Source: Fusobacterium mortiferum ATCC 9817 (GTDB taxonomy: Bacteria; Fusobacteriota; Fusobacteriia; Fusobacteriales; Fusobacteriaceae). Taken from it: a DNA stretch of 64,000 nt. The notes beneath the pieces are model-generated. The model was not told where the DNA came from, made no database searches, and was given only the letters and a program-made list of their open reading frames with translations. Below are positions 1 through 64,000 of the stretch, in pieces; positions within the stretch are counted from its first letter, which is position 1, and each line of letters starts with the position of its first letter. The position numbers and the translations under genes are program-made. The stretch lies in NCBI RefSeq assembly GCF_000158195.2, contig NZ_GL987994.1, positions 678,343 to 742,342 of the forward strand, written 5' to 3'.

Positions 1-503
1 ACCCTTTAAAAACAGGAGAGTTTGAAACTGACGAAACAGTAACATGCGAATGTTGTGGAAAAGAAACTGATGTTTATTATACAGGACCTTTTTATTCAGT
101 TGAAGATATTGAATATTTATGTCCAGAATGTATAGCTAATGGAAAAGCAAGTAAAAAATTTGATGGTGATTTTGTATCACTTTATTTTGGAAAAGTTAGT
201 GATGAGGAAAAAATTGATGAGCTAATACATAGAACTCCTAGTTATTGTGGTTGGCAACAAGAGTGTTGGATAACTCATTGTGATGATTTTTGTGCTTTTA
301 TTGATTATGTAGGAGCTAAAGAATTAGAAAAAATGGGAGTTTTAGAAGAAGTTATTAAAAATGGAAATCCTGATGATGGAAATGAATGGAGTAAAGAGCA
401 GATAGAAATAATAAAAAATATGGTTAATGGTGGACATGTACAGGGATATTTATTCAGATGTTTACATTGTGGAAAACATTTTTTATATTTTGATGTTGAT
501 TGA
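1..503 (+). CDS. CbrC (UPF0167) family protein, 5' end missing
   Basis: The reading frame is open from the window edge (first full codon at base 3) to TGA at 501-503, so only the last ~166 residues are seen. The visible part has the cysteine-rich layout of the CbrC/UPF0167 family: CECCGK near the start, a CPEC pair about 30 residues later, a central YCGWQQ-ECW stretch, and a C-terminal CLHCGKH motif. The pairs probably bind zinc. E. coli CbrC is linked to colicin E2 tolerance, and homologues turn up among toxin-immunity gene collections, but the biochemical function is not established. The next gene starts 12 bases downstream, so the two are probably co-transcribed. Family call fairly sure; function unknown. 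Confidence 0.75.
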   Translation, partial: PLKTGEFETDETVTCECCGKETDVYYTGPFYSVEDIEYLCPECIANGKASKKFDGDFVSLYFGKVSDEEKIDELIHRTPSYCGWQQECWITHCDDFCAFIDYVGAKELEKMGVLEEVIKNGNPDDGNEWSKEQIEIIKNMVNGGHVQGYLFRCLHCGKHFLYFDVD

Positions 504-515
504 GGAGAAAGAATT

Positions 516-1703
516 ATGAGTTTATTAAAACAAGATTTTTTTACAATAAATAATATCCCTGTAATTTTATGGGGAGAAAAGAGTAATAAAATTATAATAG
601 CAATTCATGGAATGATGTCAAATAAAGCTGATATTCCAATAGAGATACTAGCTAAAATTTCAATAAAATATGGCTATCAAGTTTTAAGTTTTGATTTACC
701 AAAGCATGGAGAGAGAAAAAATGAGATGATACCCTTAACTCCTCAAGTTTGTGTAAAGGAATTAAATAATATATATGAAAAATTACAAAAAAATTGGGAA
801 GAAATTTCTTTATTTGCTAATAGTTTAGGAGCATATTTTAGTCTTTTATCTTATAAAGATAAAAAAATAGAGAAAGCTTTCTTTTTATCTCCACTTGTGG
901 ATATGAGAGAACTTATTGAAAATATGATGAAAGCATTTGGAGTAACAGAGAAAAAGTTAAAAAAAGAGAGAGAAATAGCTATACCAATAGGAGAAACTCT
1001 GTCTTGGGATTATTATTTATATGTTAAGGAAAATCCAATAACAATATGGACTCCTTTTACACATATTTTATGTGGAGATAAAGATGAAATTTGTAATATA
1101 GAAACAACTAAAAAATTTTCAAAACAATTTAATTGTGAGTTAGAAATTTTAAAAGATTCAGAACACTATTTTTACAAAGAGGAACAATTAAAAAAATTAG
1201 CTGAAGACTTAGAAAAGTTTTTAGAAAATAAATTGGAGATAAGAGAGATAAAGAGAAGTGAATACCACTTATTAGATGATTTTTTATATGGAGCAATTTT
1301 TATTTCTGAAAATGAAATTACTCCACCAAGAGAGATTACTAAACTTCCAGAATTACAAATATATATTAAAGATTTTGGAAATAAGAAAGATGATATAGCT
1401 TTAGTTGCTGAAGTAAATAAAAGAGAGATTGTTGGAATGATTTGGACTAGAATAATGAATGATTATGGGCATATAGATGATGAAACTCCATCATTAGCAA
1501 TATCAGTAACTAAAAAGTACCAAAATAAAGGAATAGGAATGGCTCTTTTAAAAGAGATGATAAAAATTATGAGAAAGAAAAATTATAAGAAAGTATCTTT
1601 ATCAGTTCAAAAAGAGAATTATGCAGTAAAATTATATCAAAAAGTAGGGTTCAAAATTTATAAAGAAAGTGAAGAAGAGTTTATAATGTTGCTAGAATTA
1701 TAA
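516..1703 (+). CDS. Alpha/beta hydrolase fused to a GNAT acetyltransferase domain
   Basis: A 395-residue two-domain protein. Residues ~1-240 are an alpha/beta hydrolase: oxyanion region AIHGMMSN near 30, nucleophile elbow FANSLGAY near 100 (serine in A-N-S-L-G), acid in CGDKDE near 190, and catalytic histidine in DSEHYFY near 218. Residues ~245-395 are a GNAT N-acetyltransferase with the acetyl-CoA loop YQNKGIG near 335 and the C-terminal NYAVKLYQKVGF motif. ATG at 516 follows a GAGGAGAAAG ribosome site. Both catalytic sets look intact. Fusion of these two domains is unusual; the hydrolase resembles small esterases/acyltransferases of the YitV/DUF1749 kind. Substrates cannot be read from the sequence. 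Confidence 0.85.
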   Translation: MSLLKQDFFTINNIPVILWGEKSNKIIIAIHGMMSNKADIPIEILAKISIKYGYQVLSFDLPKHGERKNEMIPLTPQVCVKELNNIYEKLQKNWEEISLFANSLGAYFSLLSYKDKKIEKAFFLSPLVDMRELIENMMKAFGVTEKKLKKEREIAIPIGETLSWDYYLYVKENPITIWTPFTHILCGDKDEICNIETTKKFSKQFNCELEILKDSEHYFYKEEQLKKLAEDLEKFLENKLEIREIKRSEYHLLDDFLYGAIFISENEITPPREITKLPELQIYIKDFGNKKDDIALVAEVNKREIVGMIWTRIMNDYGHIDDETPSLAISVTKKYQNKGIGMALLKEMIKIMRKKNYKKVSLSVQKENYAVKLYQKVGFKIYKESEEEFIMLLEL

Positions 1704-1742
1704 TAGAAATTTATAAGTACTATTAAAATAAAGAGGTAAATT

Positions 1743-2237
1743 ATGAAAAGACTAATAATGTTGATATTTTTTAGCTTAATAACTTATTCTTTTAGTTATC
1801 AGATAGAAGAAAATTTTACAGGACAGATAGTAAAAAAATATGAAAATGGACAAGTACAATCAATAGAAAATTTTAAAAATGGGAAATTAGATGGAGAGTT
1901 TAAAGAATTTTATAAAGATGGAACTCTAGCTCAAATAGGAAGTTTTAAGAATGGAGATTTAGAAAGTATAAAAGCTTTTTATGAAAATGGAAGTTTAAAG
2001 TTTGAAGAGATTTTAAAAGATAGAAAAGGAAAATATAGAGAATATTATCCTAATGGACAGTTAGAAGAAGAGGGAGAAGTTTTTCAAGGGGAAGAAGCAG
2101 GACTTTGGAAATATTATAATGAAGAGGGAAAATTACTTTCAGAAGGAAGATATAAAGAGGGAAAAAAGATAGGAAAATGGAAGTTATATAATCTTGATGG
2201 AAGTTTATTAAAAATAGAAAATTATAAAGAAAAATAG
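1743..2237 (+). CDS. Exported MORN-repeat protein, YwqK-antitoxin-like
   Basis: 164 residues with an N-terminal signal sequence (KR, then a hydrophobic stretch ending near SFSY) followed by about five tandem MORN-type units of ~22 residues with the pattern YxNGxLxxxxxFKNGKxDG. Such repeats form beta-hairpin rods. This architecture is annotated as the YwqK family; B. subtilis YwqK is the antitoxin/immunity partner of the YwqJ nuclease toxin. Here the signal peptide suggests it works outside the cytoplasm, which fits a surface or periplasmic role as well as immunity. It sits 10 bases before the ankyrin gene in a run of immunity-type genes. No adjacent toxin is visible. Confidence 0.75.
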   Translation: MKRLIMLIFFSLITYSFSYQIEENFTGQIVKKYENGQVQSIENFKNGKLDGEFKEFYKDGTLAQIGSFKNGDLESIKAFYENGSLKFEEILKDRKGKYREYYPNGQLEEEGEVFQGEEAGLWKYYNEEGKLLSEGRYKEGKKIGKWKLYNLDGSLLKIENYKEK

Positions 2238-2246
2238 GGAGGGACT

Positions 2247-3329
2247 ATGTATAAGATTGGTTACATTGGAAATTTTGAAACAGTACCTCAAGTAGTGGAA
2301 TATATTATAAATAGTGATATTGAAAAATTGGAAGAAGAATATAAAAAAGGTTGGGATATAAATAAAAAAATATTTATACATGAATTTGTAATAGAAACTC
2401 CTTTAGAGATAGCAATACAATGCATAAAAGAAGAAGTTATAATGTGGCTTTTAGAAAAGGGAGTAAATGTAAAAGCTGAAATAGATGACTGGGGAAGTCC
2501 TATTTCAAGTGCAGGACGTTTTTTATCTTCAGATATGTGTGAATTATTAATAAAACATGGAGCATTGGAAAATTTAACTAAAAGGCAATATGAAAGAATT
2601 TTTGCTGATATTTACTATGGAAAAAAATTTGAAAATATAGATATTTTTGAAAAGTATGGAGTAACAGTTAAAAAATACGGAAATAACTGTCTAAGAGAGG
2701 CAGTTTATGATAGAAATATAGAGTTAGCTCAAATGTTTTTAGATTATGGAGCTGATATAAATTATCATGAATATGAAATGGTTTTTACTGACAATTCAAC
2801 TCCTGTGATGGTAGCTGTTCAAAGAAACTCTTTTAAATTAGTAAAATGGCTTGTAGAAAAGGGAGCAGATATTACAATTAAAAATAAATTTGGAGAAAGA
2901 CCATATACAATAGCAGTTTTAAATAAAAATCAAGAGATAATGGATTATATTAAAAGCTTAGAACCAGTAGATTTTCACAATGAAGAAGCTAGAAAAGGTA
3001 TAATAAAAAAATATAAATTGCCAAAAGATATGGTAGAGTTTTTTGATAAAGGAAATTTAAAGATAGAGTTTTCAGGTAATATTGATAGTAAATATATTGA
3101 GTTTTTTAAATTGGAAGATACAGTTGAAATGACTTGGAAAAGAAAAAAATATCTCTCTTTAGTAAAAGATTTAGAAAATTATTGGTTACATCTTTTATGG
3201 TATTCTAAAGAAAAAATATTGTATATTTTTGATGGAGAACATGAGGAGATTTATAAGATAGGAGATTGGAACTATTTTATAAATAATTGTGAAGAGATTG
3301 TTGGAAAATTCATAAATGGAGAGCTTTAA
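2247..3329 (+). CDS. Ankyrin-repeat protein
   Basis: 360 residues. Ankyrin-type helical repeats fill residues ~50-235, for example TPLEIAIQCIKEEVIMWLLEKGVNV, then a long divergent unit, then TPVMVAVQRNSFKLVKWLVEKGADI followed by a capping repeat. The C-terminal ~120 residues contain no recognised domain. No signal peptide, so cytoplasmic. Bacterial ankyrin proteins of this size are common as immunity proteins or protein-protein scaffolds. GGAGGG lies just before ATG 2247. It is spaced like a co-transcribed gene after the MORN gene and before a membrane protein. Specific partner unknown. Confidence 0.8.
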   Translation: MYKIGYIGNFETVPQVVEYIINSDIEKLEEEYKKGWDINKKIFIHEFVIETPLEIAIQCIKEEVIMWLLEKGVNVKAEIDDWGSPISSAGRFLSSDMCELLIKHGALENLTKRQYERIFADIYYGKKFENIDIFEKYGVTVKKYGNNCLREAVYDRNIELAQMFLDYGADINYHEYEMVFTDNSTPVMVAVQRNSFKLVKWLVEKGADITIKNKFGERPYTIAVLNKNQEIMDYIKSLEPVDFHNEEARKGIIKKYKLPKDMVEFFDKGNLKIEFSGNIDSKYIEFFKLEDTVEMTWKRKKYLSLVKDLENYWLHLLWYSKEKILYIFDGEHEEIYKIGDWNYFINNCEEIVGKFINGEL

Positions 3330-3343
3330 AAGGGGCTGATATT

Positions 3344-4663
3344 ATGCTGGAGATATTTGAAATTAGTGTATCAGAACTTTATAGAAAGTCATTTAGAATA
3401 GCTTTAATATTTTTACTAAATCTAGCTATTATCTTTGGAATAAATAAATTTGATATAAAAGTTGAAACCTTTACTATATTTATTCCAGCTATGTTGGGAA
3501 CAGTTTTTATAGAGGAATGGAAAGGAAAAAGGGGAAAAGATATAGCAATAAATAGTTTAATCTATATAGTTATTTTCTCTTTAAATGCTTTTTTACTCTA
3601 TAAACAGATAGAAATTTTAGATAGAAATGAGTTTTTAAGTAATAGTCAAATACTTTTCTTTAATCTAAAAACAGTATCTACTGATATTATAGTATCTATC
3701 TTTGTTATGGGATTTTTATATTCTTTAGTAAAAGATTTAGAGTGTAGAGTAGCTGTAATAGATATGTTTAGGTACTTTAAAGAAAAAGCTTCAAGAATTT
3801 TAGTCTTATTTTATGGAGTAATTTTTACTTTGTATATCTCTGTTTTAATATATTATGGATTAAATACTGATGTTTGCCATGATTTATTAAACTTATTTTT
3901 TCTTTTCTTTGTAATAATTTTTATCTGTTTTCTGATGTTAGTTTTTAAAAACTTTTTAATTTCAGATAAAAAAGATGAGGTTACTTATAGATTAAGAGAG
4001 AAGCCTTTAGATTTTTATGCAAAATATTTGTTAATAATAATAGCTATAATAATAGGAGCTGGAATAATAATTTCTACATACATTATGTCTGTTAGCCTTA
4101 TGATAGGAAAAAATATAACATTTCTAATAATAATAGGTGGAATTATAACCTTATTATTAGTAGTGATAGTAGAGATTTTAATTTTGAATATGTTAATTAA
4201 AATTAATGGAAGAGTTCAACCAAAATCAATGAATGTAAAGAAATTTTTCAATGTCTTAATTATCAATATTTTAGGACTAATACTTCTAGGAATTGTCATA
4301 TTCATAGATTATACTATTGATATGAATATTCTCATTATTAATTCTATGCTTCAATATATTTTACTTGCTATAATGATAAGTTTTATAGGATTAATTATAA
4401 ATTTTCAAGTACTAGGAGTTTTAGTTGATATTCCACTTACATTAGCTTTAAAAAGTGGAGTTAATTTAACTTTAAAGTTTTTAAATCCCAAAGTTTTACT
4501 AATTTTAATAGGAAAAAATATTTTCCTAATAATTAGTATTCTAAATGGAAGTTTTACAGGGCTTATATACTTTATAAATTTAATTATATCATTTTATTTA
4601 ATAGAATTTTATTTAGATGAGAAGGAGGTTTTAAATGAAACTTGCAGAAGCATTAAATATTAG
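3344..4663 (+). CDS. Polytopic membrane protein of unknown function
   Basis: 439 residues dominated by hydrophobic segments: about ten to eleven probable membrane helices, in two blocks (~15-135 and ~150-430), separated by short charged loops such as ISDKKDEVTYRLREKP near 210. No transporter signature or catalytic motif was recognised. The start lies 14 bases after the ankyrin gene. The 3' end overlaps the next gene by 29 bases in another frame, so translation is probably coupled. It resembles generic 'hypothetical membrane protein' families with duplicated halves; no function is proposed. Confidence 0.7.
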   Translation: MLEIFEISVSELYRKSFRIALIFLLNLAIIFGINKFDIKVETFTIFIPAMLGTVFIEEWKGKRGKDIAINSLIYIVIFSLNAFLLYKQIEILDRNEFLSNSQILFFNLKTVSTDIIVSIFVMGFLYSLVKDLECRVAVIDMFRYFKEKASRILVLFYGVIFTLYISVLIYYGLNTDVCHDLLNLFFLFFVIIFICFLMLVFKNFLISDKKDEVTYRLREKPLDFYAKYLLIIIAIIIGAGIIISTYIMSVSLMIGKNITFLIIIGGIITLLLVVIVEILILNMLIKINGRVQPKSMNVKKFFNVLIINILGLILLGIVIFIDYTIDMNILIINSMLQYILLAIMISFIGLIINFQVLGVLVDIPLTLALKSGVNLTLKFLNPKVLLILIGKNIFLIISILNGSFTGLIYFINLIISFYLIEFYLDEKEVLNETCRSIKY

Positions 4664-5093
4664 AGCTGACTTAAATAAAAAAATACTTCAACTAAAAGAA
4701 AGACTTTTAAGAAATGCTAAGGTTCAAGATGGAGAAGAACCTTCTGAAAATCCTGAAACTTTACTTTTAGAATTAAATTCTAATCTTTTAGAACTTGAAA
4801 CTTTTATAAAAAAAATTAATAAAACAAATAGCAGAACTTTTTATAAAGATAAAACTATTACAGATTTAATTGCTGAAAGAGATATTCTAGCATTAAATAT
4901 TTCTATAAAAAGAGATTTTTTAAAAGAAGCAAGTGAAAAAGTAAATAGGTATTCAAGTTTAGAGGTAAAAATTTTTAGTACTGTGAATATTCCAGAAAAA
5001 CAAAAAGAAATAGATAAACTTTCAAAGAGTTTGAGAGAAACTGATATGAAAATTCAAGAATTAAATTGGACAACAGAATTATTGGAAGATTAA
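4635..5093 (+). CDS. DIP1984 / septicolysin-like family protein
   Basis: 152 residues, mostly helical and charged. It matches the DIP1984 family from its N-terminal pattern MKLAEALNIRADLNKKI, the mid-sequence NLLELETFIKKINKTNSRT, and the end helix MKIQELNWTTELLED. The family is a small all-helical fold of unknown biochemical role, historically tagged 'septicolysin'. GAAGGAGG lies nine bases before ATG 4635, inside the end of the previous membrane-protein gene, showing a tight overlap. Family call is good; function unknown. Confidence 0.8.
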   Translation: MKLAEALNIRADLNKKILQLKERLLRNAKVQDGEEPSENPETLLLELNSNLLELETFIKKINKTNSRTFYKDKTITDLIAERDILALNISIKRDFLKEASEKVNRYSSLEVKIFSTVNIPEKQKEIDKLSKSLRETDMKIQELNWTTELLED

Positions 5094-5104
5094 TAAAAAA
5101 GGTA

Positions 5105-5154
5105 TTTATCAGAGTGAATGTTATCTCTAGTCAGTCGAGAATGGAACTGATAAA
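5105..5154 (+). other. Hairpin in a 226-base non-coding gap
   Basis: TTTATCAG at 5105-5112 pairs with CTGATAAA at 5147-5154, and a small inner stem TCTC/GAGA lies between. There is no clear T tract after it, so it is not a convincing terminator. The rest of 5155-5319 holds no convincing gene; a short frame just before the next gene reads ADKWVGQGIYKSN but is closed by a stop about 40 bases upstream. The gap could be a decayed gene or an untranslated leader. Confidence 0.35.
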
Positions 5155-5319
5155 AATCCAAAAAGAGGTTAATGGAGTGAAATCAAAAATTTAAAGATAT
5201 ACTCAGTATTGTTACAAATGTACAATTTATATTTTATAGTTTTATTACCAGACATTAGCTGATAAATGGGTGGGACAGGGGATTTATAAAAGCAATAGTA
5301 TTATAATTAGGAGGAGATT

Positions 5320-5658
5320 ATGATTGGAACTCTTGACAATGAAGCTATACTTCATGTAGAGGTAGTTTTTTGGAGTGAAAAAAGAAAAAATCCACCTAAT
5401 TTAATTAGTGGAAAATATTGCCCTCATTTTGTAGTAAAAGGAAAAACTGAATATTTAAAAGTTTGTTTTCTTGATGGAACTGAATGTTTCTTTAATAAAA
5501 TTGCATTAGGAAATGTTCAACCTCTTTATCCTGATACAATAGATTATAGTTCTTTAGCAGATGATACAGAGTTTTTAATATATGAGGAAGAAAAACTTGT
5601 TGGAAAAGGGAAAATATTAGGGAGAACTATTCCTTATAAAATAAAACAAAGGAAATGA
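5320..5658 (+). CDS. Stand-alone EF-Tu domain-III-like small protein
   Basis: 112 residues. The order of motifs (EVVFWSEKRKNPPNLISGKYCPHFVVKG, then YLKVCFLDG, then LYPDTIDYSSLADDTEFLIYE) resembles the C-terminal beta-barrel of elongation factor Tu found as a single-domain protein in many bacteria. No GTP-binding motifs are present. A GGAGGAG ribosome site precedes ATG 5320. The role is unknown. The following membrane-protein gene begins 4 bases after the stop, so the two are an operon pair. Confidence 0.6.
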   Translation: MIGTLDNEAILHVEVVFWSEKRKNPPNLISGKYCPHFVVKGKTEYLKVCFLDGTECFFNKIALGNVQPLYPDTIDYSSLADDTEFLIYEEEKLVGKGKILGRTIPYKIKQRK

Positions 5659-5662
5659 TAAA

Positions 5663-5971
5663 ATGGGAATACAAATAATTTTAATTATACTCTTAATTAT
5701 AGCTATTTTTTATACTTTTATATACTTTCTATTTATAAGAAAATATGAAGATTTAAGAAAACTTTTTATATTGAATAAACTCTATGATATTTTCATTATA
5801 ATTCCAGAACTTTTTATAGGGGTTCATAGTTTAATATTTTTTAGAATTTTAACCTTTATAAATCTTTTAAGTATTATCTATATAGTTATTAAAGTTATTA
5901 AAAATAAAGAACCTAAAAGGAAGATTATATATGCAATAGTTAGTCATTCAGAATGGTTAATCTTTTTTTAA
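5663..5971 (+). CDS. Small membrane protein
   Basis: 102 residues with three likely membrane helices (residues ~5-27, ~40-60, ~62-80) and a basic cytoplasmic tail (KVIKNKEPKRKI). It is not recognised as a member of a named family. ATG 5663 lies 4 bases after the preceding stop, in the same transcription unit as the EF-Tu-barrel-like protein. A possible role as membrane anchor or immunity protein is pure context. Confidence 0.55.
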   Translation: MGIQIILIILLIIAIFYTFIYFLFIRKYEDLRKLFILNKLYDIFIIIPELFIGVHSLIFFRILTFINLLSIIYIVIKVIKNKEPKRKIIYAIVSHSEWLIFF

Positions 5972-5990
5972 AAGATTTTATATTTTAAAG

Positions 5991-6016
5991 GTGGCCTGAT
6001 AAAAAAATCAGACCAC
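5991..6016 (+). other. Hairpin between small membrane gene and SUFU gene
   Basis: GTGGCCTGAT at 5991-6000 pairs with ATCAGACCAC at 6007-6016 with one mismatch and an all-A loop. No T tract follows, so it may be a weak terminator, processing site or RNA-stability stem. Confidence 0.45.
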
Positions 6017-6049
6017 TCATTAAGATATAAAACAGAGGAGGAGATTTTT

Positions 6050-7174
6050 ATGAGATATACTGAAAATGAAAGAATAGAGATTATAAAATTTATAGAGGAA
6101 AATTTTGGTAAAGTTGAGGAGATATATGAAATTGGATATGATAATTATTATTTAGATGTAGCTCAAATTAATCCAACAGAGGAAAAACCATACTATACCA
6201 TTATAACTCTTGGAATGGGAGAATATGAGATGTATAACCAAAATAATGAAAATTTTTCAAGTTTTGCAGAGCTTATGATTTCTTTCCCTCCTGACTGGAA
6301 TTTTGATGACAAAAATTATACTTGGGCAATAGATGAATTAATACAATTAACATATATTCCATTTACTTACTTTTTCGCATATGAATGGGGACATTTAGAA
6401 AATAATTTTGAGTCTTTTAGTTCTAAAACTAATTTAAGTGCAGTAGCTATATTATATCCAGAAATGAAAGAAGAAAACTCTGGACTTTTAAAACTTGAAA
6501 ATAGAGATTTACAATTTTATCAAATAGTTCCTTTATATGATGAGGAATATACTTTTGCTTTAAAAAATGGAATGAAAAATTTATTATTACTAGATGTAGA
6601 GAGAAAAATAAACTATGTTGTGGATATGCAAAGAGAAAAAGTTCTTGAATATTCAGAGGAAGAAAAAGAGTTACAAAATGATATTATGGATTCATCAGAG
6701 TGGCATTTAGGAGATTATTACTCAAAAGGAATAGAGGTAGATGAGATAAATGTATATAATCACTTGGCTATTTTTCTTCGTTGGTGTATGGAAAATAGTT
6801 TTTTAGCTGATAATTTCTTAAAAGCTTATGGTAAAGAGCTTGAAAAATATAAATCTCAAGATTTTATAGATTTAAGAGAGTTTGTAAAATATAGATTGAA
6901 AGGAGATTTAAGAAAATCATTCTTTAATGATGTGGGAAAAGAGTTTATTAGATATTACTACGACTATGATTTTGATGATGGAGATTTTTTTCCAGGAGAT
7001 ATAGATAATTATGCTAAAAGAATTTTTGGAGAGGAGAGATATTATTCTCCAGAGTTAAAAAGAGAAGCTTATTTGTATCTAAATTTTGATGAAAAATACT
7101 ATCAAGATATGAAAGAAATTATAGATAAAGTCTATAATAAATGGTTAAAAGAGTTAGAAAATTATAGTAATTAG
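6050..7174 (+). CDS. Suppressor-of-fused (SUFU) domain protein
   Basis: 374 residues. The first ~200 fit the bacterial SUFU domain: the pattern YYTIITLGMGEYEMYN, then ELMISFPPDWNF, then the WAIDELIQL helix, then AVAILYPEM and FYQIVPLYDEEYTFALKNG. The rest is a helical extension with many aromatic and acidic residues, including the YYDYDFDDGDFFPGD loop. Bacterial SUFU proteins are a well-known immunity superfamily of polymorphic toxin systems (SUFU family, Zhang/Aravind analyses). GGAGGAG precedes ATG 6050. The next gene follows almost immediately. Confidence 0.8.
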   Translation: MRYTENERIEIIKFIEENFGKVEEIYEIGYDNYYLDVAQINPTEEKPYYTIITLGMGEYEMYNQNNENFSSFAELMISFPPDWNFDDKNYTWAIDELIQLTYIPFTYFFAYEWGHLENNFESFSSKTNLSAVAILYPEMKEENSGLLKLENRDLQFYQIVPLYDEEYTFALKNGMKNLLLLDVERKINYVVDMQREKVLEYSEEEKELQNDIMDSSEWHLGDYYSKGIEVDEINVYNHLAIFLRWCMENSFLADNFLKAYGKELEKYKSQDFIDLREFVKYRLKGDLRKSFFNDVGKEFIRYYYDYDFDDGDFFPGDIDNYAKRIFGEERYYSPELKREAYLYLNFDEKYYQDMKEIIDKVYNKWLKELENYSN

Positions 7175-7183
7175 GTGAATCTT

Positions 7184-7663
7184 ATGGGAAATTATAGGAT
7201 TGAAAGCAAAATAAATATTTTATCAAAAATAATAGATAGTATTTTTATAATTTTCACTTACTTTATAGTTTATTTTGGATTAAAAACAAAGGTTACTTTT
7301 TCTAAAAATAGTTATATTATTTTTACAATTTTATTGGCAATTTTTTATAGTTGGATATTTATAAGAGATTTTCTTTTATATAAGACTATGAAGATTACTC
7401 ATTATGAACTGATATTTTTTTATCCACTTTTAAGAAAAGAAGTTAGAATTAAGAAAAAAGATATAGAAAAAATAAAATTTATAGAAAGTGAATTTATACC
7501 TAGACTTTATATTCACTATTATAGAATTAAAATAATTACAGAAAATAAAAACTATATTATATCTTCAAAGGATTATAAAAATTTTTGGAGTATATTAAAT
7601 AATATAGGGACAAAATTACCAAAAAGAAAAATCGAGAGTTACAGAAGAAATATTAGGATATAG
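7184..7663 (+). CDS. Small membrane protein with PH-like cytoplasmic part
   Basis: 159 residues if ATG 7184 is used; a GTG at 7175 in frame is less likely because AGGTG at 7173-7177 makes a good ribosome site for the ATG. Two membrane helices (residues ~12-32 and ~40-60) are followed by a beta-rich basic domain (KITHYELIFFYPLLRKEVRIKKKDIEKI) like the bacterial PH-type domain of small membrane proteins. Function unknown. It starts 9 bases after the SUFU gene and is likely co-transcribed with it. Confidence 0.6.
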   Translation: MGNYRIESKINILSKIIDSIFIIFTYFIVYFGLKTKVTFSKNSYIIFTILLAIFYSWIFIRDFLLYKTMKITHYELIFFYPLLRKEVRIKKKDIEKIKFIESEFIPRLYIHYYRIKIITENKNYIISSKDYKNFWSILNNIGTKLPKRKIESYRRNIRI

Positions 7664-7678
7664 AAAGGAAGAGTTTAT

Positions 7679-8140
7679 TTGAAAATTTTAAAAGTGGAAA
7701 ATGATAAAAAAAGATATATTAATTTATTATTATTAGCTGATGAAGAAGAAAAGATGATTGATAAATATCTTGAGAGAGGAGATATGTATGTTCTTGATGA
7801 TAATGGAATAAAGGCAGAGTGTGTAGTAACTAATGAAGGTAATGGAGTATTGGAGATAAAAAATATTGCTGTATTTCCTCAATATCAAGGACAAAATTAT
7901 GGAAAAAAGTTAATAGAGTTTATAATAGAAAAATATTCAAAAGATTATTCAGTTATACAAGTTGGGACAGGAGATAGTCCAACTACTATCCCTTTTTATG
8001 AAAAGTGTGGATTTAAAAAATCTCATATTATAAAGGATTTTTTTATTAAAAATTATGATAAGCCTATAATTGAAAATGGAGTTCAATTAGTAGATATGGT
8101 ATATTTGAAAAAAAGTTTGAAAAAAGAGGAATTAAAATGA
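7679..8140 (+). CDS. GNAT-family N-acetyltransferase (YjbC-like)
   Basis: 153 residues starting at TTG 7679 after GAAAGGAAGAG. Acetyl-CoA-binding motif VFPQYQGQNYGKKLIEF lies near residue 70, with FYEKCGFKK near 115 and the tail FFIKNYDKPIIENGVQLVDMVYL typical of a YjbC-like acetyltransferase subgroup. The substrate is unknown. The stop overlaps the start of kptA in ATGA (8137-8140), which couples translation of this gene to an RNA-repair enzyme. Confidence 0.85.
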   Translation: MKILKVENDKKRYINLLLLADEEEKMIDKYLERGDMYVLDDNGIKAECVVTNEGNGVLEIKNIAVFPQYQGQNYGKKLIEFIIEKYSKDYSVIQVGTGDSPTTIPFYEKCGFKKSHIIKDFFIKNYDKPIIENGVQLVDMVYLKKSLKKEELK

Positions 8141-8694
8141 GAAAATTAGATGATATAAAACTTGGAAAATTTTTAAGTCTTATCCTTAGACATAAACCAG
8201 AAACAGTAGGAATAACTTTAGATAAAAATGGTTGGGTAGATGTAAATGAGTTAATAGAAAAAATAAAACTTTCTGGTAGATATATTGATATGGAAATACT
8301 AGAAAGAATAGTTAGAGAAAATAATAAGAAGAGATATTCTTTTGATGAAAATAAAAAGAAAATAAGAGCTAATCAAGGACACTCTATTGAAGTGGAGTTA
8401 AATTTAAAAGAGATGACACCTCCAACTATTCTATATCATGGAACAGCAACTAGATTTTTAGAAAGTATTAGAGAAAAAGGAATAATTAAAGGAAAAAGAC
8501 AATATGTTCATCTGTCTAAGGATATAGAAACTGCCAGAAATGTTGGGAAAAGACATGGAGAAGTAGTTATTTTACCAATAGATATAGAGGGCTTGAAGAA
8601 AATTGGACATAAATTTTATCTATCAGAGAACAAGGTTTGGTTAAGTGATGATATTCCAAGTAAATATATTTTATGGGATAAAATTATTTATTAA
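8137..8694 (+). CDS. kptA: RNA 2'-phosphotransferase KptA/Tpt1
   Basis: 185 residues, normal length for the family. KptA uses NAD+ to remove an internal RNA 2'-phosphate, forming ADP-ribose cyclic phosphate; some members also ADP-ribosylate RNA 5' ends. Motifs in order: LGKFLSLILRHKPE (Arg-His pair), GWVDVNELI, KIRANQGHS near 84, LYHGT near 105, and a late HLSKD. The N-terminal winged-helix and C-terminal ADP-ribosyltransferase-like halves are both present. It overlaps the GNAT gene by four bases and is followed 25 bases later by rtcB. Bacteria lack the fungal/plant ligase pathway that makes 2'-phosphates, so the true substrate is uncertain. Confidence 0.93.
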   Translation: MRKLDDIKLGKFLSLILRHKPETVGITLDKNGWVDVNELIEKIKLSGRYIDMEILERIVRENNKKRYSFDENKKKIRANQGHSIEVELNLKEMTPPTILYHGTATRFLESIREKGIIKGKRQYVHLSKDIETARNVGKRHGEVVILPIDIEGLKKIGHKFYLSENKVWLSDDIPSKYILWDKIIY

Positions 8695-8719
8695 GATATA
8701 TAAAAAGAAAGGAATAATT

Positions 8720-9901
8720 ATGTATAAAATAATGTCGAATAATTTGACTGATTATGAAGCTATAAATCAGATAGAAGAGATTAATAAGATATTTAATGAT
8801 AATAACATAGTAATTATGCCAGACTATCATGCTGGAAAAGGTTGTGTAGTAGGAACTACTATGCTGATAACTGATAAAGTTTGTCCTAACCATGTAGGTG
8901 TAGATATTGGTTGTGGAATAGCTGGTTATAAAATAGATAAGAGATATTTTAAATTTGATATAGAGAAATTAAAAGAGTTAGATGATATAATAAGAAAAAA
9001 TATTCCAAGTGGTTTATCAATAAACAAAAGAAAATCAAAGTTTATACCTAAAGGTTACGAGATAAAATTAAGAGCTAAAGTAGATAGACAAGCTATGGAT
9101 AGAGCTTATTTAAGTTTAGGAACTCTTGGTGGAGGAAATCATTTTATAGAAGTAGGAGAAAATGAAGAGTGTTATATTTTATTTGTTCACTCTGGAAGTA
9201 GAAATTTAGGAGTTCAAGTAGCAAATTATCATCAAAATATAGCAATAGATACTTGTAACAAAGAGAGAGTAGAGTATATTTATAATATAACTAAAAATGT
9301 AGCTCCAGAAGAGAGAGAAAAGATGATAGAGGAATATAAGAAAGAAAATCCTCATATTCTGAATCCAAGCTGTTATTTAGAAGGAGTTTATTTAGAAGAT
9401 TATCTCTTTGATATGAGAGTAATGGAAGAGTTTGCATGCCTAAATAGGGAGATAATGATAAAAACTATTTTAGAAAAATTAGATATTCCTTTTGTTAAAG
9501 GAAATTATATAGAGAGTACTCATAACTATATAGAGGAGTATAAAGGGCTTCATATTTTGAGAAAAGGTGCTACATCAGCTAAAAAAGATGAAAGAGTTAT
9601 AATTCCTTTAAATATGAGAGATGGAATTATCATAGGAATAGGAAAGGGTAATCCAGAGTGGAATTATTCAGCTCCACATGGTGCTGGAAGGATTCTTAGT
9701 AGAAAAAAGGCTAAGGAAAATCTGTCTTTAGATGAGTTTAAAGAAACTATGGAAGGAATATTTACTACTTGTGTATCTAATAGTACTTTAGATGAATCTC
9801 CTATGGCTTACAAACCTATGGAAGAGATTTTAGAGGTTATTGGAGATACTATTGAAATAGAAGAGATAGTAAAACCAATTTATAATTTTAAAGCTAATTA
9901 A
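8720..9901 (+). CDS. rtcB: RNA-splicing ligase RtcB
   Basis: 393 residues from ATG 8720 with AGAAAGGAA upstream; an upstream in-frame ATG at 8645 lies inside kptA and adds unconserved residues. RtcB joins RNA 3'-phosphate or 2',3'-cyclic phosphate ends to 5'-OH ends using GTP and Mn2+. Visible metal and active-site motifs: HVGVDIGCGIAGYK (Asp and Cys ligands), GGGNHFIEVG, VHSGSRNLG, and PHGAGRILSRKKA with the histidine that becomes guanylylated. All are intact. It is a short form like other stand-alone bacterial RtcB proteins. No archease gene is nearby. It lies between kptA and a giant TPR gene in one unit. Confidence 0.95.
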   Translation: MYKIMSNNLTDYEAINQIEEINKIFNDNNIVIMPDYHAGKGCVVGTTMLITDKVCPNHVGVDIGCGIAGYKIDKRYFKFDIEKLKELDDIIRKNIPSGLSINKRKSKFIPKGYEIKLRAKVDRQAMDRAYLSLGTLGGGNHFIEVGENEECYILFVHSGSRNLGVQVANYHQNIAIDTCNKERVEYIYNITKNVAPEEREKMIEEYKKENPHILNPSCYLEGVYLEDYLFDMRVMEEFACLNREIMIKTILEKLDIPFVKGNYIESTHNYIEEYKGLHILRKGATSAKKDERVIIPLNMRDGIIIGIGKGNPEWNYSAPHGAGRILSRKKAKENLSLDEFKETMEGIFTTCVSNSTLDESPMAYKPMEEILEVIGDTIEIEEIVKPIYNFKAN

Positions 9902-9923
9902 TATAATTCAAGGAGGGATACTT

Positions 9924-12566
9924 ATGTCAATAGTAACTAAAGAATGGGCTAAAAAATTTGCAGAGGCAGAATATCTTGATGAAATAATAGAAGGATTAGA
10001 GGAATTACAAAAAGAAAATAACTATACTGATGAAGAGATGGAGAATGATTTAGATGTAGCTCTCTGGAGAGCTTATGTGTATAATAATATGGATTCTTAT
10101 GAATACTATGAGCTATCAGAAAAAACTCTTGTTAAGGTAAAAGACAAGGGAGTAAAGAGTGGAGTTTGGTGTTATAGATACTCTTGTGCCTTAGTTTATC
10201 TTAGAAGATTTGAAGAAGCTCTAGAGTATAGTAGATTAGGAACAGAAGTTGAGTCAGATTATCCTTGGGGTTGGTTACAACTAGGTAGACTTTGTTACAA
10301 GTTTAACTTATTAGACGAAGCTTTTAATGCTATTGAAGAGGGACTAAAGCTAGTACCTAATGATTATGAGTTTTTAACATTGAAAGATGATATAGAAAAT
10401 GATAGAGGATATGCTTATGCTAACTCTCACTATATAAATGAGGAGTATGATAAAAGTTCAGAGAAAAGACTTATAGATATTGATGATGATAAGTTATACA
10501 ATGAGTTTTTAAATAAGAGTGATTTAGAGAAAAAATTGGACATTTTACACAAGGAGAATAAAAATCAAGAGATTATAGATATAATTAACTCTCTACCTAA
10601 AGAGGAACTAACTTATAATATTCTGGGAAAACTTGCAAGAGCTTATAATAATAATGATGAGTATGACAAAGGAATGGAGATTTTACTCTCTGTAAAAGAT
10701 GAGGGAGAGAAAGACTCACTATGGAATTTCCGTATTGGATACTCTTGTTATTATTCTGGAAGATTAGAAGAAGCTCAAAAATATTTTGAAAGAAGTTTGG
10801 AGATAAATCCAGAAGAGCCAGATGCAGATGTACTTTTAAGATTTACTTATTCAGATTTAGGAACTAAAAAGATAGATGAGGGAAAACCAGAGGAAGCTTT
10901 AGAGTATTATAAAAAATCAAGAGAGTTAGCAAGAGATACAGACGGAATTATCTTTTCAGAATCAGATTTAGCTTGGGCATATGACCATCTTGGTAAGTAT
11001 GAAAAAGCCTATGAATATTTAAAAAATATAATTTCATTGGGAAGAGATGATATCTGGTTACATTCAGAAGTAGGGTTCTGTTTAGGTGGACTTGGAAAAT
11101 ATGAAGAAGCAGCAGAGGAATTTAAAAAAGCTATTGAAATGGGAAGAGATGATTCTTGGATTTTTGCTAGACTTGGACAGGCATATAGAGAGTTAGAAAA
11201 ATATGATGAGGCATTGGAAACATATTTTAAAGGATTGGAAATAGATAAAAATGATATTTGGTTAAATTCAGAGGTAGCTTGGATTTATGATACAATAAAA
11301 GATGACTGTAATACAGGATTGAAATATCTAGAGAAGGTAAAAGAGTTAGGAAGAGATGATATCTGGATAAATTCTGAATTTGGTTGGGTATATAATCATT
11401 TAGAGAGATATGAAGAGGGACTACTTTATTTAGAAAAAGCTAAAGAGTTGGGAAGAGATGATATTTGGATAAACTTTGAGATAGGATACTCTCTTGTGAG
11501 ATTAAATAGAGGAGAAGAGGCATTAAATCATTATAAAAAAGCCAAAGAATTAGGAAGAGATGATATAGGTTTAAATAGTGAAATGGGTTATTGTTTAGAT
11601 AGCTTAGAAAGATGGGAAGAAGCATTGCCATATTTAGAAAAGGCAAGAGAGCTAGGAAGAGATGACAGATGGATAAACTCTGAAATAGGTTTTTGTTTAA
11701 ATAGATTGGATAGATTTGAAGAGGGATTACTATATTTTGAAAAAGCTAAGGAACAAGGAAAAGATGATATTTGGTTATATTCAGAGATAGGATATTGTCT
11801 AAAAAGATTGGCTAGATGGGAAGAAGCTCTTTCATATTATCAAAAAGCTAATGAAATGGGAAGAGATGATGAGTGGCTAAATGTTGAGATAGGTGAGTGT
11901 CTAGGAGAGATGGGAAGAATAGAAGAGGGAATAGCTAGACTTCAAAAAACTCTTACATTAAAAGATTGTGATGAAGTTTTAGTAAACTCTCAAATAGGAT
12001 ATCTGTATGGAAAATTAAATAACTCAAAAGAAGCATTGAAATATCTGTATAAAGCTGAGGAATTAGGAAGAAAAGATGTGTGGCTATATTCTGAAATAGG
12101 TTGGAACTTGGCTGATGATAGTGAAACTTATGAGAAAGCACTTGACTATTTTAATAAAGCAGTAGAATTAGGAAGAGATGATACTTGGATAGATGGACAG
12201 ATAGGATTTGTTCAAAGCAAACTTGGAAACTATAAAGAGGCTATCTCTCGTTTTGAAAGAGTTTATTTTGCTACTCCAGAAGATAATTGGATAGCTTTTC
12301 AATTGGGGGCAGTATATAGAAAAGCTGGAGAGATAACAAAAGCTATTGAGATTTTAGAAAAATCAGTAGAAAATACACCATTTAGAGGTTGGGTAGAATT
12401 AGAATTAGCTATCTGTTATGCTCTTATAGAAGAAAAAGAAAAAGCACAAGAGTATTTAGATAAGGCAGAATTATATATAGGAGGAGAAAGAGAAAACTAT
12501 CCAGATGTGAAAAAAGATTTTGAGATGGTAAACCAACTTCTTAAAGCTACTAGTTATTTATCCTAA
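9924..12566 (+). CDS. Giant TPR-repeat protein downstream of rtcB
   Basis: 880 residues made almost entirely of tetratricopeptide-type repeats of 34 residues. The consensus unit is roughly EIGYCLxRLxRWEEALxYxEKAKELGRDDIWLNS, recurring about 15 times from residue ~230 to the end; a more divergent TPR block occupies residues 1-160. The invariant GRDD-W element at the end of each repeat is the signature of this subfamily. No catalytic domain or signal peptide is seen. It probably acts as a cytoplasmic scaffold or substrate-binding solenoid. AGGAGGG precedes ATG 9924, 22 bases after rtcB. Repeat units are similar enough at DNA level to allow recombination. Confidence 0.88.
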   Translation: MSIVTKEWAKKFAEAEYLDEIIEGLEELQKENNYTDEEMENDLDVALWRAYVYNNMDSYEYYELSEKTLVKVKDKGVKSGVWCYRYSCALVYLRRFEEALEYSRLGTEVESDYPWGWLQLGRLCYKFNLLDEAFNAIEEGLKLVPNDYEFLTLKDDIENDRGYAYANSHYINEEYDKSSEKRLIDIDDDKLYNEFLNKSDLEKKLDILHKENKNQEIIDIINSLPKEELTYNILGKLARAYNNNDEYDKGMEILLSVKDEGEKDSLWNFRIGYSCYYSGRLEEAQKYFERSLEINPEEPDADVLLRFTYSDLGTKKIDEGKPEEALEYYKKSRELARDTDGIIFSESDLAWAYDHLGKYEKAYEYLKNIISLGRDDIWLHSEVGFCLGGLGKYEEAAEEFKKAIEMGRDDSWIFARLGQAYRELEKYDEALETYFKGLEIDKNDIWLNSEVAWIYDTIKDDCNTGLKYLEKVKELGRDDIWINSEFGWVYNHLERYEEGLLYLEKAKELGRDDIWINFEIGYSLVRLNRGEEALNHYKKAKELGRDDIGLNSEMGYCLDSLERWEEALPYLEKARELGRDDRWINSEIGFCLNRLDRFEEGLLYFEKAKEQGKDDIWLYSEIGYCLKRLARWEEALSYYQKANEMGRDDEWLNVEIGECLGEMGRIEEGIARLQKTLTLKDCDEVLVNSQIGYLYGKLNNSKEALKYLYKAEELGRKDVWLYSEIGWNLADDSETYEKALDYFNKAVELGRDDTWIDGQIGFVQSKLGNYKEAISRFERVYFATPEDNWIAFQLGAVYRKAGEITKAIEILEKSVENTPFRGWVELELAICYALIEEKEKAQEYLDKAELYIGGERENYPDVKKDFEMVNQLLKATSYLS

Positions 12567-12594
12567 TAAACACTATCCCTTTTTATTATAGATA

Positions 12595-12603
12595 TGATAT
12601 AAT
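12595..12603 (+). promoter_or_regulatory. Extended -10 promoter of the putative toxin mRNA
   Basis: TGATATAAT at 12595-12603 is a perfect extended -10 element (TG-n-TATAAT). No good -35 is present, as expected for an extended -10 promoter. The predicted start is near 12610, which is the first base of the ribosome-binding sequence GAAGGGAGG. It starts just after the TPR gene stop and gives the small locus its own transcription. Confidence 0.75.
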
Positions 12604-12629
12604 AGTACCGAAGGGAGGATAAACAAATA

Positions 12630-12647
12630 TATGTTCGATTTAATAGG
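12630..12647 (+). repeat. Direct repeat DR1 over the peptide 1 start codon
   Basis: TATGTTCGATTTAATAGG. It matches the repeat at 12911-12928 except for G at 12637 in place of A, a change that still allows a G-U pair with the antisense RNA. Confidence 0.85.
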
Positions 12648-12738
12648 GAAAATAGTAACACTCGTAGAATTTATCAAGTTAGTAATAGCTTTGATAAAGT
12701 TTATAAAGAGAATTATTAGGAGGTACACAGGGAAATAA
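12631..12738 (+). CDS. Tiny hydrophobic peptide 1, putative type I toxin
   Basis: 35 residues starting MFDLIGKIVTLVEF and ending KRIIRRYTGK. The middle is one hydrophobic helix (residues ~5-26) with regularly spaced lysines, and the C-terminus is strongly basic. This is the usual shape of membrane-acting type I toxins. GAAGGGAGG lies 12 bases before ATG 12631. The first codons (12630-12647) are repeated almost exactly at 12911-12928, which is the 5' part of a predicted antisense RNA, so the start codon is a direct antisense target. No named family was recognised. Confidence 0.65.
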   Translation: MFDLIGKIVTLVEFIKLVIALIKFIKRIIRRYTGK

Positions 12739-12781
12739 CTTCCCTCCTCCCTTCCCCTATTAAAAAACAGGAGTGATAAGG

Positions 12782-12892
12782 TTGAGTGATAGATTTTGGC
12801 ATATTTTACTTATAATAGTAGTTGTTGGAAAAATTATCGAATGGGGCTATAAATTATATAATTGGTATAAAAATAAAAAAGGTAAGAACTAA
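12782..12892 (+). CDS. Tiny hydrophobic peptide 2, putative Fst-like toxin
   Basis: 36 residues starting at TTG 12782 after CAGGAG (12768-12773); GTG 12773 is an alternative start. It begins (M)SDRFWHILLIIVVVGKIIEW and ends with a basic tail NWYKNKKGKN. One membrane helix spans residues ~6-20. Size and layout (short head, one helix, charged tail) match Fst/Ldr-like type I toxins, but direct similarity is not clear. Its last codons lie inside the terminator stem and are fully antisense to the predicted antitoxin RNA. Confidence 0.6.
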   Translation: MSDRFWHILLIIVVVGKIIEWGYKLYNWYKNKKGKN

Positions 12893-12911
12893 ATAGCTCA
12901 TTACCTTTTTT
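12875..12911. terminator. Bidirectional intrinsic terminator shared by toxin mRNA and antisense RNA
   Basis: AAAAAAGGTAA at 12875-12885 pairs perfectly with TTACCTTTTTT at 12901-12911 around a 15-base loop. A run of T closes the stem on the + strand and TTTTTTATTT on the - strand, so it should stop transcription in both directions. Convergent RNAs sharing such a terminator are the hallmark of the enterococcal par locus. Confidence 0.85.
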
Positions 12912-12928
12912 ATGTTCAATTTAATAGG
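12911..12928 (+). repeat. Direct repeat DR2 at the 5' end of the antisense RNA
   Basis: TATGTTCAATTTAATAGG, 17 of 18 identical to DR1. Read on the + strand it looks like a vestigial copy of the peptide 1 start (M-F-N-L-I-G-T-stop) with no ribosome site, suggesting the antisense RNA arose by duplication of the toxin start region. Confidence 0.85.
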
Positions 12929-12935
12929 TACTTAA

Positions 12936-12964
12936 ATTATAACAGTTATTAAAAGAAAAGTCAA
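12936..12964 (-). promoter_or_regulatory. Strong promoter of the antisense RNA
   Basis: On the minus strand TTGACT (12964-12959), a 17-base spacer, and TATAAT (12941-12936) preceded by TG at the extended position. Five of six -35 bases and all -10 bases match consensus, which suggests a strong constitutive promoter, stronger than that of the toxin mRNA, as type I systems need. Confidence 0.85.
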
Positions 12965-12983
12965 GGAGAAAGGAAGTAAGAAG

Positions 12984-13460
12984 ATGAAGATAAGATTCTT
13001 TGGAGAGATTGATATCAATAAAGATTATTATGAGACTACTATTCATTTAAAGGATAGAGATATCCAATTAGATTTGAATTTAGAAGAGGTAATAGGAAAA
13101 AAAGATTGGATATTAGAGTATGATGAATATATTTCAAAATTATCTATCTATAAGGAAAAGATAGAAGAGAAACTAAATGAGGATTTTGATGACTGGGGTC
13201 TTACTAAAGAGTGGATAGATTGGCATATAGAGGGATTTGATAAAAAAGATATAGAAAAACTTACAGAGGGAGTAGATAAAAATCTTCCAATAGATGAAAA
13301 ACTTTTTAGTGTAATAAACTTAGAAAGAGTAGGGATATACCCAGAATATGAAGATTATGCTATATGGGATTTTATGCTAGATAATGAATTTAGTGATCAA
13401 ATTCTTGTAGTTGTTACTGACAATAAGGGAGAGATAGTAGATATTACTTGGGAAAGTTAA
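12984..13460 (+). CDS. DUF2004 family protein
   Basis: 158 acidic residues. The C-terminal pattern RVGIYPEYEDYAIWDFMLDNEFSDQILVVVTDNKGEIVDITWES is the DUF2004 signature (a Y-A-x-W-D-F core and a D-I-T-x-E-S end). The fold is predicted alpha/beta and the function is unknown; members occur among bacterial immunity-type gene clusters. GGAGAAAGGAAG precedes ATG 12984. Followed 9 bases later by a DUF4261 gene. Confidence 0.75.
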   Translation: MKIRFFGEIDINKDYYETTIHLKDRDIQLDLNLEEVIGKKDWILEYDEYISKLSIYKEKIEEKLNEDFDDWGLTKEWIDWHIEGFDKKDIEKLTEGVDKNLPIDEKLFSVINLERVGIYPEYEDYAIWDFMLDNEFSDQILVVVTDNKGEIVDITWES

Positions 13461-13469
13461 GGAGGAGCT

Positions 13470-14219
13470 ATGGAAAAAAATAATGTAATGAATGGATTTA
13501 TACTTTTTAAAGACACAGTTTGTAATTTTGATGAGATTAAGAAAAATTTAAAATCTGATTGGAATATTGAGATGAATGGAGAGATAAAAGAAGAAGCAAC
13601 TGTTTTTAATATTGGAAATACTATGGTAGCTCTATCTTTTATACCAGCTCCTGTACCGAATGGAGAGGCAGAAGCTAATGCTAAAAATAATATCTTCTGG
13701 GAAGATGGAGTTAAGAAAACTTCTGAACATCAAGCACAGATGATAGTAGCTGTAACAGGTGGAAAAGATGCAGTAAAAAGTTCTAAACTTTTTGTAAAAG
13801 TAGCTTCGAGTATTTTGAAGTTAGAAAATACAATAGGAATTTATAAGTATCCAACTGTAATTCCAAGTGATATGTATATTGAAGTTGCTGAAGAGTTAAA
13901 AGAGGATTCTTTCCCAGTGCTAGATGTGGTATATATTGGAATGTATAGAAGTGATAATGGAATCTGTGGATATACAGAGGGATTAAAATATTTTGGTAAA
14001 AAAGAGATAGAGGTAATAGACACTGATGTAGAAGTGTTTGAGTTGTATGAGTTTTTAATAGATATAGCTAACTATGTAATAACTTGTGATGTAAAATTAA
14101 ATGATGGAGAAACAATAGGATTTTCAGCTGAACAAAAACTTCCTATAACTGTAACTAAGGGAGTAGTATTTGAAGAGGATACTATTAAGATAGAGTTTAA
14201 TAATAGTAATAAAAATTAA
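13470..14219 (+). CDS. DUF4261 domain protein
   Basis: 249 residues. The N-terminal region GFILFKDTVCNFDEIKKNLKSDW, the middle VALSFIPAPVPNGEAEANAKNNIFW and HQAQMIVAVTGG, and the later FELYEFLIDIANYVI fit the DUF4261 family. No signal peptide or membrane helix. DUF4261 proteins are frequent neighbours of SUFU, DUF2004 and DMP19-like genes; no reaction is known. Ribosome site GGAGG before ATG 13470. Confidence 0.75.
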   Translation: MEKNNVMNGFILFKDTVCNFDEIKKNLKSDWNIEMNGEIKEEATVFNIGNTMVALSFIPAPVPNGEAEANAKNNIFWEDGVKKTSEHQAQMIVAVTGGKDAVKSSKLFVKVASSILKLENTIGIYKYPTVIPSDMYIEVAEELKEDSFPVLDVVYIGMYRSDNGICGYTEGLKYFGKKEIEVIDTDVEVFELYEFLIDIANYVITCDVKLNDGETIGFSAEQKLPITVTKGVVFEEDTIKIEFNNSNKN

Positions 14220-14235
14220 AAATAAGGAGAGAGTA

Positions 14236-14667
14236 ATGATAAATATAAGTGAAGATTTATGGTGGGATACTTTTGAAGAGTATTCTATAAAATTTGGAGA
14301 GGTAAGACCAGATTATAAAAAGTTAAAACCAGAGGAAGCAGAGATAGGAGCACTGTTTAATATGGAATTGGATATGCACAATGGAGGTTTTTTACAATTT
14401 TTCTGCAACTGGGGATATGAGGCATATATCTATGCACTAAGAGGGCTAGAGAGTATAGGAGCAATAGAAACTAAAAAACTTCTTGAAAAACAATATGGAG
14501 TAATAGCTAGATTAAAAGATGATAAAAGAGTAGATGAGCTATGGGCTATTCCAGAGTTCTTAAAGGAGAGCGAGCTAGATAAGTTAGATAAATTAGATGA
14601 AGAGTATTGGGAAGATAAAGAGAAGATAATGGATAAGATGTATACTCACTATATTGAGAAAAAATAA
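14236..14667 (+). CDS. DMP19-like (DUF4375) acidic protein
   Basis: 143 residues with the diagnostic ELDMHNGGFLQFFCNWG segment near residue 43 and an acidic helical tail. The family includes Neisseria DMP19, an acidic DNA-mimic protein that binds a repressor. Whether this one mimics DNA is unknown. It is the last gene of the immunity-type run; a promoter-containing 124-base gap separates it from the MATE gene. Confidence 0.75.
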   Translation: MINISEDLWWDTFEEYSIKFGEVRPDYKKLKPEEAEIGALFNMELDMHNGGFLQFFCNWGYEAYIYALRGLESIGAIETKKLLEKQYGVIARLKDDKRVDELWAIPEFLKESELDKLDKLDEEYWEDKEKIMDKMYTHYIEKK

Positions 14668-14791
14668 TATAAAAAGTTGTAGATAAAAAATAAAAATCTG
14701 TGTATAATTAGAAAGTTAGTATTAAAGAGTTGTTCAATATAAGACTTTACTAAGTAAATATTGAAGCAAAAAATAAGGAGAGATTTTAATT

Positions 14792-16129
14792 ATGACAGAT
14801 TTAACAACAGGTAGTCCTACAAAACAGATGCTAAAATTTGCTATGCCAGTGTGCCTAGGAAATTTATTTCAACTTTTTTATAGCTTAACAGATACTAGAA
14901 TAGTGGGAAGTACTTTAGGAGAAAATGCTCTAGCAGCTGTTGGGGCAAGTACAGCAATAAGTACTCTACTTATTGGTTTTCTAACAGGGCTTACAAATGG
15001 ATTTTCTATTATTATTGCTCAAAATTTTGGAGCAAAAAATGAAGAGAAAATAAGAAAAAGTATAGCGGGAACAATTTTATTAGGTTTTTTAACAGCACTA
15101 TTTATAAGTTTTTTTAGTGTTACATTTTTAAAATCAATACTTAATATATTAAATGTTTCTGATGAAATTTTTCCACAATCTTATGGATATATTAGAGCTA
15201 TTCTTTTAGGAATAATAGCTACTATGTTTTATAATGCTTTTGCTGGAATATTGAGGGCTATTGGAGATACAGTAGCTCCTCTTATATTTTTGGTTATAGC
15301 CTGTGGATTTAATATATTTTTAGATTTATATTTTATTCTTGGACTTGGAAAAGGGGTAGCAGGAGCAGCTTGGGCAACAGTTATTTCTCAAGGGATATCA
15401 GTGCTATTTTGTGTAATATATATGTGGAAAAAATATCCAAATCTTAGATTAAAGAAAGAGGACTTCAAAATAGATATACAGCTTGTAAAAAAACTTTATG
15501 GTTCAGGGTTATCTATGGGTATGATGATGTCCCTTGTATATTTTGGAACTTTAGCTTTACAAATAGCTATCAATACTCTTGGAACAAATACAATAGTAGC
15601 TCATACAGCAGCTAGAAAGATAACAGAATTTTTTATGCTGCCATTTGGAGTGATGAGTATTACAATGGCAACATATTGTGGACAAAATAAAGGGGCTAGA
15701 GAGTATAAGAGAATAAAAATAGGAATTTGGCAAGCTCTCTATATAACTTGGGCTTGGTGTGCTTTTATTTTAGTATTGAGTTATACAATTTCTCCACAGT
15801 TAGTATATTTAGTTACAGGTACTGAAATCTCTGAGATAATTGATACAGCAGAAAAATATTTGAAAATAAATACAATATTTTATTTTGTACCAGCTATGAT
15901 ATGTATATTGAGAAATGCTATGCAGGGAATAGGAGATTTAATAACACCAATATTTTCTAGTTTTATTGAGTTAATTGGAAAAGTAGCCATAGCCTTTTTC
16001 CTTACACCTAGTATAGGATATATGGGAATAATAGTTTCTGAACCAATTGTATGGGTATTAATGGTAATTCCTTTAATAGTAAAAATTATAAGAAATCCGA
16101 TATTTAAAAATTTAGATAAGGGTGAATAA
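14792..16129 (+). CDS. MATE-family multidrug efflux transporter
   Basis: 445 residues with twelve membrane helices in two similar halves. MATE features: TDLTTGSPTKQMLKFAMPVCLGNLFQLFYSLTD at the start, VGSTLGENALAAVGAS, and the second-half NTIVAHTAARKITEFF. The protein should export cationic drugs or metabolites using a Na+ or H+ gradient across the inner membrane. A TGTATAAT -10 lies about 80 bases upstream. The NUDIX gene follows 3 bases after the stop. Confidence 0.9.
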   Translation: MTDLTTGSPTKQMLKFAMPVCLGNLFQLFYSLTDTRIVGSTLGENALAAVGASTAISTLLIGFLTGLTNGFSIIIAQNFGAKNEEKIRKSIAGTILLGFLTALFISFFSVTFLKSILNILNVSDEIFPQSYGYIRAILLGIIATMFYNAFAGILRAIGDTVAPLIFLVIACGFNIFLDLYFILGLGKGVAGAAWATVISQGISVLFCVIYMWKKYPNLRLKKEDFKIDIQLVKKLYGSGLSMGMMMSLVYFGTLALQIAINTLGTNTIVAHTAARKITEFFMLPFGVMSITMATYCGQNKGAREYKRIKIGIWQALYITWAWCAFILVLSYTISPQLVYLVTGTEISEIIDTAEKYLKINTIFYFVPAMICILRNAMQGIGDLITPIFSSFIELIGKVAIAFFLTPSIGYMGIIVSEPIVWVLMVIPLIVKIIRNPIFKNLDKGE

Positions 16130-16132
16130 AAA

Positions 16133-16747
16133 ATGGAAGATAAAATCTTAAAATGGGCAATAGAATTACAAAGTCTAGCACAAGCAGGATTATATTATGG
16201 AAAAGATATCTATGATATAGAAAGATTTCAGAGAATAAGAGAGATTGCTAGTGAAATGGTAGCTGAAAAAAGTGGACTCTCTTTAGAGAAGGTAAATGAT
16301 TTATTCTGTTGTGAAACTGGGTATCAAACTCCTAAGTTAGATACAAGAGCAGCTATATTTCAAGAGGATAAGATTTTACTTGTTCAAGAGCGTAATGGAA
16401 AATGGTCATTACCTGGTGGTTGGGTAGATGTAGCTTGTTCAATAAAAGAAAATACAATAAAAGAGGTTTGGGAAGAAGCAGGTTTAGAAGTAAGTGCAGA
16501 TAGAATAATAGCAATAGAGGATAGAGATAAACACAATAAGCCTGAATATATTTATAAGGTTTGTAAAGTTTTTGTGCTTTGTACTGTAAAAGGTGGAGAG
16601 TTTAAAAAGAATATTGAAACTTTACAAAGTGGATATTTTTCTTTAGATGAATTACCTGAATTATCAGAGGATAAAAATAGTAGAGAGCAGATAGAGATGT
16701 GTTTTGAGGCATATAAAAATCCAGATTGGAAAGTATTTTTTGATTAA
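16133..16747 (+). CDS. NUDIX hydrolase with N-terminal helical domain
   Basis: 204 residues. Residues ~1-60 form the NUDIX_N_2-type helical domain (ILKWAIELQSLAQAGLYYGKDIYDIERF). The NUDIX box GGWVDVACSIKENTIKEVWEEAGLEV lies near 95-120; the usual first Glu is Cys and the Arg is Lys, as is common in this subfamily. Family members hydrolyse ADP-ribose or related nucleotide-sugar diphosphates. Translationally coupled with the MATE gene by 3-base spacing. Confidence 0.88.
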   Translation: MEDKILKWAIELQSLAQAGLYYGKDIYDIERFQRIREIASEMVAEKSGLSLEKVNDLFCCETGYQTPKLDTRAAIFQEDKILLVQERNGKWSLPGGWVDVACSIKENTIKEVWEEAGLEVSADRIIAIEDRDKHNKPEYIYKVCKVFVLCTVKGGEFKKNIETLQSGYFSLDELPELSEDKNSREQIEMCFEAYKNPDWKVFFD

Positions 16748-16840
16748 AAATATTTGGAGAATGTATGGATAATTATATTATTAGAGAGATGAAAAAAGCA
16801 AAATGATATTTTGATTTTATTTTTGAAAAGAGAGGAAAAT

Positions 16841-17251
16841 ATGTGGACTTGGTTTTTATTAGGAATAGTTTTTTTAGGAATTGAAGCTATAAGTTTTGGC
16901 TTAATATCTATTTGGTTTGCTATTGGAGCTTTTGTAGCTATGTTTTTTACTCATCTTCCCATAGATTATCAATTTTTTATCTTTATAGGAGTATCAGGTA
17001 TCTCACTTTTACTTATTAGAAAAACAGCCTTGGTATTTTTAAAAGGAAGAGGAGAAGAGCTAGATAGAATTACAAAGTCTAAAATAAAAGTAGAAAATAT
17101 AGAGCAAAGAGGAAATGTTGAGATATATTTAGTAAGACTAGATGGAAAAATTTGGGAAGCTATCTGTGATGAAAAATTAATAATTGGAGAGATAGCTCAA
17201 GTAGAAAAGATACAAGGAAATAAACTGATTTTAAATAAATTAAATAATTAA
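16841..17251 (+). CDS. NfeD family membrane protein
   Basis: 136 residues from ATG 16841 behind AGAGGAAAAT. The N-terminal half has two to three membrane helices (WTWFLLGIVFLGIEAISFGLISIWFAIGAFVAMFF), and the C-terminal ~60 residues form the OB-fold beta barrel (RGNVEIYLVRLDGKIWEAICDE). Short NfeD proteins pair with SPFH/stomatin-like proteins in membrane microdomains. That partner lies 80 bases downstream. Confidence 0.87.
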   Translation: MWTWFLLGIVFLGIEAISFGLISIWFAIGAFVAMFFTHLPIDYQFFIFIGVSGISLLLIRKTALVFLKGRGEELDRITKSKIKVENIEQRGNVEIYLVRLDGKIWEAICDEKLIIGEIAQVEKIQGNKLILNKLNN

Positions 17252-17330
17252 AAAATACAGAGAAGATTGACATATTGTAGTCAAAAACTATTGTTAAAGT
17301 TATTATATAAAACAAACTAAGGAGGAAATT

Positions 17331-18221
17331 ATGTTTTTTATATTTTTATTAATTTTAGTTGTAATTATATTATTAGCTACACATGTAAGAATTGTTTCAC
17401 AATCACAAGCTTTTGTAATTGAAAGATTAGGAGCTTATCTAACTACTTGGGACGTTGGACTAAATGTTTTAATTCCATTTATAGATAGAATTGTTAGAAA
17501 AGTTTCTCTAAAAGAGCAAGTTTTAGATTTTCCACCACAGCCAGTTATTACAAAAGATAACGTTACTATGCAGATTGATTCTGTAATATATTTTCAAATT
17601 ACAGACCCTAAGCTATATACTTATGGAGTAGAAAAACCTCTTAGTGCCATAGAAAATCTAACAGCTACAACTCTTAGAAATATAATTGGAGAGATGGAGT
17701 TAGACCATACTCTTACTTCTAGAGATACTATTAATACAAAAATGAGGGCTATATTAGATGAAGCAACAGATCCATGGGGAATAAAAATTAATAGAGTGGA
17801 GTTAAAAAATATTATTCCACCAGCTGAGATACAAGATGCTATGGAAAAACAAATGAAAGCTGAAAGAGAGAGAAGAGAATCAATCTTAAGAGCTGAAGGA
17901 CAAAAGAAATCTTCTATTCTAGTGGCAGAGGGAGAGAAGGAAGCAGCTATTTTAAGAGCTGAAGCTAAAAAAGAAGCTGAGATTAGGGAAGCAGAAGGTA
18001 AAGCGGAGGCAATACTTAAAATACAAAATGCTGAGGCAGAAGCAATTAGATTATTAAAAGAAGCTGGAGCAGATAAAGCTGTACTTGCTCTAAAAGGTAT
18101 GGAAGCTTTTGCTAAGGTAGCTGATGGAAAAGCAACTAAGATAATTATTCCTAGTGAATTGCAAAATGTAGTTACTCTAAGCGAACTTTTCCATGAGAGT
18201 AGCAAAAAAGAAGTTAAATAA
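17331..18221 (+). CDS. SPFH/stomatin-like protein (QmcA type)
   Basis: 296 residues: one N-terminal membrane helix, an SPFH/band-7 domain (residues ~25-190; GAYLTTWDVGLNVLIPFIDRIVRKVSLKEQVLDFPP), and an Ala/Glu-rich coiled coil (~185-260) with repeated AEGEKEAAILRAEAKKEAEI-type units, ending in a hydrophobic tail. It scaffolds membrane microdomains and can modulate proteases. The Ala/Glu coiled coil generates a long meaningless open frame on the opposite strand. Paired with NfeD. Confidence 0.92.
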   Translation: MFFIFLLILVVIILLATHVRIVSQSQAFVIERLGAYLTTWDVGLNVLIPFIDRIVRKVSLKEQVLDFPPQPVITKDNVTMQIDSVIYFQITDPKLYTYGVEKPLSAIENLTATTLRNIIGEMELDHTLTSRDTINTKMRAILDEATDPWGIKINRVELKNIIPPAEIQDAMEKQMKAERERRESILRAEGQKKSSILVAEGEKEAAILRAEAKKEAEIREAEGKAEAILKIQNAEAEAIRLLKEAGADKAVLALKGMEAFAKVADGKATKIIIPSELQNVVTLSELFHESSKKEVK

Positions 18222-18226
18222 TTAGT

Positions 18227-18272
18227 AAAAAGAATGAGCTTATAAAACTATGTATAAGCCATTCTTTTTTCT
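18227..18272 (+). terminator. Intrinsic terminator after the SPFH gene
   Basis: AAAAGAATGAGCTTATA pairs with TATAAGCCATTCTTTT with one bulged base, followed by more T. It ends the NfeD-SPFH unit. Confidence 0.8.
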
Positions 18273-18395
18273 TTTTAAGGGAAATATATCTCTATTTTTA
18301 TATCAATTTTAACGGCTTTAAATAGTGTTTTTAGAGGCGGTTTAAGACTTGAAATAAAGAGGGTTAGAGGAGGTAAAAATTTCAAAAAATAAAAC
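18273..18395. other. Convergent intergenic stretch without a gene
   Basis: No gene is seen between the two convergent terminators. It contains TTTTATATCAA and TTTTTAGAGGCGG, which recur in looser form near 57150-57200. Confidence 0.4.
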
Positions 18396-18429
18396 AAAAA
18401 ACCCAAAAAGTTTACTTTTCAGGTTTTTT
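18396..18429 (-). terminator. Intrinsic terminator of cbiK
   Basis: On the minus strand AAAAAACCTGAAAAG pairs with CTTTTTGGGTTTTTT around a short loop and runs into T-rich sequence. It ends transcription of the cobaltochelatase gene. Confidence 0.75.
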
Positions 18430-18462
18430 AGAAGAAAAACATGTGTTTTTTAAATAAAATTA

Positions 18463-19401
18463 TTAATCTTTTTCTTTAGAGTATTGTACTTTTTTAGAAG
18501 CTATATCTTCTGGTTTGTGATGAGTTATAAATTTAATATGGTCCACATAGATATTTTGAATATCTTCATTTTGACCTAGTCCCATTAAAATAACTTTTGA
18601 TACTGTAAATCCAGCTTTTTGTAGATTTTCATTCCAATCTCCAGCTATATCATTTTGAGCATGATCTCCAGCTACAAACATAAATGGCATAAGAATTACA
18701 TCTTTTACCCCTCTATCTTTTAATTTTTTTACTACATTGTCAAATTCTGGATATCCTTCAACTGTTCCTACAGCATAATTTTCATAACCTTCAGCAGAGA
18801 AAACATAATCCATCATAGCATAAGCTGAACCACCAAAGTGATGAGTACCATGTCCTACTAAAACAACTCCTTGATTTTCTTTTAGTGGACCAATTTTTTC
18901 AGCAATAGCTTTAGCTACTTTCTCATAGTCATGAGCCTCTGTAAGAAGAGGAGCACCTAATCTTATATCCTTAAATGAATCTTCATAAAAAGCTACCTCA
19001 TTTTTTAAGTTTTCACTCTCTACTCCATTCATTATATTTGTACCTTGAACTAATACATGAGTATAGCCTTGTGCTTTTAATTCATCAAGCACCTCTTGAG
19101 GATTTAATTTTACAATTCCTCTCTCTTTCAATCTTCTCATAATAATTCTAGAAGTATAAGCTTCTTTTACATCTACATTTTTAAATTCTTTTTTTACTTT
19201 TTCATTGATTCTGTCAATAGTTAAAGCTCTAGTGTCGTCAAAAGTAGTACCAAAATGTACCATCAAGATAGCTGCCTTATCATCTTTCTTCATTCCTTTA
19301 AAAAAATCTTTGTCCACAAATCCTCCATCTGAATGAGCTAGTGCCATAGTCCCATTGACTAAAAGCATTGAGCTTAGAAATAGTTTTGTAATTGTTCTCA
19401 T
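18463..19401 (-). CDS. cbiK: Periplasmic sirohydrochlorin cobaltochelatase CbiK
   Basis: 312 residues: signal peptide (RTITKLFLSSMLLVNGTMALA) then the class II chelatase fold. Motifs: AILMVHFGTTFDDTRALTIDRI at the N-terminal lobe, EAYTSRIIMRRLKERG, and GVVLVGHGTHHFGGSAYAMMDY with the metal-binding histidines, then LMPFMFVAGDHAQND. CbiK inserts Co2+ into sirohydrochlorin (anaerobic B12 route); exported versions are known in Desulfovibrio and may instead bind heme or tetrapyrroles. A cobalamin riboswitch precedes it, and an importer gene set is divergently transcribed. No other cbi genes are in the window. Confidence 0.92.
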   Translation of the reverse strand: MRTITKLFLSSMLLVNGTMALAHSDGGFVDKDFFKGMKKDDKAAILMVHFGTTFDDTRALTIDRINEKVKKEFKNVDVKEAYTSRIIMRRLKERGIVKLNPQEVLDELKAQGYTHVLVQGTNIMNGVESENLKNEVAFYEDSFKDIRLGAPLLTEAHDYEKVAKAIAEKIGPLKENQGVVLVGHGTHHFGGSAYAMMDYVFSAEGYENYAVGTVEGYPEFDNVVKKLKDRGVKDVILMPFMFVAGDHAQNDIAGDWNENLQKAGFTVSKVILMGLGQNEDIQNIYVDHIKFITHHKPEDIASKKVQYSKEKD

Positions 19402-19431
19402 AAAAGTCCTCCTAATTTTATTTTAGGGAAA

Positions 19432-19457
19432 TAAAAAATCCCCATATTCTAGGGGAC
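19432..19457 (-). terminator. Terminator of the cobalamin riboswitch expression platform
   Basis: On the minus strand TCCCC (19456-19452) and GGGGA (19443-19439) enclose a short loop and are followed by TTTTTTATTT. It lies between the aptamer and the cbiK start and is probably the switchable stem. Confidence 0.6.
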
Positions 19458-19509
19458 AGATATAGACTCCAATAGAGTAAATATCCTTGTCCTCGCAAGA
19501 TATTTTAAA

Positions 19510-19680
19510 ATAATGTATCAAGGCTGGTCTCCTGACTTAGCTTCAATTTACTCAGTAACCTTCCCAACAGAGTCAGTGGCATAACTACCTTTCATCAGCA
19601 ACACAGTGGCGGGACCGTGGAGGAATAAAACCTCTCTTCCCAATTAATCTCAAAAGAGAACCTCTAACATATATTTCATC
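19510..19680 (-). promoter_or_regulatory. Cobalamin riboswitch upstream of cbiK
   Basis: On the minus strand the conserved core CGCCACTG (+ strand CAGTGGCG at 19605-19612) is followed by the B12-box AAGTCAGGAGACCAGCC (+ strand 19522-19538), with GGAAGGTTACTGAG between. These are the standard landmarks of the AdoCbl-class aptamer. Binding of cobalamin should reduce cbiK expression through the downstream terminator. Confidence 0.93.
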
Positions 19681-19687
19681 TAATATC

Positions 19688-19716
19688 AATATACTATCTT
19701 TATTTTAAAAAGTCAA
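19688..19716 (-). promoter_or_regulatory. Promoter of the cobalamin riboswitch / cbiK
   Basis: Minus strand TTGACT (19716-19711), 17-base spacer, TATATT (19693-19688). Start predicted near 19681, just before the aptamer. Confidence 0.75.
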
Positions 19717-19799
19717 TCCTTTGACGGTGAAAAAATATGATTATATAAAAAGAATATCTTTTATCAAATTATAATAAAAAAAAGGAATATTATTTTCAA

Positions 19800-19828
19800 T
19801 TGACAAAGAGTGGATAACATAATAAAAT
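19800..19828 (+). promoter_or_regulatory. Promoter of the ABC importer operon
   Basis: TTGACA at 19800-19805, 17-base spacer, TAAAAT at 19823-19828. It is divergent from the cbiK promoter, about 85 bases apart. No aptamer is seen on this strand. Confidence 0.75.
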
Positions 19829-19857
19829 TTAGATATTAAGTTTAAAAGGAGTTCATA

Positions 19858-20751
19858 ATGAAAAGATTTAATATTTTATTTTTATTCATATTTTTAACTC
19901 TAGAGATTTTAGGAGAGGGATTTTATATCAGACAGGGAGATGAAGAGTTAAGATTAGATTACACTCCTAAAAAAATTATAACTGATTCAGCTATTCTTTC
20001 AAGATTTTTTGATGCATTGGATATAGACTTAGTTGGTATTCCAAACTCCTCTACAAAAATACCAGAGAGATACAAAGACGTAGAGAGGATAGGAAAAGCT
20101 GGAATACCAGATTTAGAAAAGGTAAAAGCACTAGGAACTGATTTAGTAGTAGCAACTCTTTTTTCTAAACCAACTATAAAACCAAAGTATGATATGCTAA
20201 ATATTCCAAGTTTTTATATAGATGTGGAAACTTATGGAGAATCTAAAGAGGCAGTGGAGATTTTAGGAAAAGCTTTTGATAGAGAGGAGAAAGCACAAGA
20301 GATTTTAAAAGAGTGGGAGAGAAGAGAAAAAATTTTACAGGAGAAGGTAGAAAATAGAAAAGGGAAAAAGATAGCTATCATATATGGAAATGGAGAGAGC
20401 TTCTTTATGACAGGAAAAGAACATTTTTTAGAGGAGTTAATAGAAAAGATAGGTTGTGAAAATGTAGTTACATCTTTAGATAAAAAAGCTACTGAAAAAA
20501 AATCTGTACCTTTTAGCTTGGAACAATTAGTTTTATTAAATCCAGATGTGATTCTGATTATGCCTAATAGTAAAACTAAAAATGGAGAGGTTTTTAAGGA
20601 GAGTTTTAAAACAAACTCCATTTGGCAATTGACAACTGCTTATAAAAATCAGGCTATCCATATAATAGACCCAACACTTTTTAGAATGAGTGCAGGAGTA
20701 AATTCTATTGATGCTTTAGAGGAGTTATATAGATATGTCTATGAAAACTAA
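19858..20751 (+). CDS. ABC importer substrate-binding protein (heme/corrinoid/iron type)
   Basis: 297 residues. Signal peptide (MKRFNILFLFIFLTLEILGEG, no lipobox cysteine), then a class III (BtuF/FhuD/IsdE-like) two-lobe fold joined by a long helix. Motifs: YTPKKIITDSAILSRFFDALD, RIGKAGIPDLEKVKALGTDLVVA, and QLVLLNPDVILIMPNS. It collects heme, corrinoid or iron chelate in the periplasm. Its placement opposite riboswitch-controlled cbiK favours a tetrapyrrole or cobalt-linked substrate, but this is inference. Its 3' end overlaps the permease gene. Confidence 0.85.
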   Translation: MKRFNILFLFIFLTLEILGEGFYIRQGDEELRLDYTPKKIITDSAILSRFFDALDIDLVGIPNSSTKIPERYKDVERIGKAGIPDLEKVKALGTDLVVATLFSKPTIKPKYDMLNIPSFYIDVETYGESKEAVEILGKAFDREEKAQEILKEWERREKILQEKVENRKGKKIAIIYGNGESFFMTGKEHFLEELIEKIGCENVVTSLDKKATEKKSVPFSLEQLVLLNPDVILIMPNSKTKNGEVFKESFKTNSIWQLTTAYKNQAIHIIDPTLFRMSAGVNSIDALEELYRYVYEN

Positions 20752-21724
20752 AAAAATTTCACTGATATTTTTTTCAGTAGTGGCTTTAATTTTTATTACA
20801 ATTTTCTCCATTAGGTTTGGTAGTGTAAATTTTTCTTTTATAGAGATTGTTAAGGCACTATTTGTAAAAAATTATGAAAATGAAATACTTAAATCTATTC
20901 TCTGGGATATACGTATTCCTAGAATTTTAATAGCACTTATGGTGGGAGGAAATCTTGCTCTAGCTGGAGTACTTCTTCAGGCTGTGATGAAAAATCCTCT
21001 TGCTGACCCAGGGCTGACAGGAGTATCAGCGGGAGCTAGTGTTTCAGCTCTTATCGTTATGATAATTTATCCAAGTGCTATACTTTTTATGAACTTAACA
21101 GCTTTTTTAGGGGGAGCTTTAGCTTGTGGACTTGTATTTCTTCTTGCTTGGAAAAAAGGTTTAAAACCTTTGAGAGTAATCTTATCTGGAGTAGCTGTAA
21201 ATGCTTTTCTTGGAAGTGTAACAGGACTGATGTTTATCCTTTTTAGTGATGAGATACAGGGAGTTCTCTCTTGGTTGAATGGAAGTTTAAATGGGAAAAA
21301 CTGGACACACGTATATGGGATACTTCCCTATACTGTATTTGGAATAATTGGCTCTATGACTTTAGTGAGAGATGCTAATATTTTACAATTGGGAGATAAT
21401 TTTGCTATAAACTTGGGATTAAATATTCCAAGAAAAAGATTGAAATTTTGTATCTTTGCTTGTTTTCTCACAGGAATATCTGTGGCAAATGTAGGGCTGA
21501 TTGGATTTGTGGGGCTTGTTGTACCACATATGGCAAGAATGATAATTGGTTCTGACCATATGTATCTATTACCATTTTCTGCTATCTTAGGAGCTATTGT
21601 TTTGGTATTAGCTGATACAATTTCACGTACTCTCTTCTCTCCTATTGAGATACCAGCTGGAATAGTTATGGCTATAATAGGGGTACCATTTTTCCTATAC
21701 CTACTCAGAAAGACAGGAGATTAA
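20735..21724 (+). CDS. FecCD/BtuC-type ABC permease
   Basis: 329 residues, about ten membrane helices. Motifs: RIPRILIALMVGGNLALAGVLLQAVMKNPLADPGLTGVSAGAS (classic BtuC/FhuB family start), GLVVPHMARMIIGSDHMYLLPFSAILGAI coupling region, and the C-terminal IPAGIVMAIIGVPFFLYLL. It is the membrane channel of the importer. ATG 20735 overlaps the preceding gene by 17 bases, and ATG 20741 is an alternative. Confidence 0.93.
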   Translation: MSMKTKKISLIFFSVVALIFITIFSIRFGSVNFSFIEIVKALFVKNYENEILKSILWDIRIPRILIALMVGGNLALAGVLLQAVMKNPLADPGLTGVSAGASVSALIVMIIYPSAILFMNLTAFLGGALACGLVFLLAWKKGLKPLRVILSGVAVNAFLGSVTGLMFILFSDEIQGVLSWLNGSLNGKNWTHVYGILPYTVFGIIGSMTLVRDANILQLGDNFAINLGLNIPRKRLKFCIFACFLTGISVANVGLIGFVGLVVPHMARMIIGSDHMYLLPFSAILGAIVLVLADTISRTLFSPIEIPAGIVMAIIGVPFFLYLLRKTGD

Positions 21725-21725
21725 T

Positions 21726-22496
21726 ATGATTAGTGGAAAAAATATAGAGATAGCTTATGAAAAAAATATTGTTATTAAGGATTTAGATATTGAGATAAAA
21801 AGGGGAGAGATTCTTACAATATTAGGAACAAATGGTTGTGGAAAATCTACACTTCTCAAAGGAATATCTAGAGTAATTCCCTATAAAAATGGAACTATCT
21901 CTTTGGAAAATGAGATAATTCATAATATAAATAGTAAAGAGTTTGCTAAGAGATTGGCATTTGTTTCACAAAATAATGAGATTCCTGAGGATATAACTGT
22001 TGAAGAATTTGTAAGATATGGAAGAACTCCTCATAAAAAATGGTATGAGTTATTAAATGAAGATGATGAGAAAATAGTTAGTTGGGCTATGGAGATTTGT
22101 AAGATAGAAAAATTTTCTAAAAGGAAAGTGATGAGTTTGTCAGGAGGAGAGCGACAAAAGGTTTGGATTGCTATGGTACTAGCTCAAAAGACTTCAGTTC
22201 TATTATTAGATGAACCAACTACATATTTAGATATATGTCATCAGTTTGAAATTATGGAGTTGATAAAGGAGTTAAATAAAAAATTGGGAATAACTATTGT
22301 AATGGTACTTCACGATTTAAATCAAGCTTCTCAATACAGTGATAGGGTTTTAGTGTTAAAAGATGGGAAAAAATATATTGAGGGAGATACTAGAGAGGTA
22401 TTGACAAAGGAGTTAGTAAGAGAGGTATACAAAGTGGAGGCAGAGGTAGAGTATTACAATGAGTTGCCATATTTTAAATTGAGAGGACTGCTATAG
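21726..22496 (+). CDS. ABC transporter ATPase of the same importer
   Basis: 256 residues of FepC/BtuD type. Walker A GTNGCGKST near 37, Q-loop FVSQNN, signature MSLSGGERQKVWIAM, Walker B VLLLDEPTTYLD, and switch histidine MVLHDLNQ. Energises the permease. Starts 1 base after the permease stop. The C-terminal codons overlap the operon terminator. Confidence 0.94.
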   Translation: MISGKNIEIAYEKNIVIKDLDIEIKRGEILTILGTNGCGKSTLLKGISRVIPYKNGTISLENEIIHNINSKEFAKRLAFVSQNNEIPEDITVEEFVRYGRTPHKKWYELLNEDDEKIVSWAMEICKIEKFSKRKVMSLSGGERQKVWIAMVLAQKTSVLLLDEPTTYLDICHQFEIMELIKELNKKLGITIVMVLHDLNQASQYSDRVLVLKDGKKYIEGDTREVLTKELVREVYKVEAEVEYYNELPYFKLRGLL

Positions 22497-22509
22497 TTCC
22501 TCTTTTTTA
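22483..22509 (+). terminator. Intrinsic terminator of the importer operon
   Basis: GAGGACT pairs with AGTTCCTC (one bulge) and is followed by TTTTTT. The left arm lies in the last codons of the ATPase gene. Confidence 0.7.
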
Positions 22510-22565
22510 ATTTAATTTTAATAAATAAGTGGTATAATATAAAAAATCTTTATGAGGTGAGGGGT

Positions 22566-23249
22566 ATGAGAGTATTAGTAGTAGAAGATGAGAGAGATTT
22601 GAATAGAGTAATTTGTAAAAAATTAAAAGTAGAAGGGTACAGTGTAGATGCTTGCTATGATGGAGAAGAGGCTCTTCTTTATATAGATGGAGCTACCTAT
22701 GATATTATTTTAATGGATATAATGATGCCAAAATTAAATGGATATGAGGTACTAGAAAAGATGAGAAGAGAGAAAAACTCTACCCCTGTACTTTTTTTAA
22801 CAGCTAAAGATGCTATTGAAGATAGGGTAAAGGGATTAGATTTAGGAGCAGATGACTATATAGTAAAACCTTTTCATTTTGATGAGTTGATGGCGAGAAT
22901 AAGAGTTTTAATCAGAAGAAATCACGGTTCTGTAAGTAATGAGTTGAGAGTAGCAGATTTAGTTATGGATTGTGCTACTAGAATAGTAAAACGTGGAGAT
23001 AAGGAGATAGATTTATCAGCTAAGGAGTTTGCAATACTTGAGTATATGATGCAAAATCAAGGAGTGGTATTGAGTAGAGAAAAATTAGAAGAGCATATTT
23101 GGAATTATGATTATCAAGGAGCTTCTAATATGATAGATGTATATATTCGTTATCTTCGTATCAAGATGGATAAAGATTTTGAACCAAAACTTATACATAC
23201 TATAAGAGGTGTAGGTTATGTTTTAAAGGATAAGGAGAGTAATCTATGA
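22566..23249 (+). CDS. OmpR-family response regulator
   Basis: 227 residues from ATG 22566, with GAGGTGAGGGG as ribosome site and TATAAT at 22533-22538 upstream. Receiver domain: acidic pair VVEDERD, phospho-acceptor Asp in IILMDIMMPKLNG near 53, Thr in FLTAKD, Lys in YIVKPF. C-terminal winged helix: LSAKEFAILEYMMQNQGVVLSREKL and a DVYIRYLRIKMD recognition helix. It overlaps its kinase gene by 4 bases. Target genes are not known; a candidate site lies at 24583-24605. Confidence 0.93.
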   Translation: MRVLVVEDERDLNRVICKKLKVEGYSVDACYDGEEALLYIDGATYDIILMDIMMPKLNGYEVLEKMRREKNSTPVLFLTAKDAIEDRVKGLDLGADDYIVKPFHFDELMARIRVLIRRNHGSVSNELRVADLVMDCATRIVKRGDKEIDLSAKEFAILEYMMQNQGVVLSREKLEEHIWNYDYQGASNMIDVYIRYLRIKMDKDFEPKLIHTIRGVGYVLKDKESNL

Positions 23250-24577
23250 GTTTTTTAAATATTAAAACAAAGCTAACTCTATGGTACACTTTTTTTATGG
23301 TTGTATTAGTAGGAGGAATATTAGGGATTCTTGTGGAATTTACAGATATGACACTGCTTACTAATCAAAAAAGTCAACTTGTAGAGGTAGTAGAGGATGT
23401 AATAGAAGATATAGAAGAGGGAGATGATTTTGATAATTTTGATGATGGAGTATATATTCTCCTATATAATGAAAATGGAGAGTATTTAAGTGGAAGTTTG
23501 CCATTTAATTTTCCAATTGAGTATCCATTTAAACTAGGACAAGTACAGGAGATAAAGGAAAAAGATAGAGGTTTTTATATATATGATAAAAAAATAGTAA
23601 CCGAAGGTGGCGAAAAAATTTGGATACGTGGAGTATTTTCAGATATACAGATTAATCAACTTACTCAGATAATAGTTACAGGAGCTTTTTTAATTTTACC
23701 AATACTTGTTATCTTATCCACAGTAATTGGATATTTTATAACAAAAAAAGCTTTCCTTCCAGTGAAAAAAATTCAAGAAACAGCTCAGAATATAACAGAG
23801 AGTAATGAGTTATCTTTAAGAATAGGGCTACCTAAGGGAAGAGATGAGATTACAAAATTAGCTAATACGATAGATGAGATGTTAGAGAGATTAGATAAAA
23901 GTTTTCAAAAAGAGAAACAGTTTACTTCAGATGCCTCTCATGAACTACGTACTCCAGTTACAGTCATATTAGCAGAGAGCGAGTATATATTAAAACATGG
24001 GGAGGATATGGAAGAGGCAAGAGAGTCTATGAAGATTATAAATAGACAAGCTGAAAAGATATCTGGACTTATTAATCAACTCCTATTTTTCAGCAGAGCA
24101 GATAGAGGAGATTTAAAATTAAAATTAGAAAACGTAAATATTGTAAAAACTATTGAGGAATTGAAAAATGATAATAGTATAGAGGCTGAAAAGAGAAATA
24201 TAACTATAACTTATGAAAATAATTTAAAAAATTATGAATATGTTGTAGATAAAATTATGTTTATAAGGGCTATTCAAAATATTATTCAAAATGCTATAAA
24301 CTATGGAAAAGAAAATGGGAAAATAGAGATAGAGAGTTTTGAAAAGAGTGAATATTTTGCTATTAAAGTAAAAGATGACGGTATAGGAATAGCAGAAGAA
24401 AATCTCCAAAAGATGTGGGATAGATTTTACCAAGTAGATGAATCACGTACTACAAAGAGTATGGGACTGGGACTTTCTATGGTAAAATTAATAGTAGAAA
24501 AACATGAGGGATATGTAGAAGTAGAGAGCGAATTAGGAAAAGGAACTGCATTTACCCTGTATTTTAAAAAATTATAA
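23246..24577 (+). CDS. Sensor histidine kinase
   Basis: 443 residues. Two membrane helices (~12-32 and ~145-170) flank an acidic ~110-residue periplasmic sensor region containing EDVIEDIEEGDDFDNFDDG. HAMP domain follows, then phospho-accepting His in FTSDASHELRTPVTVI near 231, N box NIIQNAINYGKEN, G1 DDGIGI, and G2 GLGLSMVK. The acidic sensor resembles metal- or cation-sensing kinases of the CusS/PhoQ sort, but the signal is unknown. Pair of the preceding regulator. Confidence 0.93.
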   Translation: MSFLNIKTKLTLWYTFFMVVLVGGILGILVEFTDMTLLTNQKSQLVEVVEDVIEDIEEGDDFDNFDDGVYILLYNENGEYLSGSLPFNFPIEYPFKLGQVQEIKEKDRGFYIYDKKIVTEGGEKIWIRGVFSDIQINQLTQIIVTGAFLILPILVILSTVIGYFITKKAFLPVKKIQETAQNITESNELSLRIGLPKGRDEITKLANTIDEMLERLDKSFQKEKQFTSDASHELRTPVTVILAESEYILKHGEDMEEARESMKIINRQAEKISGLINQLLFFSRADRGDLKLKLENVNIVKTIEELKNDNSIEAEKRNITITYENNLKNYEYVVDKIMFIRAIQNIIQNAINYGKENGKIEIESFEKSEYFAIKVKDDGIGIAEENLQKMWDRFYQVDESRTTKSMGLGLSMVKLIVEKHEGYVEVESELGKGTAFTLYFKKL

Positions 24578-24582
24578 AAAAT

Positions 24583-24621
24583 TTTAATTTTAATCTTTCT
24601 TTAATAATTCATCTGTATAAT
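24583..24621 (+). promoter_or_regulatory. Candidate response-regulator repeats and promoter of the small exported protein
   Basis: TTTAAT occurs at 24583, 24589 and 24600; the last two are 11 bases apart, the usual spacing of OmpR-family half sites. They overlap where the -35 of the TATAAT at 24616-24621 should be, and that -35 does not match consensus. This layout suits activation by the regulator encoded just upstream. Confidence 0.45.
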
Positions 24622-24678
24622 AAAAGCATAAAGATAAGAGAAAACTTTTAAATAAGATAAACCGTGGAGGTATTAATT

Positions 24679-25050
24679 ATGAAAAAACTAATAATGGGAT
24701 TATTTTTAACACTATCAATTATGGCAGTAGCAGGTGAAAAGTATGATTATGTAGAGGATAGATTAGAACTAAAATATACTACTTTAACAGACAGCAAGAA
24801 AAATTCATTAAAAATTGATGATATAGATATGGGAGTTTTTAATAATCATATTTATTTAAATATGGAAGTAGAAGCCTTTTCAGGAGATGGAGGTTGGGGA
24901 AAATTTGATAAAACTTCATATGATGAAATTGCAAAAACAATAGCAGATGATGTAAGAAAGATGTTAAATGTTAATGATAAAGTGGAGATTACTTTGCTTC
25001 TTGAAAGAGAGATAGGTAAGGATATGATGTTACATAATGGACTTTATTAA
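24679..25050 (+). CDS. Small exported protein of unknown function
   Basis: 123 residues from ATG 24679, eight bases after GGAGG; a GTG at 24664 in frame lies before the ribosome site and is unlikely. The signal peptide MKKLIMGLFLTLSIMAVAG is followed by ~100 residues with an amphipathic, charged composition (IDDIDMGVFNNHIYLNMEVEAFSG; LNVNDKVEITLLLERE). No known domain was recognised. Its position next to the two-component genes and the repeats in its promoter suggest it is a regulon member, perhaps periplasmic. Confidence 0.65.
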   Translation: MKKLIMGLFLTLSIMAVAGEKYDYVEDRLELKYTTLTDSKKNSLKIDDIDMGVFNNHIYLNMEVEAFSGDGGWGKFDKTSYDEIAKTIADDVRKMLNVNDKVEITLLLEREIGKDMMLHNGLY

Positions 25051-25143
25051 AAATAAAGTATAAATTAATTAAAAAAAATTTGAAGAAGAGTATAAATTAT
25101 AGAAAATAAAGAACTCTAAGAGTTAAAAAGAGTTGGAAAAATA

Positions 25144-25186
25144 AAAGAGCAAGATAGCAAAATTAAACTAAAGCTACTTGCTCTTT
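25144..25186. terminator. Terminator between convergent genes
   Basis: AAAGAGCAAG at 25144-25153 pairs with CTTGCTCTTT at 25177-25186. It lies between the small exported protein (+) and the metal ATPase (-) and may serve both. The remaining gap sequence holds no gene; ATTAGAATATAAAATAATTTTCAG near 25230 loosely resembles one end of the palindromic repeat found at 31364 and 51431. Confidence 0.6.
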
Positions 25187-25285
25187 ATTCTTTGAAAAAA
25201 AAATAATTATAGAGTTATTTTTTCTTATTAGAATATAAAATAATTTTCAGATTTTTTAAGTAAAAAATGTTGAACAATTGTTAAT

Positions 25286-27415
25286 TTAATTATATCCTCT
25301 TTTTATTCCCCAAGAGGCATTGATTACAGCTAAAAGAGATACTCCTACATCTGAAAATATTGCCATCCACATATTAGCTATTCCAAATACTCCCAAAATC
25401 ATAACAAGGATTTTTATACCAAGGGCAAAAACTATATTTTGAATAACTACTTTTTTATTAAGTTTAGCAATTTTTAAAAGCTCTACAATCTTTGAAGGCT
25501 CATCTTTCATAATTACCACGTCAGCAGACTCTACTGCTATATCACTTCCAGCTCCTCCCATAGCAATACCAATATCAGCTAGGGATAAAACAGGGGCATC
25601 ATTTATACCATCTCCAACAAACACCACTTTTTTATTAGAAGTATTCATTATCTCTTGAAGTTTCTCTACTTTATTTTGAGGAAGTAGATGAGTAAAGATA
25701 TTTTTTAAAGGGATACCTAATTTGTTTCCAACCATCTCTCCAATAGTTTTACTATCTCCAGTTAGCATATAGCTATCTACTCCAAGATTTTTTAGATTCT
25801 CAATAGTTGAGAATGAATCATCTTTTATCTCATCTGAGATATAGATATATCCTAAAAATTCTCCATCTTGAGCTGTATATATTACAGTTCCAGCATACTC
25901 TTTCTCTTGGGCAGCTATACTGTATTCTTCCATAAGTTTATAGTTTCCCACTAAAATCTCTTTTCCTTCATAGTAAGCTACTACTCCAAAGCCACTTAGT
26001 TCTTTATATCCTTCAATATAATCCTCATCTATCTCTTCACTAAGTTGTGAAAGAATAGCTTTTCCAATAGGGTGGTTAGAATAAAGCTCTCCTATTTGAG
26101 CAGTTTTTAGAAGCTCTTTTTCATCACAATTTATAGCCACGATTGAGTCAATTTTAAATTTTCCCTTTGTCAATGTACCAGTTTTATCAAATACCACTGC
26201 TCCAATATTAGTAAGAGTTTCTAAATAGTTTCCACCTTTTATTAATATTCCTTGCTTAGATGCCATTCCAATACTACTAAAGAAAGTAAGTGGAACAGAG
26301 ATAACAAGAGCACAAGGACAAGAGATAACTAAGAATATAAGTGCTCTACCAAACCAAAGATTAAAGTTTCCAAATACAAGTGGGAATAAAATTCCAACAA
26401 CAACAGCTGAGATTACCACAATAGGTGTATAATATCTAGCAAATTTTGTAATAAATTTTTCTGATTCAGCTTTTTTATTGCTAGCATTTTCTACCATCTC
26501 TATTATCTTATTAATTGTAGAATCAGAGAAAAGCTTTGTTACTTTTACTTCTAAAATCCCATTTCCATTGATACTTCCACTTAAAACTTCGCTGTTTATA
26601 TTTACTTCCAAAGGAAGAGATTCTCCAGTAAGAGCTGATGTATTAAGAGTGGATTCTCCTTTAACTACAATTCCATCCACTGGGATTTTTTCTCCAGCCT
26701 TAACTACAATTATATCTCCTTTTTTTAATTTTTTAGGTGATATTGTAAGAAGCTCTCCATTTTCTCCTTTTATATTTGCATAATCAGGTCTGATATCTAA
26801 AAGTTTTTCAATAGATTTTCTTGAATTAGATACAGCTTTATCTTGGAAGTATTCTCCTATTTTATAAAACAGCATTACTCCTACAGCTTCTGTACTTTCA
26901 TTGAGATAAAAAGCTCCAAAGGTAGCTATTGTCATTAAGAAATTTTCATCCATAAAGTTACCTTTAGTAATATTTTTAAAAGATTTTAATACTACATCCC
27001 AACCTAAGATGATATAAGCTATTATAGAGAGTATCAATCTAATTTGTAGAGAGATATTACCAGAGATAATAGCTACGATAAAAAGAATAGTTCCCATTAT
27101 TATTGTAATTTTTTCTCTTTTCTCTCTTCTTTCCTCCTCTTCTCTCTCTTGAAGTTTTCTTTTTGTCTCTTCCTCTTCATCATACTCTTCCATTTTTAAA
27201 ATCTGTGTGCCTGGTTCTATAGAATCAGCAAAGAAATTAATCTCATGTAAAAAAAGCTCCTCTTCATAATTTTCATCAGTTTCAAGGGTAAATCTTTTTT
27301 TATATAAATCTAGGTTAGCATTTAAAACACCGGCCATAGTTCCAGCTTTATGTTGAATTTTACCAGCACAACCAGCACAATCTAAATTTTTTACTTCATA
27401 CTCTACTTTTTTCAT
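25286..27415 (-). CDS. zntA: Heavy-metal P1B-type ATPase, Zn/Cd/Pb exporter
   Basis: 709 residues. N-terminal HMA domain with metal pair CAGC (VKNLDCAGCAGKI), then a highly charged linker (EEEERREKREK), then membrane helices, actuator TGES, metal-binding CPC in VISCPCALVIS near 370, phosphorylation motif FDKTGTLTKG near 415, HP motif NHPIGKA, and the hinge GDGINDAPVL. CPC with this C-terminal region marks the Zn2+/Cd2+/Pb2+ (ZntA/CadA) subgroup. It exports divalent metal across the inner membrane. An operator-like direct repeat overlaps its start of transcription. Confidence 0.92.
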   Translation of the reverse strand: MKKVEYEVKNLDCAGCAGKIQHKAGTMAGVLNANLDLYKKRFTLETDENYEEELFLHEINFFADSIEPGTQILKMEEYDEEEETKRKLQEREEEERREKREKITIIMGTILFIVAIISGNISLQIRLILSIIAYIILGWDVVLKSFKNITKGNFMDENFLMTIATFGAFYLNESTEAVGVMLFYKIGEYFQDKAVSNSRKSIEKLLDIRPDYANIKGENGELLTISPKKLKKGDIIVVKAGEKIPVDGIVVKGESTLNTSALTGESLPLEVNINSEVLSGSINGNGILEVKVTKLFSDSTINKIIEMVENASNKKAESEKFITKFARYYTPIVVISAVVVGILFPLVFGNFNLWFGRALIFLVISCPCALVISVPLTFFSSIGMASKQGILIKGGNYLETLTNIGAVVFDKTGTLTKGKFKIDSIVAINCDEKELLKTAQIGELYSNHPIGKAILSQLSEEIDEDYIEGYKELSGFGVVAYYEGKEILVGNYKLMEEYSIAAQEKEYAGTVIYTAQDGEFLGYIYISDEIKDDSFSTIENLKNLGVDSYMLTGDSKTIGEMVGNKLGIPLKNIFTHLLPQNKVEKLQEIMNTSNKKVVFVGDGINDAPVLSLADIGIAMGGAGSDIAVESADVVIMKDEPSKIVELLKIAKLNKKVVIQNIVFALGIKILVMILGVFGIANMWMAIFSDVGVSLLAVINASWGIKRGYN

Positions 27416-27452
27416 TTTAATCTATCCTTTCATAAAATATTTTATTACACTA

Positions 27453-27505
27453 TATACCCCTATACCCTATATATAAAATTTAACATATTTGATTTTTTTT
27501 GTCAA
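27453..27505 (-). promoter_or_regulatory. Promoter and candidate metal-responsive operator of zntA
   Basis: Minus strand TTGACA (27505-27500), 17-base spacer, TAAATT (27482-27477). Downstream, over the predicted start, the + strand reads TATACCCC TATACCCT (27453-27468), a direct repeat that is conspicuously GC-rich for this genome. Its position would let a repressor block transcription. The regulator is not in the window. Confidence 0.6.
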
Positions 27506-27521
27506 GAAATATTTAAAATAA

Positions 27522-27550
27522 TAGACAAGCTCTATCCTCTATGCTAAGAT
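27522..27550 (+). promoter_or_regulatory. Promoter of the methyltransferase gene
   Basis: TAGACA at 27522-27527, 17-base spacer, TAAGAT at 27545-27550. Confidence 0.5.
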
Positions 27551-27582
27551 ATATTTAGAAAAATAGTAGAGGTGAAAAATTT

Positions 27583-28797
27583 ATGAAGGTTAACAAAGAA
27601 TACATTGAAAATCTTTTTAAAGATATTGTAGAAAAAAATATTTTTATAAAGGGAAGTGTTTCTAATCCTATAAATAAAAAAAATGGAATTACTAAGGGGA
27701 ATTTAAAACCTGTAAAAATAAAAAATGAGATTTTTATACAATTAGAATATTTTATAGATAAGAAAGCTTATCATGATAATATTTGTCTATGTGATTTTAC
27801 TTCAAAATTTTCAGAGATATTAGATAGTTTCAAACAAATTTTACTTATTACTCAAGGAATAGATTATCAAATTTTGAAAGGGAAGAATGAATACACTATA
27901 AAGGAGATAAAAAATAGTAGAGCAGTAGAATCTTTAGAGCATAATAAGAAGAAAAAATATATTATAGATGAGGGAGTTCCTGTTCCATTTTTAATTAAGC
28001 TTGGAGTTATGGGAGAAGATGGAAAAGTTTTTAAAAATTCCTATGATAAGTTTAGACAGATTAATAAATATCTTGAGTTTATAGATGATACTATAAGAGA
28101 GATACAAAATAAAAAACTTATAAATAATCATATTAAAGTTGTAGATTTTGGTTGTGGAAAATCTTATCTCACTTTTGCCCTTCGCTATTATTTAAATAAT
28201 ATAAGAGAGTTTACTTATGAGATAATTGGATTGGACTTAAAAAAAGATGTTATGGAAAAATGTAATAAAATAGCTCAAGAGTTAAACTGTGAAAATCTTG
28301 AGTTTTTAACAGGAAACATTAAAGATTTTGATAAGTTACAAAATGTAGATTTAATTTTTTCGTTACATGCTTGTAATAATGCTACTGATTATGCACTGCT
28401 TAAGGGATTAGAGCTAGGGGCAAAAGCAATTTTAGCTGTACCTTGTTGCCAACATGAATTTAATGAAAAGATGAGTAAGAATAAAGGTTCTGAATTTTTC
28501 CAAACAGAGCTACCATTAGGAAAACATGGAATACTATTTGAAAGATTTACTTCATTGGCAACTGATGCATTTAGAGCACAATGTCTAGAGTTATGTGGAT
28601 TCAAAACTCAAGTTATGGAGTTTATAGATATGGAGCATACTCCTAAAAATATTTTAATAAAAGCAATAAAAGAAAAAGTTTCTAAAGATAGCTTAGAAAA
28701 AAAATATAGTGAATACAGAAGATTTAAAGCTTATTTAGGAATAGAACCATTGCTAGATGAGTTACTTTCTCCATATTTCTTAATAAAATATAATTAA
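27583..28797 (+). CDS. SAM-dependent methyltransferase (Methyltransf_32 / METTL25-like)
   Basis: 404 residues. Residues ~1-150 are a variable N-terminal domain. The SAM-binding Rossmann core begins near 183 with KVVDFGCGKSYLTFALRYYL, followed by EIIGLDLKKDVM, FLTGNIKDF, and DLIFSLHACNNATDYALLKG. Then VPCCQHEFNEKM resembles the PCC-Q motif of the Methyltransf_32 family, and a CGF-type tail closes the domain. This family is suspected to act on RNA, but the substrate is not established. Single gene with its own promoter. Confidence 0.85.
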   Translation: MKVNKEYIENLFKDIVEKNIFIKGSVSNPINKKNGITKGNLKPVKIKNEIFIQLEYFIDKKAYHDNICLCDFTSKFSEILDSFKQILLITQGIDYQILKGKNEYTIKEIKNSRAVESLEHNKKKKYIIDEGVPVPFLIKLGVMGEDGKVFKNSYDKFRQINKYLEFIDDTIREIQNKKLINNHIKVVDFGCGKSYLTFALRYYLNNIREFTYEIIGLDLKKDVMEKCNKIAQELNCENLEFLTGNIKDFDKLQNVDLIFSLHACNNATDYALLKGLELGAKAILAVPCCQHEFNEKMSKNKGSEFFQTELPLGKHGILFERFTSLATDAFRAQCLELCGFKTQVMEFIDMEHTPKNILIKAIKEKVSKDSLEKKYSEYRRFKAYLGIEPLLDELLSPYFLIKYN

Positions 28798-28891
28798 TTT
28801 GAGTTTTCCTCTTGACTTATTGAAGTTTATTAGCTATATACAGTAGTAGGGATACAGAAATAAACTACAATATTAACAGGAGGGCATACTT

Positions 28892-30952
28892 ATGAAAAAC
28901 TATGAAATTGCAAAAATAAGAAACATATCTCTTTTAGGACATAGAGGTAGTGGAAAAACTACTTTGATGGAAGCTCTACTTTATATTTCAAAAACTATTG
29001 ATAAGATGGGAACAATAGAAGATGGGAATACTGTATCAGACTATGACAAAGAGGAAATAAGAAGAGTTTTCTCTATCAATACATCAGTTATACCTATAGA
29101 GTATGGAGATGGAAAATATAATTTCTTAGATACTCCAGGATATTTTGACTTCGTTGGAGAGGTAGAATCAGCAGTAAGAGTTTCTGGAAGCTCAGTTATT
29201 GTATTAGATGCTACATCAGGGGTAGAGGTTGGAGCTGAAAAAGCTTGGAGAATATTGGAAGAGAAAAAACAACCAAGAATAATCTATCTAAATAAGATGG
29301 ATAAAGGATATATAAACTATGAAAAATTACTCTATGAATTAAAAGAAAAATTTGGTAAAAAAATAGCTCCATTTTGTATACCAATAGGAGAAAAAGAAGA
29401 GTTCAAAGGTTTTGTCAATGTTATTGAAATGAAGAGTAGAATATTTAATGGAGTAGAGTGTGAAGATAGACCTATACCAGACTTTATGGATGTTTCAGAA
29501 GTAAGAAATCTTTTGATGGAAGCTGTGGCAGAAACTGATGAAGAGCTTATGGAAAAATATTTTAATGGAGAGGAATTCACTACTGAAGAGATAAAAAGAG
29601 GACTTCATAAAGGTGTCGTAAATGGAGATGTAGTTCCTGTTATTGTAGGTTCTGCTGTACAAGGAATTGGAATACATACACTATTTAAAATTATAAATGA
29701 CTATATGCCATTACCTAATGAGATGTTTAATGGAGAGAGAATTGGTAAGAATTTAGAAGGAGAAGAGGTAGTTAGAAAAGTAGATAGAGAGGAGCCATTC
29801 TCAGCTATAGTTTTCAAAACATTAGTTGACCCATTTATTGGAAAAATTACTTTATTTAAAGTAAACTCTGGTGTTCTTAAAAAAGACATGGAAGTTTTCA
29901 ATATAAATAAAAATAAAAAAGAGAAAATATCTCAAATTTTCTTCTTAAGAGGAAATAAGCAAGAAGAAGCTTTAGAAATAGCTGCTGGAGATATAGGTGC
30001 TACTACAAAACTTCAATATACTCAAACAGGGGATACTCTTTGTGATAAGGATAACCCTATACAATATCCAGCAATTAATTTCCCAGCACCATGTTTCTAC
30101 TCTGGTGTAGAACCAGCAGAAAAAGCTGATGATGAAAAATTAAGTACTTGTTTACAAAGAATGATGGAAGAAGATCCTACATTTAAAGTATATAGAAATC
30201 ATGAAACAAAACAGTTATTAATAGGTGGATTAGGAGAAAAACATCTATATATTATAATTTGTAAGATTAAAAATAAATTTGGAGTGCATGCTGTATTAAC
30301 TGACCCTATTGTTTCATATAGAGAAACAATAAAAGGACAAGCTTCTGTACAAGGAAAACATAAGAAACAATCTGGAGGAGCTGGACAATATGGAGATGTA
30401 TTTATAAAATTTGAACATAGTGAAAAAGAGTTTGAATTTATAGATGATATTCATGGTGGAGTAGTTCCAAAATCATTTATTCCAGCAGTAGAAAAGGGAC
30501 TTTTAGAAGCAAAAGAAAAAGGAACTTTAGCTGGATATCCAGTAATTAATTTTAAAGCTACACTTTATGATGGTTCTTACCACCCAGTTGACTCTAATGA
30601 GATTTCATTTAAACAAGCAGCAATACTAGCTTTTAGAAAAGGAATGGAAGAAGCTAAACCTGTATTACTTGAGCCAGTTTTATCTATGCAAATTACTATC
30701 CCAGAAGTTTATCTTGGAGATGTAATGGGAGATATGAATAAACGTAGAGGAAGAATTTTGGGAATGGAACACAATAGCTATGGAGAGCATGTATTAAATG
30801 TAGAAGTTCCACAAGTAGAGGTACTAAAATATGCTCTAGATTTGAGAGCAATGACTCAAGGAAGAGGAGAATTTTCATTTGAATTTGCTAGATATGAAGA
30901 GGTACCAGAGGTACTAGCCCAAAAAATAATTGCTAGCAGAAAAAAAGATTAG
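28892..30952 (+). CDS. EF-G-like translational GTPase (second EF-G type)
   Basis: 686 residues with the full EF-G domain order. G domain: P-loop GHRGSGKTT at 16-24 (canonical EF-G has AHIDAGKTT), switch II DTPGYFDF, NKMD. Domain II includes the EEPFSAIVFKTLVDPFIGKI barrel. Domains III-V: QYGDVFIKFE, GYPVINFKATLYDGSYHPVDSNEISFKQAA, and EVYLGDVMGDMNKRRGRILGM. The changed P-loop and lack of the DKxG effector form mark it as the paralogous EF-G-like family (fusA2-type), not the main elongation factor. The role is probably in ribosome rescue or stress, unproven. Confidence 0.9.
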   Translation: MKNYEIAKIRNISLLGHRGSGKTTLMEALLYISKTIDKMGTIEDGNTVSDYDKEEIRRVFSINTSVIPIEYGDGKYNFLDTPGYFDFVGEVESAVRVSGSSVIVLDATSGVEVGAEKAWRILEEKKQPRIIYLNKMDKGYINYEKLLYELKEKFGKKIAPFCIPIGEKEEFKGFVNVIEMKSRIFNGVECEDRPIPDFMDVSEVRNLLMEAVAETDEELMEKYFNGEEFTTEEIKRGLHKGVVNGDVVPVIVGSAVQGIGIHTLFKIINDYMPLPNEMFNGERIGKNLEGEEVVRKVDREEPFSAIVFKTLVDPFIGKITLFKVNSGVLKKDMEVFNINKNKKEKISQIFFLRGNKQEEALEIAAGDIGATTKLQYTQTGDTLCDKDNPIQYPAINFPAPCFYSGVEPAEKADDEKLSTCLQRMMEEDPTFKVYRNHETKQLLIGGLGEKHLYIIICKIKNKFGVHAVLTDPIVSYRETIKGQASVQGKHKKQSGGAGQYGDVFIKFEHSEKEFEFIDDIHGGVVPKSFIPAVEKGLLEAKEKGTLAGYPVINFKATLYDGSYHPVDSNEISFKQAAILAFRKGMEEAKPVLLEPVLSMQITIPEVYLGDVMGDMNKRRGRILGMEHNSYGEHVLNVEVPQVEVLKYALDLRAMTQGRGEFSFEFARYEEVPEVLAQKIIASRKKD

Positions 30953-30955
30953 TGT

Positions 30956-31031
30956 AACATATGTTACTGAAATTAAAAAAAATATAGTGTAAAATATTAA
31001 GAGTTGTGGAAGAGATGAAGCAACTCTTAAT
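30956..31031 (+). terminator. Palindrome and hairpin after the EF-G-like gene
   Basis: GTAACATATGTTAC (30956-30969) is a perfect 14-base palindrome just after the stop. Further on ATTAAGAGTTG (30996-31006) pairs perfectly with CAACTCTTAAT (31021-31031), followed by TTTATTG. The second stem is likely the terminator; the first could be a protein-binding site. Confidence 0.55.
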
Positions 31032-31062
31032 TTATTGTATAAAAATTTAGGAGGATAAAATT

Positions 31063-31308
31063 ATGCACGATGGTTGCTCTGGAAAATTTGAAAATGGGAA
31101 ACAAGTAGTAGAAAAATTAAGAATGATGGGATTTAATGAACAGTTGATGCCAATACCAGCTCAATTTATTTGTGAAGAGTGTAATAATGAGATAACTATG
31201 GATACATTTGAATATAAATGTCCACACTGTGGAACAATTTATGCTGTAACTCCTTGCCATGCTTTTGATGTAGAAAATATAATGTGTGCTGGAAAAGAGG
31301 AGAAATAA
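31063..31308 (+). CDS. Small zinc-ribbon protein
   Basis: 81 residues. CEECN and CPHCG (residues ~38-60) form a four-cysteine zinc ribbon; further cysteines occur at DGCSGKF, TPCHAF and IMCAGKEE. No catalytic domain. GGAGG before ATG 31063. Unknown role; the many cysteines may bind metal or a cluster. Confidence 0.7.
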   Translation: MHDGCSGKFENGKQVVEKLRMMGFNEQLMPIPAQFICEECNNEITMDTFEYKCPHCGTIYAVTPCHAFDVENIMCAGKEEK

Positions 31309-31336
31309 ATAAAGTATTTCTTAAGTTGAAATTAAA

Positions 31337-31481
31337 GTAACTAGTCAGCTAGTAAATTAATTTGAGAAAACTCAAAGAATTGTGTAATTTATCAGAGTTT
31401 AAAGTTATTTCTTATTTAACTTCTTGGAATATAAAACAATTCTTAGTTTTCTTTTTAAATTATAAATAGCTGACTAGTTAC
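31337..31481. repeat. Palindrome interrupted by a MITE-like repeat, copy 1
   Basis: The outer arms GTAACTAGTCAGCTA (31337-31351) and TAGCTGACTAGTTAC (31467-31481) are exact reverse complements. Inside them lies a ~90-base repeat (31364-31454) whose ends AAAACTCAAAGAATTGTGTAA and AACAATTCTTAGTTTTCTTT are imperfect inverted copies of each other and match the element at 51431-51599. The site separates two convergent genes, so the outer palindrome may be a bidirectional terminator into which the small element jumped. Confidence 0.7.
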
Positions 31482-31488
31482 ATATTAA

Positions 31489-31881
31489 TTATTCTGGTTT
31501 ATATACTCCACTATTTATAGCATTTTGCATAGCAGCTCTTATTTTTGTAGCTCTTACAGAAGCTCCAGCTCTAGGAATATCTTCTGGTGCGTAAAGAGAT
31601 TCTAAGGCATCTCCTACTTTTTTGCCTTGAGTAGAATCTAAAGCTGCTTGGTATCTATCTTTTTCTTCTTTTAAATTTTCAGTTTTTAAATAGTTTTTTC
31701 CTTTATAAAAAAGTGTTCTAAATTTAGGTTTATCAACTACATCATCTTTTAAATTAAACTGAACTTCTACCTGTGTTTCTTGTCCACTTACAAATGTACC
31801 TCTGTAAGTTCCATTTCTATACTCACTAGCTAAGCTCATCATACTACAAAGTAAAAAAGAAAAAATAACAAATTTTTTCAT
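31489..31881 (-). CDS. Small exported protein related to the FMN-binding domain family
   Basis: 130 residues. Signal peptide MKKFVIFSFLLCSMMSLAS, then YRNGTYRGTFVSGQETQVEVQFNLKDDVV, which follows the start of the FMN_bind fold (A-G-T-Y-x-G...), and PRAGASVRATKIRAAMQNAI at the end, which occupies the place of the SGAT flavin-attachment motif. The usual Thr attachment residue is not clearly preserved, so flavin binding is uncertain. Single gene on the minus strand. Confidence 0.65.
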   Translation of the reverse strand: MKKFVIFSFLLCSMMSLASEYRNGTYRGTFVSGQETQVEVQFNLKDDVVDKPKFRTLFYKGKNYLKTENLKEEKDRYQAALDSTQGKKVGDALESLYAPEDIPRAGASVRATKIRAAMQNAINSGVYKPE

Positions 31882-31964
31882 ATAGCCTCCTTCAAAAAAT
31901 TAATATACACTATTTTACTATATATTTTTGAAAGAGTCAATTACTTTGTAAATAAAAATATTAG

Positions 31965-33140
31965 TTATTTAAGAGAATTTACTATTCTATTTAATGCTTC
32001 CTCAAGAATAGATTTAGGACAAGCAAAGTTAAGTCTAATATAACCTCTACCCTCTTCTCCAAACCAATGTCCATAATCAATAGCTACTTTTGCTTCCTCT
32101 TCAAAGAATTTTTCAATCTCTCTATCTTTTAATACATCTCCTAAATATATCCATGCTAAGTACGTTCCCTCAGGTTTTACATATTTAGCTTCAGGAAGAT
32201 TTTTCTTTAAAAACTCTTCAATAAAAGCTCTATTATTATCAAGATACTCAATAACTTGATCTAACCACTCTTCTCCCTCGGTATATCCAGATTTTATAGC
32301 AGCAATACCAAAGCTATTAGGAGTTTCTATTCTAACATTTCCTAAAGTTTTTTGATAAGCTTTTCTCAAATTTTCATCAGGAATAATTATAAGGGAAGTT
32401 TGTACTCCTGCTAAGTTAAATGTCTTACTAGGAGCTGTACAAACAATTAGTTTAGAAAAATATTTTTTATCTAATGTAAGGAATGAACAGTGTTTATGTT
32501 CTTTGAAAATTAAGTCAGAGTGAATTTCATCTGAAATAATTAAAACATTATGTTTAAGACAGATATCTCCCATCTTAATTAATTCTTCTTTTGTCCATAC
32601 TCTTCCTACTGGGTTGTGAGGATTACAAAGAATGAAAATTTTTACATTGTTATCTACTATTTTTCTTTCAAAATCTTCAAAGTCTATAGTATATACTCCC
32701 TCATTATTAATAAGAGGATTAGTAACTATATTTCTCTCATTATTTTCAGTTGTCATTCTGAAAGGGTGATATACTGGAGTTTGTATTAAGATATTATCTC
32801 CTTTTTGTGTAAAAGTTTGTACCATAAAACTAATAGCTGGAACTACTCCATTAGTAAAAACTACCCACTCTTTTTCAATATGACTATTTTTTCTTTTTTT
32901 ATTCCAATTTATAATAGCTTGATAGTACTCTTCATCTACACCAGTATATCCTAAAACTCCATGTTCAATAATTTTACTCATAGAGTCTAAGATAGGTTGA
33001 GCTACTCTAAAATCCATATCAGCTACCCAAAGTGGTAATAAATCATTATGTCCATTATAAGTAGCCTTATATATATCTGGATTCCATTTTTTTGAATTTG
33101 TATTAGCTCTATTAATTATTTCATCAAAGTTGTATTTCAT
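31965..33140 (-). CDS. patB: PLP-dependent C-S lyase / aminotransferase (MalY/PatB family)
   Basis: 391 residues using ATG at 33140-33138, 11 bases after GGAGG; an upstream TTG lies inside the ribosome site. Motifs: NRANTNSKKWNPDIYKATYNGHNDLLPLWVADMDF at the start (MalY/PatB hallmark), LIQTPVYHPF, LCNPHNPVGRVW, SDEIHSDLI, and Schiff-base lysine in APSKTFNLAGVQ. The enzyme cleaves cystathionine or cysteine to give sulfide or homocysteine, pyruvate and ammonia. Fusobacteria are strong H2S producers. Next to an aldo-keto reductase and sirtuin on the same strand. Confidence 0.9.
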   Translation of the reverse strand: MKYNFDEIINRANTNSKKWNPDIYKATYNGHNDLLPLWVADMDFRVAQPILDSMSKIIEHGVLGYTGVDEEYYQAIINWNKKRKNSHIEKEWVVFTNGVVPAISFMVQTFTQKGDNILIQTPVYHPFRMTTENNERNIVTNPLINNEGVYTIDFEDFERKIVDNNVKIFILCNPHNPVGRVWTKEELIKMGDICLKHNVLIISDEIHSDLIFKEHKHCSFLTLDKKYFSKLIVCTAPSKTFNLAGVQTSLIIIPDENLRKAYQKTLGNVRIETPNSFGIAAIKSGYTEGEEWLDQVIEYLDNNRAFIEEFLKKNLPEAKYVKPEGTYLAWIYLGDVLKDREIEKFFEEEAKVAIDYGHWFGEEGRGYIRLNFACPKSILEEALNRIVNSLK

Positions 33141-33167
33141 TTTCTTTATATCCTCCAAGTTATTTTG

Positions 33168-34013
33168 TTATCTTAAATTTTCAAATCCATATTCCATCTC
33201 ATCTGGATGAGAACCAAGTCTTTCATTTCTATTTAATAATTTTATTTTTTCCATTTCCTCTTTACTTAATACAAAATCTAACTCTCTATTCTCTTTTATT
33301 CTAGAAGGAGTAATAGATTTTGGAAGAGGTAATAACCAATTTTGAATATGCCATCTCAAAATTACTTGAGCAGGTGATTTACCATGAATTTTACCTATTT
33401 CAACAAGCACAGGATCATTAATATTACCTTGAATCAATGGACTCCAAGACTCTACAATAATATTTTTACTTTCACAATAAGCTCTTAGTTCATCTTGTTG
33501 ATTATATGGATGAATCTCTATTTGGTTTACCATAGGAGTAATAGTAGAGTTTTTTTCTAACTCTTCAAGGTGATGTTTTTCAAAGTTGCATACACCAATT
33601 GCTCTAACTCTTTTATCTTTGTAAAGTTTTTCTAATGCTCTCCAAGTTTCAAAAGTTGTTTTCATATTTTTAGTATTAGGCCAATGTATAAGATAAAGAT
33701 CAATATAATCTAGATTTAATCTAGTCAAAGAATCTTCAAAGGCTTTTAAAGTTTCCTCATATCCTTGGTCACTATTCCAAACTTTTGTGGTGATAAAGAG
33801 ATCTTCTCTTTTAACATTAGGAGTTCTTTCTAAAAATTCAGCTATACCTTTACCAACGAAAACTTCATTGTTATAAATTTTTGCAGCATCAATATGACGA
33901 TAACCACATTCTAAAGCATATCTAACACTTTTTCTACAAATGTTTTCATCTGATATTTTCCAAGTCCCAAAAGCAATACTAGGAATTTCTACGCCATTCA
34001 TAAGTTTATACAT
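33168..34013 (-). CDS. Aldo/keto reductase
   Basis: 281 residues. AKR signatures: GYRHIDAAKIYNNEVFVGKGI (catalytic Asp/Tyr), ITTKVWNSDQGYEETLKAFEDSL with Lys, DLYLIHWPN with His, and the NADPH end LPLPKSITPSRIKENRELDF. A (beta/alpha)8 barrel that reduces small aldehydes or ketones. AAGGGGG ribosome site. Likely in one unit with the sirtuin and lyase genes. Confidence 0.92.
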   Translation of the reverse strand: MYKLMNGVEIPSIAFGTWKISDENICRKSVRYALECGYRHIDAAKIYNNEVFVGKGIAEFLERTPNVKREDLFITTKVWNSDQGYEETLKAFEDSLTRLNLDYIDLYLIHWPNTKNMKTTFETWRALEKLYKDKRVRAIGVCNFEKHHLEELEKNSTITPMVNQIEIHPYNQQDELRAYCESKNIIVESWSPLIQGNINDPVLVEIGKIHGKSPAQVILRWHIQNWLLPLPKSITPSRIKENRELDFVLSKEEMEKIKLLNRNERLGSHPDEMEYGFENLR

Positions 34014-34037
34014 ATATATCCCCCCTTTGATTAATAC

Positions 34038-34748
34038 CTATTTTAAAATATTCATAACTTCAGTCATTACTTGAGCAAATCTCTCTCTTATTACAAGAGT
34101 AGCAATATCATCTCTTGAAGTAGGAGTTTCATTTAAAATTATAAGATTTTTTCCTTTAAAATACTCTATATAGTAAGCTGCTGGATAAACTGTAAGACTT
34201 GTACCCACAATAATTAAGGTATCAGCTTTTTCTATTTCACGAATAGCTTCACTAGTAACTTTTTCATTGAGCATCTCTCCATACAAAGTTACATCAGGTC
34301 TAACAACTCCACCACATTCACATATAAAATCTTTATCAGATGTTTTTCCACATTTTAGACAATACCATCTTTTTAAAGTTCCATGAAGTTCTAAAACTTT
34401 TTTACTTCCAGCATCTTGGTGTAAATTATCTATATTTTGAGTAATTACAGCCTTAACTTTTCCCATCTCTTCTAATTTGGCTATAGCTAAATGCCCATTG
34501 TTAGGTTTTATATTGTTAATAGATAATTTTTCTGTAAGATATTTATTGAAAATATCTCTGTGTAAGAAGAAAAAATCATGACTAAGAATCTCTTCTGGTT
34601 CATATTCCATAAATTTTCTTTCATTATATAGTCCATTTTTACCTCTAAAGTCAGCTAATCCAGAATCTGTAGATGCACCAGCTCCAGTAAAAAAAACTAC
34701 ATAGTTACTATTTTTAATAATATTAGCTAAAGTTTCAACACTGTTCAT
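34038..34748 (-). CDS. cobB: NAD-dependent protein deacylase (sirtuin)
   Basis: 236 residues. NAD-binding FFTGAGASTDSGLADFRG, catalytic TQNIDNLHQDAGS with His of LELHG, zinc ribbon CLKCGKTSDKDFICECGG, RPDVTLYGE, and the late GTSLTVYPAA. It removes acetyl or related acyl groups from protein lysines. ATG at 34748 behind a GGAGGG-type site. First gene of a three-gene minus-strand run. Confidence 0.93.
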   Translation of the reverse strand: MNSVETLANIIKNSNYVVFFTGAGASTDSGLADFRGKNGLYNERKFMEYEPEEILSHDFFFLHRDIFNKYLTEKLSINNIKPNNGHLAIAKLEEMGKVKAVITQNIDNLHQDAGSKKVLELHGTLKRWYCLKCGKTSDKDFICECGGVVRPDVTLYGEMLNEKVTSEAIREIEKADTLIIVGTSLTVYPAAYYIEYFKGKNLIILNETPTSRDDIATLVIRERFAQVMTEVMNILK

Positions 34749-34957
34749 AAATCCCTCCTGTAATCTTATGCAAAGGAAGTATTTTCTACTTTCTTAATAA
34801 TATTATACTATATTTTTTTTATTTTGTGTAAAGAGAAGCTTAAAATTCTTGAATAAAATAAAATTATTGGGAAATTTATAGAATTTTATATACAATTTAT
34901 TAAGATATGTAGTATAATCTTCTTATAGATAATCAAATAAAATAGGGAGTGAGGAAG

Positions 34958-35374
34958 ATGAAAAAAATTGCTATATTGATGACAATGATAATTTCATTAG
35001 TAGGTTGTAGTAATTTACAAGAAAAACCTAAAGATGTACCACAAAATGTTAGTAGTTCACTTGAGATATCAAATGTGGAATATACTTTAATAAATATATT
35101 TCCAGGACAAGGGCTAACTGTTGGATTTGATGAAGCAGGAAGAATATTTGGTTATTCTGGATTGAATAGATTTTTTGGAAAAGTAGAAATAAAAGATGGT
35201 AAAATGGTAGTAGATCCATTGGCATCTACTAGAATGGGTGGTTCAAGAGAAGCACTTATAAGAGAGGATCAATACTTGACACTTTTAAAAAGTATGACTA
35301 CAATAACTAAAAAAGAAAACAGTTTAATATTATCAAATGAAAAAGGAGAACAACTTATTTTCCAAGGAAAATAG
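34958..35374 (+). CDS. META-domain lipoprotein (HslJ-like)
   Basis: 138 residues from ATG 34958 preceded by GGGAGTGAGG. Lipobox SLVGC near residue 17-21, then a META/HslJ-type beta domain: TVGFDEAGRIFGYSGLNRFFGKVEI, then ASTRMGG, then QYLTLLKSM. Anchored in a membrane facing the periplasm. The family is linked to heat-shock/novobiocin tolerance in E. coli; role here unknown. Confidence 0.85.
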   Translation: MKKIAILMTMIISLVGCSNLQEKPKDVPQNVSSSLEISNVEYTLINIFPGQGLTVGFDEAGRIFGYSGLNRFFGKVEIKDGKMVVDPLASTRMGGSREALIREDQYLTLLKSMTTITKKENSLILSNEKGEQLIFQGK

Positions 35375-35395
35375 TTTTATTACGAGAGGAATTTT

Positions 35396-36001
35396 ATGAG
35401 TAAGTTACAAAATCAAATAAATTTTTTAATGGAAATAGATAAAGTAAAGGGGATTTTAAGACAATCAGTTATACTTGGGGATACTAATAGGAGAGAAAAT
35501 GATGCTGAGCATAGTTGGCATATGGCTATTTGTGCTATAACTCTAAAGGAATATGTAGAGTTTGATAAGATAGATATAGAGAGAGTATTAAAAATGATAT
35601 TATTACACGATGTGGTAGAGATTTATAGTGATGATACTCCTGCATTTAGCAAATATGATAAAGAGGAGAAGTTTCGTAAAGAGCTAGCAGCAGCTGAAAA
35701 AATATTCTCTTTACTTCCAGAGGAGCAGTATAAAGAGTATTTCAAATTGTGGTTAGAGTTTGAAAATATGGAGTCTGATGATTCAAAATTTGCAAATGTC
35801 TTTGATAGATTTCAAGGATTTATACAAAATTTATCTTCTGATGGACATACTTGGAAAAAATGGAGTGTAAATAAAGATATGGTAATAAAAAGATTAGAAC
35901 CAGTAGTAAAATATGCACCTAGATTATTTGAAGAGTTTGTTTTTCCAGAGATAGAAAAATATATAGAGAGAGGTATTATAAAAAATAACATAGGGGAATA
36001 A
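35396..36001 (+). CDS. HD-domain phosphohydrolase (YfbR/HDDC2-like)
   Basis: 201 residues. HD-site residues: NDAEHSWHMAI (His), LLHDVVEIYSDDTP (His-Asp), and a late Asp in FANVFDRFQGF. This arrangement matches 5'-deoxynucleotidases of the YfbR/HDDC2 group, which dephosphorylate dNMPs. Metal-dependent and cytoplasmic. A gene of unknown function follows directly. Confidence 0.85.
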   Translation: MSKLQNQINFLMEIDKVKGILRQSVILGDTNRRENDAEHSWHMAICAITLKEYVEFDKIDIERVLKMILLHDVVEIYSDDTPAFSKYDKEEKFRKELAAAEKIFSLLPEEQYKEYFKLWLEFENMESDDSKFANVFDRFQGFIQNLSSDGHTWKKWSVNKDMVIKRLEPVVKYAPRLFEEFVFPEIEKYIERGIIKNNIGE

Positions 36002-36016
36002 AGTTTGGAGGTTTTT

Positions 36017-36727
36017 ATGGGATTATTTTCTATATTTGGCAAAAAAGATCTTGAGGCAGAACAAAAATTATTGAAGAAAATAGAAGAGTTAGAGCAAACA
36101 ATAGCTAGAAAAGATAAAGAGATATCTGATTTAATAAATGAATTGGATAGAGTAAATCAAAGTATACCAAATACCAATACTAATACTAATTTAAATTCTA
36201 AACAACTTGAGCTAATCGAAAAAAATATTAAGGATACTAAAGAGGAAAATGATAGATTAAAACAAGTTATAGATGAGTATAATCTTTCTTCTAAAAAAGA
36301 GAAATATTATTATAAAGTAGATATAGAAAAATTTTACTCAGCTGCTAGATTTAAAGAGTTAGCAAATACAATAGTAAACAACGGGATAGTATATCTTCAA
36401 GATTTGACTTTAGAGTTTTTTGATACTCTTTCACAAGATATAAAAAATTTAGAAGAGGGGAAAATAAGATTTCAAAAATTTCTTACTAAAGAGTTTATTG
36501 AATGGGAAGTAGTAACATATCTAAATAAAGGGGAGAGAGTTTCAAAATTATATAGTAAAAGTAGAAAGTTAGTAAACATTTTTATAGAAAATGATATTGA
36601 ATTTATGGAAGATTTAATAAATTTTGATTTCTCTAAACTTGTGGATTTAGGTTTTAAAGATAGCCAAATAGAAGAGTTTATATTAAAAAGAGATGAATAT
36701 TATCAAGAGAGAAGAGTAGTAAAATAA
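36017..36727 (+). CDS. Coiled-coil protein of unknown function
   Basis: 236 residues from ATG 36017 with GGAGG eight bases before. An N-terminal GLFSIFGKKDLEAEQ start is followed by a coiled coil (~15-90: LEQTIARKDKEISDLINELDRV) and a helical C-terminal domain (~100-236) that was not recognised. The MGLFSIFGKK start often marks peripheral membrane or phage-shock-like proteins. Four-base-type spacing to coaBC indicates co-transcription. Confidence 0.6.
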   Translation: MGLFSIFGKKDLEAEQKLLKKIEELEQTIARKDKEISDLINELDRVNQSIPNTNTNTNLNSKQLELIEKNIKDTKEENDRLKQVIDEYNLSSKKEKYYYKVDIEKFYSAARFKELANTIVNNGIVYLQDLTLEFFDTLSQDIKNLEEGKIRFQKFLTKEFIEWEVVTYLNKGERVSKLYSKSRKLVNIFIENDIEFMEDLINFDFSKLVDLGFKDSQIEEFILKRDEYYQERRVVK

Positions 36728-36736
36728 GGAGTGATT

Positions 36737-37900
36737 ATGAAAAATATACTTATAGGAGTTACAGGAGGAATTTCAGCATATAAGTCTGCTAATATTATTT
36801 CAAAATTAAAGAAAAAGGGATATAATGTCAAAGTTATTATGACAGAAAATGCTACAAAAATAATTACTCCACTTACATTGGAAACTCTTTCAAGAAATAG
36901 AGTGTATGTGGATATGTGGGATAAAAATCCGCATTTTGAAGTGGAACATATCTCATTAGCAGATTGGGCTGATGTAGTATTAGTAGCTCCAGCTACATAT
37001 AATATAGTAGGAAAAGTAGCTAATGGAATAGCTGATGATATGCTGTCAACTGTAATTTCAGCTTGCAAAAAGCCTGTGTATTTTGCTTTGGCTATGAATG
37101 TAAATATGTATGAAAATCCTATTTTGAAAGATAATATAGAGAAGTTAAAAAAATATGGATATAAATTTATAGAAGCAGATGAAGGATTTTTAGCTTGTAA
37201 TGTAAATGCAAAGGGACGTTTGAAAGATGAAAATGAGATAATAGAGATTATAGAAAAAGATAATATCTATAGAGAAAAAGTTTTAACAGGAAAAAAAATC
37301 CTTATAACAGCTGGGAGAACAGAGGAAGCAATAGACCCAATAAGATATCTTTCAAATAGATCAAGTGGACAGATGGGTTATGCTCTAGCTAAGTCAGCTG
37401 TTGATTTGGGAGCAGAGGTTGTTCTTATTTCTGGACCAACTAATTTGGAAATACCAACAGGAGTAAAGGAGTTTGTTCAAGTAAGAAGTGCTCAAGAGAT
37501 GTATGATGAAACTATAAAAAGATTTTCAAAAATGGATATAGCAATAGCTTGTGCAGCAGTAGCTGATTATAAACCTAAATATTATTCAAATGAAAAAATA
37601 AAGAAAAAAGATGGGGAACTGACAATAGTGTTAGATAGAAATCCAGATATACTATTAGAGATGGGAAAATTAAAGAAAGAGCAAATATTAATAGGGTTTG
37701 CAGCTGAAACTGAAAATCTAATAGAAAATGCAATAGGAAAATTAGAAAGAAAAAATTTAGATATGATAGTAGCTAATGATGCAAGCAATATGCAAAAATC
37801 AACAAATGAAATTTACATAATTAAAGGAAAAGATTCTATAAAATCTCTTCCGGAAAAGAAAAAAGAAGAGTTAGCATATGATATTCTTATGAATATATAA
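36737..37900 (+). CDS. coaBC: Bifunctional CoaBC (phosphopantothenoylcysteine synthetase/decarboxylase)
   Basis: 387 residues from ATG 36737. CoaC half (1-~180): GVTGGISAYKSANI flavin region, catalytic His in VEHISLADWAD, APATYN, AMNVNMYENP, and FLACN with the active-site Cys. CoaB half: ITAGRTEEAIDPIRYLSNRSSGQMGYALA, then AAVADYKP, then VANDASNM. Makes 4'-phosphopantetheine from phosphopantothenate, cysteine and a nucleotide triphosphate for CoA synthesis. A terminator follows. Confidence 0.95.
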   Translation: MKNILIGVTGGISAYKSANIISKLKKKGYNVKVIMTENATKIITPLTLETLSRNRVYVDMWDKNPHFEVEHISLADWADVVLVAPATYNIVGKVANGIADDMLSTVISACKKPVYFALAMNVNMYENPILKDNIEKLKKYGYKFIEADEGFLACNVNAKGRLKDENEIIEIIEKDNIYREKVLTGKKILITAGRTEEAIDPIRYLSNRSSGQMGYALAKSAVDLGAEVVLISGPTNLEIPTGVKEFVQVRSAQEMYDETIKRFSKMDIAIACAAVADYKPKYYSNEKIKKKDGELTIVLDRNPDILLEMGKLKKEQILIGFAAETENLIENAIGKLERKNLDMIVANDASNMQKSTNEIYIIKGKDSIKSLPEKKKEELAYDILMNI

Positions 37901-37901
37901 T

Positions 37902-37946
37902 AAAATAGCTTTTTGTGAGAAGTTTATTCTTACAGAAGGCTATTTT
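37902..37946 (+). terminator. Intrinsic terminator after coaBC
   Basis: AAAATAGC pairs with GCTATTTT, with an inner stem TGTGAGAA/TTCTTACA, followed by TTATT. Confidence 0.8.
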
Positions 37947-38106
37947 TATTTGTAGTTATAGTTTTTCTTAAAAATATTAAAAATTAACAAATTTGGTATA
38001 AAATTATCTTGATTTTTTTAATAAAAAATGTTTAAATATATTTGATTATTAAAATTTTAGTTTTTATTAAAAAATTATTTATTAGATTAAAATTAAGGAG
38101 TATTTA

Positions 38107-39033
38107 ATGAAAAGTTTTATAAGTAAGTCTTTTCAAATTTTAATTGTTTTAATAGGGGTTAGTTTTATAACTTTTACTTTAACTTATCTTGCTCCTGGAG
38201 ATCCGGCAGAAATTATGTTAACTGATTCAGGGAATATCCCCTCTCCAGAACTATTGGCTAAAGTAAGAGCTGAACTAGGATTGGATAAACCCTTTCTAAT
38301 TCAATATAAGGTTTGGCTTTTAAAGGTTTTAAAGGGAGATTTGGGAATGTCCTTTTCTTTAAAAGTTCCAGTTTTTACAAAATTGATTTCTAGTTTTCTT
38401 ATCACACTAAAATTAAGTGTAGTATCATTTGTTTTAATGTTGCTAATATCAATACCATTAGGTTTTATATCAGCTTTAAATAGAAATAAAATAATAGATT
38501 ATATTATAAGAGGCTTTAGTTTTTTAGGAATATCTATTCCAAGTTTTTGGATGGGATTGATATTTTTAAGTATATTTGGTGTAAAGTTAGGTTGGGTTCC
38601 TATCATAGGAGGAACTGATAATATAAAAGCTCTAATTTTACCAGCAGTTACCTTAGCTTTGGCAATGTCATCTAAATATACTAGACAAATTAGAATTATT
38701 GTATTGGAAGAGTTAAAACAAGAGTATATAGTCGCTAGTAAAATAAGGGGATTAAGTAAGAGAACTATAATATTTAAACAGTTGCTTCCTAATGTAATGT
38801 TACCTATAATGACACTTTTAGGAGTAACTGTAGGAAATTTAATAAGTGGAACAGCAATTATAGAAATAGTTTATAACTGGCCTGGAATGGGAAATCTAGC
38901 TATAAAGGCTATATCAGCACATGACTATCCATTGATTCAAGGATATGTTTTATTTATTGCACTATTTTATATGATAGTAAATTTAGCTGTGGATTTTTCA
39001 TATAAATTTTTAGATCCAAGAGTAAAGGAGTAA
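38107..39033 (+). CDS. ABC permease, nickel/peptide type (DppB/NikB)
   Basis: 308 residues, six membrane helices. Starts KSFISKSFQILIVLIGVSFITFTLTYLAPGDPAEIML, typical of DppB/NikB, and has the coupling loop YIVASKIRGLSKRTIIFKQLLPN. Together with the next four genes it forms a complete importer for dipeptides, oligopeptides or nickel chelates. Substrate cannot be decided from the permease. Confidence 0.92.
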   Translation: MKSFISKSFQILIVLIGVSFITFTLTYLAPGDPAEIMLTDSGNIPSPELLAKVRAELGLDKPFLIQYKVWLLKVLKGDLGMSFSLKVPVFTKLISSFLITLKLSVVSFVLMLLISIPLGFISALNRNKIIDYIIRGFSFLGISIPSFWMGLIFLSIFGVKLGWVPIIGGTDNIKALILPAVTLALAMSSKYTRQIRIIVLEELKQEYIVASKIRGLSKRTIIFKQLLPNVMLPIMTLLGVTVGNLISGTAIIEIVYNWPGMGNLAIKAISAHDYPLIQGYVLFIALFYMIVNLAVDFSYKFLDPRVKE

Positions 39034-39035
39034 AA

Positions 39036-39860
39036 TTGAAGAGAATAAGAAAAATTTTAGAAAATAAACAATTTTTAATATATCTATCTCTGAGTATGAT
39101 TGTCATATTGATAGCGATATTAGCTCCAATTCTAGCCCCTAAAGATCCATACCATGCTGTTATGTTGGACTCCTTGAAACCACCTTCAAAGGAGTATATA
39201 TTAGGAACTGATGTTTTAGGAAGAGATATTTTTTCAAGAATTATTTATGGAACAAGAACAACATTAGTGATGGCTTTTTCACTACTGGCAATAGTTTTTT
39301 TTGTTGGAGGAACATTGGGAGTTATAGCTGGGTTTTATGGTGGAATAGTAGATAATGTAATCATGAAAATATCAGATATGATGATGGCTTTTCCGGGATT
39401 AATACTAGCTATAGCAATAGCAGGTATACTTGGGCCAAGTACTTTTAATGCTGTTTTAGCAATAAGTTTAGTTACATGGCCTAGATATGCTAGACTAGCT
39501 AGAAGTTTAACTTTGAAAATAAGAAAAAATACATATATAGAAGTAGCAATAATGGGGGGAATAACACCTTTAAATCTATTTCTTAAATATCTATTGCCAA
39601 ATATCTTTCCTACAATGTTAGTTACAGCAACTATTGATATAGGTATGTTGATATTAGAGATAACATCTTTATCATTTCTAGGAGTAGGGGTACAGGCTCC
39701 AATACCAGAGTGGGGATTGATGTTAAACGAAGGAAGATTATATATATTTAAGGCCCCATGGTTAATATATTCACCTGGGATAGCAATTATAATAGTTGTT
39801 GTGATATTTAACTTATTAGGGGATAGTATTAGAGATATATTAGATCCAAAAGAAAATTAA
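39036..39860 (+). CDS. ABC permease, nickel/peptide type (DppC/NikC)
   Basis: 274 residues starting at TTG 39036, five bases after AAAGGAG and with no ATG nearby that keeps the N-terminal helix. Motifs: APKDPYHAVMLDSLKPPSKEYILGTDVLGRDIFSRIIYGTRTTL and coupling helix EVAIMGGITPLNLFLKYLLPN. Six membrane helices. Partner of the preceding permease, 2 bases after it. Confidence 0.92.
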   Translation: MKRIRKILENKQFLIYLSLSMIVILIAILAPILAPKDPYHAVMLDSLKPPSKEYILGTDVLGRDIFSRIIYGTRTTLVMAFSLLAIVFFVGGTLGVIAGFYGGIVDNVIMKISDMMMAFPGLILAIAIAGILGPSTFNAVLAISLVTWPRYARLARSLTLKIRKNTYIEVAIMGGITPLNLFLKYLLPNIFPTMLVTATIDIGMLILEITSLSFLGVGVQAPIPEWGLMLNEGRLYIFKAPWLIYSPGIAIIIVVVIFNLLGDSIRDILDPKEN

Positions 39861-39891
39861 AAAAATATAAGTATAAAGGAGAAGAATTTAA

Positions 39892-41442
39892 ATGAAAAAA
39901 GTATTAAAATTTATTTCAATATTATGTTTAATATTGTTAACAGCCTGTGGAAAGGAGAAGGTTGAAAATAAAAATTCAGTAAGTGAAGTTAAGGAAATAG
40001 TAATAGGGACACCTAGTTTTGCTAACACTTTAGAAACAACAGAGCAGTATTTTAGTTGGACAGTAGCAAGATATGGAGTTGGAGAAACACTTACAAAATT
40101 TGATGAAAAAGGAGAGTTAGTACCACTATTGGCAGAGAGTTGGGAAAATAGTAAAGATGGAAAAAGTTGGAAATTTAAAATAAGAGAGGGAGTAAAATTT
40201 TCAGATGGAACATTAATGACATCAGAAAGTGTAAAAAACTCTTTAGAGCGTACTTTTAAGTTAAATCAGAGAGCTAATACATTTTTTATTCCAAAGAGTA
40301 TAGTAGCAGATAAAAATTATTTAATAATTGAAACTGAAAAGCCAGTGACAACACTTCCAGGATGTCTTGCAGATCCTCTTTTCATAATTGTAAATACAGA
40401 AGCTGATACAACAAAATTTGCTATGGAGGGACCTATTTCAACAGGACCATATGTTGTAGAGAAATTTAATCCAACAGAGTATTGTTCAGTAGTTAGAAAT
40501 GAAAACTACTGGGGAGGAGAGGTTCCATTTGATCGTGTGGTATTTAAATATATAAATGACCAAGCAACACGTTCTTTAGCACTACAAAGTGGAGAAATTC
40601 AAATGGCATATAGCCTAAAGCCAGAAAATTTAGTTGATTTTAAAAATAATGATAAGTATAATATTCAAAGTATAAAGTCATTAAGAGGAACTTTTGCTTT
40701 TATGAATGAAAATGGAATTTTAAAAGATAAAGTATTACGTCAAGCTATAAATAGAGCTTTGAATAAAGAGGTTTATACAACTGTTTTATTAGGAGGAGCA
40801 GCAACTCCAGGAAAAGCACCAGTACCACCAACATTAAATTTTGGATTTGATCAACTTGTTGATGAAAACACATATAATCCTGAAAATGCAAAGGAAATTT
40901 TAGCTAAGGCTGGATATAAAGATATTGATGGAGATGGGTATTTAGAAACTCCAGATGGGCAAAAAATAGAGTTAAACTTTGTTATCTATACAAGTAGAGA
41001 AGAGTTAAAAGTTTATGCACAAGCGGCTCAAGTTAGTTTAAAAGAGATTGGAATAAAAGTAAAATTAATAACAGTAAGTTATGAAACAGTATTAAAATAT
41101 AGAGATAGTGGAAATTTTGATTTACTTATATGGAATGTTTTAGTTGCTAATAGTGGAGATCCTGAAAATTATTTACGTGAGAACTGGTACAGTAAAGCTT
41201 CTACAAATCAAACTGGATATAATAATCCAAAAGTAGATGCTTTATTAGATGAGCTTTCATCAGAGTTTGATCCTGATAAGAGAAGAGAGTTAATTATAGA
41301 AATTCAGCAACTTATAATGGATGATTGTGCAACAATATTCTTTGGATATGAAACTGCTTACTTAATCTCTTCAACAAAATTAAAAAATGTAGTGATGTAT
41401 CCAATGGATTACTATTGGTTAACAGATAAGATGTCATTTTAA
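39892..41442 (+). CDS. Family 5 extracellular binding lipoprotein (nickel/peptide)
   Basis: 516 residues. Lipobox LLTACGKEK. SBP family 5 motifs: YGVGETLTKFDEKGELVPLLAESWENSKDGKSWKFKIREGVKFSDGTLMTSESVKNSLER, STGPYVVEKF, and the closing half DNGDPENYL-type region with YNNPKVDALLDEL. It delivers peptide or metal chelate to the permeases. The body looks closer to NikA/DdpA than to long OppA. Confidence 0.9.
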   Translation: MKKVLKFISILCLILLTACGKEKVENKNSVSEVKEIVIGTPSFANTLETTEQYFSWTVARYGVGETLTKFDEKGELVPLLAESWENSKDGKSWKFKIREGVKFSDGTLMTSESVKNSLERTFKLNQRANTFFIPKSIVADKNYLIIETEKPVTTLPGCLADPLFIIVNTEADTTKFAMEGPISTGPYVVEKFNPTEYCSVVRNENYWGGEVPFDRVVFKYINDQATRSLALQSGEIQMAYSLKPENLVDFKNNDKYNIQSIKSLRGTFAFMNENGILKDKVLRQAINRALNKEVYTTVLLGGAATPGKAPVPPTLNFGFDQLVDENTYNPENAKEILAKAGYKDIDGDGYLETPDGQKIELNFVIYTSREELKVYAQAAQVSLKEIGIKVKLITVSYETVLKYRDSGNFDLLIWNVLVANSGDPENYLRENWYSKASTNQTGYNNPKVDALLDELSSEFDPDKRRELIIEIQQLIMDDCATIFFGYETAYLISSTKLKNVVMYPMDYYWLTDKMSF

Positions 41443-41454
41443 ATAGGAGTGTAT

Positions 41455-42228
41455 ATGCTAACTTTAAAAAATATTGGGATAACTTATGAGAATGGAAAGG
41501 TAGCAGTTTCAGATTTTAATCTTGATATAAAAAAAGGTGAAATTATAGGTATAGTAGGTGAGAGTGGAAGTGGAAAATCCACTCTCATTAAAAGTATTGT
41601 AGGAGGACTTCCTGAAACTACTAAGATAGTAGGAGAAGTACTATTTGAAGGAAAAAACATTTTAAATGATAAGAAGTTTGAAAAAGGAAGAGATATAACA
41701 ATCGTTTTTCAAGAGACACGTCATACTCTTAATCCTATTAGAAAGATAGGAAGGCAATATATTGAATATATTAGACAACATCTCAAAATCTCAAAGGAAG
41801 AAGCCGAAACTAAAGCAATAGAGAATTTGAGGAAAACAAATCTTCCATCTCCAGAAAATATAATGAACAGTTATCCATATCAGTTGAGTGGAGGAATGTG
41901 CCAAAGAGTAGGAATAGCTATGGCTATGACATTTAATCCTAAAATATTATTAGCAGATGAACCTACAAGTGCTCTAGATGTAACAACACAAGCTCAGATT
42001 GTTACTGAATTACTTCACATGAGAGAAAAATTTGGTACGACAATGGTAGTAGTGACACATAGCTTAGGAGTAGCTGCATATTTAGCTGATAGATTGGTTG
42101 TTATGAAAGATGGGAAAATTGTTGAAACTGGAAAAACAGAAGAGGTTTTAAAAAATCCAAAGTCTGAATATACTAAATTATTAATAGCCTCTGTTCCTAC
42201 TTTAGAGAGTGAGGAAAATTATGAGTAA
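41455..42228 (+). CDS. ABC ATPase of the nickel/peptide importer (DppD/NikD)
   Basis: 257 residues from ATG 41455 (GGAGTGTAT upstream). Walker A GESGSGKST, Q-loop VFQE, signature YQLSGGMCQRVGIAM, Walker B ILLADEPTSALD, switch VTHSLG. Shorter than peptide OppD proteins, lacking most of the C-terminal cysteine region, as is usual for NikD. Confidence 0.92.
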   Translation: MLTLKNIGITYENGKVAVSDFNLDIKKGEIIGIVGESGSGKSTLIKSIVGGLPETTKIVGEVLFEGKNILNDKKFEKGRDITIVFQETRHTLNPIRKIGRQYIEYIRQHLKISKEEAETKAIENLRKTNLPSPENIMNSYPYQLSGGMCQRVGIAMAMTFNPKILLADEPTSALDVTTQAQIVTELLHMREKFGTTMVVVTHSLGVAAYLADRLVVMKDGKIVETGKTEEVLKNPKSEYTKLLIASVPTLESEENYE

Positions 42229-43165
42229 AAAAATATTAGAATTAAAAAATGTAAATAAGTATTTTATAACTTCTGATGGTAAAACTTTAAAAGCTTGTAA
42301 TAATATAAATTTAGATATAGAAGAGGGAAAAATTACAGGGATAGTAGGAGAGAGTGGATGTGGAAAATCAACTTTAGTGAGATTGATAGTCCAATTAGAG
42401 AAACTAACTGAGGGTGAAATACTTTACAAAGGAAAAGATATTTCAAAATTTAATAAAAAGGAGTTAAGGGAGAATAGAAAAAATATTCAAATGATCTTCC
42501 AAGATGCTCATGGAGCTTTTAATCCAAGAATGACAATAAAGGATATTTTGACAGAGCCACTTCTTAATTTTGGATTGATAAAAAAGGAAGAGAAAGAGAA
42601 GAAAGCAAAAGAGCTTTTAAATATGGTAGAGTTATCAAGTGATTACTTGAATGCTTATCCACATAATTTAAGTGGAGGACAGTTACAGAGGGTAGGAATA
42701 GCTAGAGCTATATCACTTAAACCTGAAATTCTTATTTGTGATGAGGCAACCTCAGCCTTAGATGTATCTATTCAAAAAAGTATAATAGAGCTTTTGAAAA
42801 AGATACAGAGAGAAACAAATATGAGTATAATATTTATCTGTCATGATTTAGCTTTGGTACAGTCATTAGCTGATGAAGTTGTGGTTATGTATCTAGGGCA
42901 TATTGTCGAAAAATTAAAGAGTAAAAACTTAAAATTAGAAGCAAAACACCCATATACTCATGCTTTAATAAAGAGTGTATTAAGTTTGGAGAAAAATAAT
43001 AGGTTGGAGATTTTAGAAGGGGATATTCCTAGTCCAATTCTATTAAAAGATGAGTGTCCTTTTGTTAATAGATGTAAATCAGCAATAGAGGTGTGTAAAG
43101 TTAAAAAGCCAAAAATGAAAAGATTTGATAGTGAACATGAAGTAATGTGTCACTTAGAGTTTTAA
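42221..43165 (+). CDS. ABC ATPase of the nickel/peptide importer (DppF/NikE)
   Basis: 314 residues from ATG 42221, overlapping the previous gene by 8 bases. Walker A GESGCGKST, QMIFQDAHGAFNPRMTI, signature NLSGGQLQRVGIARA, Walker B ILICDEATSALD, and the C-terminal oligopeptide extension with CPFVNRCKSAIEVC and VMCHLEF cysteines. Second nucleotide-binding subunit. Confidence 0.93.
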   Translation: MSKKILELKNVNKYFITSDGKTLKACNNINLDIEEGKITGIVGESGCGKSTLVRLIVQLEKLTEGEILYKGKDISKFNKKELRENRKNIQMIFQDAHGAFNPRMTIKDILTEPLLNFGLIKKEEKEKKAKELLNMVELSSDYLNAYPHNLSGGQLQRVGIARAISLKPEILICDEATSALDVSIQKSIIELLKKIQRETNMSIIFICHDLALVQSLADEVVVMYLGHIVEKLKSKNLKLEAKHPYTHALIKSVLSLEKNNRLEILEGDIPSPILLKDECPFVNRCKSAIEVCKVKKPKMKRFDSEHEVMCHLEF

Positions 43166-43177
43166 AAAGAGATAATA

Positions 43178-43220
43178 AAAAGAGAGAAGGTAAGATAAAA
43201 TTATACTTTCTCTCTTTATT
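43178..43220. terminator. Terminator between convergent ABC and MATE genes
   Basis: AAAGAGAGAAGGTA pairs with TACTTTCTCTCTTT (one G-T pair) and is followed by ATTTTTTAG on the + strand. Confidence 0.8.
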
Positions 43221-43275
43221 TTTTAGTAGTTTTTAAATAAAAATATCTAAGTAGACTAGGTATTACATTTGAATT

Positions 43276-44577
43276 TTAATTAGTTAAGGTCTTTTTTAAT
43301 TGAGGGATTAAGAATATACCTCTTCCTAAATAGAAGACAAGTAGTGATAACCAAACGCCATTGTTTCCATAAATTGGTATTAAAAATTTCCAAGCTATGA
43401 AAAATGAAATAAAAGCTAATACTGTAGATGTCATAATAGGAACTGTTTTAGCTGCTCCTGTAAACACTCCATAAAAAGTTAATCCTAAAAAAGCAATAGA
43501 AGGATATAGTACTAACCAGATTGAGTATTTTTGAGTTAATATTAATATATTAGGAAGCTTTGTAAAGATTTCAATAATAGTTCTATTAAATAAGACAAAC
43601 ACTATTGTAATTAAAATTGTTGCAATGATTCCCCAGAAAAAAGTTTGTTTCCAACAATTTTTCATAAGTGTATTATTTTTCTGTCCTCTAGCTCTTCCAG
43701 AGAATACACTAGCTGTATTGGCAATTCCATCAAAAGCATATGAGAAAATTGACATTATTTGGAATAGTATAGCATTTGTAGCAAGAATATCTCCACCTAA
43801 TCTAGAACTAGCCATGGTAAAGAGATTATTGTGAGATACTAAACAGAAAGTTCTAATCATTAAATCTCTATTTACACATAAAATATTTATAATCTCTTTT
43901 TTATTTATAATAGATTTAAAATCTAAATATTTATGATAAGAGTATGGAGTAATAAATATTATTCCAAGAATAGTTGAAAAAATTTGTGAGATAAGAGTAG
44001 CATAAGCAACTCCTTCAACTTTATAATCTAAGAATATAACAAATAAAATATCTAAAAGTATATTCAATAGATTACCAGAGATTTGCATAGTCATAGAAGA
44101 TTTGACATTTCCTAATCCCATAAGCCAACCTAAAAGTACATAATTTGTCAAAACAAAGGGAGCTCCCCATATAAGTATTTTAAAATAAGTATAAGCTACT
44201 TTTTGAATATTAATATCTGGATTAATAAACTTCATAGAACTTTCAAAAATTAAGTTTTGTGAAATAATCATAATGAAACTAATAATAAAAGCTATTAATA
44301 GTGGACGGAAAAAAACATCACTAATATCTTTTTTATTTGTATAATGACTTGATTGAGCACTATAAGCAGTGGTGCTCACTCTTAAAAATCCAAATATCCA
44401 ATAGATAGTATTGAAAATTAAGGTTCCAATAGAAACACCTGAAATAAAATTAGTATTATTTAACTTTCCAATAACTGCCATATCAGCTGCCCCTAATAAA
44501 GGTTGAGTTATTGTAGAAAGAATAAAAGGGATCATAAGACTTAGAAACATCTTATTAGTAATATTGTTGTTTGTCAT
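43276..44577 (-). CDS. MATE-family transporter (DinF type)
   Basis: 433 residues if the ATG at 44577 is used, since GGAGAG lies just before it; an in-frame ATG at 44595 precedes that ribosome site. Twelve membrane helices. Starts NNNITNKMFLSLMIPFILSTITQPLLGAADMAVIGKL, with FDGIANTASVFSGRARGQKNNTLMKNC in the second half, typical of the DinF/NorM branch. Exports drugs or metabolites by ion antiport. Monocistronic. Confidence 0.88.
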   Translation of the reverse strand: MTNNNITNKMFLSLMIPFILSTITQPLLGAADMAVIGKLNNTNFISGVSIGTLIFNTIYWIFGFLRVSTTAYSAQSSHYTNKKDISDVFFRPLLIAFIISFIMIISQNLIFESSMKFINPDINIQKVAYTYFKILIWGAPFVLTNYVLLGWLMGLGNVKSSMTMQISGNLLNILLDILFVIFLDYKVEGVAYATLISQIFSTILGIIFITPYSYHKYLDFKSIINKKEIINILCVNRDLMIRTFCLVSHNNLFTMASSRLGGDILATNAILFQIMSIFSYAFDGIANTASVFSGRARGQKNNTLMKNCWKQTFFWGIIATILITIVFVLFNRTIIEIFTKLPNILILTQKYSIWLVLYPSIAFLGLTFYGVFTGAAKTVPIMTSTVLAFISFFIAWKFLIPIYGNNGVWLSLLVFYLGRGIFLIPQLKKTLTN

Positions 44578-44928
44578 TTGAAACTCTCCATTCATATTAT
44601 ATTAGACAATAACAGTCCAGAAAAAATTATAACATATAAATTAAATTATAACAATCAAATATTTTTTTTCTTAAAAAATTAAAAAATCTAAATTAAAATG
44701 ACAACTAAAATTTGTTTGAAAAATTTATAATTTTTAAAATGGTTATTATATTAAATGATGAGATAGAAAATTTATAGAGAAGTAAAAACTTTATAAATTT
44801 AATATAAAAAACTTATGTTTTAAAACTTGATTTTTTTTTTTTTTTTTGTTATACACTTATCGTTGGCGTAGAAATTTGTATACTTAATAATATTATAAAA
44901 AGATATATAAGTATGTATGGGAGGAGTA
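44578..44928. other. Intergenic region with a 17-T tract
   Basis: No gene seen. It holds a run of 17 T at 44831-44847 (after CTTGA), followed by a moderately GC-richer patch TTATCGTTGGCGTAG and AT-rich -10-like sequences before the ribosome site of the decayed binding protein. The long homopolymer is prone to slippage. Confidence 0.6.
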
Positions 44929-45434
44929 ATGAAATTTTTTTATCACTTAATAAGAATATCTATTTTTATATTTTGGTGTATTAATTCATTCGGGCTGGAG
45001 AAAAAATTTATAAAGTAGCAACTGATATATATTTTCCGCCATTTGAATATGAAGATAAAGATGGGAAACTTAAAGGTATTGATATTGAATTATTAAAAGC
45101 CTTAGCAGAAGATCAAAATTTTAAATATGAATTATTACCTTTAGGATTTCAAGCTTCAATGGAGGCATTAGATAATGAAGAAGTAGATGCAATTTTTTCA
45201 GGTATGTCAATATCTGAGGCACGTAAAGAAATAGATGATGTTATTTTTGTTGAGTATAATATTGCAAATGGTCTAAAGGTAAAAATGCCATTAGGAGAGG
45301 AAGATTATTCTGAATGTGCAGTTATGGTAAAAAAAGGTAAGAATAAAGAGTTTATTGAAGTAATAAATAGAGGGTTATCAAATTTAAAAAAGAATGGAAA
45401 ATATGAAGAAATTATAAATAAGTATCTTAATTAG
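44929..45434 (+). pseudogene. Decayed amino-acid ABC transporter binding protein
   Basis: ATG 44929 behind GGGAGGAG opens a signal peptide (FYHLIRISIFIFWCINSFG) but the frame runs into TAG at 45016. The mature protein continues in another frame from ~44994: GEKIYKVATDIYFPPFEYEDKDGKLKGIDIELLKALAED, typical of GlnH/ArtJ-like SBP family 3. A second lesion is a deletion: after SISEARKEIDD the sequence jumps to the C-terminal ECAVMVKKGKNKEFIEVINRGL, losing about 85-90 residues of the second lobe. Total coding left is ~170 residues against ~250 in intact proteins. Non-functional remnant. Confidence 0.82.
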
Positions 45435-45442
45435 ATAGTTAA

Positions 45443-45470
45443 GTCATGAGGAAATCTCATGGCTTTTTTA
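45443..45470 (+). terminator. Intrinsic terminator after the SBP remnant
   Basis: CATGAG pairs with CTCATG around a short loop, then GGCTTTTTT. Still intact although the gene is broken. Confidence 0.75.
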
Positions 45471-45651
45471 TATTATTGAAGAAAATTATAGTTTTAATTT
45501 TAAAAAAATTAAAAACGTGTTTGGAATGTTGACTTTTTTTTGTACAATTATATAAAATGATATAAATGTGTTGGTCAATTTTATAAATATGTAACATACA
45601 TTTAAATTAAATTTTTTATAAGAGATATAATTTATGAAGAAAGAGGAGAAA

Positions 45652-47055
45652 ATGAAAAAAGTTTTATTTAAAATGATAGTGTTCTTTATTATAAGTACAT
45701 CTGGATTTTCATTTGAAAATGAAATAAATAATTTGTTTGAGGATGAAAAAATAGAGCAAAGTGATAGTTTGGTAATAGAACAAGAAGTAAAAGTAGAGAC
45801 AATAGATCCTATATTACTAAGAGATACATATTCTAGAAGAGCGACGAATTATATATATGCACAACTATTTAAAATTGATAAAGATGGGCAAGTTGTTCCA
45901 TACTTACTAGAAGAGTATAAAAAAAATGATGAGATGGAAATATATTGTAAATTGAGAGAGGATATATATTTTTCTAATGGAGATTCTATAACAGCACAAG
46001 ATGTAAAAGATTCAATAGAAAATTATTTAAAGAATGGATATATGAACGATTTATACTCTTCAATACAACAAATTCAAGTTTTAAATGATAGAGAATTTAT
46101 AATTTTATTAAATTATCCGGACCATGAATTAGAAATAGGCTTAACAAATCCTCTAATGTCAATATTAAAAAGAGAGAATAATAAAATTTTTACAAGCGGA
46201 AGATATGCTATTGAAGAAATAGAAAAAAATAAAATTAAATTGAAAAAAAATAAATATTATTTTGATCAAAGTTCTATATTTGAAAATGTTGAAATAAAAG
46301 GAGAATTAAATAGTTATCAAAGATTGATTAACTCTTTAAATTTACCCAACTATTACTCCTATGATTTATATAAAGAGGATATTGAAACCGCTAAAAAAAT
46401 AGGAAATTTAAGAGGCAAGAAAATAGTTAAAGATACAGTATATGACATAATATCTTTAGTTTTTGGAAATAAAAAAAATTATTCTTTAAATGATAGAAAA
46501 GCATTAGAGTCTCTTTTGAATAGAGAAGCTACCACTATTTGTCCACAAGAGATGTTTGATATAAAAATTTCATTTTTAGAGAAAAACTATAGCAGAAGAG
46601 AAGCTATTAAAATTTTAAAAAATAGTGGACATTTTGAGAAAAAGATAAAAATAATGTGTTTGAATACAATTCACAACAGAAATTTTGCACAATATGTAGC
46701 ACATGATTTAATTCAAAATGGATTGAATGTAGAGATTGAAATTTATAATTTAGATAAATTTTTGAATAAATTAAGAAGTAAGGATTATGATATAGCTCTA
46801 TACAATATTACAATAAATAGTGTTTATCCATTAACTAGTTTAGAAAAGACTATAGTTGGAGAATTAATAGATTATGATTTAGAAGATTCGCTTTTACCAT
46901 TTTTTAATTTATTTAAAGAAGAAAGAAATAAGGAGTATAAAGAAAGAATAATTGATAAAATTTTCTATTTAACATATAGTAGTAGATATTTTATTCCACT
47001 AGCCCATAAACAGACTTATATTTTAAAAAGTGAAAATATAGTAGGAATGAAGTAA
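45652..47055 (+). CDS. Orphan family 5 extracellular binding protein
   Basis: 467 residues from ATG 45652 after AAGAGGAG; an upstream ATG at 45634 adds KKEEK-type residues before the ribosome site. Signal peptide MKKVLFKMIVFFIISTSGFS with no lipobox cysteine. The SBP_bac_5 layout is recognisable: ETIDPILLRDTYSRRATNYIYAQLFKIDKDGQVVPYLLEEY, then LREDIYFSNGDSITAQDVKDSIENYL, then TSGRYAIEEI. It is shorter and more divergent than the SBP at 39892 and has no permease beside it. It might feed another transporter or act as a sensor-type binding protein. Confidence 0.78.
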   Translation: MKKVLFKMIVFFIISTSGFSFENEINNLFEDEKIEQSDSLVIEQEVKVETIDPILLRDTYSRRATNYIYAQLFKIDKDGQVVPYLLEEYKKNDEMEIYCKLREDIYFSNGDSITAQDVKDSIENYLKNGYMNDLYSSIQQIQVLNDREFIILLNYPDHELEIGLTNPLMSILKRENNKIFTSGRYAIEEIEKNKIKLKKNKYYFDQSSIFENVEIKGELNSYQRLINSLNLPNYYSYDLYKEDIETAKKIGNLRGKKIVKDTVYDIISLVFGNKKNYSLNDRKALESLLNREATTICPQEMFDIKISFLEKNYSRREAIKILKNSGHFEKKIKIMCLNTIHNRNFAQYVAHDLIQNGLNVEIEIYNLDKFLNKLRSKDYDIALYNITINSVYPLTSLEKTIVGELIDYDLEDSLLPFFNLFKEERNKEYKERIIDKIFYLTYSSRYFIPLAHKQTYILKSENIVGMK

Positions 47056-47063
47056 AAAAATTA

Positions 47064-47094
47064 CCCCATCTTAACTAGATGGGGAGTTTTTTTA
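47064..47094. terminator. Terminator shared by the orphan SBP and a minus-strand remnant
   Basis: CCCCATCT pairs exactly with AGATGGGG, flanked by TTTTTTT on the + side and by AAAAAAATT on the other, so it can act in both directions. Confidence 0.85.
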
Positions 47095-47101
47095 TTAAGT
47101 T

Positions 47102-47220
47102 TTATTTTTTTGCATCAGTAGCAGTTGAAGAAGTAGCAGAAGAAGTTTCTAATGCTTCTTTTTCATCAATATTTATATTAGCAAAATATTTTTTTATATG
47201 AACAAAAAAATTTATATTTT
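47102..47220 (-). pseudogene. C-terminal remnant of a lost minus-strand gene
   Basis: On the minus strand an open frame ends at TAA (47104-47102) and reads ...HIKKYFANINIDEKEALETSS then ATSSTATDAKK. The composition (charged helix, then a Ser/Thr/Ala tail) looks like a real protein C-terminus, and it is placed correctly to use the terminator at 47064-47094. No start or ribosome site exists because the upstream side runs straight into the TPP riboswitch promoter. The parent protein was not identified. Confidence 0.5.
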
Positions 47221-47246
47221 GAAAAAGAGGAAAAATAGAGTATAAT
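47219..47246 (+). promoter_or_regulatory. Promoter of the TPP riboswitch
   Basis: TTGAAA at 47219-47224, 16-base spacer, TATAAT at 47241-47246. Start near 47253. Confidence 0.8.
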
Positions 47247-47255
47247 AGTAACATG

Positions 47256-47331
47256 AAAACGGGAGCTAAGAGGCTGAGAGGAATTAATATTCGACCGTCA
47301 GAACCTATCTAGGTAATGCTAGAAAGGAAAG
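47256..47331 (+). promoter_or_regulatory. TPP (thi-box) riboswitch
   Basis: Contains the conserved pieces ACGGGAGCTAAGAGGCTGAGAGGA, GACCGTCAGAACCTATCTAGGTAATGCTAG, and the closing AAAGGAA. The last strand of the aptamer runs into AAGGAGAG, the ribosome site of the next gene. Control is therefore probably at translation initiation: TPP binding would hide the ribosome site. Confidence 0.95.
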
Positions 47332-47342
47332 GAGAGAAAAGT

Positions 47343-48314
47343 ATGAAAAAAATTTTATTAACTTGCCTATTTGTAGGAGGAGCAACAACTATCAACGCTG
47401 AGGAGATAACTATCTATGGACCAAGTTCGATGAAATGGATAGAGAAGGAGTACGGAAAGGTATTTCAGAAAGAAACAGGAGATACTATAAAGTTTGTCTC
47501 TATAGATGGGATTGTTGGAAGGCTAAAACTGGAAAAGAAAAGACCAAAGGCAGATATTGTAGTAGGACTTACAGAGTTAACTACAGAGATGGCTAAAAGA
47601 GAGGGACTAATATTACCATATGTTCCTCAAAATATTGGAAATATTAAAAATAAAAATTTCAAAATGAGTAGTGATTATGTTATTCCAATGGATTATGGTG
47701 TTTTAGCAATAAATTACAATAAGGAAAAGATTTCAGTACCACCTAAAAATTTAAAAGAGTTGGAGAAATTTAATAAGCAACTTATGGTAGAAAATCCAAA
47801 AGTATCAATTACTGGAGAGGAAGCGTTACAATGGAGTATAGCTCTTTATGGTGAAAATTGGTTAGAGTTTTGGAAGGAATTAAAACCAGCTATATATAGT
47901 GTAGAGCCTGGTTGGAGTGAAGCCTTTGCTAAATTTACAGCAGGAGAAGCACCTATGATGATAGGGTATGCTACAAGTAATCTATTTTTTACAGGTGAGG
48001 ATTCTTCAAAATATGATAGTTTCTTATTAGAAGATGGAAGTTTTATTTATCAAGAGGGAGTTTCACTTGTGAATAAAAAAGAGGTTAAAGCTGGAGCTAA
48101 GAAATTTATGGAGAGAGTTTTGAGTGATGATTTCCAAAAAATAATGAGTGAAGAGAATTATATGTTCCCAGTAACAAATGTAGAGGTAAGTGATGGATTT
48201 AAAAGTGTTCCACTACCTGAAAAAAGTGTAAAATTGACTAGGGAACAGATAGATAATTTAATAGAGAATTTGAATAATTATAAGACACAACTAATAGAGG
48301 TATTAAAAAATTAA
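47343..48314 (+). CDS. Thiamine/thiamine-phosphate ABC binding protein (ThiB-like)
   Basis: 323 residues from ATG 47343, which sits correctly behind AAGGAGAG; a longer frame from 47316 lies inside the riboswitch. Signal peptide MKKILLTCLFVGGATTINA. The body has the ThiB/AfuA-type layout: EITIYGPSSMKWIEKEYGKVFQKETGD, VIPMDYGVLAINYNKEK, and PMMIGYATSNLF with YQEGVSLVNKKE. Periplasmic thiamine capture. No permease or ATPase gene follows; the pyr leader begins right after the stop. Confidence 0.88.
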   Translation: MKKILLTCLFVGGATTINAEEITIYGPSSMKWIEKEYGKVFQKETGDTIKFVSIDGIVGRLKLEKKRPKADIVVGLTELTTEMAKREGLILPYVPQNIGNIKNKNFKMSSDYVIPMDYGVLAINYNKEKISVPPKNLKELEKFNKQLMVENPKVSITGEEALQWSIALYGENWLEFWKELKPAIYSVEPGWSEAFAKFTAGEAPMMIGYATSNLFFTGEDSSKYDSFLLEDGSFIYQEGVSLVNKKEVKAGAKKFMERVLSDDFQKIMSEENYMFPVTNVEVSDGFKSVPLPEKSVKLTREQIDNLIENLNNYKTQLIEVLKN

Positions 48315-48322
48315 AATCATAC

Positions 48323-48351
48323 TTGAAAAAAACTGAAAACTATGATAGAAT
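48323..48351 (+). promoter_or_regulatory. Promoter of the pyrimidine operon
   Basis: TTGAAA at 48323-48328, 17-base spacer, TAGAAT at 48346-48351 (with TGA before it). Start near 48358. Confidence 0.78.
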
Positions 48352-48387
48352 AGCAAAGATATATGTAGAAAGTAAGGAGGAGTAGAG

Positions 48388-48510
48388 ATGAGAAATTTTA
48401 TAGATAAGCTAAAAGATATGCACTCTGTTTCTATTTTATTTTCTAATTATTTTATACTTTTTAAAAATTATATTATTAAAGATATCAAAGGAATGTTAAC
48501 TCTCTTTTAA
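48388..48510 (+). CDS. pyr leader peptide (pyrL-like)
   Basis: 40 residues, ATG 48388 with AAGGAGGAG upstream. It begins MRNFIDKLKDMHSV and then uses U-rich codons (Ile, Leu, Phe, Asn, Tyr) across 48421-48480. Its stop TAA (48508-48510) lies inside the attenuator hairpin. This is the geometry of the E. coli pyrBI leader: when UTP is low, polymerase pauses in the U-rich stretch, the ribosome catches up and blocks the terminator. A regulatory peptide rather than a functional product. Confidence 0.75.
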   Translation: MRNFIDKLKDMHSVSILFSNYFILFKNYIIKDIKGMLTLF

Positions 48511-48534
48511 AAAGAGGGACTCATTCCTTTTTTT
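48487..48534 (+). terminator. Attenuator in front of pyrB
   Basis: AAAGGAATG (48487-48495) pairs with CATTCCTTT (48522-48530), with inner stem CTCTTTT/AAAAGAG, then TTTTTTT. It ends transcription before pyrB unless a translating ribosome covers the left arm. Confidence 0.85.
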
Positions 48535-48575
48535 ATGACTAATTTAAAATATTTTATAACAGGAGGGAGTAGGAA

Positions 48576-49643
48576 ATGAAAGATTTCATATCTATTAAAG
48601 ATTTAACAAAAGAAGAGATATTAGAAGTATTAGAAGTAGCAAATGAACTTTCACAAAAACCAGAAGCAGAGTTAGCAAAGGGGAAAATAGTAGGAAGTTT
48701 ATTCTTTGAACCTTCAACAAGAACAAGATTATCATTTACATCAGCAGCTTATAGATTAGGAGCACAAGTTTTAGGATTTGATTCTCCAGATGCTACTTCA
48801 TTAAAAAAAGGGGAGTCTTTAAGAGATACTATAAAAATGGTAGAGGCTTACTCTGATATAATAGTTATGAGACACTATATAGAGGGAGCAGCAAAATTCG
48901 CTTCTGAAATTTCTAAAAATCCTGTTATCAATGCTGGAGATGGAGCAAATGAACACCCTAGCCAAACTCTTTTAGACTTATTTACAATAAAAAAAGAGAT
49001 TGGAAGAATTGAAAATATTAAAATAGCTTTTGTAGGAGATTTAAAATATGGAAGAACTGTACACTCTCTTACTAAAGCATTAGAGATGTTTGGTGGAGAG
49101 TTTTATTTCGTAGCTCCAGAATCAATACAAATACCAGAGTACATCACTAAAGAGTTAGATGAAAAAGGAATGAAATACCATATCTGTTCTGAGTATGAGC
49201 CAATATTAAAAGAGATAGATGTACTTTATATGACAAGAATTCAAAGAGAAAGATTTGATGATATAGAGGAGTATAATAAAGTAAGTGGAGTTTACAAAAT
49301 ATCTAAGGATACTATATTAAATAAGTGTCAAGAGCATATGATAATATTACATCCACTACCAAGAGTAGATGAGATAAATATAGATTTAGATGATACAAAG
49401 CACGCACTATACTTTAAACAAGCAGCAAATGGAGTTCCTACAAGAGAGGCTATGTATGCTTTAGCACTAGGATTAAAAAATTCCACTGCTCCTAGAAAAG
49501 AGGAGAAAGAAGAAGTAGAAGAGCATTTCTTAACTGTTTGTAAAAATCCTAAGTGTGTAACTCACTTTGAAGAGACAGAAAATAAAGTAGTAGTAAAAGA
49601 TTATGGAAAATTCTGTTACTATTGTGGTAAAGAGATAAAATAG
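48576..49643 (+). CDS. pyrB: Aspartate carbamoyltransferase with fused PyrI-type zinc domain
   Basis: 355 residues. Residues 1-~305 are the catalytic chain: FFEPSTRTRLSFTSAAYRLG (carbamoyl-phosphate), KKGESLRDTIKM, MRHYIEGAA, GDGANEHPSQTLLDL, GDLKYGRTVHSL, and HPLPRVDEI. Residues ~309-355 are a PyrI-like zinc finger with cysteines at 322, 327, 347 and 350 (C-x4-C-x19-C-x2-C). The nucleotide-binding allosteric part of PyrI is absent. It makes N-carbamoyl-aspartate, the first committed step of pyrimidine synthesis. No separate pyrI is present. Confidence 0.95.
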   Translation: MKDFISIKDLTKEEILEVLEVANELSQKPEAELAKGKIVGSLFFEPSTRTRLSFTSAAYRLGAQVLGFDSPDATSLKKGESLRDTIKMVEAYSDIIVMRHYIEGAAKFASEISKNPVINAGDGANEHPSQTLLDLFTIKKEIGRIENIKIAFVGDLKYGRTVHSLTKALEMFGGEFYFVAPESIQIPEYITKELDEKGMKYHICSEYEPILKEIDVLYMTRIQRERFDDIEEYNKVSGVYKISKDTILNKCQEHMIILHPLPRVDEINIDLDDTKHALYFKQAANGVPTREAMYALALGLKNSTAPRKEEKEEVEEHFLTVCKNPKCVTHFEETENKVVVKDYGKFCYYCGKEIK

Positions 49644-49670
49644 TTAATTTATATAAATTTGGGAGGAGAA

Positions 49671-50477
49671 ATGTTTTTAGAAAATTGTGAAATTTTAGAA
49701 AACAAATTAGTTGCTGGACACAACTACCTTATGAAAGTAAAAGGAGATAAAACAGTAAAAGCTGCTAAAGCTGGACAGTTTTATATGTTACAATGTAAAA
49801 ATGGTGTATATTTTTTAAGAAGACCTATCAGCTTACATTATGCAGATAAAGAGAATAATATTTTAGAGTTTTATTATGAGATAAAAGGTGGAGGAACTAA
49901 AGATTTAGCCTCTATGAAAGCTGGAGAGATAATAAATATTCAAGGACCACTTGGAACAGGATTTACAACAGAAATCTCTGGGAAAGAGTTATTAGTAGTA
50001 GGTGGAGGAATGGGAATGGCTCCAATGAAACTATTAATAGAAGTTTTATCTAAAAATAATAAAGTTACTTTTATAGCAGGTGGAAGAAACAGAGAAGCTA
50101 TGGAGATAATGTCAAATTTCAATCTTGATGGAATAGAGAACTATATTACAACTGATGATGGTTCTGTAGGAATACATGGAAATGTTATAGTTAAAATGGA
50201 AGAATTAATGAAAGCTAAAAAATATGATATGGTATTTACTTGTGGACCACAAAAAATGATGGAAGCAGTTGCAAAAACAGCTAAGAAATTTGAAACTAAG
50301 TGTGAAATTTCATTGGAAGCTAGAATGGCTTGTGGAGTAAAAGCTTGTGTTGGTTGTTCAATCAAAACAAAATTTGGAATGAAAAAAGTATGTCATGATG
50401 GACCTGTTTTTGATTCTGAAACTATTGTAGACTTTGACCCAGTTGTAGAAAAAACTGAAACTTGTTGTGGAAATTAA
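49671..50477 (+). CDS. pyrK: Dihydroorotate dehydrogenase electron-transfer subunit PyrK
   Basis: 268 residues from ATG 49671 (GGGAGGAG just before). FAD-binding RRPISLHYADKENNILEFYYEIKGGGT, NAD-binding VVGGGMGMAPMKLL, and a C-terminal [2Fe-2S] site ARMACGVKACVGCSIKT plus KVCHDGPVF. It passes electrons from dihydroorotate via PyrD to NAD+. Overlaps nothing; pyrD follows 16 bases later. Confidence 0.95.
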   Translation: MFLENCEILENKLVAGHNYLMKVKGDKTVKAAKAGQFYMLQCKNGVYFLRRPISLHYADKENNILEFYYEIKGGGTKDLASMKAGEIINIQGPLGTGFTTEISGKELLVVGGGMGMAPMKLLIEVLSKNNKVTFIAGGRNREAMEIMSNFNLDGIENYITTDDGSVGIHGNVIVKMEELMKAKKYDMVFTCGPQKMMEAVAKTAKKFETKCEISLEARMACGVKACVGCSIKTKFGMKKVCHDGPVFDSETIVDFDPVVEKTETCCGN

Positions 50478-50493
50478 TTTGTTGGAGGAAAAG

Positions 50494-51411
50494 ATGAACA
50501 GATTACAAACTAAATTTTTAGGTGTAGATTTTAAAAATCCAATAGTAACTTCTTCTGGTTGTTTTGGATTTGGAATGGAATATAAAGAATATTTTGACCC
50601 AAATATATTAGGTGGAATAGGAATAAAAGGGCTTACTGTAGAGCCAAGAGATGGAAACTATGGTACAAGAATAGCTGAAACTCCTGCTGGAATGTTAAAC
50701 TGTGTAGGACTTGAAAATCCTGGAATAGATTATTTTGAATCTCACATTTTACCAGAGATGAAAGCTCAAGGAATAACTACAAATATAATAGCTAATATCA
50801 ATGGAAAAACTGTAGAGGAGTATGTTGAAATAGCAAAAAGAGTAGATAAAATTCCTGAAATAGCAGTAGTAGAGTTAAATATCTCTTGTCCAAATGTAAA
50901 AGATGGAGGTATGGCTTTTGGAGCTAATCCAGAGGTAGCTGCTAGAGTAACAAGAGAGGTAAGAAAAGTTACATCTAAACCATTAGTAGTAAAACTTTCT
51001 CCCAATGTTACTGATATAGCTAGTATAGCTAAAATAGTAGAGGAAAATGGAGCAGATGCAGTATCTCTTATCAATACTTTACTTGGAATGGTAATAGATA
51101 TAAGAACTAAAAAACCAGTGTTAGGAAATACTTTTGGAGGATTTTCTGGACCAGCTGTAAAACCTGTAGCTGTAAGAATGGTTTATCAAGTATATAAAGC
51201 TGTAAATATTCCTATTATTGGAATGGGAGGAATAGCTTCAGTAGAAGATGCTCTTGAGTTTATAATGGCTGGAGCTTCTATGATATCAATAGGTTCAGCT
51301 ATTTTCTCTAATCCTATGTTAGCTGTAGAAATAGCTGAGGGATTACAAAAATATTGTGAAGAGAATGGATTTGAAAATATAAGTGAGTTAGTAGGGGCAG
51401 CTCACAGATAA
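50494..51411 (+). CDS. pyrD: Dihydroorotate dehydrogenase, class 1B, catalytic subunit
   Basis: 305 residues from ATG 50494, placed by GGAGGAA; a longer frame starts inside pyrK. FMN/substrate motifs: FKNPIVTSSGCFGFG, GMLNCVGLENPG, ELNISCPNVKDGG with the class 1B active-site Cys, and NTLLGMVIDIRTKKP, GMGGIASVEDALEFIMAGA. Works with PyrK. A palindromic repeat follows instead of the next gene. Confidence 0.96.
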   Translation: MNRLQTKFLGVDFKNPIVTSSGCFGFGMEYKEYFDPNILGGIGIKGLTVEPRDGNYGTRIAETPAGMLNCVGLENPGIDYFESHILPEMKAQGITTNIIANINGKTVEEYVEIAKRVDKIPEIAVVELNISCPNVKDGGMAFGANPEVAARVTREVRKVTSKPLVVKLSPNVTDIASIAKIVEENGADAVSLINTLLGMVIDIRTKKPVLGNTFGGFSGPAVKPVAVRMVYQVYKAVNIPIIGMGGIASVEDALEFIMAGASMISIGSAIFSNPMLAVEIAEGLQKYCEENGFENISELVGAAHR

Positions 51412-51430
51412 GAAAAATATTTGTACCAAG

Positions 51431-51599
51431 AAAGAAAACTCAAAGAATTGTGTAATTTATGGAGAGAAGTTAGATTAACTCAGCGAAACTGAATGTTAAA
51501 AAACACAACTGTTTGAGCAAAGCGAATTTTGTGTTTTTAGTGAAGTAAGCTTATAGTTAATCAACTTTTTGGAATATGGAACAATTCTTAGTTTTCTTT
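51431..51599. repeat. MITE-like nested palindromic repeat inside the pyr operon, copy 2
   Basis: Ends AAAGAAAACTCAAAGAATTGT (51431-51451) and ACAATTCTTAGTTTTCTTT (51581-51599) are inverted copies with a 2-base difference. Next inside, AAGTTAGATTAACT pairs with AGTTAATCAACTT, and in the centre AAAAACACA pairs with TGTGTTTTT, so nearly the whole element folds into one long stem. Its ends match the repeat at 31364-31454. It encodes nothing. It sits between pyrD and pyrF and could act on mRNA ending or stability. Confidence 0.8.
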
Positions 51600-51618
51600 A
51601 AAAGTGAAAGGAGATTTT

Positions 51619-52347
51619 ATGTATAGTGCTAAGGATAGAATGATAATAGCTTTGGATTTCCCAACAGCTGACCAAGCAAAAGAGCTTGTAGAAAAAATTG
51701 GAGATGGAGCAACTTTTTATAAAGTTGGATTAGAACTTTTCTTAAACTCTAAAGGAGAGATAATAGAGTATCTTTCTGCTAAAGGGAAAAAAGTTTTCTT
51801 GGATTTAAAATTCCACGATATTCCAAATACAACAGCTATGGCTTCTGTGTTTGCTGCTAAGCAAAATGTATTTATGTTCAATGTACATGCTAGTGGTGGA
51901 AGAAAGATGATGACTAAAGTTGCAGAAGAGGTTAAAAAAATAAATCAAGATAACCTTGTAATAGGAGTTACAGTTTTAACAAGTTTATCAGTAGAAGATG
52001 TAGAGGAGACTTTCCAATCAAAACTTTCTCTTGCTGATTTAGCTTTAAACTGGGCAAAACTTGTAAAAACATCTGGATTAGATGGAGTAGTATGTTCTCC
52101 ATGGGAAGCTAAACTTATAAAAGATACTTGTGGAAAAGATTTCAAAACTGTGTGTCCAGGAGTAAGACCAAAATGGTCAGCTACAAATGACCAAGAGAGA
52201 ATAATGACTCCAAAAGATGCAATAATAAATGGTTGTGATTTCTTAGTAGTAGGTAGACCAATTACTAAAAATGAAGACCCAGCTAAAGCAGCACAAATGG
52301 TAGAGGCAGAAATCTTAGAAGGAATGAAAGAGGCAGGATTATGCTAA
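51619..52347 (+). CDS. pyrF: Orotidine-5'-phosphate decarboxylase
   Basis: 242 residues from ATG 51619; GAAAGGAG directly precedes it, so the in-frame GTG at 51604 is not the start. Active site FLDLKFHDIPNTTAMA with the Lys/Asp network, GVVCSPWEAKLIK, VCPGVRPKW, and FLVVGRPIT phosphate loop. Removes CO2 from OMP to make UMP. Its stop overlaps the pyrC start. Confidence 0.96.
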   Translation: MYSAKDRMIIALDFPTADQAKELVEKIGDGATFYKVGLELFLNSKGEIIEYLSAKGKKVFLDLKFHDIPNTTAMASVFAAKQNVFMFNVHASGGRKMMTKVAEEVKKINQDNLVIGVTVLTSLSVEDVEETFQSKLSLADLALNWAKLVKTSGLDGVVCSPWEAKLIKDTCGKDFKTVCPGVRPKWSATNDQERIMTPKDAIINGCDFLVVGRPITKNEDPAKAAQMVEAEILEGMKEAGLC

Positions 52348-53555
52348 TAAAAAACTGTAGAATTCTAATTGATGGAGTAGAAAAAGTTACAGATATATTA
52401 ACAGCAGATGGGAAAATAATAGAGATATCGGAAAATATTCCAGAAGGAAGATTAGAGGTAGTAGATGCTAAAGGAAAATGGGTAATTCCTGGAGTGGTAG
52501 ATGCTCATTGTCATATGAGAGACCCAGGACTTTCTCATAAAGAGGATTTTATGACTGGAAGTATGGCTTGTGCTAGAGGTGGAGTTACTACATTTATTGA
52601 TATGCCAAATACAATACCAGCTGTAACTACTTCTGAAATATTTGAAGAAAAAAGAGCTATGATGGTTGGAAAATCATATGTAGACTATGGATTTAATTTT
52701 GGTGGAAGTAGAAACGATAACAGTGAAGAGATAAAAAAAGTAATAGATAAGGTTGCTTCTACAAAGATATTTTTAAATATGTCTACTGGAGATATGTTAA
52801 TAACAGAAGATAGTGTTATAGAAAATATTTTTAGAGAATCAAAAATTATATCTGTACATGCTGAAGAAGAGATGGTAGCCAAAGCTATTGAGCTTTGTGA
52901 AAAATATGATAAACCATTATATCTATGTCATCTATCTAAAGCTAGTGAAGCTAAGATGTTAAGAGAAGCAAAGGCTAAGGGATTAAAAGTTTACGGAGAA
53001 GTTACTCCACACCACCTTTTCTTAAATGTAGATGATGTAAATGCTGATGAGAGAAGTTCAATGTTACTTAGAATGAAGCCAGAATTAAAAACTAAAGAGG
53101 ATAATGAGGAGTTATGGAAAGCTCTTGCTGATGGAACTATTGATACAATAGGAACAGACCATGCACCTCATCTAATAGAGGAAAAATTAGCAAAACTTAC
53201 TTTTGGTATACCTGGAGTAGAAAACTCACTTGAGATGATGCTGAAAGGTGTAGATGAAGGGAAAATCTCAATGGCAAGACTCATTGAGGTAATGTGTACA
53301 AAACCAGCTGAAATTTTTAATATAGCAAATAAAGGAAAAATTCAAGTTGGATATGATGCTGATTTAGTAATAATAGATAGAGAAGATAAGTCAGCTATAA
53401 AAGATGATGATGTAATAACTAAAGCAAATTGGACACCATATGAAAAATTTAATAGAGGTGGAAGAGTTGTTACAACAATTTTAAGAGGTCAAATAGTATA
53501 TTCAAATAAAGAGTTTTATGGAAAATATGGGAGGGAAATTAATTATCATGAGTAG
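52341..53555 (+). CDS. pyrC: Dihydroorotase, class I
   Basis: 404 residues. Metal site VDAHCHMRDPGLSHKEDF (HxH), FIDMPNTIPAV, VHAEEE, LCHLSKASEA, TPHHLFL, TDHAPH with catalytic Asp, and FNIANKGKIQVGYDADLVI. Interconverts carbamoyl-aspartate and dihydroorotate. It overlaps pyrF by 7 bases and pyrE by 8, so translation is coupled. Confidence 0.96.
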   Translation: MLIKNCRILIDGVEKVTDILTADGKIIEISENIPEGRLEVVDAKGKWVIPGVVDAHCHMRDPGLSHKEDFMTGSMACARGGVTTFIDMPNTIPAVTTSEIFEEKRAMMVGKSYVDYGFNFGGSRNDNSEEIKKVIDKVASTKIFLNMSTGDMLITEDSVIENIFRESKIISVHAEEEMVAKAIELCEKYDKPLYLCHLSKASEAKMLREAKAKGLKVYGEVTPHHLFLNVDDVNADERSSMLLRMKPELKTKEDNEELWKALADGTIDTIGTDHAPHLIEEKLAKLTFGIPGVENSLEMMLKGVDEGKISMARLIEVMCTKPAEIFNIANKGKIQVGYDADLVIIDREDKSAIKDDDVITKANWTPYEKFNRGGRVVTTILRGQIVYSNKEFYGKYGREINYHE

Positions 53556-54171
53556 AGCAAAAGATGTAGCAAAATCATTATTAAGCACAGGAGCAGTAAA
53601 ATTAAATGTAAAGGAACCATTTACATTTGTATCTGGAATCAAAAGTCCAATCTATTGTGACAATAGAAAAATGATAGGATATCCTGTTGAAAGACAAGTA
53701 GTAGTAGATGAGTTTATAAAAAAATTATCTGAAAAAGATTTTGATGTAGTAGCAGGAACAGCAACTGCTGGAATTCCTTGGGCAGCTTTTATAGCACAAC
53801 TGATGAATAAACCAATGAGTTATATAAGAGGAGAGAAAAAAGCTCACGGAGCAGGAAGACAAATAGAAGGAGCAGATTTTGAAGGAAAAAAAGTTATTGT
53901 AATTGAAGACTTAATCTCTACTGGGGGAAGCTCAATAAAAGCTGTTGAAGCTGCTAGAAATGAAGGAGCTAAAGAAGTAGAAGTACTAGCTATCTTCTCT
54001 TATGAGTTTGATAAAGCTTATAAAAACTTTGGAGAAAAAAATATCAAATGGGAAACTTTATCTAACTTCACAGCATTACTTGAATTAGCAAAAGAAGAAA
54101 AATATTTAACTGAAGAGGAAGCTGAAATAGCTGCTTCTTGGAATAAAAATACAGATACTTGGGGAAGATAG
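53548..54171 (+). CDS. pyrE: Orotate phosphoribosyltransferase
   Basis: 207 residues from ATG 53548 (GGGAGGG upstream, spacing 12). FTFVSGIKSPIYCDNRKM, GTATAGIPWAAFIAQ, MSYIRGEKKAHG, and PRPP loop VIVIEDLISTGGSSIKA. Converts orotate and PRPP to OMP. Last gene of the operon. No clear terminator seen before the next promoter. Confidence 0.96.
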   Translation: MSRAKDVAKSLLSTGAVKLNVKEPFTFVSGIKSPIYCDNRKMIGYPVERQVVVDEFIKKLSEKDFDVVAGTATAGIPWAAFIAQLMNKPMSYIRGEKKAHGAGRQIEGADFEGKKVIVIEDLISTGGSSIKAVEAARNEGAKEVEVLAIFSYEFDKAYKNFGEKNIKWETLSNFTALLELAKEEKYLTEEEAEIAASWNKNTDTWGR

Positions 54172-54181
54172 GATAAACCTC

Positions 54182-54210
54182 TTGACTTTTAATAAAAGTT
54201 ATGATATTAT
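54182..54210 (+). promoter_or_regulatory. Promoter of the Mn riboswitch and P-type ATPase
   Basis: TTGACT at 54182-54187, 17-base spacer, TATTAT at 54205-54210 with TG at the extended position. Start near 54217. Confidence 0.78.
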
Positions 54211-54239
54211 TATTTAAGTAAATAGAAAAAGATATTTGT

Positions 54240-54335
54240 ATTAAGAGGGAGTAGTTGAAAATATAGTATCAACATCACGGAGTCTAGGACTTTCTGGTAC
54301 TGTATACCCAAGTGGTAACAAGACTTTTAGTACGG
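54240..54335 (+). promoter_or_regulatory. Manganese (yybP-ykoY) riboswitch
   Basis: Core loop AGAGGGAGTAG (54244-54254), followed by the variable stems, and the second conserved strand GGTAACAAGACTTTT (54314-54328) match the yybP-ykoY aptamer. The 3' strand of the aptamer is shared with the left arm of a terminator, so Mn2+ binding would free the gene. The following gene is a P2-type cation ATPase, a usual target. Confidence 0.85.
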
Positions 54336-54368
54336 AGTTTATATACTTCGTATTAAAAGTCTTTTTTT
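54320..54368 (+). terminator. Riboswitch-controlled terminator
   Basis: AAGACTTTTAGTACG pairs with CGTATTAAAAGTCTT (one G-T pair) and is followed by TTTTTTAT. It overlaps the last strand of the manganese aptamer. Confidence 0.88.
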
Positions 54369-54411
54369 ATTAATTAAGTAAATATAAAATAAAATTATAA
54401 AAGGAGGATTT

Positions 54412-57006
54412 ATGAAAAACTATTTTTCAAAATCAAAAGAGGAAGTTTTACAAGAACTTCAAGTAACTGAAAATGGACTGAATAGTCAAGAGGTGAAGGA
54501 AAGAGTTAAAAAGTATGGTAAGAACCAACTAAATGAAGAGGAGAAGATAAGTACTCTAGCAGTTTTTTTATCACAGTTTAAAGATTTTTTAGTAATCATT
54601 CTAATAATTGCTTCTATTATTTCTGCTATATCTGGAAATATAGAGAGTACAATAGTTATTCTTGTGGTAATAGTAATTAATGCTATACTTGGTACTGTTC
54701 AACATATCAAGGCTGAAGAATCAATTAATAGCTTAAAATCTCTATCTTCTCCTAAAACAAAGGTTTTAAGAAATGGTGAAAAAGTTGAGTTATCATCAGA
54801 AGAGATAGTTCCAGGGGATATTATTTTTATAGAAGCTGGAGATTTAGTACCTGCTGATGGTAGAGTATTGGATAGCTTTTCACTACTTGTAAATGAGAGC
54901 TCTCTTACTGGAGAATCTGAAGGAGTAGAGAAAAAAAGTGATGTAATTGTGGCTGAAGAGCTAGCATTAGGAGACCAAAAAAATATGGTTTTTTCTGGAA
55001 GTTTAGTAAGCTATGGAAGAGGAGTAGTATTAGTAACAGCTACTGGTATGAATACAGAGCTTGGAAAAATTGCTAAATTATTAGAGTCAACAAAAGAAAA
55101 AACTACTCCATTACAAGTTTCATTAGATAACTTTGGTAAAAAATTATCAATAGGTATAATTATATTATGTGGAATAATATTTGTAATGAACTTATTCCAT
55201 GGTGTAAATATATTAGATTCGTTAATGTTTGCTGTGGCTTTAGCAGTTGCTGCTATACCAGAGGCACTTAGCTCAATAGTTACTATTGTATTGGCAATAG
55301 GTACTCAAAAACTTTCTAAAGAGAATGCTATTATTAAAAATTTAAAATCTGTAGAAGCTTTAGGTTGTGTAGGAGTAATATGTTCTGATAAGACAGGAAC
55401 ACTTACACAAAATAAGATGACTGTAAAAAAAGTTTATGTAAGTGGAAGAGTTTTAGAAGATAGTGGATTAGATTCTACAAGATTAGCTGAAGATATTATC
55501 TTAAAAGAATCAGTATTATGTAATGACGCTACTACTGAAGTAGGAGATCCTACTGAGATAGCTTTAATAAATCTTGCTGAAAAATATAGTGTAGGATATA
55601 AAGAGTTAAAAGAAAAATATCCACGTATATCAGAGATACCATTTGACTCAGATAGAAAACTTATGAGTACTGTTCATGAGATAGATGATAAAATAATAAT
55701 GTTTACTAAGGGAGCTTTAGATTCTTTACTTCCAAGATTAAAATCTATCATTCATGGAAGTGAGATAAGAGAGATAACTCCTGAAGATATAAAAGAGATA
55801 GAAAATATAAATACTATGTTTGCTGAAACAGGGCTTAGAGTATTAACTTATGCTTATAAAGTATTAGAGTGTGAAAAAGATATTTGTCATGATGATGAAA
55901 ATGGATATATCTTTGTTAGTCTAGTAGGTATGATAGATCCACCAAGAGTTGAATCAAAAGAGGCAGTAGAAAAATGTATAATGGCTGGAATTAAACCTGT
56001 AATGATAACTGGAGATCATAAAGTTACAGCTAGAACAATAGCTAAAGAGATTGGAATCTATCAAGAAGGAGATAATGTTCTTGAAGGAGTAGAGGTAGAA
56101 AAAATGTCAGATGAAGAGTTAAAAGAAAAAGTTGCTCATACATCTGTATATGCTAGAGTTTCTCCAGAACATAAAATAAGAATAGTAACAGCTTGGCAAT
56201 CACTAGGAAAAATTTGTGCTATGACTGGAGATGGAGTAAATGATGCTCCTGCATTAAAGAGGGCAGATATTGGAATAGCTATGGGAATAACTGGAACAGA
56301 GGTTTCTAAAGATGCTGCTTCTATGATACTTGCTGATGATAATTTCTCTACAATAGTTAAAGCTGTTACAACTGGAAGAAATATCTATGCTAATATTAAA
56401 AACTCAATAAGATTTTTACTTTCTGGAAATACTGCTGCTATATTAGCTGTAATTTATTCATCATTTGCTGGATTACCAGTAATATTTGCTCCAGTGCATC
56501 TATTATTTATAAATTTACTTACAGATAGTTTACCAGCTATAGCTATTGGAATGGAACCATCACATGGAGAGGTTTTAAAAGAAAAGCCAAGAGATCCTAA
56601 AGAACCAATTCTTACTCAAGCACTTTCTAGTAGAATTTTAGGAGAGGGATTATTGATAGCTATATTTGTAATGGCAGGATTCTATTTAGGATATGGAGAG
56701 ATGAAAGATGCTCTTAAAGGAAGTACAATGGCTTTTGCTGTACTATGTTTAGCAAGATTATTCCATGGATTTAACTGTAGAGGAAATAGTTCGATTTTTG
56801 GACTTGGATTTATGAGCAATCCATTCTCAGTTGTTGCTTTCTTAATAGGATTTGTATTATTAAGTGGAGTTTTAATGATACCAGCTTTACATGGAGTATT
56901 TGAAGTAGCTCCTTTAGGGATGAATGACTTATTAGCTATCTATGGATTAGCATTTATTCCAACTGTTATTATTCAAGCTGCTAAATATTTTAAATATAAG
57001 AGATAA
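54412..57006 (+). CDS. P2-type cation ATPase (Ca2+ or Mn2+ exporter)
   Basis: 864 residues of the P2A (SERCA/PMR1-like) type. N-terminal cation-ATPase domain SKEEVLQELQVTENGLNSQEVKERVKKYGKN, actuator SSLTGES, membrane helix 4 AIPEALSSIVTIV, phosphorylation site CSDKTGTLTQNKMTV, hinge MTGDGVNDAPALKRADIGIAMG, and helix 6 NLLTDSLPAIAIGMEP. It should pump Ca2+ or Mn2+ outward. The Mn riboswitch in front favours Mn2+ as the main physiological ion, like lactococcal YoaB. Confidence 0.93.
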   Translation: MKNYFSKSKEEVLQELQVTENGLNSQEVKERVKKYGKNQLNEEEKISTLAVFLSQFKDFLVIILIIASIISAISGNIESTIVILVVIVINAILGTVQHIKAEESINSLKSLSSPKTKVLRNGEKVELSSEEIVPGDIIFIEAGDLVPADGRVLDSFSLLVNESSLTGESEGVEKKSDVIVAEELALGDQKNMVFSGSLVSYGRGVVLVTATGMNTELGKIAKLLESTKEKTTPLQVSLDNFGKKLSIGIIILCGIIFVMNLFHGVNILDSLMFAVALAVAAIPEALSSIVTIVLAIGTQKLSKENAIIKNLKSVEALGCVGVICSDKTGTLTQNKMTVKKVYVSGRVLEDSGLDSTRLAEDIILKESVLCNDATTEVGDPTEIALINLAEKYSVGYKELKEKYPRISEIPFDSDRKLMSTVHEIDDKIIMFTKGALDSLLPRLKSIIHGSEIREITPEDIKEIENINTMFAETGLRVLTYAYKVLECEKDICHDDENGYIFVSLVGMIDPPRVESKEAVEKCIMAGIKPVMITGDHKVTARTIAKEIGIYQEGDNVLEGVEVEKMSDEELKEKVAHTSVYARVSPEHKIRIVTAWQSLGKICAMTGDGVNDAPALKRADIGIAMGITGTEVSKDAASMILADDNFSTIVKAVTTGRNIYANIKNSIRFLLSGNTAAILAVIYSSFAGLPVIFAPVHLLFINLLTDSLPAIAIGMEPSHGEVLKEKPRDPKEPILTQALSSRILGEGLLIAIFVMAGFYLGYGEMKDALKGSTMAFAVLCLARLFHGFNCRGNSSIFGLGFMSNPFSVVAFLIGFVLLSGVLMIPALHGVFEVAPLGMNDLLAIYGLAFIPTVIIQAAKYFKYKR

Positions 57007-57057
57007 TTTAGATGAAATATAAAATATTAACTAAAAATTGTTATTAGTCAAAAAATT

Positions 57058-57103
57058 AGTCACTTTAAACTAGCTAAAATAGCTGGTTTGAGGTGGCTTT
57101 TTT
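57058..57103 (+). terminator. Intrinsic terminator after the cation ATPase
   Basis: AGTCAC-AAAC-AGCT on the left pairs with AGCT-GTTT-GTGGCT on the right, interrupted by small bulges, and is followed by TTTTTTT. Confidence 0.75.
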
Positions 57104-57312
57104 TAGAGTGATTTTATGGGCTTAGAGAGGTATATTTTTTAGCCATAGTTTTATATCAAAAAGTTTTTAAAAAGCTTTTTAGAGGTATTTTACGAGGTCG
57201 TTTTTTTAAAGAAAAAATTTGAAAATTAGAAAAAAGATAAATTAAATAAAGTTTTTGTTTAATAGAGAAGTTAAAAGAGAAAAATAAAAAAATTAGATTT
57301 TAGAAAAAATAC
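57104..57312 (+). other. Non-coding stretch before the helicase operon
   Basis: No gene seen. It has TTTTATATCAA and CTTTTTAGAGGTATTTTACGAGG, similar in order to the stretch at 18300-18345, and then a very A-rich tract leading to the promoter. Confidence 0.4.
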
Positions 57313-57341
57313 TTGACGGTCTCAGAGACCAGATGTATGAT
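57313..57341 (+). promoter_or_regulatory. Promoter with an operator palindrome in its spacer
   Basis: TTGACG at 57313-57318, 17-base spacer, TATGAT at 57336-57341. The perfect palindrome GGTCTCAGAGACC occupies 57318-57330, directly between the two elements. A repressor bound there would block polymerase. The palindrome is GC-rich compared with its surroundings. Confidence 0.75.
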
Positions 57342-57373
57342 AAGAAAAAATATAAAAGAAAGAGAGAGATAAA

Positions 57374-60300
57374 ATGATAAAATATGATATAGAATTTGTA
57401 GCTGAAATGACAAGATATACCAAAAGAAAGATAAATCAGTTGAAAGGGATATATCAAGAGGCTCGTAATGGAAAGACAGATAATCCATTACTATCTCCAA
57501 TAGAAAAGATAGTAACTTTAGATGATTTAAAATTACTATATCTCTATGATTATTATAGAAAGTTTTCTAATACTGGTGAAATAGAGCCAATAAAAAATAG
57601 AATATTTAAAGAGTTAGAGATTAGAGATGGAGATTTAGATGAGTTAGTAAAAGAGATATTAATAGAAGATGGAAAAAAGGAATATCTAAGTAGAATAGAT
57701 GCTGGAGGGACTTATCTTACTTTACTTGCTAAAGATAATTTAATTACTGATGAAGAGTTAGATAGTGATTTTATAATTGAAGATACAACAGAGATAGATG
57801 GGGAAAATGAGTGTAAAAAAGTAAAAGGAAAACAAATATTAAATAGTAGTTCTCCATTAATAGATATATTTATAGAGAGAAGTTATTATAAAAATGGACT
57901 ATTTTTAGTACAACATCCAACGGGAAATGGAAAGACTTTTGCTTTGGAAGAAACTGTGGTAAAACTTCTTGAAGATATGGAGAGATTGGAAGAAAGAAAG
58001 ATAATTATCTTAACAGGAAATAAGGTAAATAGCAAACCTATATTTAAAAATATTGAGAAGAAACTAGAGAGTAAGGGAATAGGTAAAGATAAAATACTCT
58101 ATCTAAATTCTGCTACTGAAAAATTTCAAGAGAAAGATTTTTTAGAGAAGGTTAAAAAGAATTTAGAAGAGAGAAAATATGAGAGATTTTTTAAATTGAC
58201 AAGTAAAAGTGAAAAAATTAAGGTAATGGTAAGAGATATCACTGCTTTATCTGATATAAACAGAGAGATTTATGGAAGAGAAAAATTAGTTGAAGAAGTT
58301 TTAAAGGAGCTAACTAGTTGGATAAATATATTTCTTGAAAATATAAATAAAAATCAAGTGAAATATGAAAAAATAGCTATACCAGAGTTTTATTTTGAAT
58401 TATATCCTATGCTTGATGAGAAGAATTTTGAGAAAAAAGTATATGTAATGACAATATCAAAATTTTTATATGGGTATAAAACAAAAGAGAGGACAAAGTA
58501 TTTTTATGAGGATAAAAAAAATCTGTATTTTATAGATGAGATAGATAGTAGTAAAAGTTTTTTTGTAAATTATATTCTAGATAAAAAAACACTGAGTATA
58601 AAGAATATTGTTCAAAATTATTATAAAAGATGGATTTCTACAAGAGATATGAGAGAAGCTTTTATTAGAAAAGTATATGATGTATTAAAATCTAAAGTTG
58701 GAGGAAAAGATAGCATAGTAAGTGCCAAAGAGTTAAAATTTTTAAGAGATAAAGTAAAGGAATATAGAAAGAGAGGCACAGAGTTAAATAAGATATATAA
58801 TTTGAATAAAAATTACATATACTTAGAAGAAAAAATGAATATAGATTTATTCCAAGACGATAACTATATTTTTGTAGATAAAGATAAGAATGAGATATTT
58901 TTAGATAGAAGAGAGGAGATATATGTATCTACTAAAAAAGGACAAGTAAAACTTGGAAATTTTATTGAGGATTTATATGAACATTTTTATGAGGAGTTTC
59001 ATAAAATAATTGATTTTTTCTATGAGAAATTAAAGAAGAAATTAGAAAGCGAAAGTAAGATATATCCTGATGAGGTAATATTAAAAGAGATACTTCAACA
59101 TTATCGTTTTAGTGATGAGGAGCTAGATACAATAATAAAGGAGCATCAAAACTTTTATAGATATAGAAGTAATATAAAGTTTATAAATAAAAGTGAAGGG
59201 TATAGATATATCAATATTGCAGAAGAAAATAGCGAATATTACGAAAATCAAAGAGCAATGATAAATTATTATCAGATGTTTGTAACTCCAGAGAGTATGT
59301 TGAGGGATATATGTAGAAATAATATGGTAATAGGAATTTCAGCAACAGCTCTATCTAAGACAGTAGTAGGAAATTTTAATTTAAGATATTTAGAAAATTT
59401 TTTAGGGGATAATTATTACACTTTAACTAAATCTGAAAAAAGAATCTTAAAAGAAAATTTGATGGAAATAAATCAATATGAAAAAGGTGTTAAAAGAAAA
59501 TTACACATATATGATTCTTACTCTTCAATAAGTAGTGAAAATTGTAGAGCTGAGATAGAAAAATTAGAGGGATTTGAAAATCTAAAAAGATTTATGGAAG
59601 AGAATGAAAAAGAAAATGTAGTTACTATCTTACTAAGAAAATTGAATAAAGAATATAGTGAGAGTGGAGATAAAAATAGAGATGAGGATTTGAAAAAGAG
59701 ATTGACATATAAGATTTTTGTATTTTTAAATTTTCTTTTAGATAATGACAGTAGTAGTTTAGTTTTTCTTTCAAATAGAATAGAGAGTGTAAAAGACGAG
59801 TTAAGTAAGATAATAGATGAGATGAAAAAGGAAAATGAGGAAAGAAGATTTTTACCAGAGGGATTTAAAGAGATATATTTTGAATCTTTAAATGCTAGAG
59901 GAATAGAGAAACATTTTGGAGAGCAAGAGGAAAAACTAAAAGAAAAATTAAAAGAGGAAGGGGTAAAAGTAATACTATATACAACTTATCAAAGTAGTGG
60001 TATAGGGGTAAATTTGAAATATCAGTATAATCCTCAAAAAGAAAAAGAGTTGATATATCCTGATGAAAAACTTTTTAAGAAATATAAATTTTCAAAAGAT
60101 GAGAAAGATTTTGATGAGATAGCTCTAGAGGAGAAAACTTTTTTACTTCCAGTACAAGAGAAAATAGAAAATAGAATGAGAGAGGTACTCTATATCACAC
60201 AATTAGAGGAGAGTGAAGCTATAACTTCAAAACAAAAGGCTTATATGCTAAATAGTGGAAGAGTAGACAAAAAACTTAGTGAGTATGCTACTACCAATGA

Positions 60301-61420
60301 TTATGTAGAAAATCAGATGAGTTATTTGATACAAGGATTAGGAAGAGTAAATCGTACTAAGGTAAAGAGCAAAAAGAGAAATATCTATATTACTTCAAAG
60401 ATTGAAGATACTTTGGAAAGATTTAGAAGAGATGAGAGAGATGTTATTGAGGATATGGAATTTTTATTAAGAGAAGTAGATAAAAGAATTCCAGAAGATA
60501 AAAAAGAGATAAGAGAGATAATAAAATTAAATAGAAAAGCTGAAGCATTATGGGCTAGTAATTTTTTACAAAAAATAAAAAAATATAATAGAATTATAAG
60601 AAAAAACAAAACAGTGGAGAGTATAGATAATTTAAGAGAATTAGTAAAAAATTATGAAACTTATAGGGAGTATATAGTAGCTAATCCTACAACTAATATT
60701 TCTAAGAGAAAAGATGAGTTGTATCTTGAAGTAGAAAGTCCAATAAATAGTTACTCTGTAATGGGATATAGTGGTAAAGATTTTTCAAATATAGAGTTAG
60801 GAGCAGAGGGACAATTTTCCTTTAGAGGAGCTAAATTAGATATTTTAAGTGAAATACCAGAATTAAAATCTCTCTTTGAAAAAAGAATAGGAAAATTTTA
60901 TAAAAATAGAAGAGTACTATTACCATATGTATATCAAGCTATATTTAAAGGAAAGATTGGAGAAATTATAATAGAGGAGATTTTAAAAGTTTTTGGAATG
61001 AAGTTTCTAAGTAGAGACGAGGTTATTGAAATTGGAATGTATGAAGAGTTTGATGACTTTACTCACTGTGGTTACAGTATAGATTATAAAAATTATGATT
61101 TAGATAATTTTTATAATAGAGATAAGTTATATGAGAAAATTTTAGGACAGATAGCTAGAAAAAATAACTTTATAAGCAGAGAGAGAAAATGTTTTATTAT
61201 AAACTTATTGCCACCAACAACAGATATTCCAAATGATAAATTAAGATATTATTTGATAGATAGAGAAAACTATGATACTCCAATTAGAGTAAATGATTTT
61301 GAAAGAGCAGAGATAATAGCTATTCCATCACTTTTAAAGTATGATGAAAAGAAAAAGGGAATGATAATAGATAGAGAGTTAGTAAGATTAGTAGTAAGTT
61401 ATTTGAAGGGGGATATATAG
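57374..61420 (+). CDS. Large superfamily 2 helicase with C-terminal nuclease-like domain
   Basis: 1348 residues. Helicase core: Walker A HPTGNGKT near 181-188, DEID box in YFIDEIDSSKSF near 386, SAT motif in GISATALSK near 656, YQSSGIGVN near 873, and arginine-finger motif QGLGRVNRT near 987. Long charged helical inserts lie between motifs. Residues ~1190-1270 look like a PD-(D/E)xK nuclease: GEIIIEEIL, then SIDYKNYDL (D-x-K), then KILGQIARK. It probably unwinds and cuts nucleic acid. It shares an operon with the next gene (stop and start adjacent). Not matched to a named defence family; possibly part of a mobile element or antiphage module. Confidence 0.75.
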   Translation: MIKYDIEFVAEMTRYTKRKINQLKGIYQEARNGKTDNPLLSPIEKIVTLDDLKLLYLYDYYRKFSNTGEIEPIKNRIFKELEIRDGDLDELVKEILIEDGKKEYLSRIDAGGTYLTLLAKDNLITDEELDSDFIIEDTTEIDGENECKKVKGKQILNSSSPLIDIFIERSYYKNGLFLVQHPTGNGKTFALEETVVKLLEDMERLEERKIIILTGNKVNSKPIFKNIEKKLESKGIGKDKILYLNSATEKFQEKDFLEKVKKNLEERKYERFFKLTSKSEKIKVMVRDITALSDINREIYGREKLVEEVLKELTSWINIFLENINKNQVKYEKIAIPEFYFELYPMLDEKNFEKKVYVMTISKFLYGYKTKERTKYFYEDKKNLYFIDEIDSSKSFFVNYILDKKTLSIKNIVQNYYKRWISTRDMREAFIRKVYDVLKSKVGGKDSIVSAKELKFLRDKVKEYRKRGTELNKIYNLNKNYIYLEEKMNIDLFQDDNYIFVDKDKNEIFLDRREEIYVSTKKGQVKLGNFIEDLYEHFYEEFHKIIDFFYEKLKKKLESESKIYPDEVILKEILQHYRFSDEELDTIIKEHQNFYRYRSNIKFINKSEGYRYINIAEENSEYYENQRAMINYYQMFVTPESMLRDICRNNMVIGISATALSKTVVGNFNLRYLENFLGDNYYTLTKSEKRILKENLMEINQYEKGVKRKLHIYDSYSSISSENCRAEIEKLEGFENLKRFMEENEKENVVTILLRKLNKEYSESGDKNRDEDLKKRLTYKIFVFLNFLLDNDSSSLVFLSNRIESVKDELSKIIDEMKKENEERRFLPEGFKEIYFESLNARGIEKHFGEQEEKLKEKLKEEGVKVILYTTYQSSGIGVNLKYQYNPQKEKELIYPDEKLFKKYKFSKDEKDFDEIALEEKTFLLPVQEKIENRMREVLYITQLEESEAITSKQKAYMLNSGRVDKKLSEYATTNDYVENQMSYLIQGLGRVNRTKVKSKKRNIYITSKIEDTLERFRRDERDVIEDMEFLLREVDKRIPEDKKEIREIIKLNRKAEALWASNFLQKIKKYNRIIRKNKTVESIDNLRELVKNYETYREYIVANPTTNISKRKDELYLEVESPINSYSVMGYSGKDFSNIELGAEGQFSFRGAKLDILSEIPELKSLFEKRIGKFYKNRRVLLPYVYQAIFKGKIGEIIIEEILKVFGMKFLSRDEVIEIGMYEEFDDFTHCGYSIDYKNYDLDNFYNRDKLYEKILGQIARKNNFISRERKCFIINLLPPTTDIPNDKLRYYLIDRENYDTPIRVNDFERAEIIAIPSLLKYDEKKKGMIIDRELVRLVVSYLKGDI

Positions 61421-63343
61421 ATGTTAAAATTTTATAGTGGAGAGTTTTTAGTTAAGAGAATATATTTTGATACAATATTAGAGGATTTTAAATTATTCAT
61501 TTTTTCTATCAAAGCGGAGATATTTTATGGAGAAAGTAAAGATGAAAAACAAAAGAAATTAAATAATATGTTAAAATCTTTTTATTCAAAAATAAAAAAT
61601 GAAAAAGAGATTTACAGTTTCTATGTAGATAATTTTTCAAAAAAAATTTATCTACTAGGAAGTAAAGAATGCAGTATTGATAAAGAGAAATATAAAGAGT
61701 ATATAAATAAAGTAGAAGAGATAGATGAGAAAGGAATTTTAGATATAAAGGATATAACTCTTTTCAATCTTTTTGTAAGGTATATACCCTATGAAGAATA
61801 TAGATACTATTTTCCTAAAGATAGCATAAATTTTAAAACTATTAATGATTTGATTTTTCATATAAAAACAGAGAGAGATGGAGATGTTTTGAGATGCTTA
61901 GAGTTAAAGTTAGCACGATATGGAAATAGAGATAGAAATGAGATTTGGTTGAATCAAGTTACATTTACTAAAATAGATAAAGTAAATAAAAAAGAAAAAT
62001 ATAAAAATAGTATAAAGATGGAGTATAATCATCACACTAATCTAATAATACCTAGTGATAAAGAGAGTGGACAAAATATTTATGTAAGATATAGTGGGAA
62101 AAAAGAAAATGTGATAGACTTTATACCACTAAAGAGATTTACAGAAAGAACTAGAGCAAGATATTTTACTTTTTTTATGAAAAGTGTAGAGGAAAAATTG
62201 GAAAAATATTTTGAAGTAGAATTTTCTACTTTGGAAAGTTATGAACAATTTAAATTTAGAAGAGGAGCAGGGACACATTTTACTAATTCAGTTTTTGGAA
62301 AGAGTAAAGGTGTGATAAATATATATCAAACAAAAGATGTAAAAAAGAGTGGTGAGGTGGTAGTATCTTGTAAGTTAGGAGCAGAGAGAGTAAAGAAAGA
62401 GTTAGAAGAGATTTTTAAGGAAAAGATGATAGAAAAAAATATAAAGATAAAAATAAAGGGAGAAGTAGGAAATAAAAATAGATTAAGAAATGAGGATTGG
62501 AATATATTTATATTAAATGATGCTACTGGGAAAATGTTAGAGATAGATACTTATGGGGAGATAAAGAAAAAGGGAAATATTATAAGTCAAGGAATAGGAG
62601 AAGAAAAAATAGAGAATAGTGGATTAAAAACTGTATGTAAGAAATTATTTGAGGAGATATTTATAAAAGAACAGATAAAAAGAAGAAGTATAAAAAATTT
62701 ATTGATAAATTATAAAGATTTTGTTGGAGTAAAAGTTTGGGAATATAGTACTAAGTGGGAAGAGAAAAGTAAAAAAACTATTAGAGTATTGAAGAAGATA
62801 GAGATTCTAGAAGATGGTAAATTTATATCTGAAAAAAGTAATATGGAAGATGGAAAGGATATAATTAAAGAGTTTATAGATATAGCTGAAAGTTTTGACA
62901 ATATGGGAGAGGCTATGTTAAAGAAATATAATGAAGGAAGTACAATAGACAGATTAAAAGGAGAATTAAAATTAATAGAGATAAAAGGAAATAAAATTTT
63001 AATTGAGGATACTAGCTTAAGATTATATTATGATTTTAATAAATTTGTAGAATTAAAAAGTGAAAAATTAGTTAATAGGAAAAAAGGAGAAGATGGAACT
63101 TTAAAATATATGATGAACCCTTGGTTTGACAAGGAGAGGCAATATTACTATTCATATTATTTTGGAAGTTTAGAAGAGGAAAACTTTATTTTCTCTCCCA
63201 ATATAAAAAAGTTAATATCAACTAGAAAAATAAGTGAAGAAGAGTATAAACTTTATGGAGATAGTTTAGGATTTAAATATCTAACAAGTGGAAGTAAAAT
63301 AATAGCTTATCCAATATTTTTTAAAATTTTAAAAGAGTTGTAA
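61421..63343 (+). CDS. Unknown 640-residue partner of the helicase-nuclease
   Basis: 640 residues, beginning at the base after the helicase stop, so surely co-translated with it. No signal peptide or membrane helix. Lysine-rich with alternating beta and alpha segments; notable stretches are RRGAGTHFTNSVFGKSKGVINIYQTKDVKKSGEVVVSCK near 280-320 and EYSTKWEEKSKKTIRVLKKIEI near 445. No nuclease or NTPase motif was recognised. A highly divergent PIWI- or restriction-type protein is conceivable by analogy with other helicase-linked modules, but nothing in the sequence proves it. Confidence 0.6.
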   Translation: MLKFYSGEFLVKRIYFDTILEDFKLFIFSIKAEIFYGESKDEKQKKLNNMLKSFYSKIKNEKEIYSFYVDNFSKKIYLLGSKECSIDKEKYKEYINKVEEIDEKGILDIKDITLFNLFVRYIPYEEYRYYFPKDSINFKTINDLIFHIKTERDGDVLRCLELKLARYGNRDRNEIWLNQVTFTKIDKVNKKEKYKNSIKMEYNHHTNLIIPSDKESGQNIYVRYSGKKENVIDFIPLKRFTERTRARYFTFFMKSVEEKLEKYFEVEFSTLESYEQFKFRRGAGTHFTNSVFGKSKGVINIYQTKDVKKSGEVVVSCKLGAERVKKELEEIFKEKMIEKNIKIKIKGEVGNKNRLRNEDWNIFILNDATGKMLEIDTYGEIKKKGNIISQGIGEEKIENSGLKTVCKKLFEEIFIKEQIKRRSIKNLLINYKDFVGVKVWEYSTKWEEKSKKTIRVLKKIEILEDGKFISEKSNMEDGKDIIKEFIDIAESFDNMGEAMLKKYNEGSTIDRLKGELKLIEIKGNKILIEDTSLRLYYDFNKFVELKSEKLVNRKKGEDGTLKYMMNPWFDKERQYYYSYYFGSLEEENFIFSPNIKKLISTRKISEEEYKLYGDSLGFKYLTSGSKIIAYPIFFKILKEL

Positions 63344-63356
63344 AAATATAAAACTA

Positions 63357-63385
63357 TTGATTTCATACCAAAAATATGATAAAAT
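63357..63385 (+). promoter_or_regulatory. Promoter of the ParA-like gene
   Basis: TTGATT at 63357-63362, 17-base spacer, TAAAAT at 63380-63385 with TG extended. Start near 63392, ten bases before the palindrome. Confidence 0.7.
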
Positions 63386-63401
63386 ATCTATAACAAAAAC
63401 T

Positions 63402-63433
63402 AACTAAGTCGCATGCATGCGACTTAGTTTTTT
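63402..63433 (+). promoter_or_regulatory. Perfect 28-base palindrome in the leader of the ParA-like gene
   Basis: AACTAAGTCGCATG at 63402-63415 is followed immediately by its exact reverse complement to 63429, then TTTT. As RNA it forms a terminator-like hairpin; as DNA it is a candidate binding site. It lies between promoter and ribosome site (AAAGGAG at 63437), so it must be read through or bound for the gene to be controlled. Confidence 0.8.
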
Positions 63434-63449
63434 ATAAAAGGAGTTACAA

Positions 63450-64000
63450 ATGAAAAAAAAGGTAGGACTATTTTATAAAAAAAATGGAAGTTTTAATAAT
63501 GCAGTGTTGACAATAGATAGGAGTATAACAGAGGCTCTTGATGTAAACAAAGAGGAAAATGAGATAGTTTTTTCTATGAGTAATAGAATAATTACCCTAA
63601 CTAAAGGTAGATGTGAAGATGAAGTAGAAGAAAAAGATATTCATGAAAATTTAATTAATTATAGAAAAAATGTAAGTATAAATTTTAGTAAAGTATATAA
63701 AGATAAAGATTATTATGTAGCAAAACTTAATATTCCCTTTGGTGTAGTGAATACATTAAAAATTACTAAAGAGAGTAATGATGTGAATATAACAACAGGA
63801 GATGGAATAGTTACAATAGATAGAGGGGAAAGAGTAGGAAAAGTATATACTCTAAAGGTAAATAAAGGAGGAATAGGAAAAACTTTTCTTACAGTTCAAT
63901 TAGCTCATGGACTTACAATGAAAGGGAGTAAAGTAATAATTTTAACTTCAGACTCTCAAAATAATATAATTGATTTTACAATCCCAGAGGAAAAGCAAGA
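63450..64000 (+). CDS. ParA-like ATPase, 3' end beyond the window
   Basis: 183 residues seen. Residues 1-~130 are a domain not recognised. From ~131 a deviant Walker A VNKGGIGKTFLTVQLAHGL is followed by KVIILTSDSQNN, the start of a ParA/MinD-type P-loop ATPase. Such proteins move or partition plasmids, or act in defence and conjugation modules. ATG 63450 has AAAGGAG seven bases before. It follows the helicase-nuclease unit on the same strand but has its own promoter. Confidence 0.75.
   Translation, partial: MKKKVGLFYKKNGSFNNAVLTIDRSITEALDVNKEENEIVFSMSNRIITLTKGRCEDEVEEKDIHENLINYRKNVSINFSKVYKDKDYYVAKLNIPFGVVNTLKITKESNDVNITTGDGIVTIDRGERVGKVYTLKVNKGGIGKTFLTVQLAHGLTMKGSKVIILTSDSQNNIIDFTIPEEKQ

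Follow-up and report, generated by a model that had tools for sequence, protein, structure and literature searches.

The systems close to the one described here include two of E. coli. At rph-pyrE, a pyr gene is controlled by a ribosome on an upstream ORF that ends near a terminator, together with UTP-dependent pausing; the ORF in question is rph, a complete gene, unlike the dedicated leader peptide considered below. At pyrBI, when UTP is abundant, the polymerase crosses a mostly U-requiring leader and terminates; when UTP is scarce, the coupled ribosome catches up with the polymerase and blocks the hairpin (PMC10135430; PMC5021804). Termination in B. subtilis has been reported to be unaffected by translation (PMC7819879). 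For Fusobacteria, no description of pyr attenuation was found in the literature searched, most subscription journals lying outside its coverage.

We analysed a stretch of 64,000 nucleotides from Fusobacterium mortiferum ATCC 9817 (hereafter the window), in which a short leader precedes pyrB. Judged from its sequence, this leader is very probably a UTP-sensing, ribosome-coupled transcription attenuator of the pyrBI type. The features described below lie on the forward strand unless indicated. A consensus scan predicts a sigma-70-type promoter at 48323-48351, made of a TTGAAA box (48323-48328), a 17-nt spacer and an extended -10 element (TGATAGAAT; TAGAAT at 48346-48351 with the extended TG), which is kept in the closest relatives according to the alignment. 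Transcription is predicted to start a few nt after position 48351. The leader ORF is headed by a strong Shine-Dalgarno sequence (SD), AGGAGG (48375-48380), also kept in relatives, and runs over 40 codons at 48388-48510, from an ATG at 48388 to a TAA at 48508-48510, encoding the peptide MRNFIDKLKDMHSVSILFSNYFILFKNYIIKDIKGMLTLF. The ORF is U-rich: T content from the AUG to the hairpin amounts to 46% and reaches 75% in the richest 20 nt, as compared to a mean of 29.6% (sd 4.8) and a maximum of 44.4% in 99-nt segments of the coding sequences of the window. The intrinsic terminator (48487-48534) consists of a hairpin at 48487-48530, with a predicted energy of -17.2 kcal/mol, and a seven-T run at 48528-48534; its arms vary among related species with pairing retained in the alignment. 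The stop codon of the leader occupies positions 22-24 of the hairpin, and 45 nt separate the hairpin from the pyrB start at 48576. The sequence-only reading of this DNA, which had proposed a U-rich 40-codon leader ending within a strong terminator just before pyrB, is thus borne out in all its elements.

The same architecture is seen at pyrBI (pyrL was read from NC_000913): a translated U-rich leader, of 44 codons in E. coli and 40 here, and, immediately ahead of pyrB, an intrinsic terminator that the ORF overlaps. The two leaders display no recognisable sequence homology. The fusobacterial stop codon is usually inside the hairpin, whereas that of pyrL lies 27 nt beyond it. E. coli has an additional control by reiterative transcription, with a T-run at the transcription start (AATTTG); no T-run follows the predicted -10 element of the window (TAGAATAGCAAAGATA), where the start position is itself a prediction. 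The pyrB leaders of Vibrio (L193, L209 and L243) likewise have an ORF that ends at the terminator before pyrB; their stop falls at hairpin +2, so that the stop position varies within this kind of device. Unlike the fusobacterial leaders, they are gammaproteobacterial and of higher GC content.

By analogy with E. coli, control would rest on UTP-dependent pausing, on coupling and on translation-dependent read-through. With plentiful UTP, the polymerase would cross the U-rich tract fast and ahead of any ribosome, the hairpin at 48487-48530 would fold, and transcription would end before pyrB. With scarce UTP, the polymerase would pause in the U-rich tract while a ribosome loads on the leader, catches up and runs into the terminator hairpin; since the path of the ribosome enters the hairpin, with the stop at its positions 22-24, the hairpin could not form and the whole pyr operon would be transcribed. 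Carbamoyl-phosphate synthase would come under the same control through a device of its own, located before carA.

The operon downstream comprises pyrB (aspartate carbamoyltransferase, 48576-49643; TIGR00670, 382.9 bits), pyrK (dihydroorotate dehydrogenase electron transfer subunit, 49659-50477; Pfam DHODB_Fe-S_bind and NAD_binding_1), pyrD (dihydroorotate dehydrogenase, 50467-51411; Pfam DHO_dh, 296 bits), pyrF (OMP decarboxylase, 51604-52347; Pfam OMPdecase), pyrC (52341-53555; Pfam Amidohydro_1, with dihydroorotase assigned from operon context) and pyrE (orotate phosphoribosyltransferase, 53518-54171; TIGR00336 above cut-off). For pyrK, pyrD, pyrF and pyrE the coordinates are those of the ORFs as listed; the listed pyrK ORF begins at a TTG, and an ATG is present at 49671. 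The device therefore stands before a whole pyr operon, as had been claimed from the sequence, and with six pathway genes downstream and another device at carA, the window genome differs from E. coli pyrBI. Note that the C-terminal tail of the window PyrB resembles the zinc-binding domain of PyrI (PF02748, a weak match of 21.4 bits, just below the cut-off of 23.4), and that Pfam finds no PyrI nucleotide-binding domain in this protein. In genera g6 and g8, and likewise in the greater part of family f4, the window PyrB is matched up to about residue 300, so these proteins seem to be without the fused tail. Elsewhere in the window, a cobalamin riboswitch is found at 19505-19679 on the reverse strand (Rfam RF00174, 94.3 bits).

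The leader ORF carries the marks of a translated sequence. Among related species, indels within the leader ORFs are of 3 or 6 nt, as compared to every length in the flanks; the lone 1-nt indel, located in the hairpin loop, shifts the stop codon, which still falls within the hairpin. Substitutions at codon positions 1, 2 and 3 number 414, 241 and 343, respectively, of 2622 sites each, position 2 being the least variable (the counts are taken over sequence pairs and hence are not independent). In-frame indels and codon position bias together indicate that the leader ORF is translated. Moreover, the leader ORFs are open up to the hairpin, as compared to 0.1-67% of dinucleotide shuffles, with a summed log10 p of -42 over 31 related leaders, a value overstated owing to relatedness and the choice of frame.

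These marks bear on two other readings of the leader. A riboswitch, or another leader RNA binding some unknown ligand with the ORF being incidental, would be in line with the whole leader folding somewhat better than its shuffles (z -2.2, in a fold that includes a helix between the SD and the U-tract). Against this, the leader matches no Rfam family, bears the signs of translation and, in contrast to an aptamer, can barely be aligned from one genus to another; we regard this reading as extremely unlikely. The ORF could otherwise be the gene of a small membrane peptide with its own terminator, pyrB being transcribed from another promoter: the peptides are indeed hydrophobic, and a small ORF with an SD and a terminator is what such a gene would look like. 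However, their sequence does not persist between genera, the stop is usually within the hairpin rather than ahead of it, and in many genera the ORF goes with whichever pyrimidine gene comes first, the carA copies of arginine operons being without it (see below), which makes this reading very unlikely.

A pyrBI-type attenuator further implies that U itself, rather than the encoded amino acids, is the signal. Other leaders contain 37-57% T from the AUG to the hairpin; along the pyrB and carA leaders, the T fraction per 10-nt bin is 0.42-0.62 from -80 to the hairpin, the 5' part being A-rich. For a fixed peptide, the carA leader of the window genome has more U than codon usage predicts (p 0.003), and the excess is marginal in its pyrB leader (p 0.05); an excess at fixed peptide favours U over amino acids as the signal. 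The alternative, in which amino-acid starvation would stall the ribosome at codons for Phe, Ile or Leu and so control the operon, draws on the composition of the peptides, with Phe at 15.8% vs 4.4% and Ile, Leu and Asn also enriched. These leaders show no codon run for any amino acid with a connection to the operon, Asp (3.0 vs 5.3) and Gln (0.9 vs 1.8) are depleted and Arg is not enriched, and Phe, Ile and Leu are not directly connected with the making of pyrimidines; the carA leader also has more U in its codons than its peptide calls for. Amino-acid attenuation of the classical type, moreover, needs an antiterminator. In the window leader, upstream pairing to the terminator arm is no better than in shuffles (z -0.1), and no upstream competitor for this arm was found across 31 leaders, with z near 0 in most. 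We thus give starvation-induced stalling very little chance.

The familiar pyr control in Gram-positive bacteria is attenuation by PyrR, in which the protein with UMP would stabilise an anti-antiterminator in the leader; like the pyrBI type, it attenuates pyr operons transcriptionally according to pyrimidine supply, and it apparently occurs within the same family, in genus g4. It requires, however, the PyrR protein and its binding loop, and both are missing here. No match to NF003549 was found anywhere in that genome, nor any above cut-off in the other leader-bearing genomes; matches above cut-off are confined to g4. The Pfam model for UPRTase was uninformative as a pyrR probe, a strong UPRTase being matched in every genome. 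The Rfam PyrR site (RF00515) was not detected at gathering score in the window, L001, L112, L013, L083 or L086, with L158 from g4, which scored above it, serving as positive control; L159 from the same genus remained below the threshold. The earlier remark that no PyrR-type stem was obvious here therefore holds under search, for the PyrR site and the antiterminator alike. With pyrR, its site and the antiterminator all absent, PyrR control of this operon is scarcely credible. The pyrBI logic stands on a translated U-rich leader, a terminator overlapped by the ORF, the lack of PyrR, the pyr operon downstream and conservation across Fusobacteriota, and it gives PyrR-less members of the phylum a plausible mechanism of pyrimidine control.

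In genus g4, by comparison, it looks as if one attenuator had naturally been replaced by another. Its PyrB is divergent (38% identity). In L158 and G026-G028, pyrR is followed by this divergent pyrB, with a hairpin immediately 5' of the latter; the AGGAGG that forms the SD of pyrB lies in the 3' arm of this hairpin. The arrangement resembles an overlapping terminator or a further control, acting on translation.

We surveyed the spread of the device, scored as present where an SD-led leader ORF runs up to or into an intrinsic terminator. Within the family, 49 of 55 genomes have it ahead of the gene that opens the pyrB operon, a count that includes some genomes scored by eye (G032, G035 and G037 among them). 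All pyrB-bearing genomes of genera g1, g2, g3, g5, g6, g8, g11 and g13 have it (40 genomes). In g14, g7 and g9 the operon reads carAB-pyrB, so that pyrB comes third, and the leader precedes carA instead; that of G043 was scored by eye, its stop lying just ahead of the hairpin. The stop codon is found 7 nt ahead of the hairpin in G034 and past it in G004, G013, G025 and G048. No leader was found in g4 (three genomes) or in g12 (three genomes), though pyrB is present in g12; in two of the latter (G049-G050), a terminator-like hairpin lies before pyrB with no leader ORF detected, and control of pyrB may differ there. Beyond the family, the device is present before pyrB in five genomes of family f4 (G065, G084-G086 and G089) and in G097, which belongs to a different family within the class, and most genomes of the Leptotrichia-like genus g21 are without it despite having pyrB. 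We infer that the ancestor of the class already had the device and that losses followed. In a scan of named genomes, the matches listed were mostly Bacteroidales and Gammaproteobacteria, and Cetobacterium sp. 2A (G013) and Propionigenium maris (G052) were the only Fusobacteriota among them.

Conservation of the leader in other Fusobacteria had been put forward as a check on the initial claim, and it holds in part: the ORF, its U-richness and the position of its stop are conserved between genera, and the peptide sequence is not. This divergence is compatible with a pyrBI-type device, whose mechanism needs precisely the three features that are conserved.

Where carAB is separate, a leader was found before carA in most genomes examined, and several of these fusobacterial leaders have their stop at or just before the hairpin. 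In the window genome, carA (G000:C8:641873) is preceded by a leader with an ORF of 44 codons, 52% T and a hairpin at G000:C8:641789-641820. When carA instead lies behind argJ in arginine operons, the leader is absent in all five cases (G039, G040, G041, G042 and G043; ArgJ was identified by NCBIfam in G041, and the proteins in this place in the remaining four genomes resemble it). Second carA copies in G007, G008 and G010 do have a leader, and argJ is not upstream of them in the stretch read. On sequence grounds, the device appears to track whichever pyrimidine gene leads the operon. The case is broader than first claimed, extending to carA as well as pyrB and to much of the Fusobacteriota. 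Outside Gammaproteobacteria, pyrBI logic would here serve the regulon as a whole, at pyrB and at carA, and the arginine-type carA and the PyrR genus, both without the device, provide natural controls. In G002, of the same genus, pyrB was not seen and carA retains a U-rich leader and terminator; this genome may belong to a pyrimidine auxotroph or contain an assembly gap.

The U-tract may have a further function. In the predicted fold of the window leader, it is paired with the leader SD, and the segment of the tract best complementary to the SD region, a candidate anti-SD at 48422-48446, forms with it a duplex of -19.5 kcal/mol (z -3.6 vs dinucleotide shuffles). Over 31 leaders, the complementarity to the SD averages z -1.60 (se 0.19) against dinucleotide-shuffled tracts and -1.65 (se 0.17) against codon-shuffled ones, as compared to 0.00 (se 0.06) for a set of 300 ordinary genes with an SD from the window genome, T-rich ones included. 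The predicted accessibility of the window SD is 0.91 as long as the tract has not been transcribed and drops to 0.05 once it has; direct accessibility z-scores average just -0.6, and twelve further carA leaders, taken out-of-sample, gave a weaker signal (-0.74, se 0.38). The pairing is thus a suggestive refinement, with the stronger signal at pyrB and the weaker one at carA. The three Vibrio leaders show nothing systematic (z 0.2, -1.6 and -0.2), and in E. coli pyrL the pairing is present in the minimum-energy fold with z +0.6, not above shuffles, so that we do not claim it for E. coli. We tentatively propose, as a possibility that we hold to be somewhat doubtful, that the U-tract has a triple role, as UTP sensor for the polymerase, as coding sequence and as anti-Shine-Dalgarno timer. 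Once transcribed, the tract would pair with the leader SD and end ribosome loading, so that the SD would be open long enough for loading only if the polymerase stalls within the tract; if true, such a timer would give a sharper switch than coupling could by itself.

A scan for similar devices covered both strands over 1.95 of the 2.67 Mb of the window genome, searching for hairpins before T-runs with SD-led ORFs of 20-80 codons that stop inside, and yielded 1100 terminator-like hairpins and 37 ORF rows. Only the carA and pyrB leaders survive the combined thresholds (35-60 codons, 5 or more matches in the SD, a T content of 40% or higher and a stop within the hairpin); as these thresholds were fixed after the two cases were known, the scan is a description and not a formal test. 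Stricter hairpin criteria applied to the complete contig agree with this outcome, and no leader was found before the UPRTase gene or the six uracil/xanthine permease genes of the window genome. On contig C2 of the same genome, four near-identical hairpins (at 13516, 70389, 496455 and 706095), each with the SD-led ORF MCFKSMYISFCIFCLVTILYKKRELSKAFF stopping inside, are probably part of a repeated element.

Follow-up and report, generated by a model that had tools for sequence, protein, structure and literature searches.

Two adjacent genes near the end of the window, the 64,000-nucleotide stretch of DNA analysed here (G000:C8:678343-742342, in a genome of 2.67 Mb), very probably form a diverged anti-plasmid operon of the DdmDE type, a reading to which we assign a probability of roughly 0.88. 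A preliminary description of this DNA had presented them as a candidate new module, whereas PADLOC, PDB and Foldseek matches, together with a motif of ApsB, place the pair in the known DdmDE/ApsAB anti-plasmid family. The gene layout given in that description, a helicase gene abutting a partner gene with a ParA-like gene next, was confirmed, and both open reading frames have the coordinates and lengths first reported (Table 1). The two genes lie head to tail with zero gap, the TAG stop codon of the helicase gene (61418-61420) being immediately followed by the ATG of the partner gene, whose ribosome-binding-like sequence AAGGGGGA sits within the 3' end of the helicase gene.

Table 1. Coordinates of the features of the locus, in positions of the window.
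Feature	Position	Strand	Basis or remark
Inserted accessory cassette	57019..63343	+	blastn comparison with empty sites of G009, G010 and G011; boundaries accurate to ~20 bp
Sigma-70-like promoter TTGACG-17-TATGAT	57313..57341	+	10/12 consensus matches
Perfect 6-1-6 palindrome GGTCTCAGAGACC, putative operator	57318..57330	+	Within promoter spacer
ddmD-like SF2 helicase + PD-(D/E)xK nuclease, 1348 aa	57374..61420	+	PADLOC DdmD and PDB VcDdmD matches
ddmD N-terminal extension, ~160-170 residues, helical	57374..57886	+	Walker A position compared among homologues
Helicase motif I QHPTGNGKT, residues 180-188	57911..57937	+	Invariant across family alignment
Helicase motif II DEID, residues 388-391	58535..58546	+	Family alignment
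Helicase motif III SAT, residues 656-658	59339..59347	+	Family alignment
Helicase motif VI QGLGRVNR, residues 987-994	60332..60355	+	Homologue alignment
PD-(D/E)xK nuclease core E1197, E1224, D1227, D1237, K1239	60950..61090	+	Invariant, 8 homologues
ddmE-like Argonaute-fold partner, 640 aa (predicted)	61421..63343	+	Foldseek; linkage to DdmD in Fusobacteriaceae loci
MID-like 5'-guide-binding motif Y378-x3-K382-x7-Q390-G391...K407, putative	62552..62641	+	Homologue conservation; ApsB motif match
Presumed start of PIWI strand 1 (G436-VKV)	62726..62737	+	Homologue alignment; strand 438-447 in model
Terminator-like hairpin between ddmE and parA	63402..63429	+	Kept in empty sites
parA, chromosomal neighbour outside the module	63450..64000, runs beyond window end	+	Conserved without the pair in relatives

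Relationship of the two proteins to DdmD and DdmE

To judge from its sequence matches, the helicase-nuclease is a homologue of DdmD. Residues 350-1228 match DdmD in PADLOC (E=6.9e-16), and structures of V. cholerae DdmD are its sole significant sequence matches in the PDB (E=1.2e-19), so the helicase does match a defence family, contrary to what had been stated of both proteins. The Pfam scan returned a weak DEAD helicase alone. The SF2 motifs and the C-terminal PD-(D/E)xK-like site that had been described are both present: motifs I, II, III and VI are all in place in the alignment, the C-terminal GE...E..D...DxK site is intact, and the nuclease residues are invariant in eight divergent DdmD-like proteins (from Fusobacteriaceae, Nostoc, Persicobacter, Rudanella, Salmonella and Proteus). 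Walker A lies at residue 184 in the window protein and at 205 in Cetobacterium, compared with 24-40 in Nostoc, Persicobacter and Salmonella, indicating that DdmD of the Fusobacteriaceae carries an extra N-terminal region. Among the homologues compared, only those of Cetobacterium share this extension, which looks HTH-like by eye. Its appearance and helix order hinted at a MerR-like winged helix, a reading that was rejected, as neither Pfam nor Foldseek gave support.

The 640-residue partner probably has a DdmE-like Argonaute fold, as judged from a low-confidence model. Scans with Pfam, NCBIfam and PADLOC gave no significant match, phmmer and profile searches of the PDB showed no similarity to any solved DdmE, and no sequence match was found outside the Fusobacteriaceae. 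Likewise, nothing significant emerged when the Fusobacteriaceae partner alignment was compared by hhalign with the partners from Nostoc, Persicobacter, Rudanella and Salmonella, and a PDB match to a designed haemagglutinin stem was discarded as chance. This fast-evolving protein escapes the family models tried, and existing models catch the system via DdmD only.

The AlphaFold model of the partner, built from a three-sequence alignment, is poor (mean pLDDT 55.7). Searched with Foldseek against 350,542 PDB chains, it returned V. cholerae DdmE at rank 1 (E=1.2e-12, probability 1.00) and L. casei DdmE at ranks 2 and 3 (E from 1.2e-12 to 3.1e-9 over the three ranks), followed by Argonautes, with the Marinitoga Argonaute (MpAgo) at rank 4 (E=5.2e-6). 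The earlier hint to look for a PIWI-like fold in 61421-63343 was right. TM-scores against the DdmE structures are low (0.27), so the match reflects local structure rather than domain arrangement. The model of the DdmD N-terminus, of modest confidence, had no significant fold match in the PDB by the same method, which argues that Foldseek does not give DdmE-type matches to any weak model.

Homologues of the partner (~31% identical to the window protein) retain Y378, K382, G391 and K407, and position 390 is either Q or, as in the Cetobacterium plasmid copy, N. Where the first PIWI catalytic aspartate is presumed to lie, after G436, their alignment has K, S or G, suggesting an Argonaute that does not cleave.

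It is also conceivable, if rather unlikely, that the pair falls on the ApsAB side of this anti-plasmid family and not on the DdmDE side, with an ApsB-type partner and the same working. One hallmark of ApsB, a Y[X]3K[X]nQG[X]nK motif that V. cholerae DdmE reportedly lacks, occurs in the partner, and in ApsA about 200 residues likewise precede Walker A, which lies at residue 218 (PMC11096173). DdmE and ApsB show no sequence similarity to each other (PMC11096173), so that its absence between the partner and DdmE is not diagnostic. However, the nearest solved folds of the partner are those of DdmE, with no ApsB structure among the matches, and the best scores of the helicase are with DdmD of Nostoc and V. 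cholerae, the set formed by Salmonella, Proteus and Rudanella scoring lower. The deep fork of the tree, in which proxies stood for ApsA, is weak (66/57).

Distribution and proposed action

Among 98 genomes from the phylum, 4 carry the pair. Far from being universal in the genus, it was missing from all 11 other same-genus genomes, and a DdmD-model search of 389 genomes recovered Fusobacteriaceae copies only. Cetobacterium somerae plasmid p6 carries the pair, as do two plasmid-like contigs that bear replication-initiator-like, MobA and ParAB genes. The order D then E, with the genes abutting or overlapping, is common to the Fusobacteriaceae loci, Nostoc, Persicobacter, Salmonella and Rudanella.

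In Cetobacterium, ddmE is followed by a conserved third gene of 231-250 aa that has no family match and is absent from the window (L015:25494-26189, L011:14064-14771 and L013:13955-14707). In Rudanella (Bacteroidota; L014:6677-10616), a DdmD-like C-terminal ORF precedes a 695-aa partner in which no similarity to that of the window could be recognised. DdmD-like genes with unrelated-looking partners are also borne by plasmids (L015, L046, L047 and L048; NZ_CP143325.1, NZ_CP117770.1, NZ_CP022016.1 and NZ_AP025303.1), their hosts being Cetobacterium, Nostoc, Salmonella and Persicobacter. Such a location suggests competition between plasmids, and on the Cetobacterium plasmids the system may serve one plasmid against another instead of protecting the host.

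From V. cholerae DdmDE and E. coli ApsAB we infer the type of guide, the recruitment step and the loss of plasmids. The partner would be an Argonaute-like protein that does not cleave; with a short DNA guide bound in its MID pocket, it would pair with multicopy plasmid DNA and then recruit DdmD, which would load on the displaced strand, move along it by means of its SF2 motor and cut with its PD-(D/E)xK domain, leading to plasmid loss. In V. cholerae, DdmE finds plasmid DNA with DNA guides and recruits DdmD, the autoinhibited DdmD dimer separates, and DdmD, after loading on the non-target strand, translocates, cleavage coming next (PMC12409362). ApsAB of E. coli depends fully on its motor residues and its MID lysine and in part on its nuclease lysine (PMC11096173); all of these residues have counterparts in the window pair.

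A primarily anti-phage or abortive-infection system was also considered, since many helicase-nucleases and short Argonautes act in that way and one Cetobacterium copy of the pair adjoins type III CRISPR genes. However, the characterised relatives target plasmids, eight phages were unaffected by ApsAB (PMC11096173), and no relative was present in phage records or in the viral contigs scanned with both proteins, making such a role improbable. Slightly less probable still is a decaying or non-functional relic: ddmD of the CRISPR-side Cetobacterium copy (L013:7987-12099) has an in-frame TGA, and that copy may be decaying, but in the window copy both frames are open, all catalytic residues are present, the promoter is good and the second gene abuts the first.

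Insertion site, parA and the promoter

The module is a ~6.3-kb insertion that ends before the terminator of parA. Aligned by blastn, the window loses homology to three relatives (G009, G010 and G011) at 57010-57043 and regains it at 63343-63345, with nothing notable between, so that in them the Ca-ATPase gene runs directly into parA. This break at both ends delimits a cassette whose whole content is the two genes and their promoter region; it includes no recombinase. G+C content drops from 29-33% to 24-27% on entering the cassette, and the parA end is low as well. The insertion and the patchy spread agree with the earlier suggestion of an accessory antiphage, plasmid-maintenance or mobile-element module insofar as it concerned a mobile accessory defence; what did not survive is its novelty.

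The inclusion of the ParA-like ATPase in the module is refuted. In the flanking contig parA is complete (363 aa), with a ParB-like gene (236 aa) next and a thiamine-biosynthesis cluster after that. Five same-genus genomes without the pair have ParA at 79-93% identity, ParB being also conserved at lower identity. The empty site is intact in the three relatives, the hairpin that separates the pair from parA is present there too, the genes upstream of parA differ in G005 and G006, and the Cetobacterium copies have no parA downstream. A three- or four-gene module in which ParA and ParB cooperate with the helicase-nuclease is hardly credible against these observations, even though the genes adjoin in the window and a Persicobacter plasmid also has parAB preceding DdmDE. 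The chromosomal ParA (L002:6793-7884) has an unusual N-terminal domain of ~130 residues before its P-loop, conserved in the genus, and many paralogues of the ParA family align only from about its residue 128.

The genome has one further copy of the ddmD promoter palindrome, GGTCTCAGAGACC, and this copy lies upstream of a 58-aa ORF. Among 98 TTGAC-18-TATNAT sites listed for the genome, only two besides that of ddmD have a GC-rich palindrome abutting TTGAC. These twin 6-1-6 palindrome promoters (L051:1496-1524 and 1441-1469; G000:C2:1096479-1096562) are adjacent to each other and lie upstream of the 58-aa ORF, which has a serine recombinase nearby. The palindrome in one of the two is that of ddmD. 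In the equivalent spacer position, the Cetobacterium copy of G049 has GGGCAACTTGCCC and the Cetobacterium plasmid copy an imperfect GCCCGGGGC. In each of three independent loci the DdmD extension is accompanied by a GC-rich spacer palindrome; two of these palindromes are perfect 6-1-6, the third is imperfect, and all differ in sequence. No obvious spacer palindrome was seen in homologues without the extension. As a speculation that we consider unlikely, the extension in the Fusobacteriaceae might be a DNA-binding domain, such that the resting autoinhibited dimer would repress its own promoter via the palindrome until plasmid engagement splits the dimer and more defence is made. The second genomic palindrome may reflect a shared regulator instead of self-repression by DdmD.

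Comparison with known anti-plasmid systems

The pair resembles DdmDE of V. cholerae (VPI-2) and L. casei in its DdmD-homologous SF2 and PD-(D/E)xK protein, in the order D then E, in a partner model whose nearest folds are VcDdmE and LcDdmE, and in the apparent loss of the presumed first PIWI aspartate. In contrast to these systems, DdmD of the window has an extra N-terminus of ~160 aa and the partner is without sequence similarity to solved DdmE, while keeping the MID-like motif reported absent from VcDdmE (PMC11096173). With ApsAB of E. coli ST38 it shares a helicase-nuclease coupled to an Argonaute-like partner with the Y[X]3K[X]nQG[X]nK motif, a likeness drawn from the description of ApsAB, as well as a long N-terminus before Walker A; however, its helicase groups away from the Salmonella, Proteus and Rudanella set, which has an ApsA-like motif VI. 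Compared with long prokaryotic Argonautes such as MpAgo, the partner has apparently lost the first catalytic aspartate of PIWI, and its gene is coupled to that of a helicase-nuclease. The system would place guided anti-plasmid defence of the DdmDE/ApsAB type in the Fusobacteriaceae, Cetobacterium plasmids included, and it combines features reported separately for DdmE (the fold) and ApsB (the MID motif), which may help to order the family.
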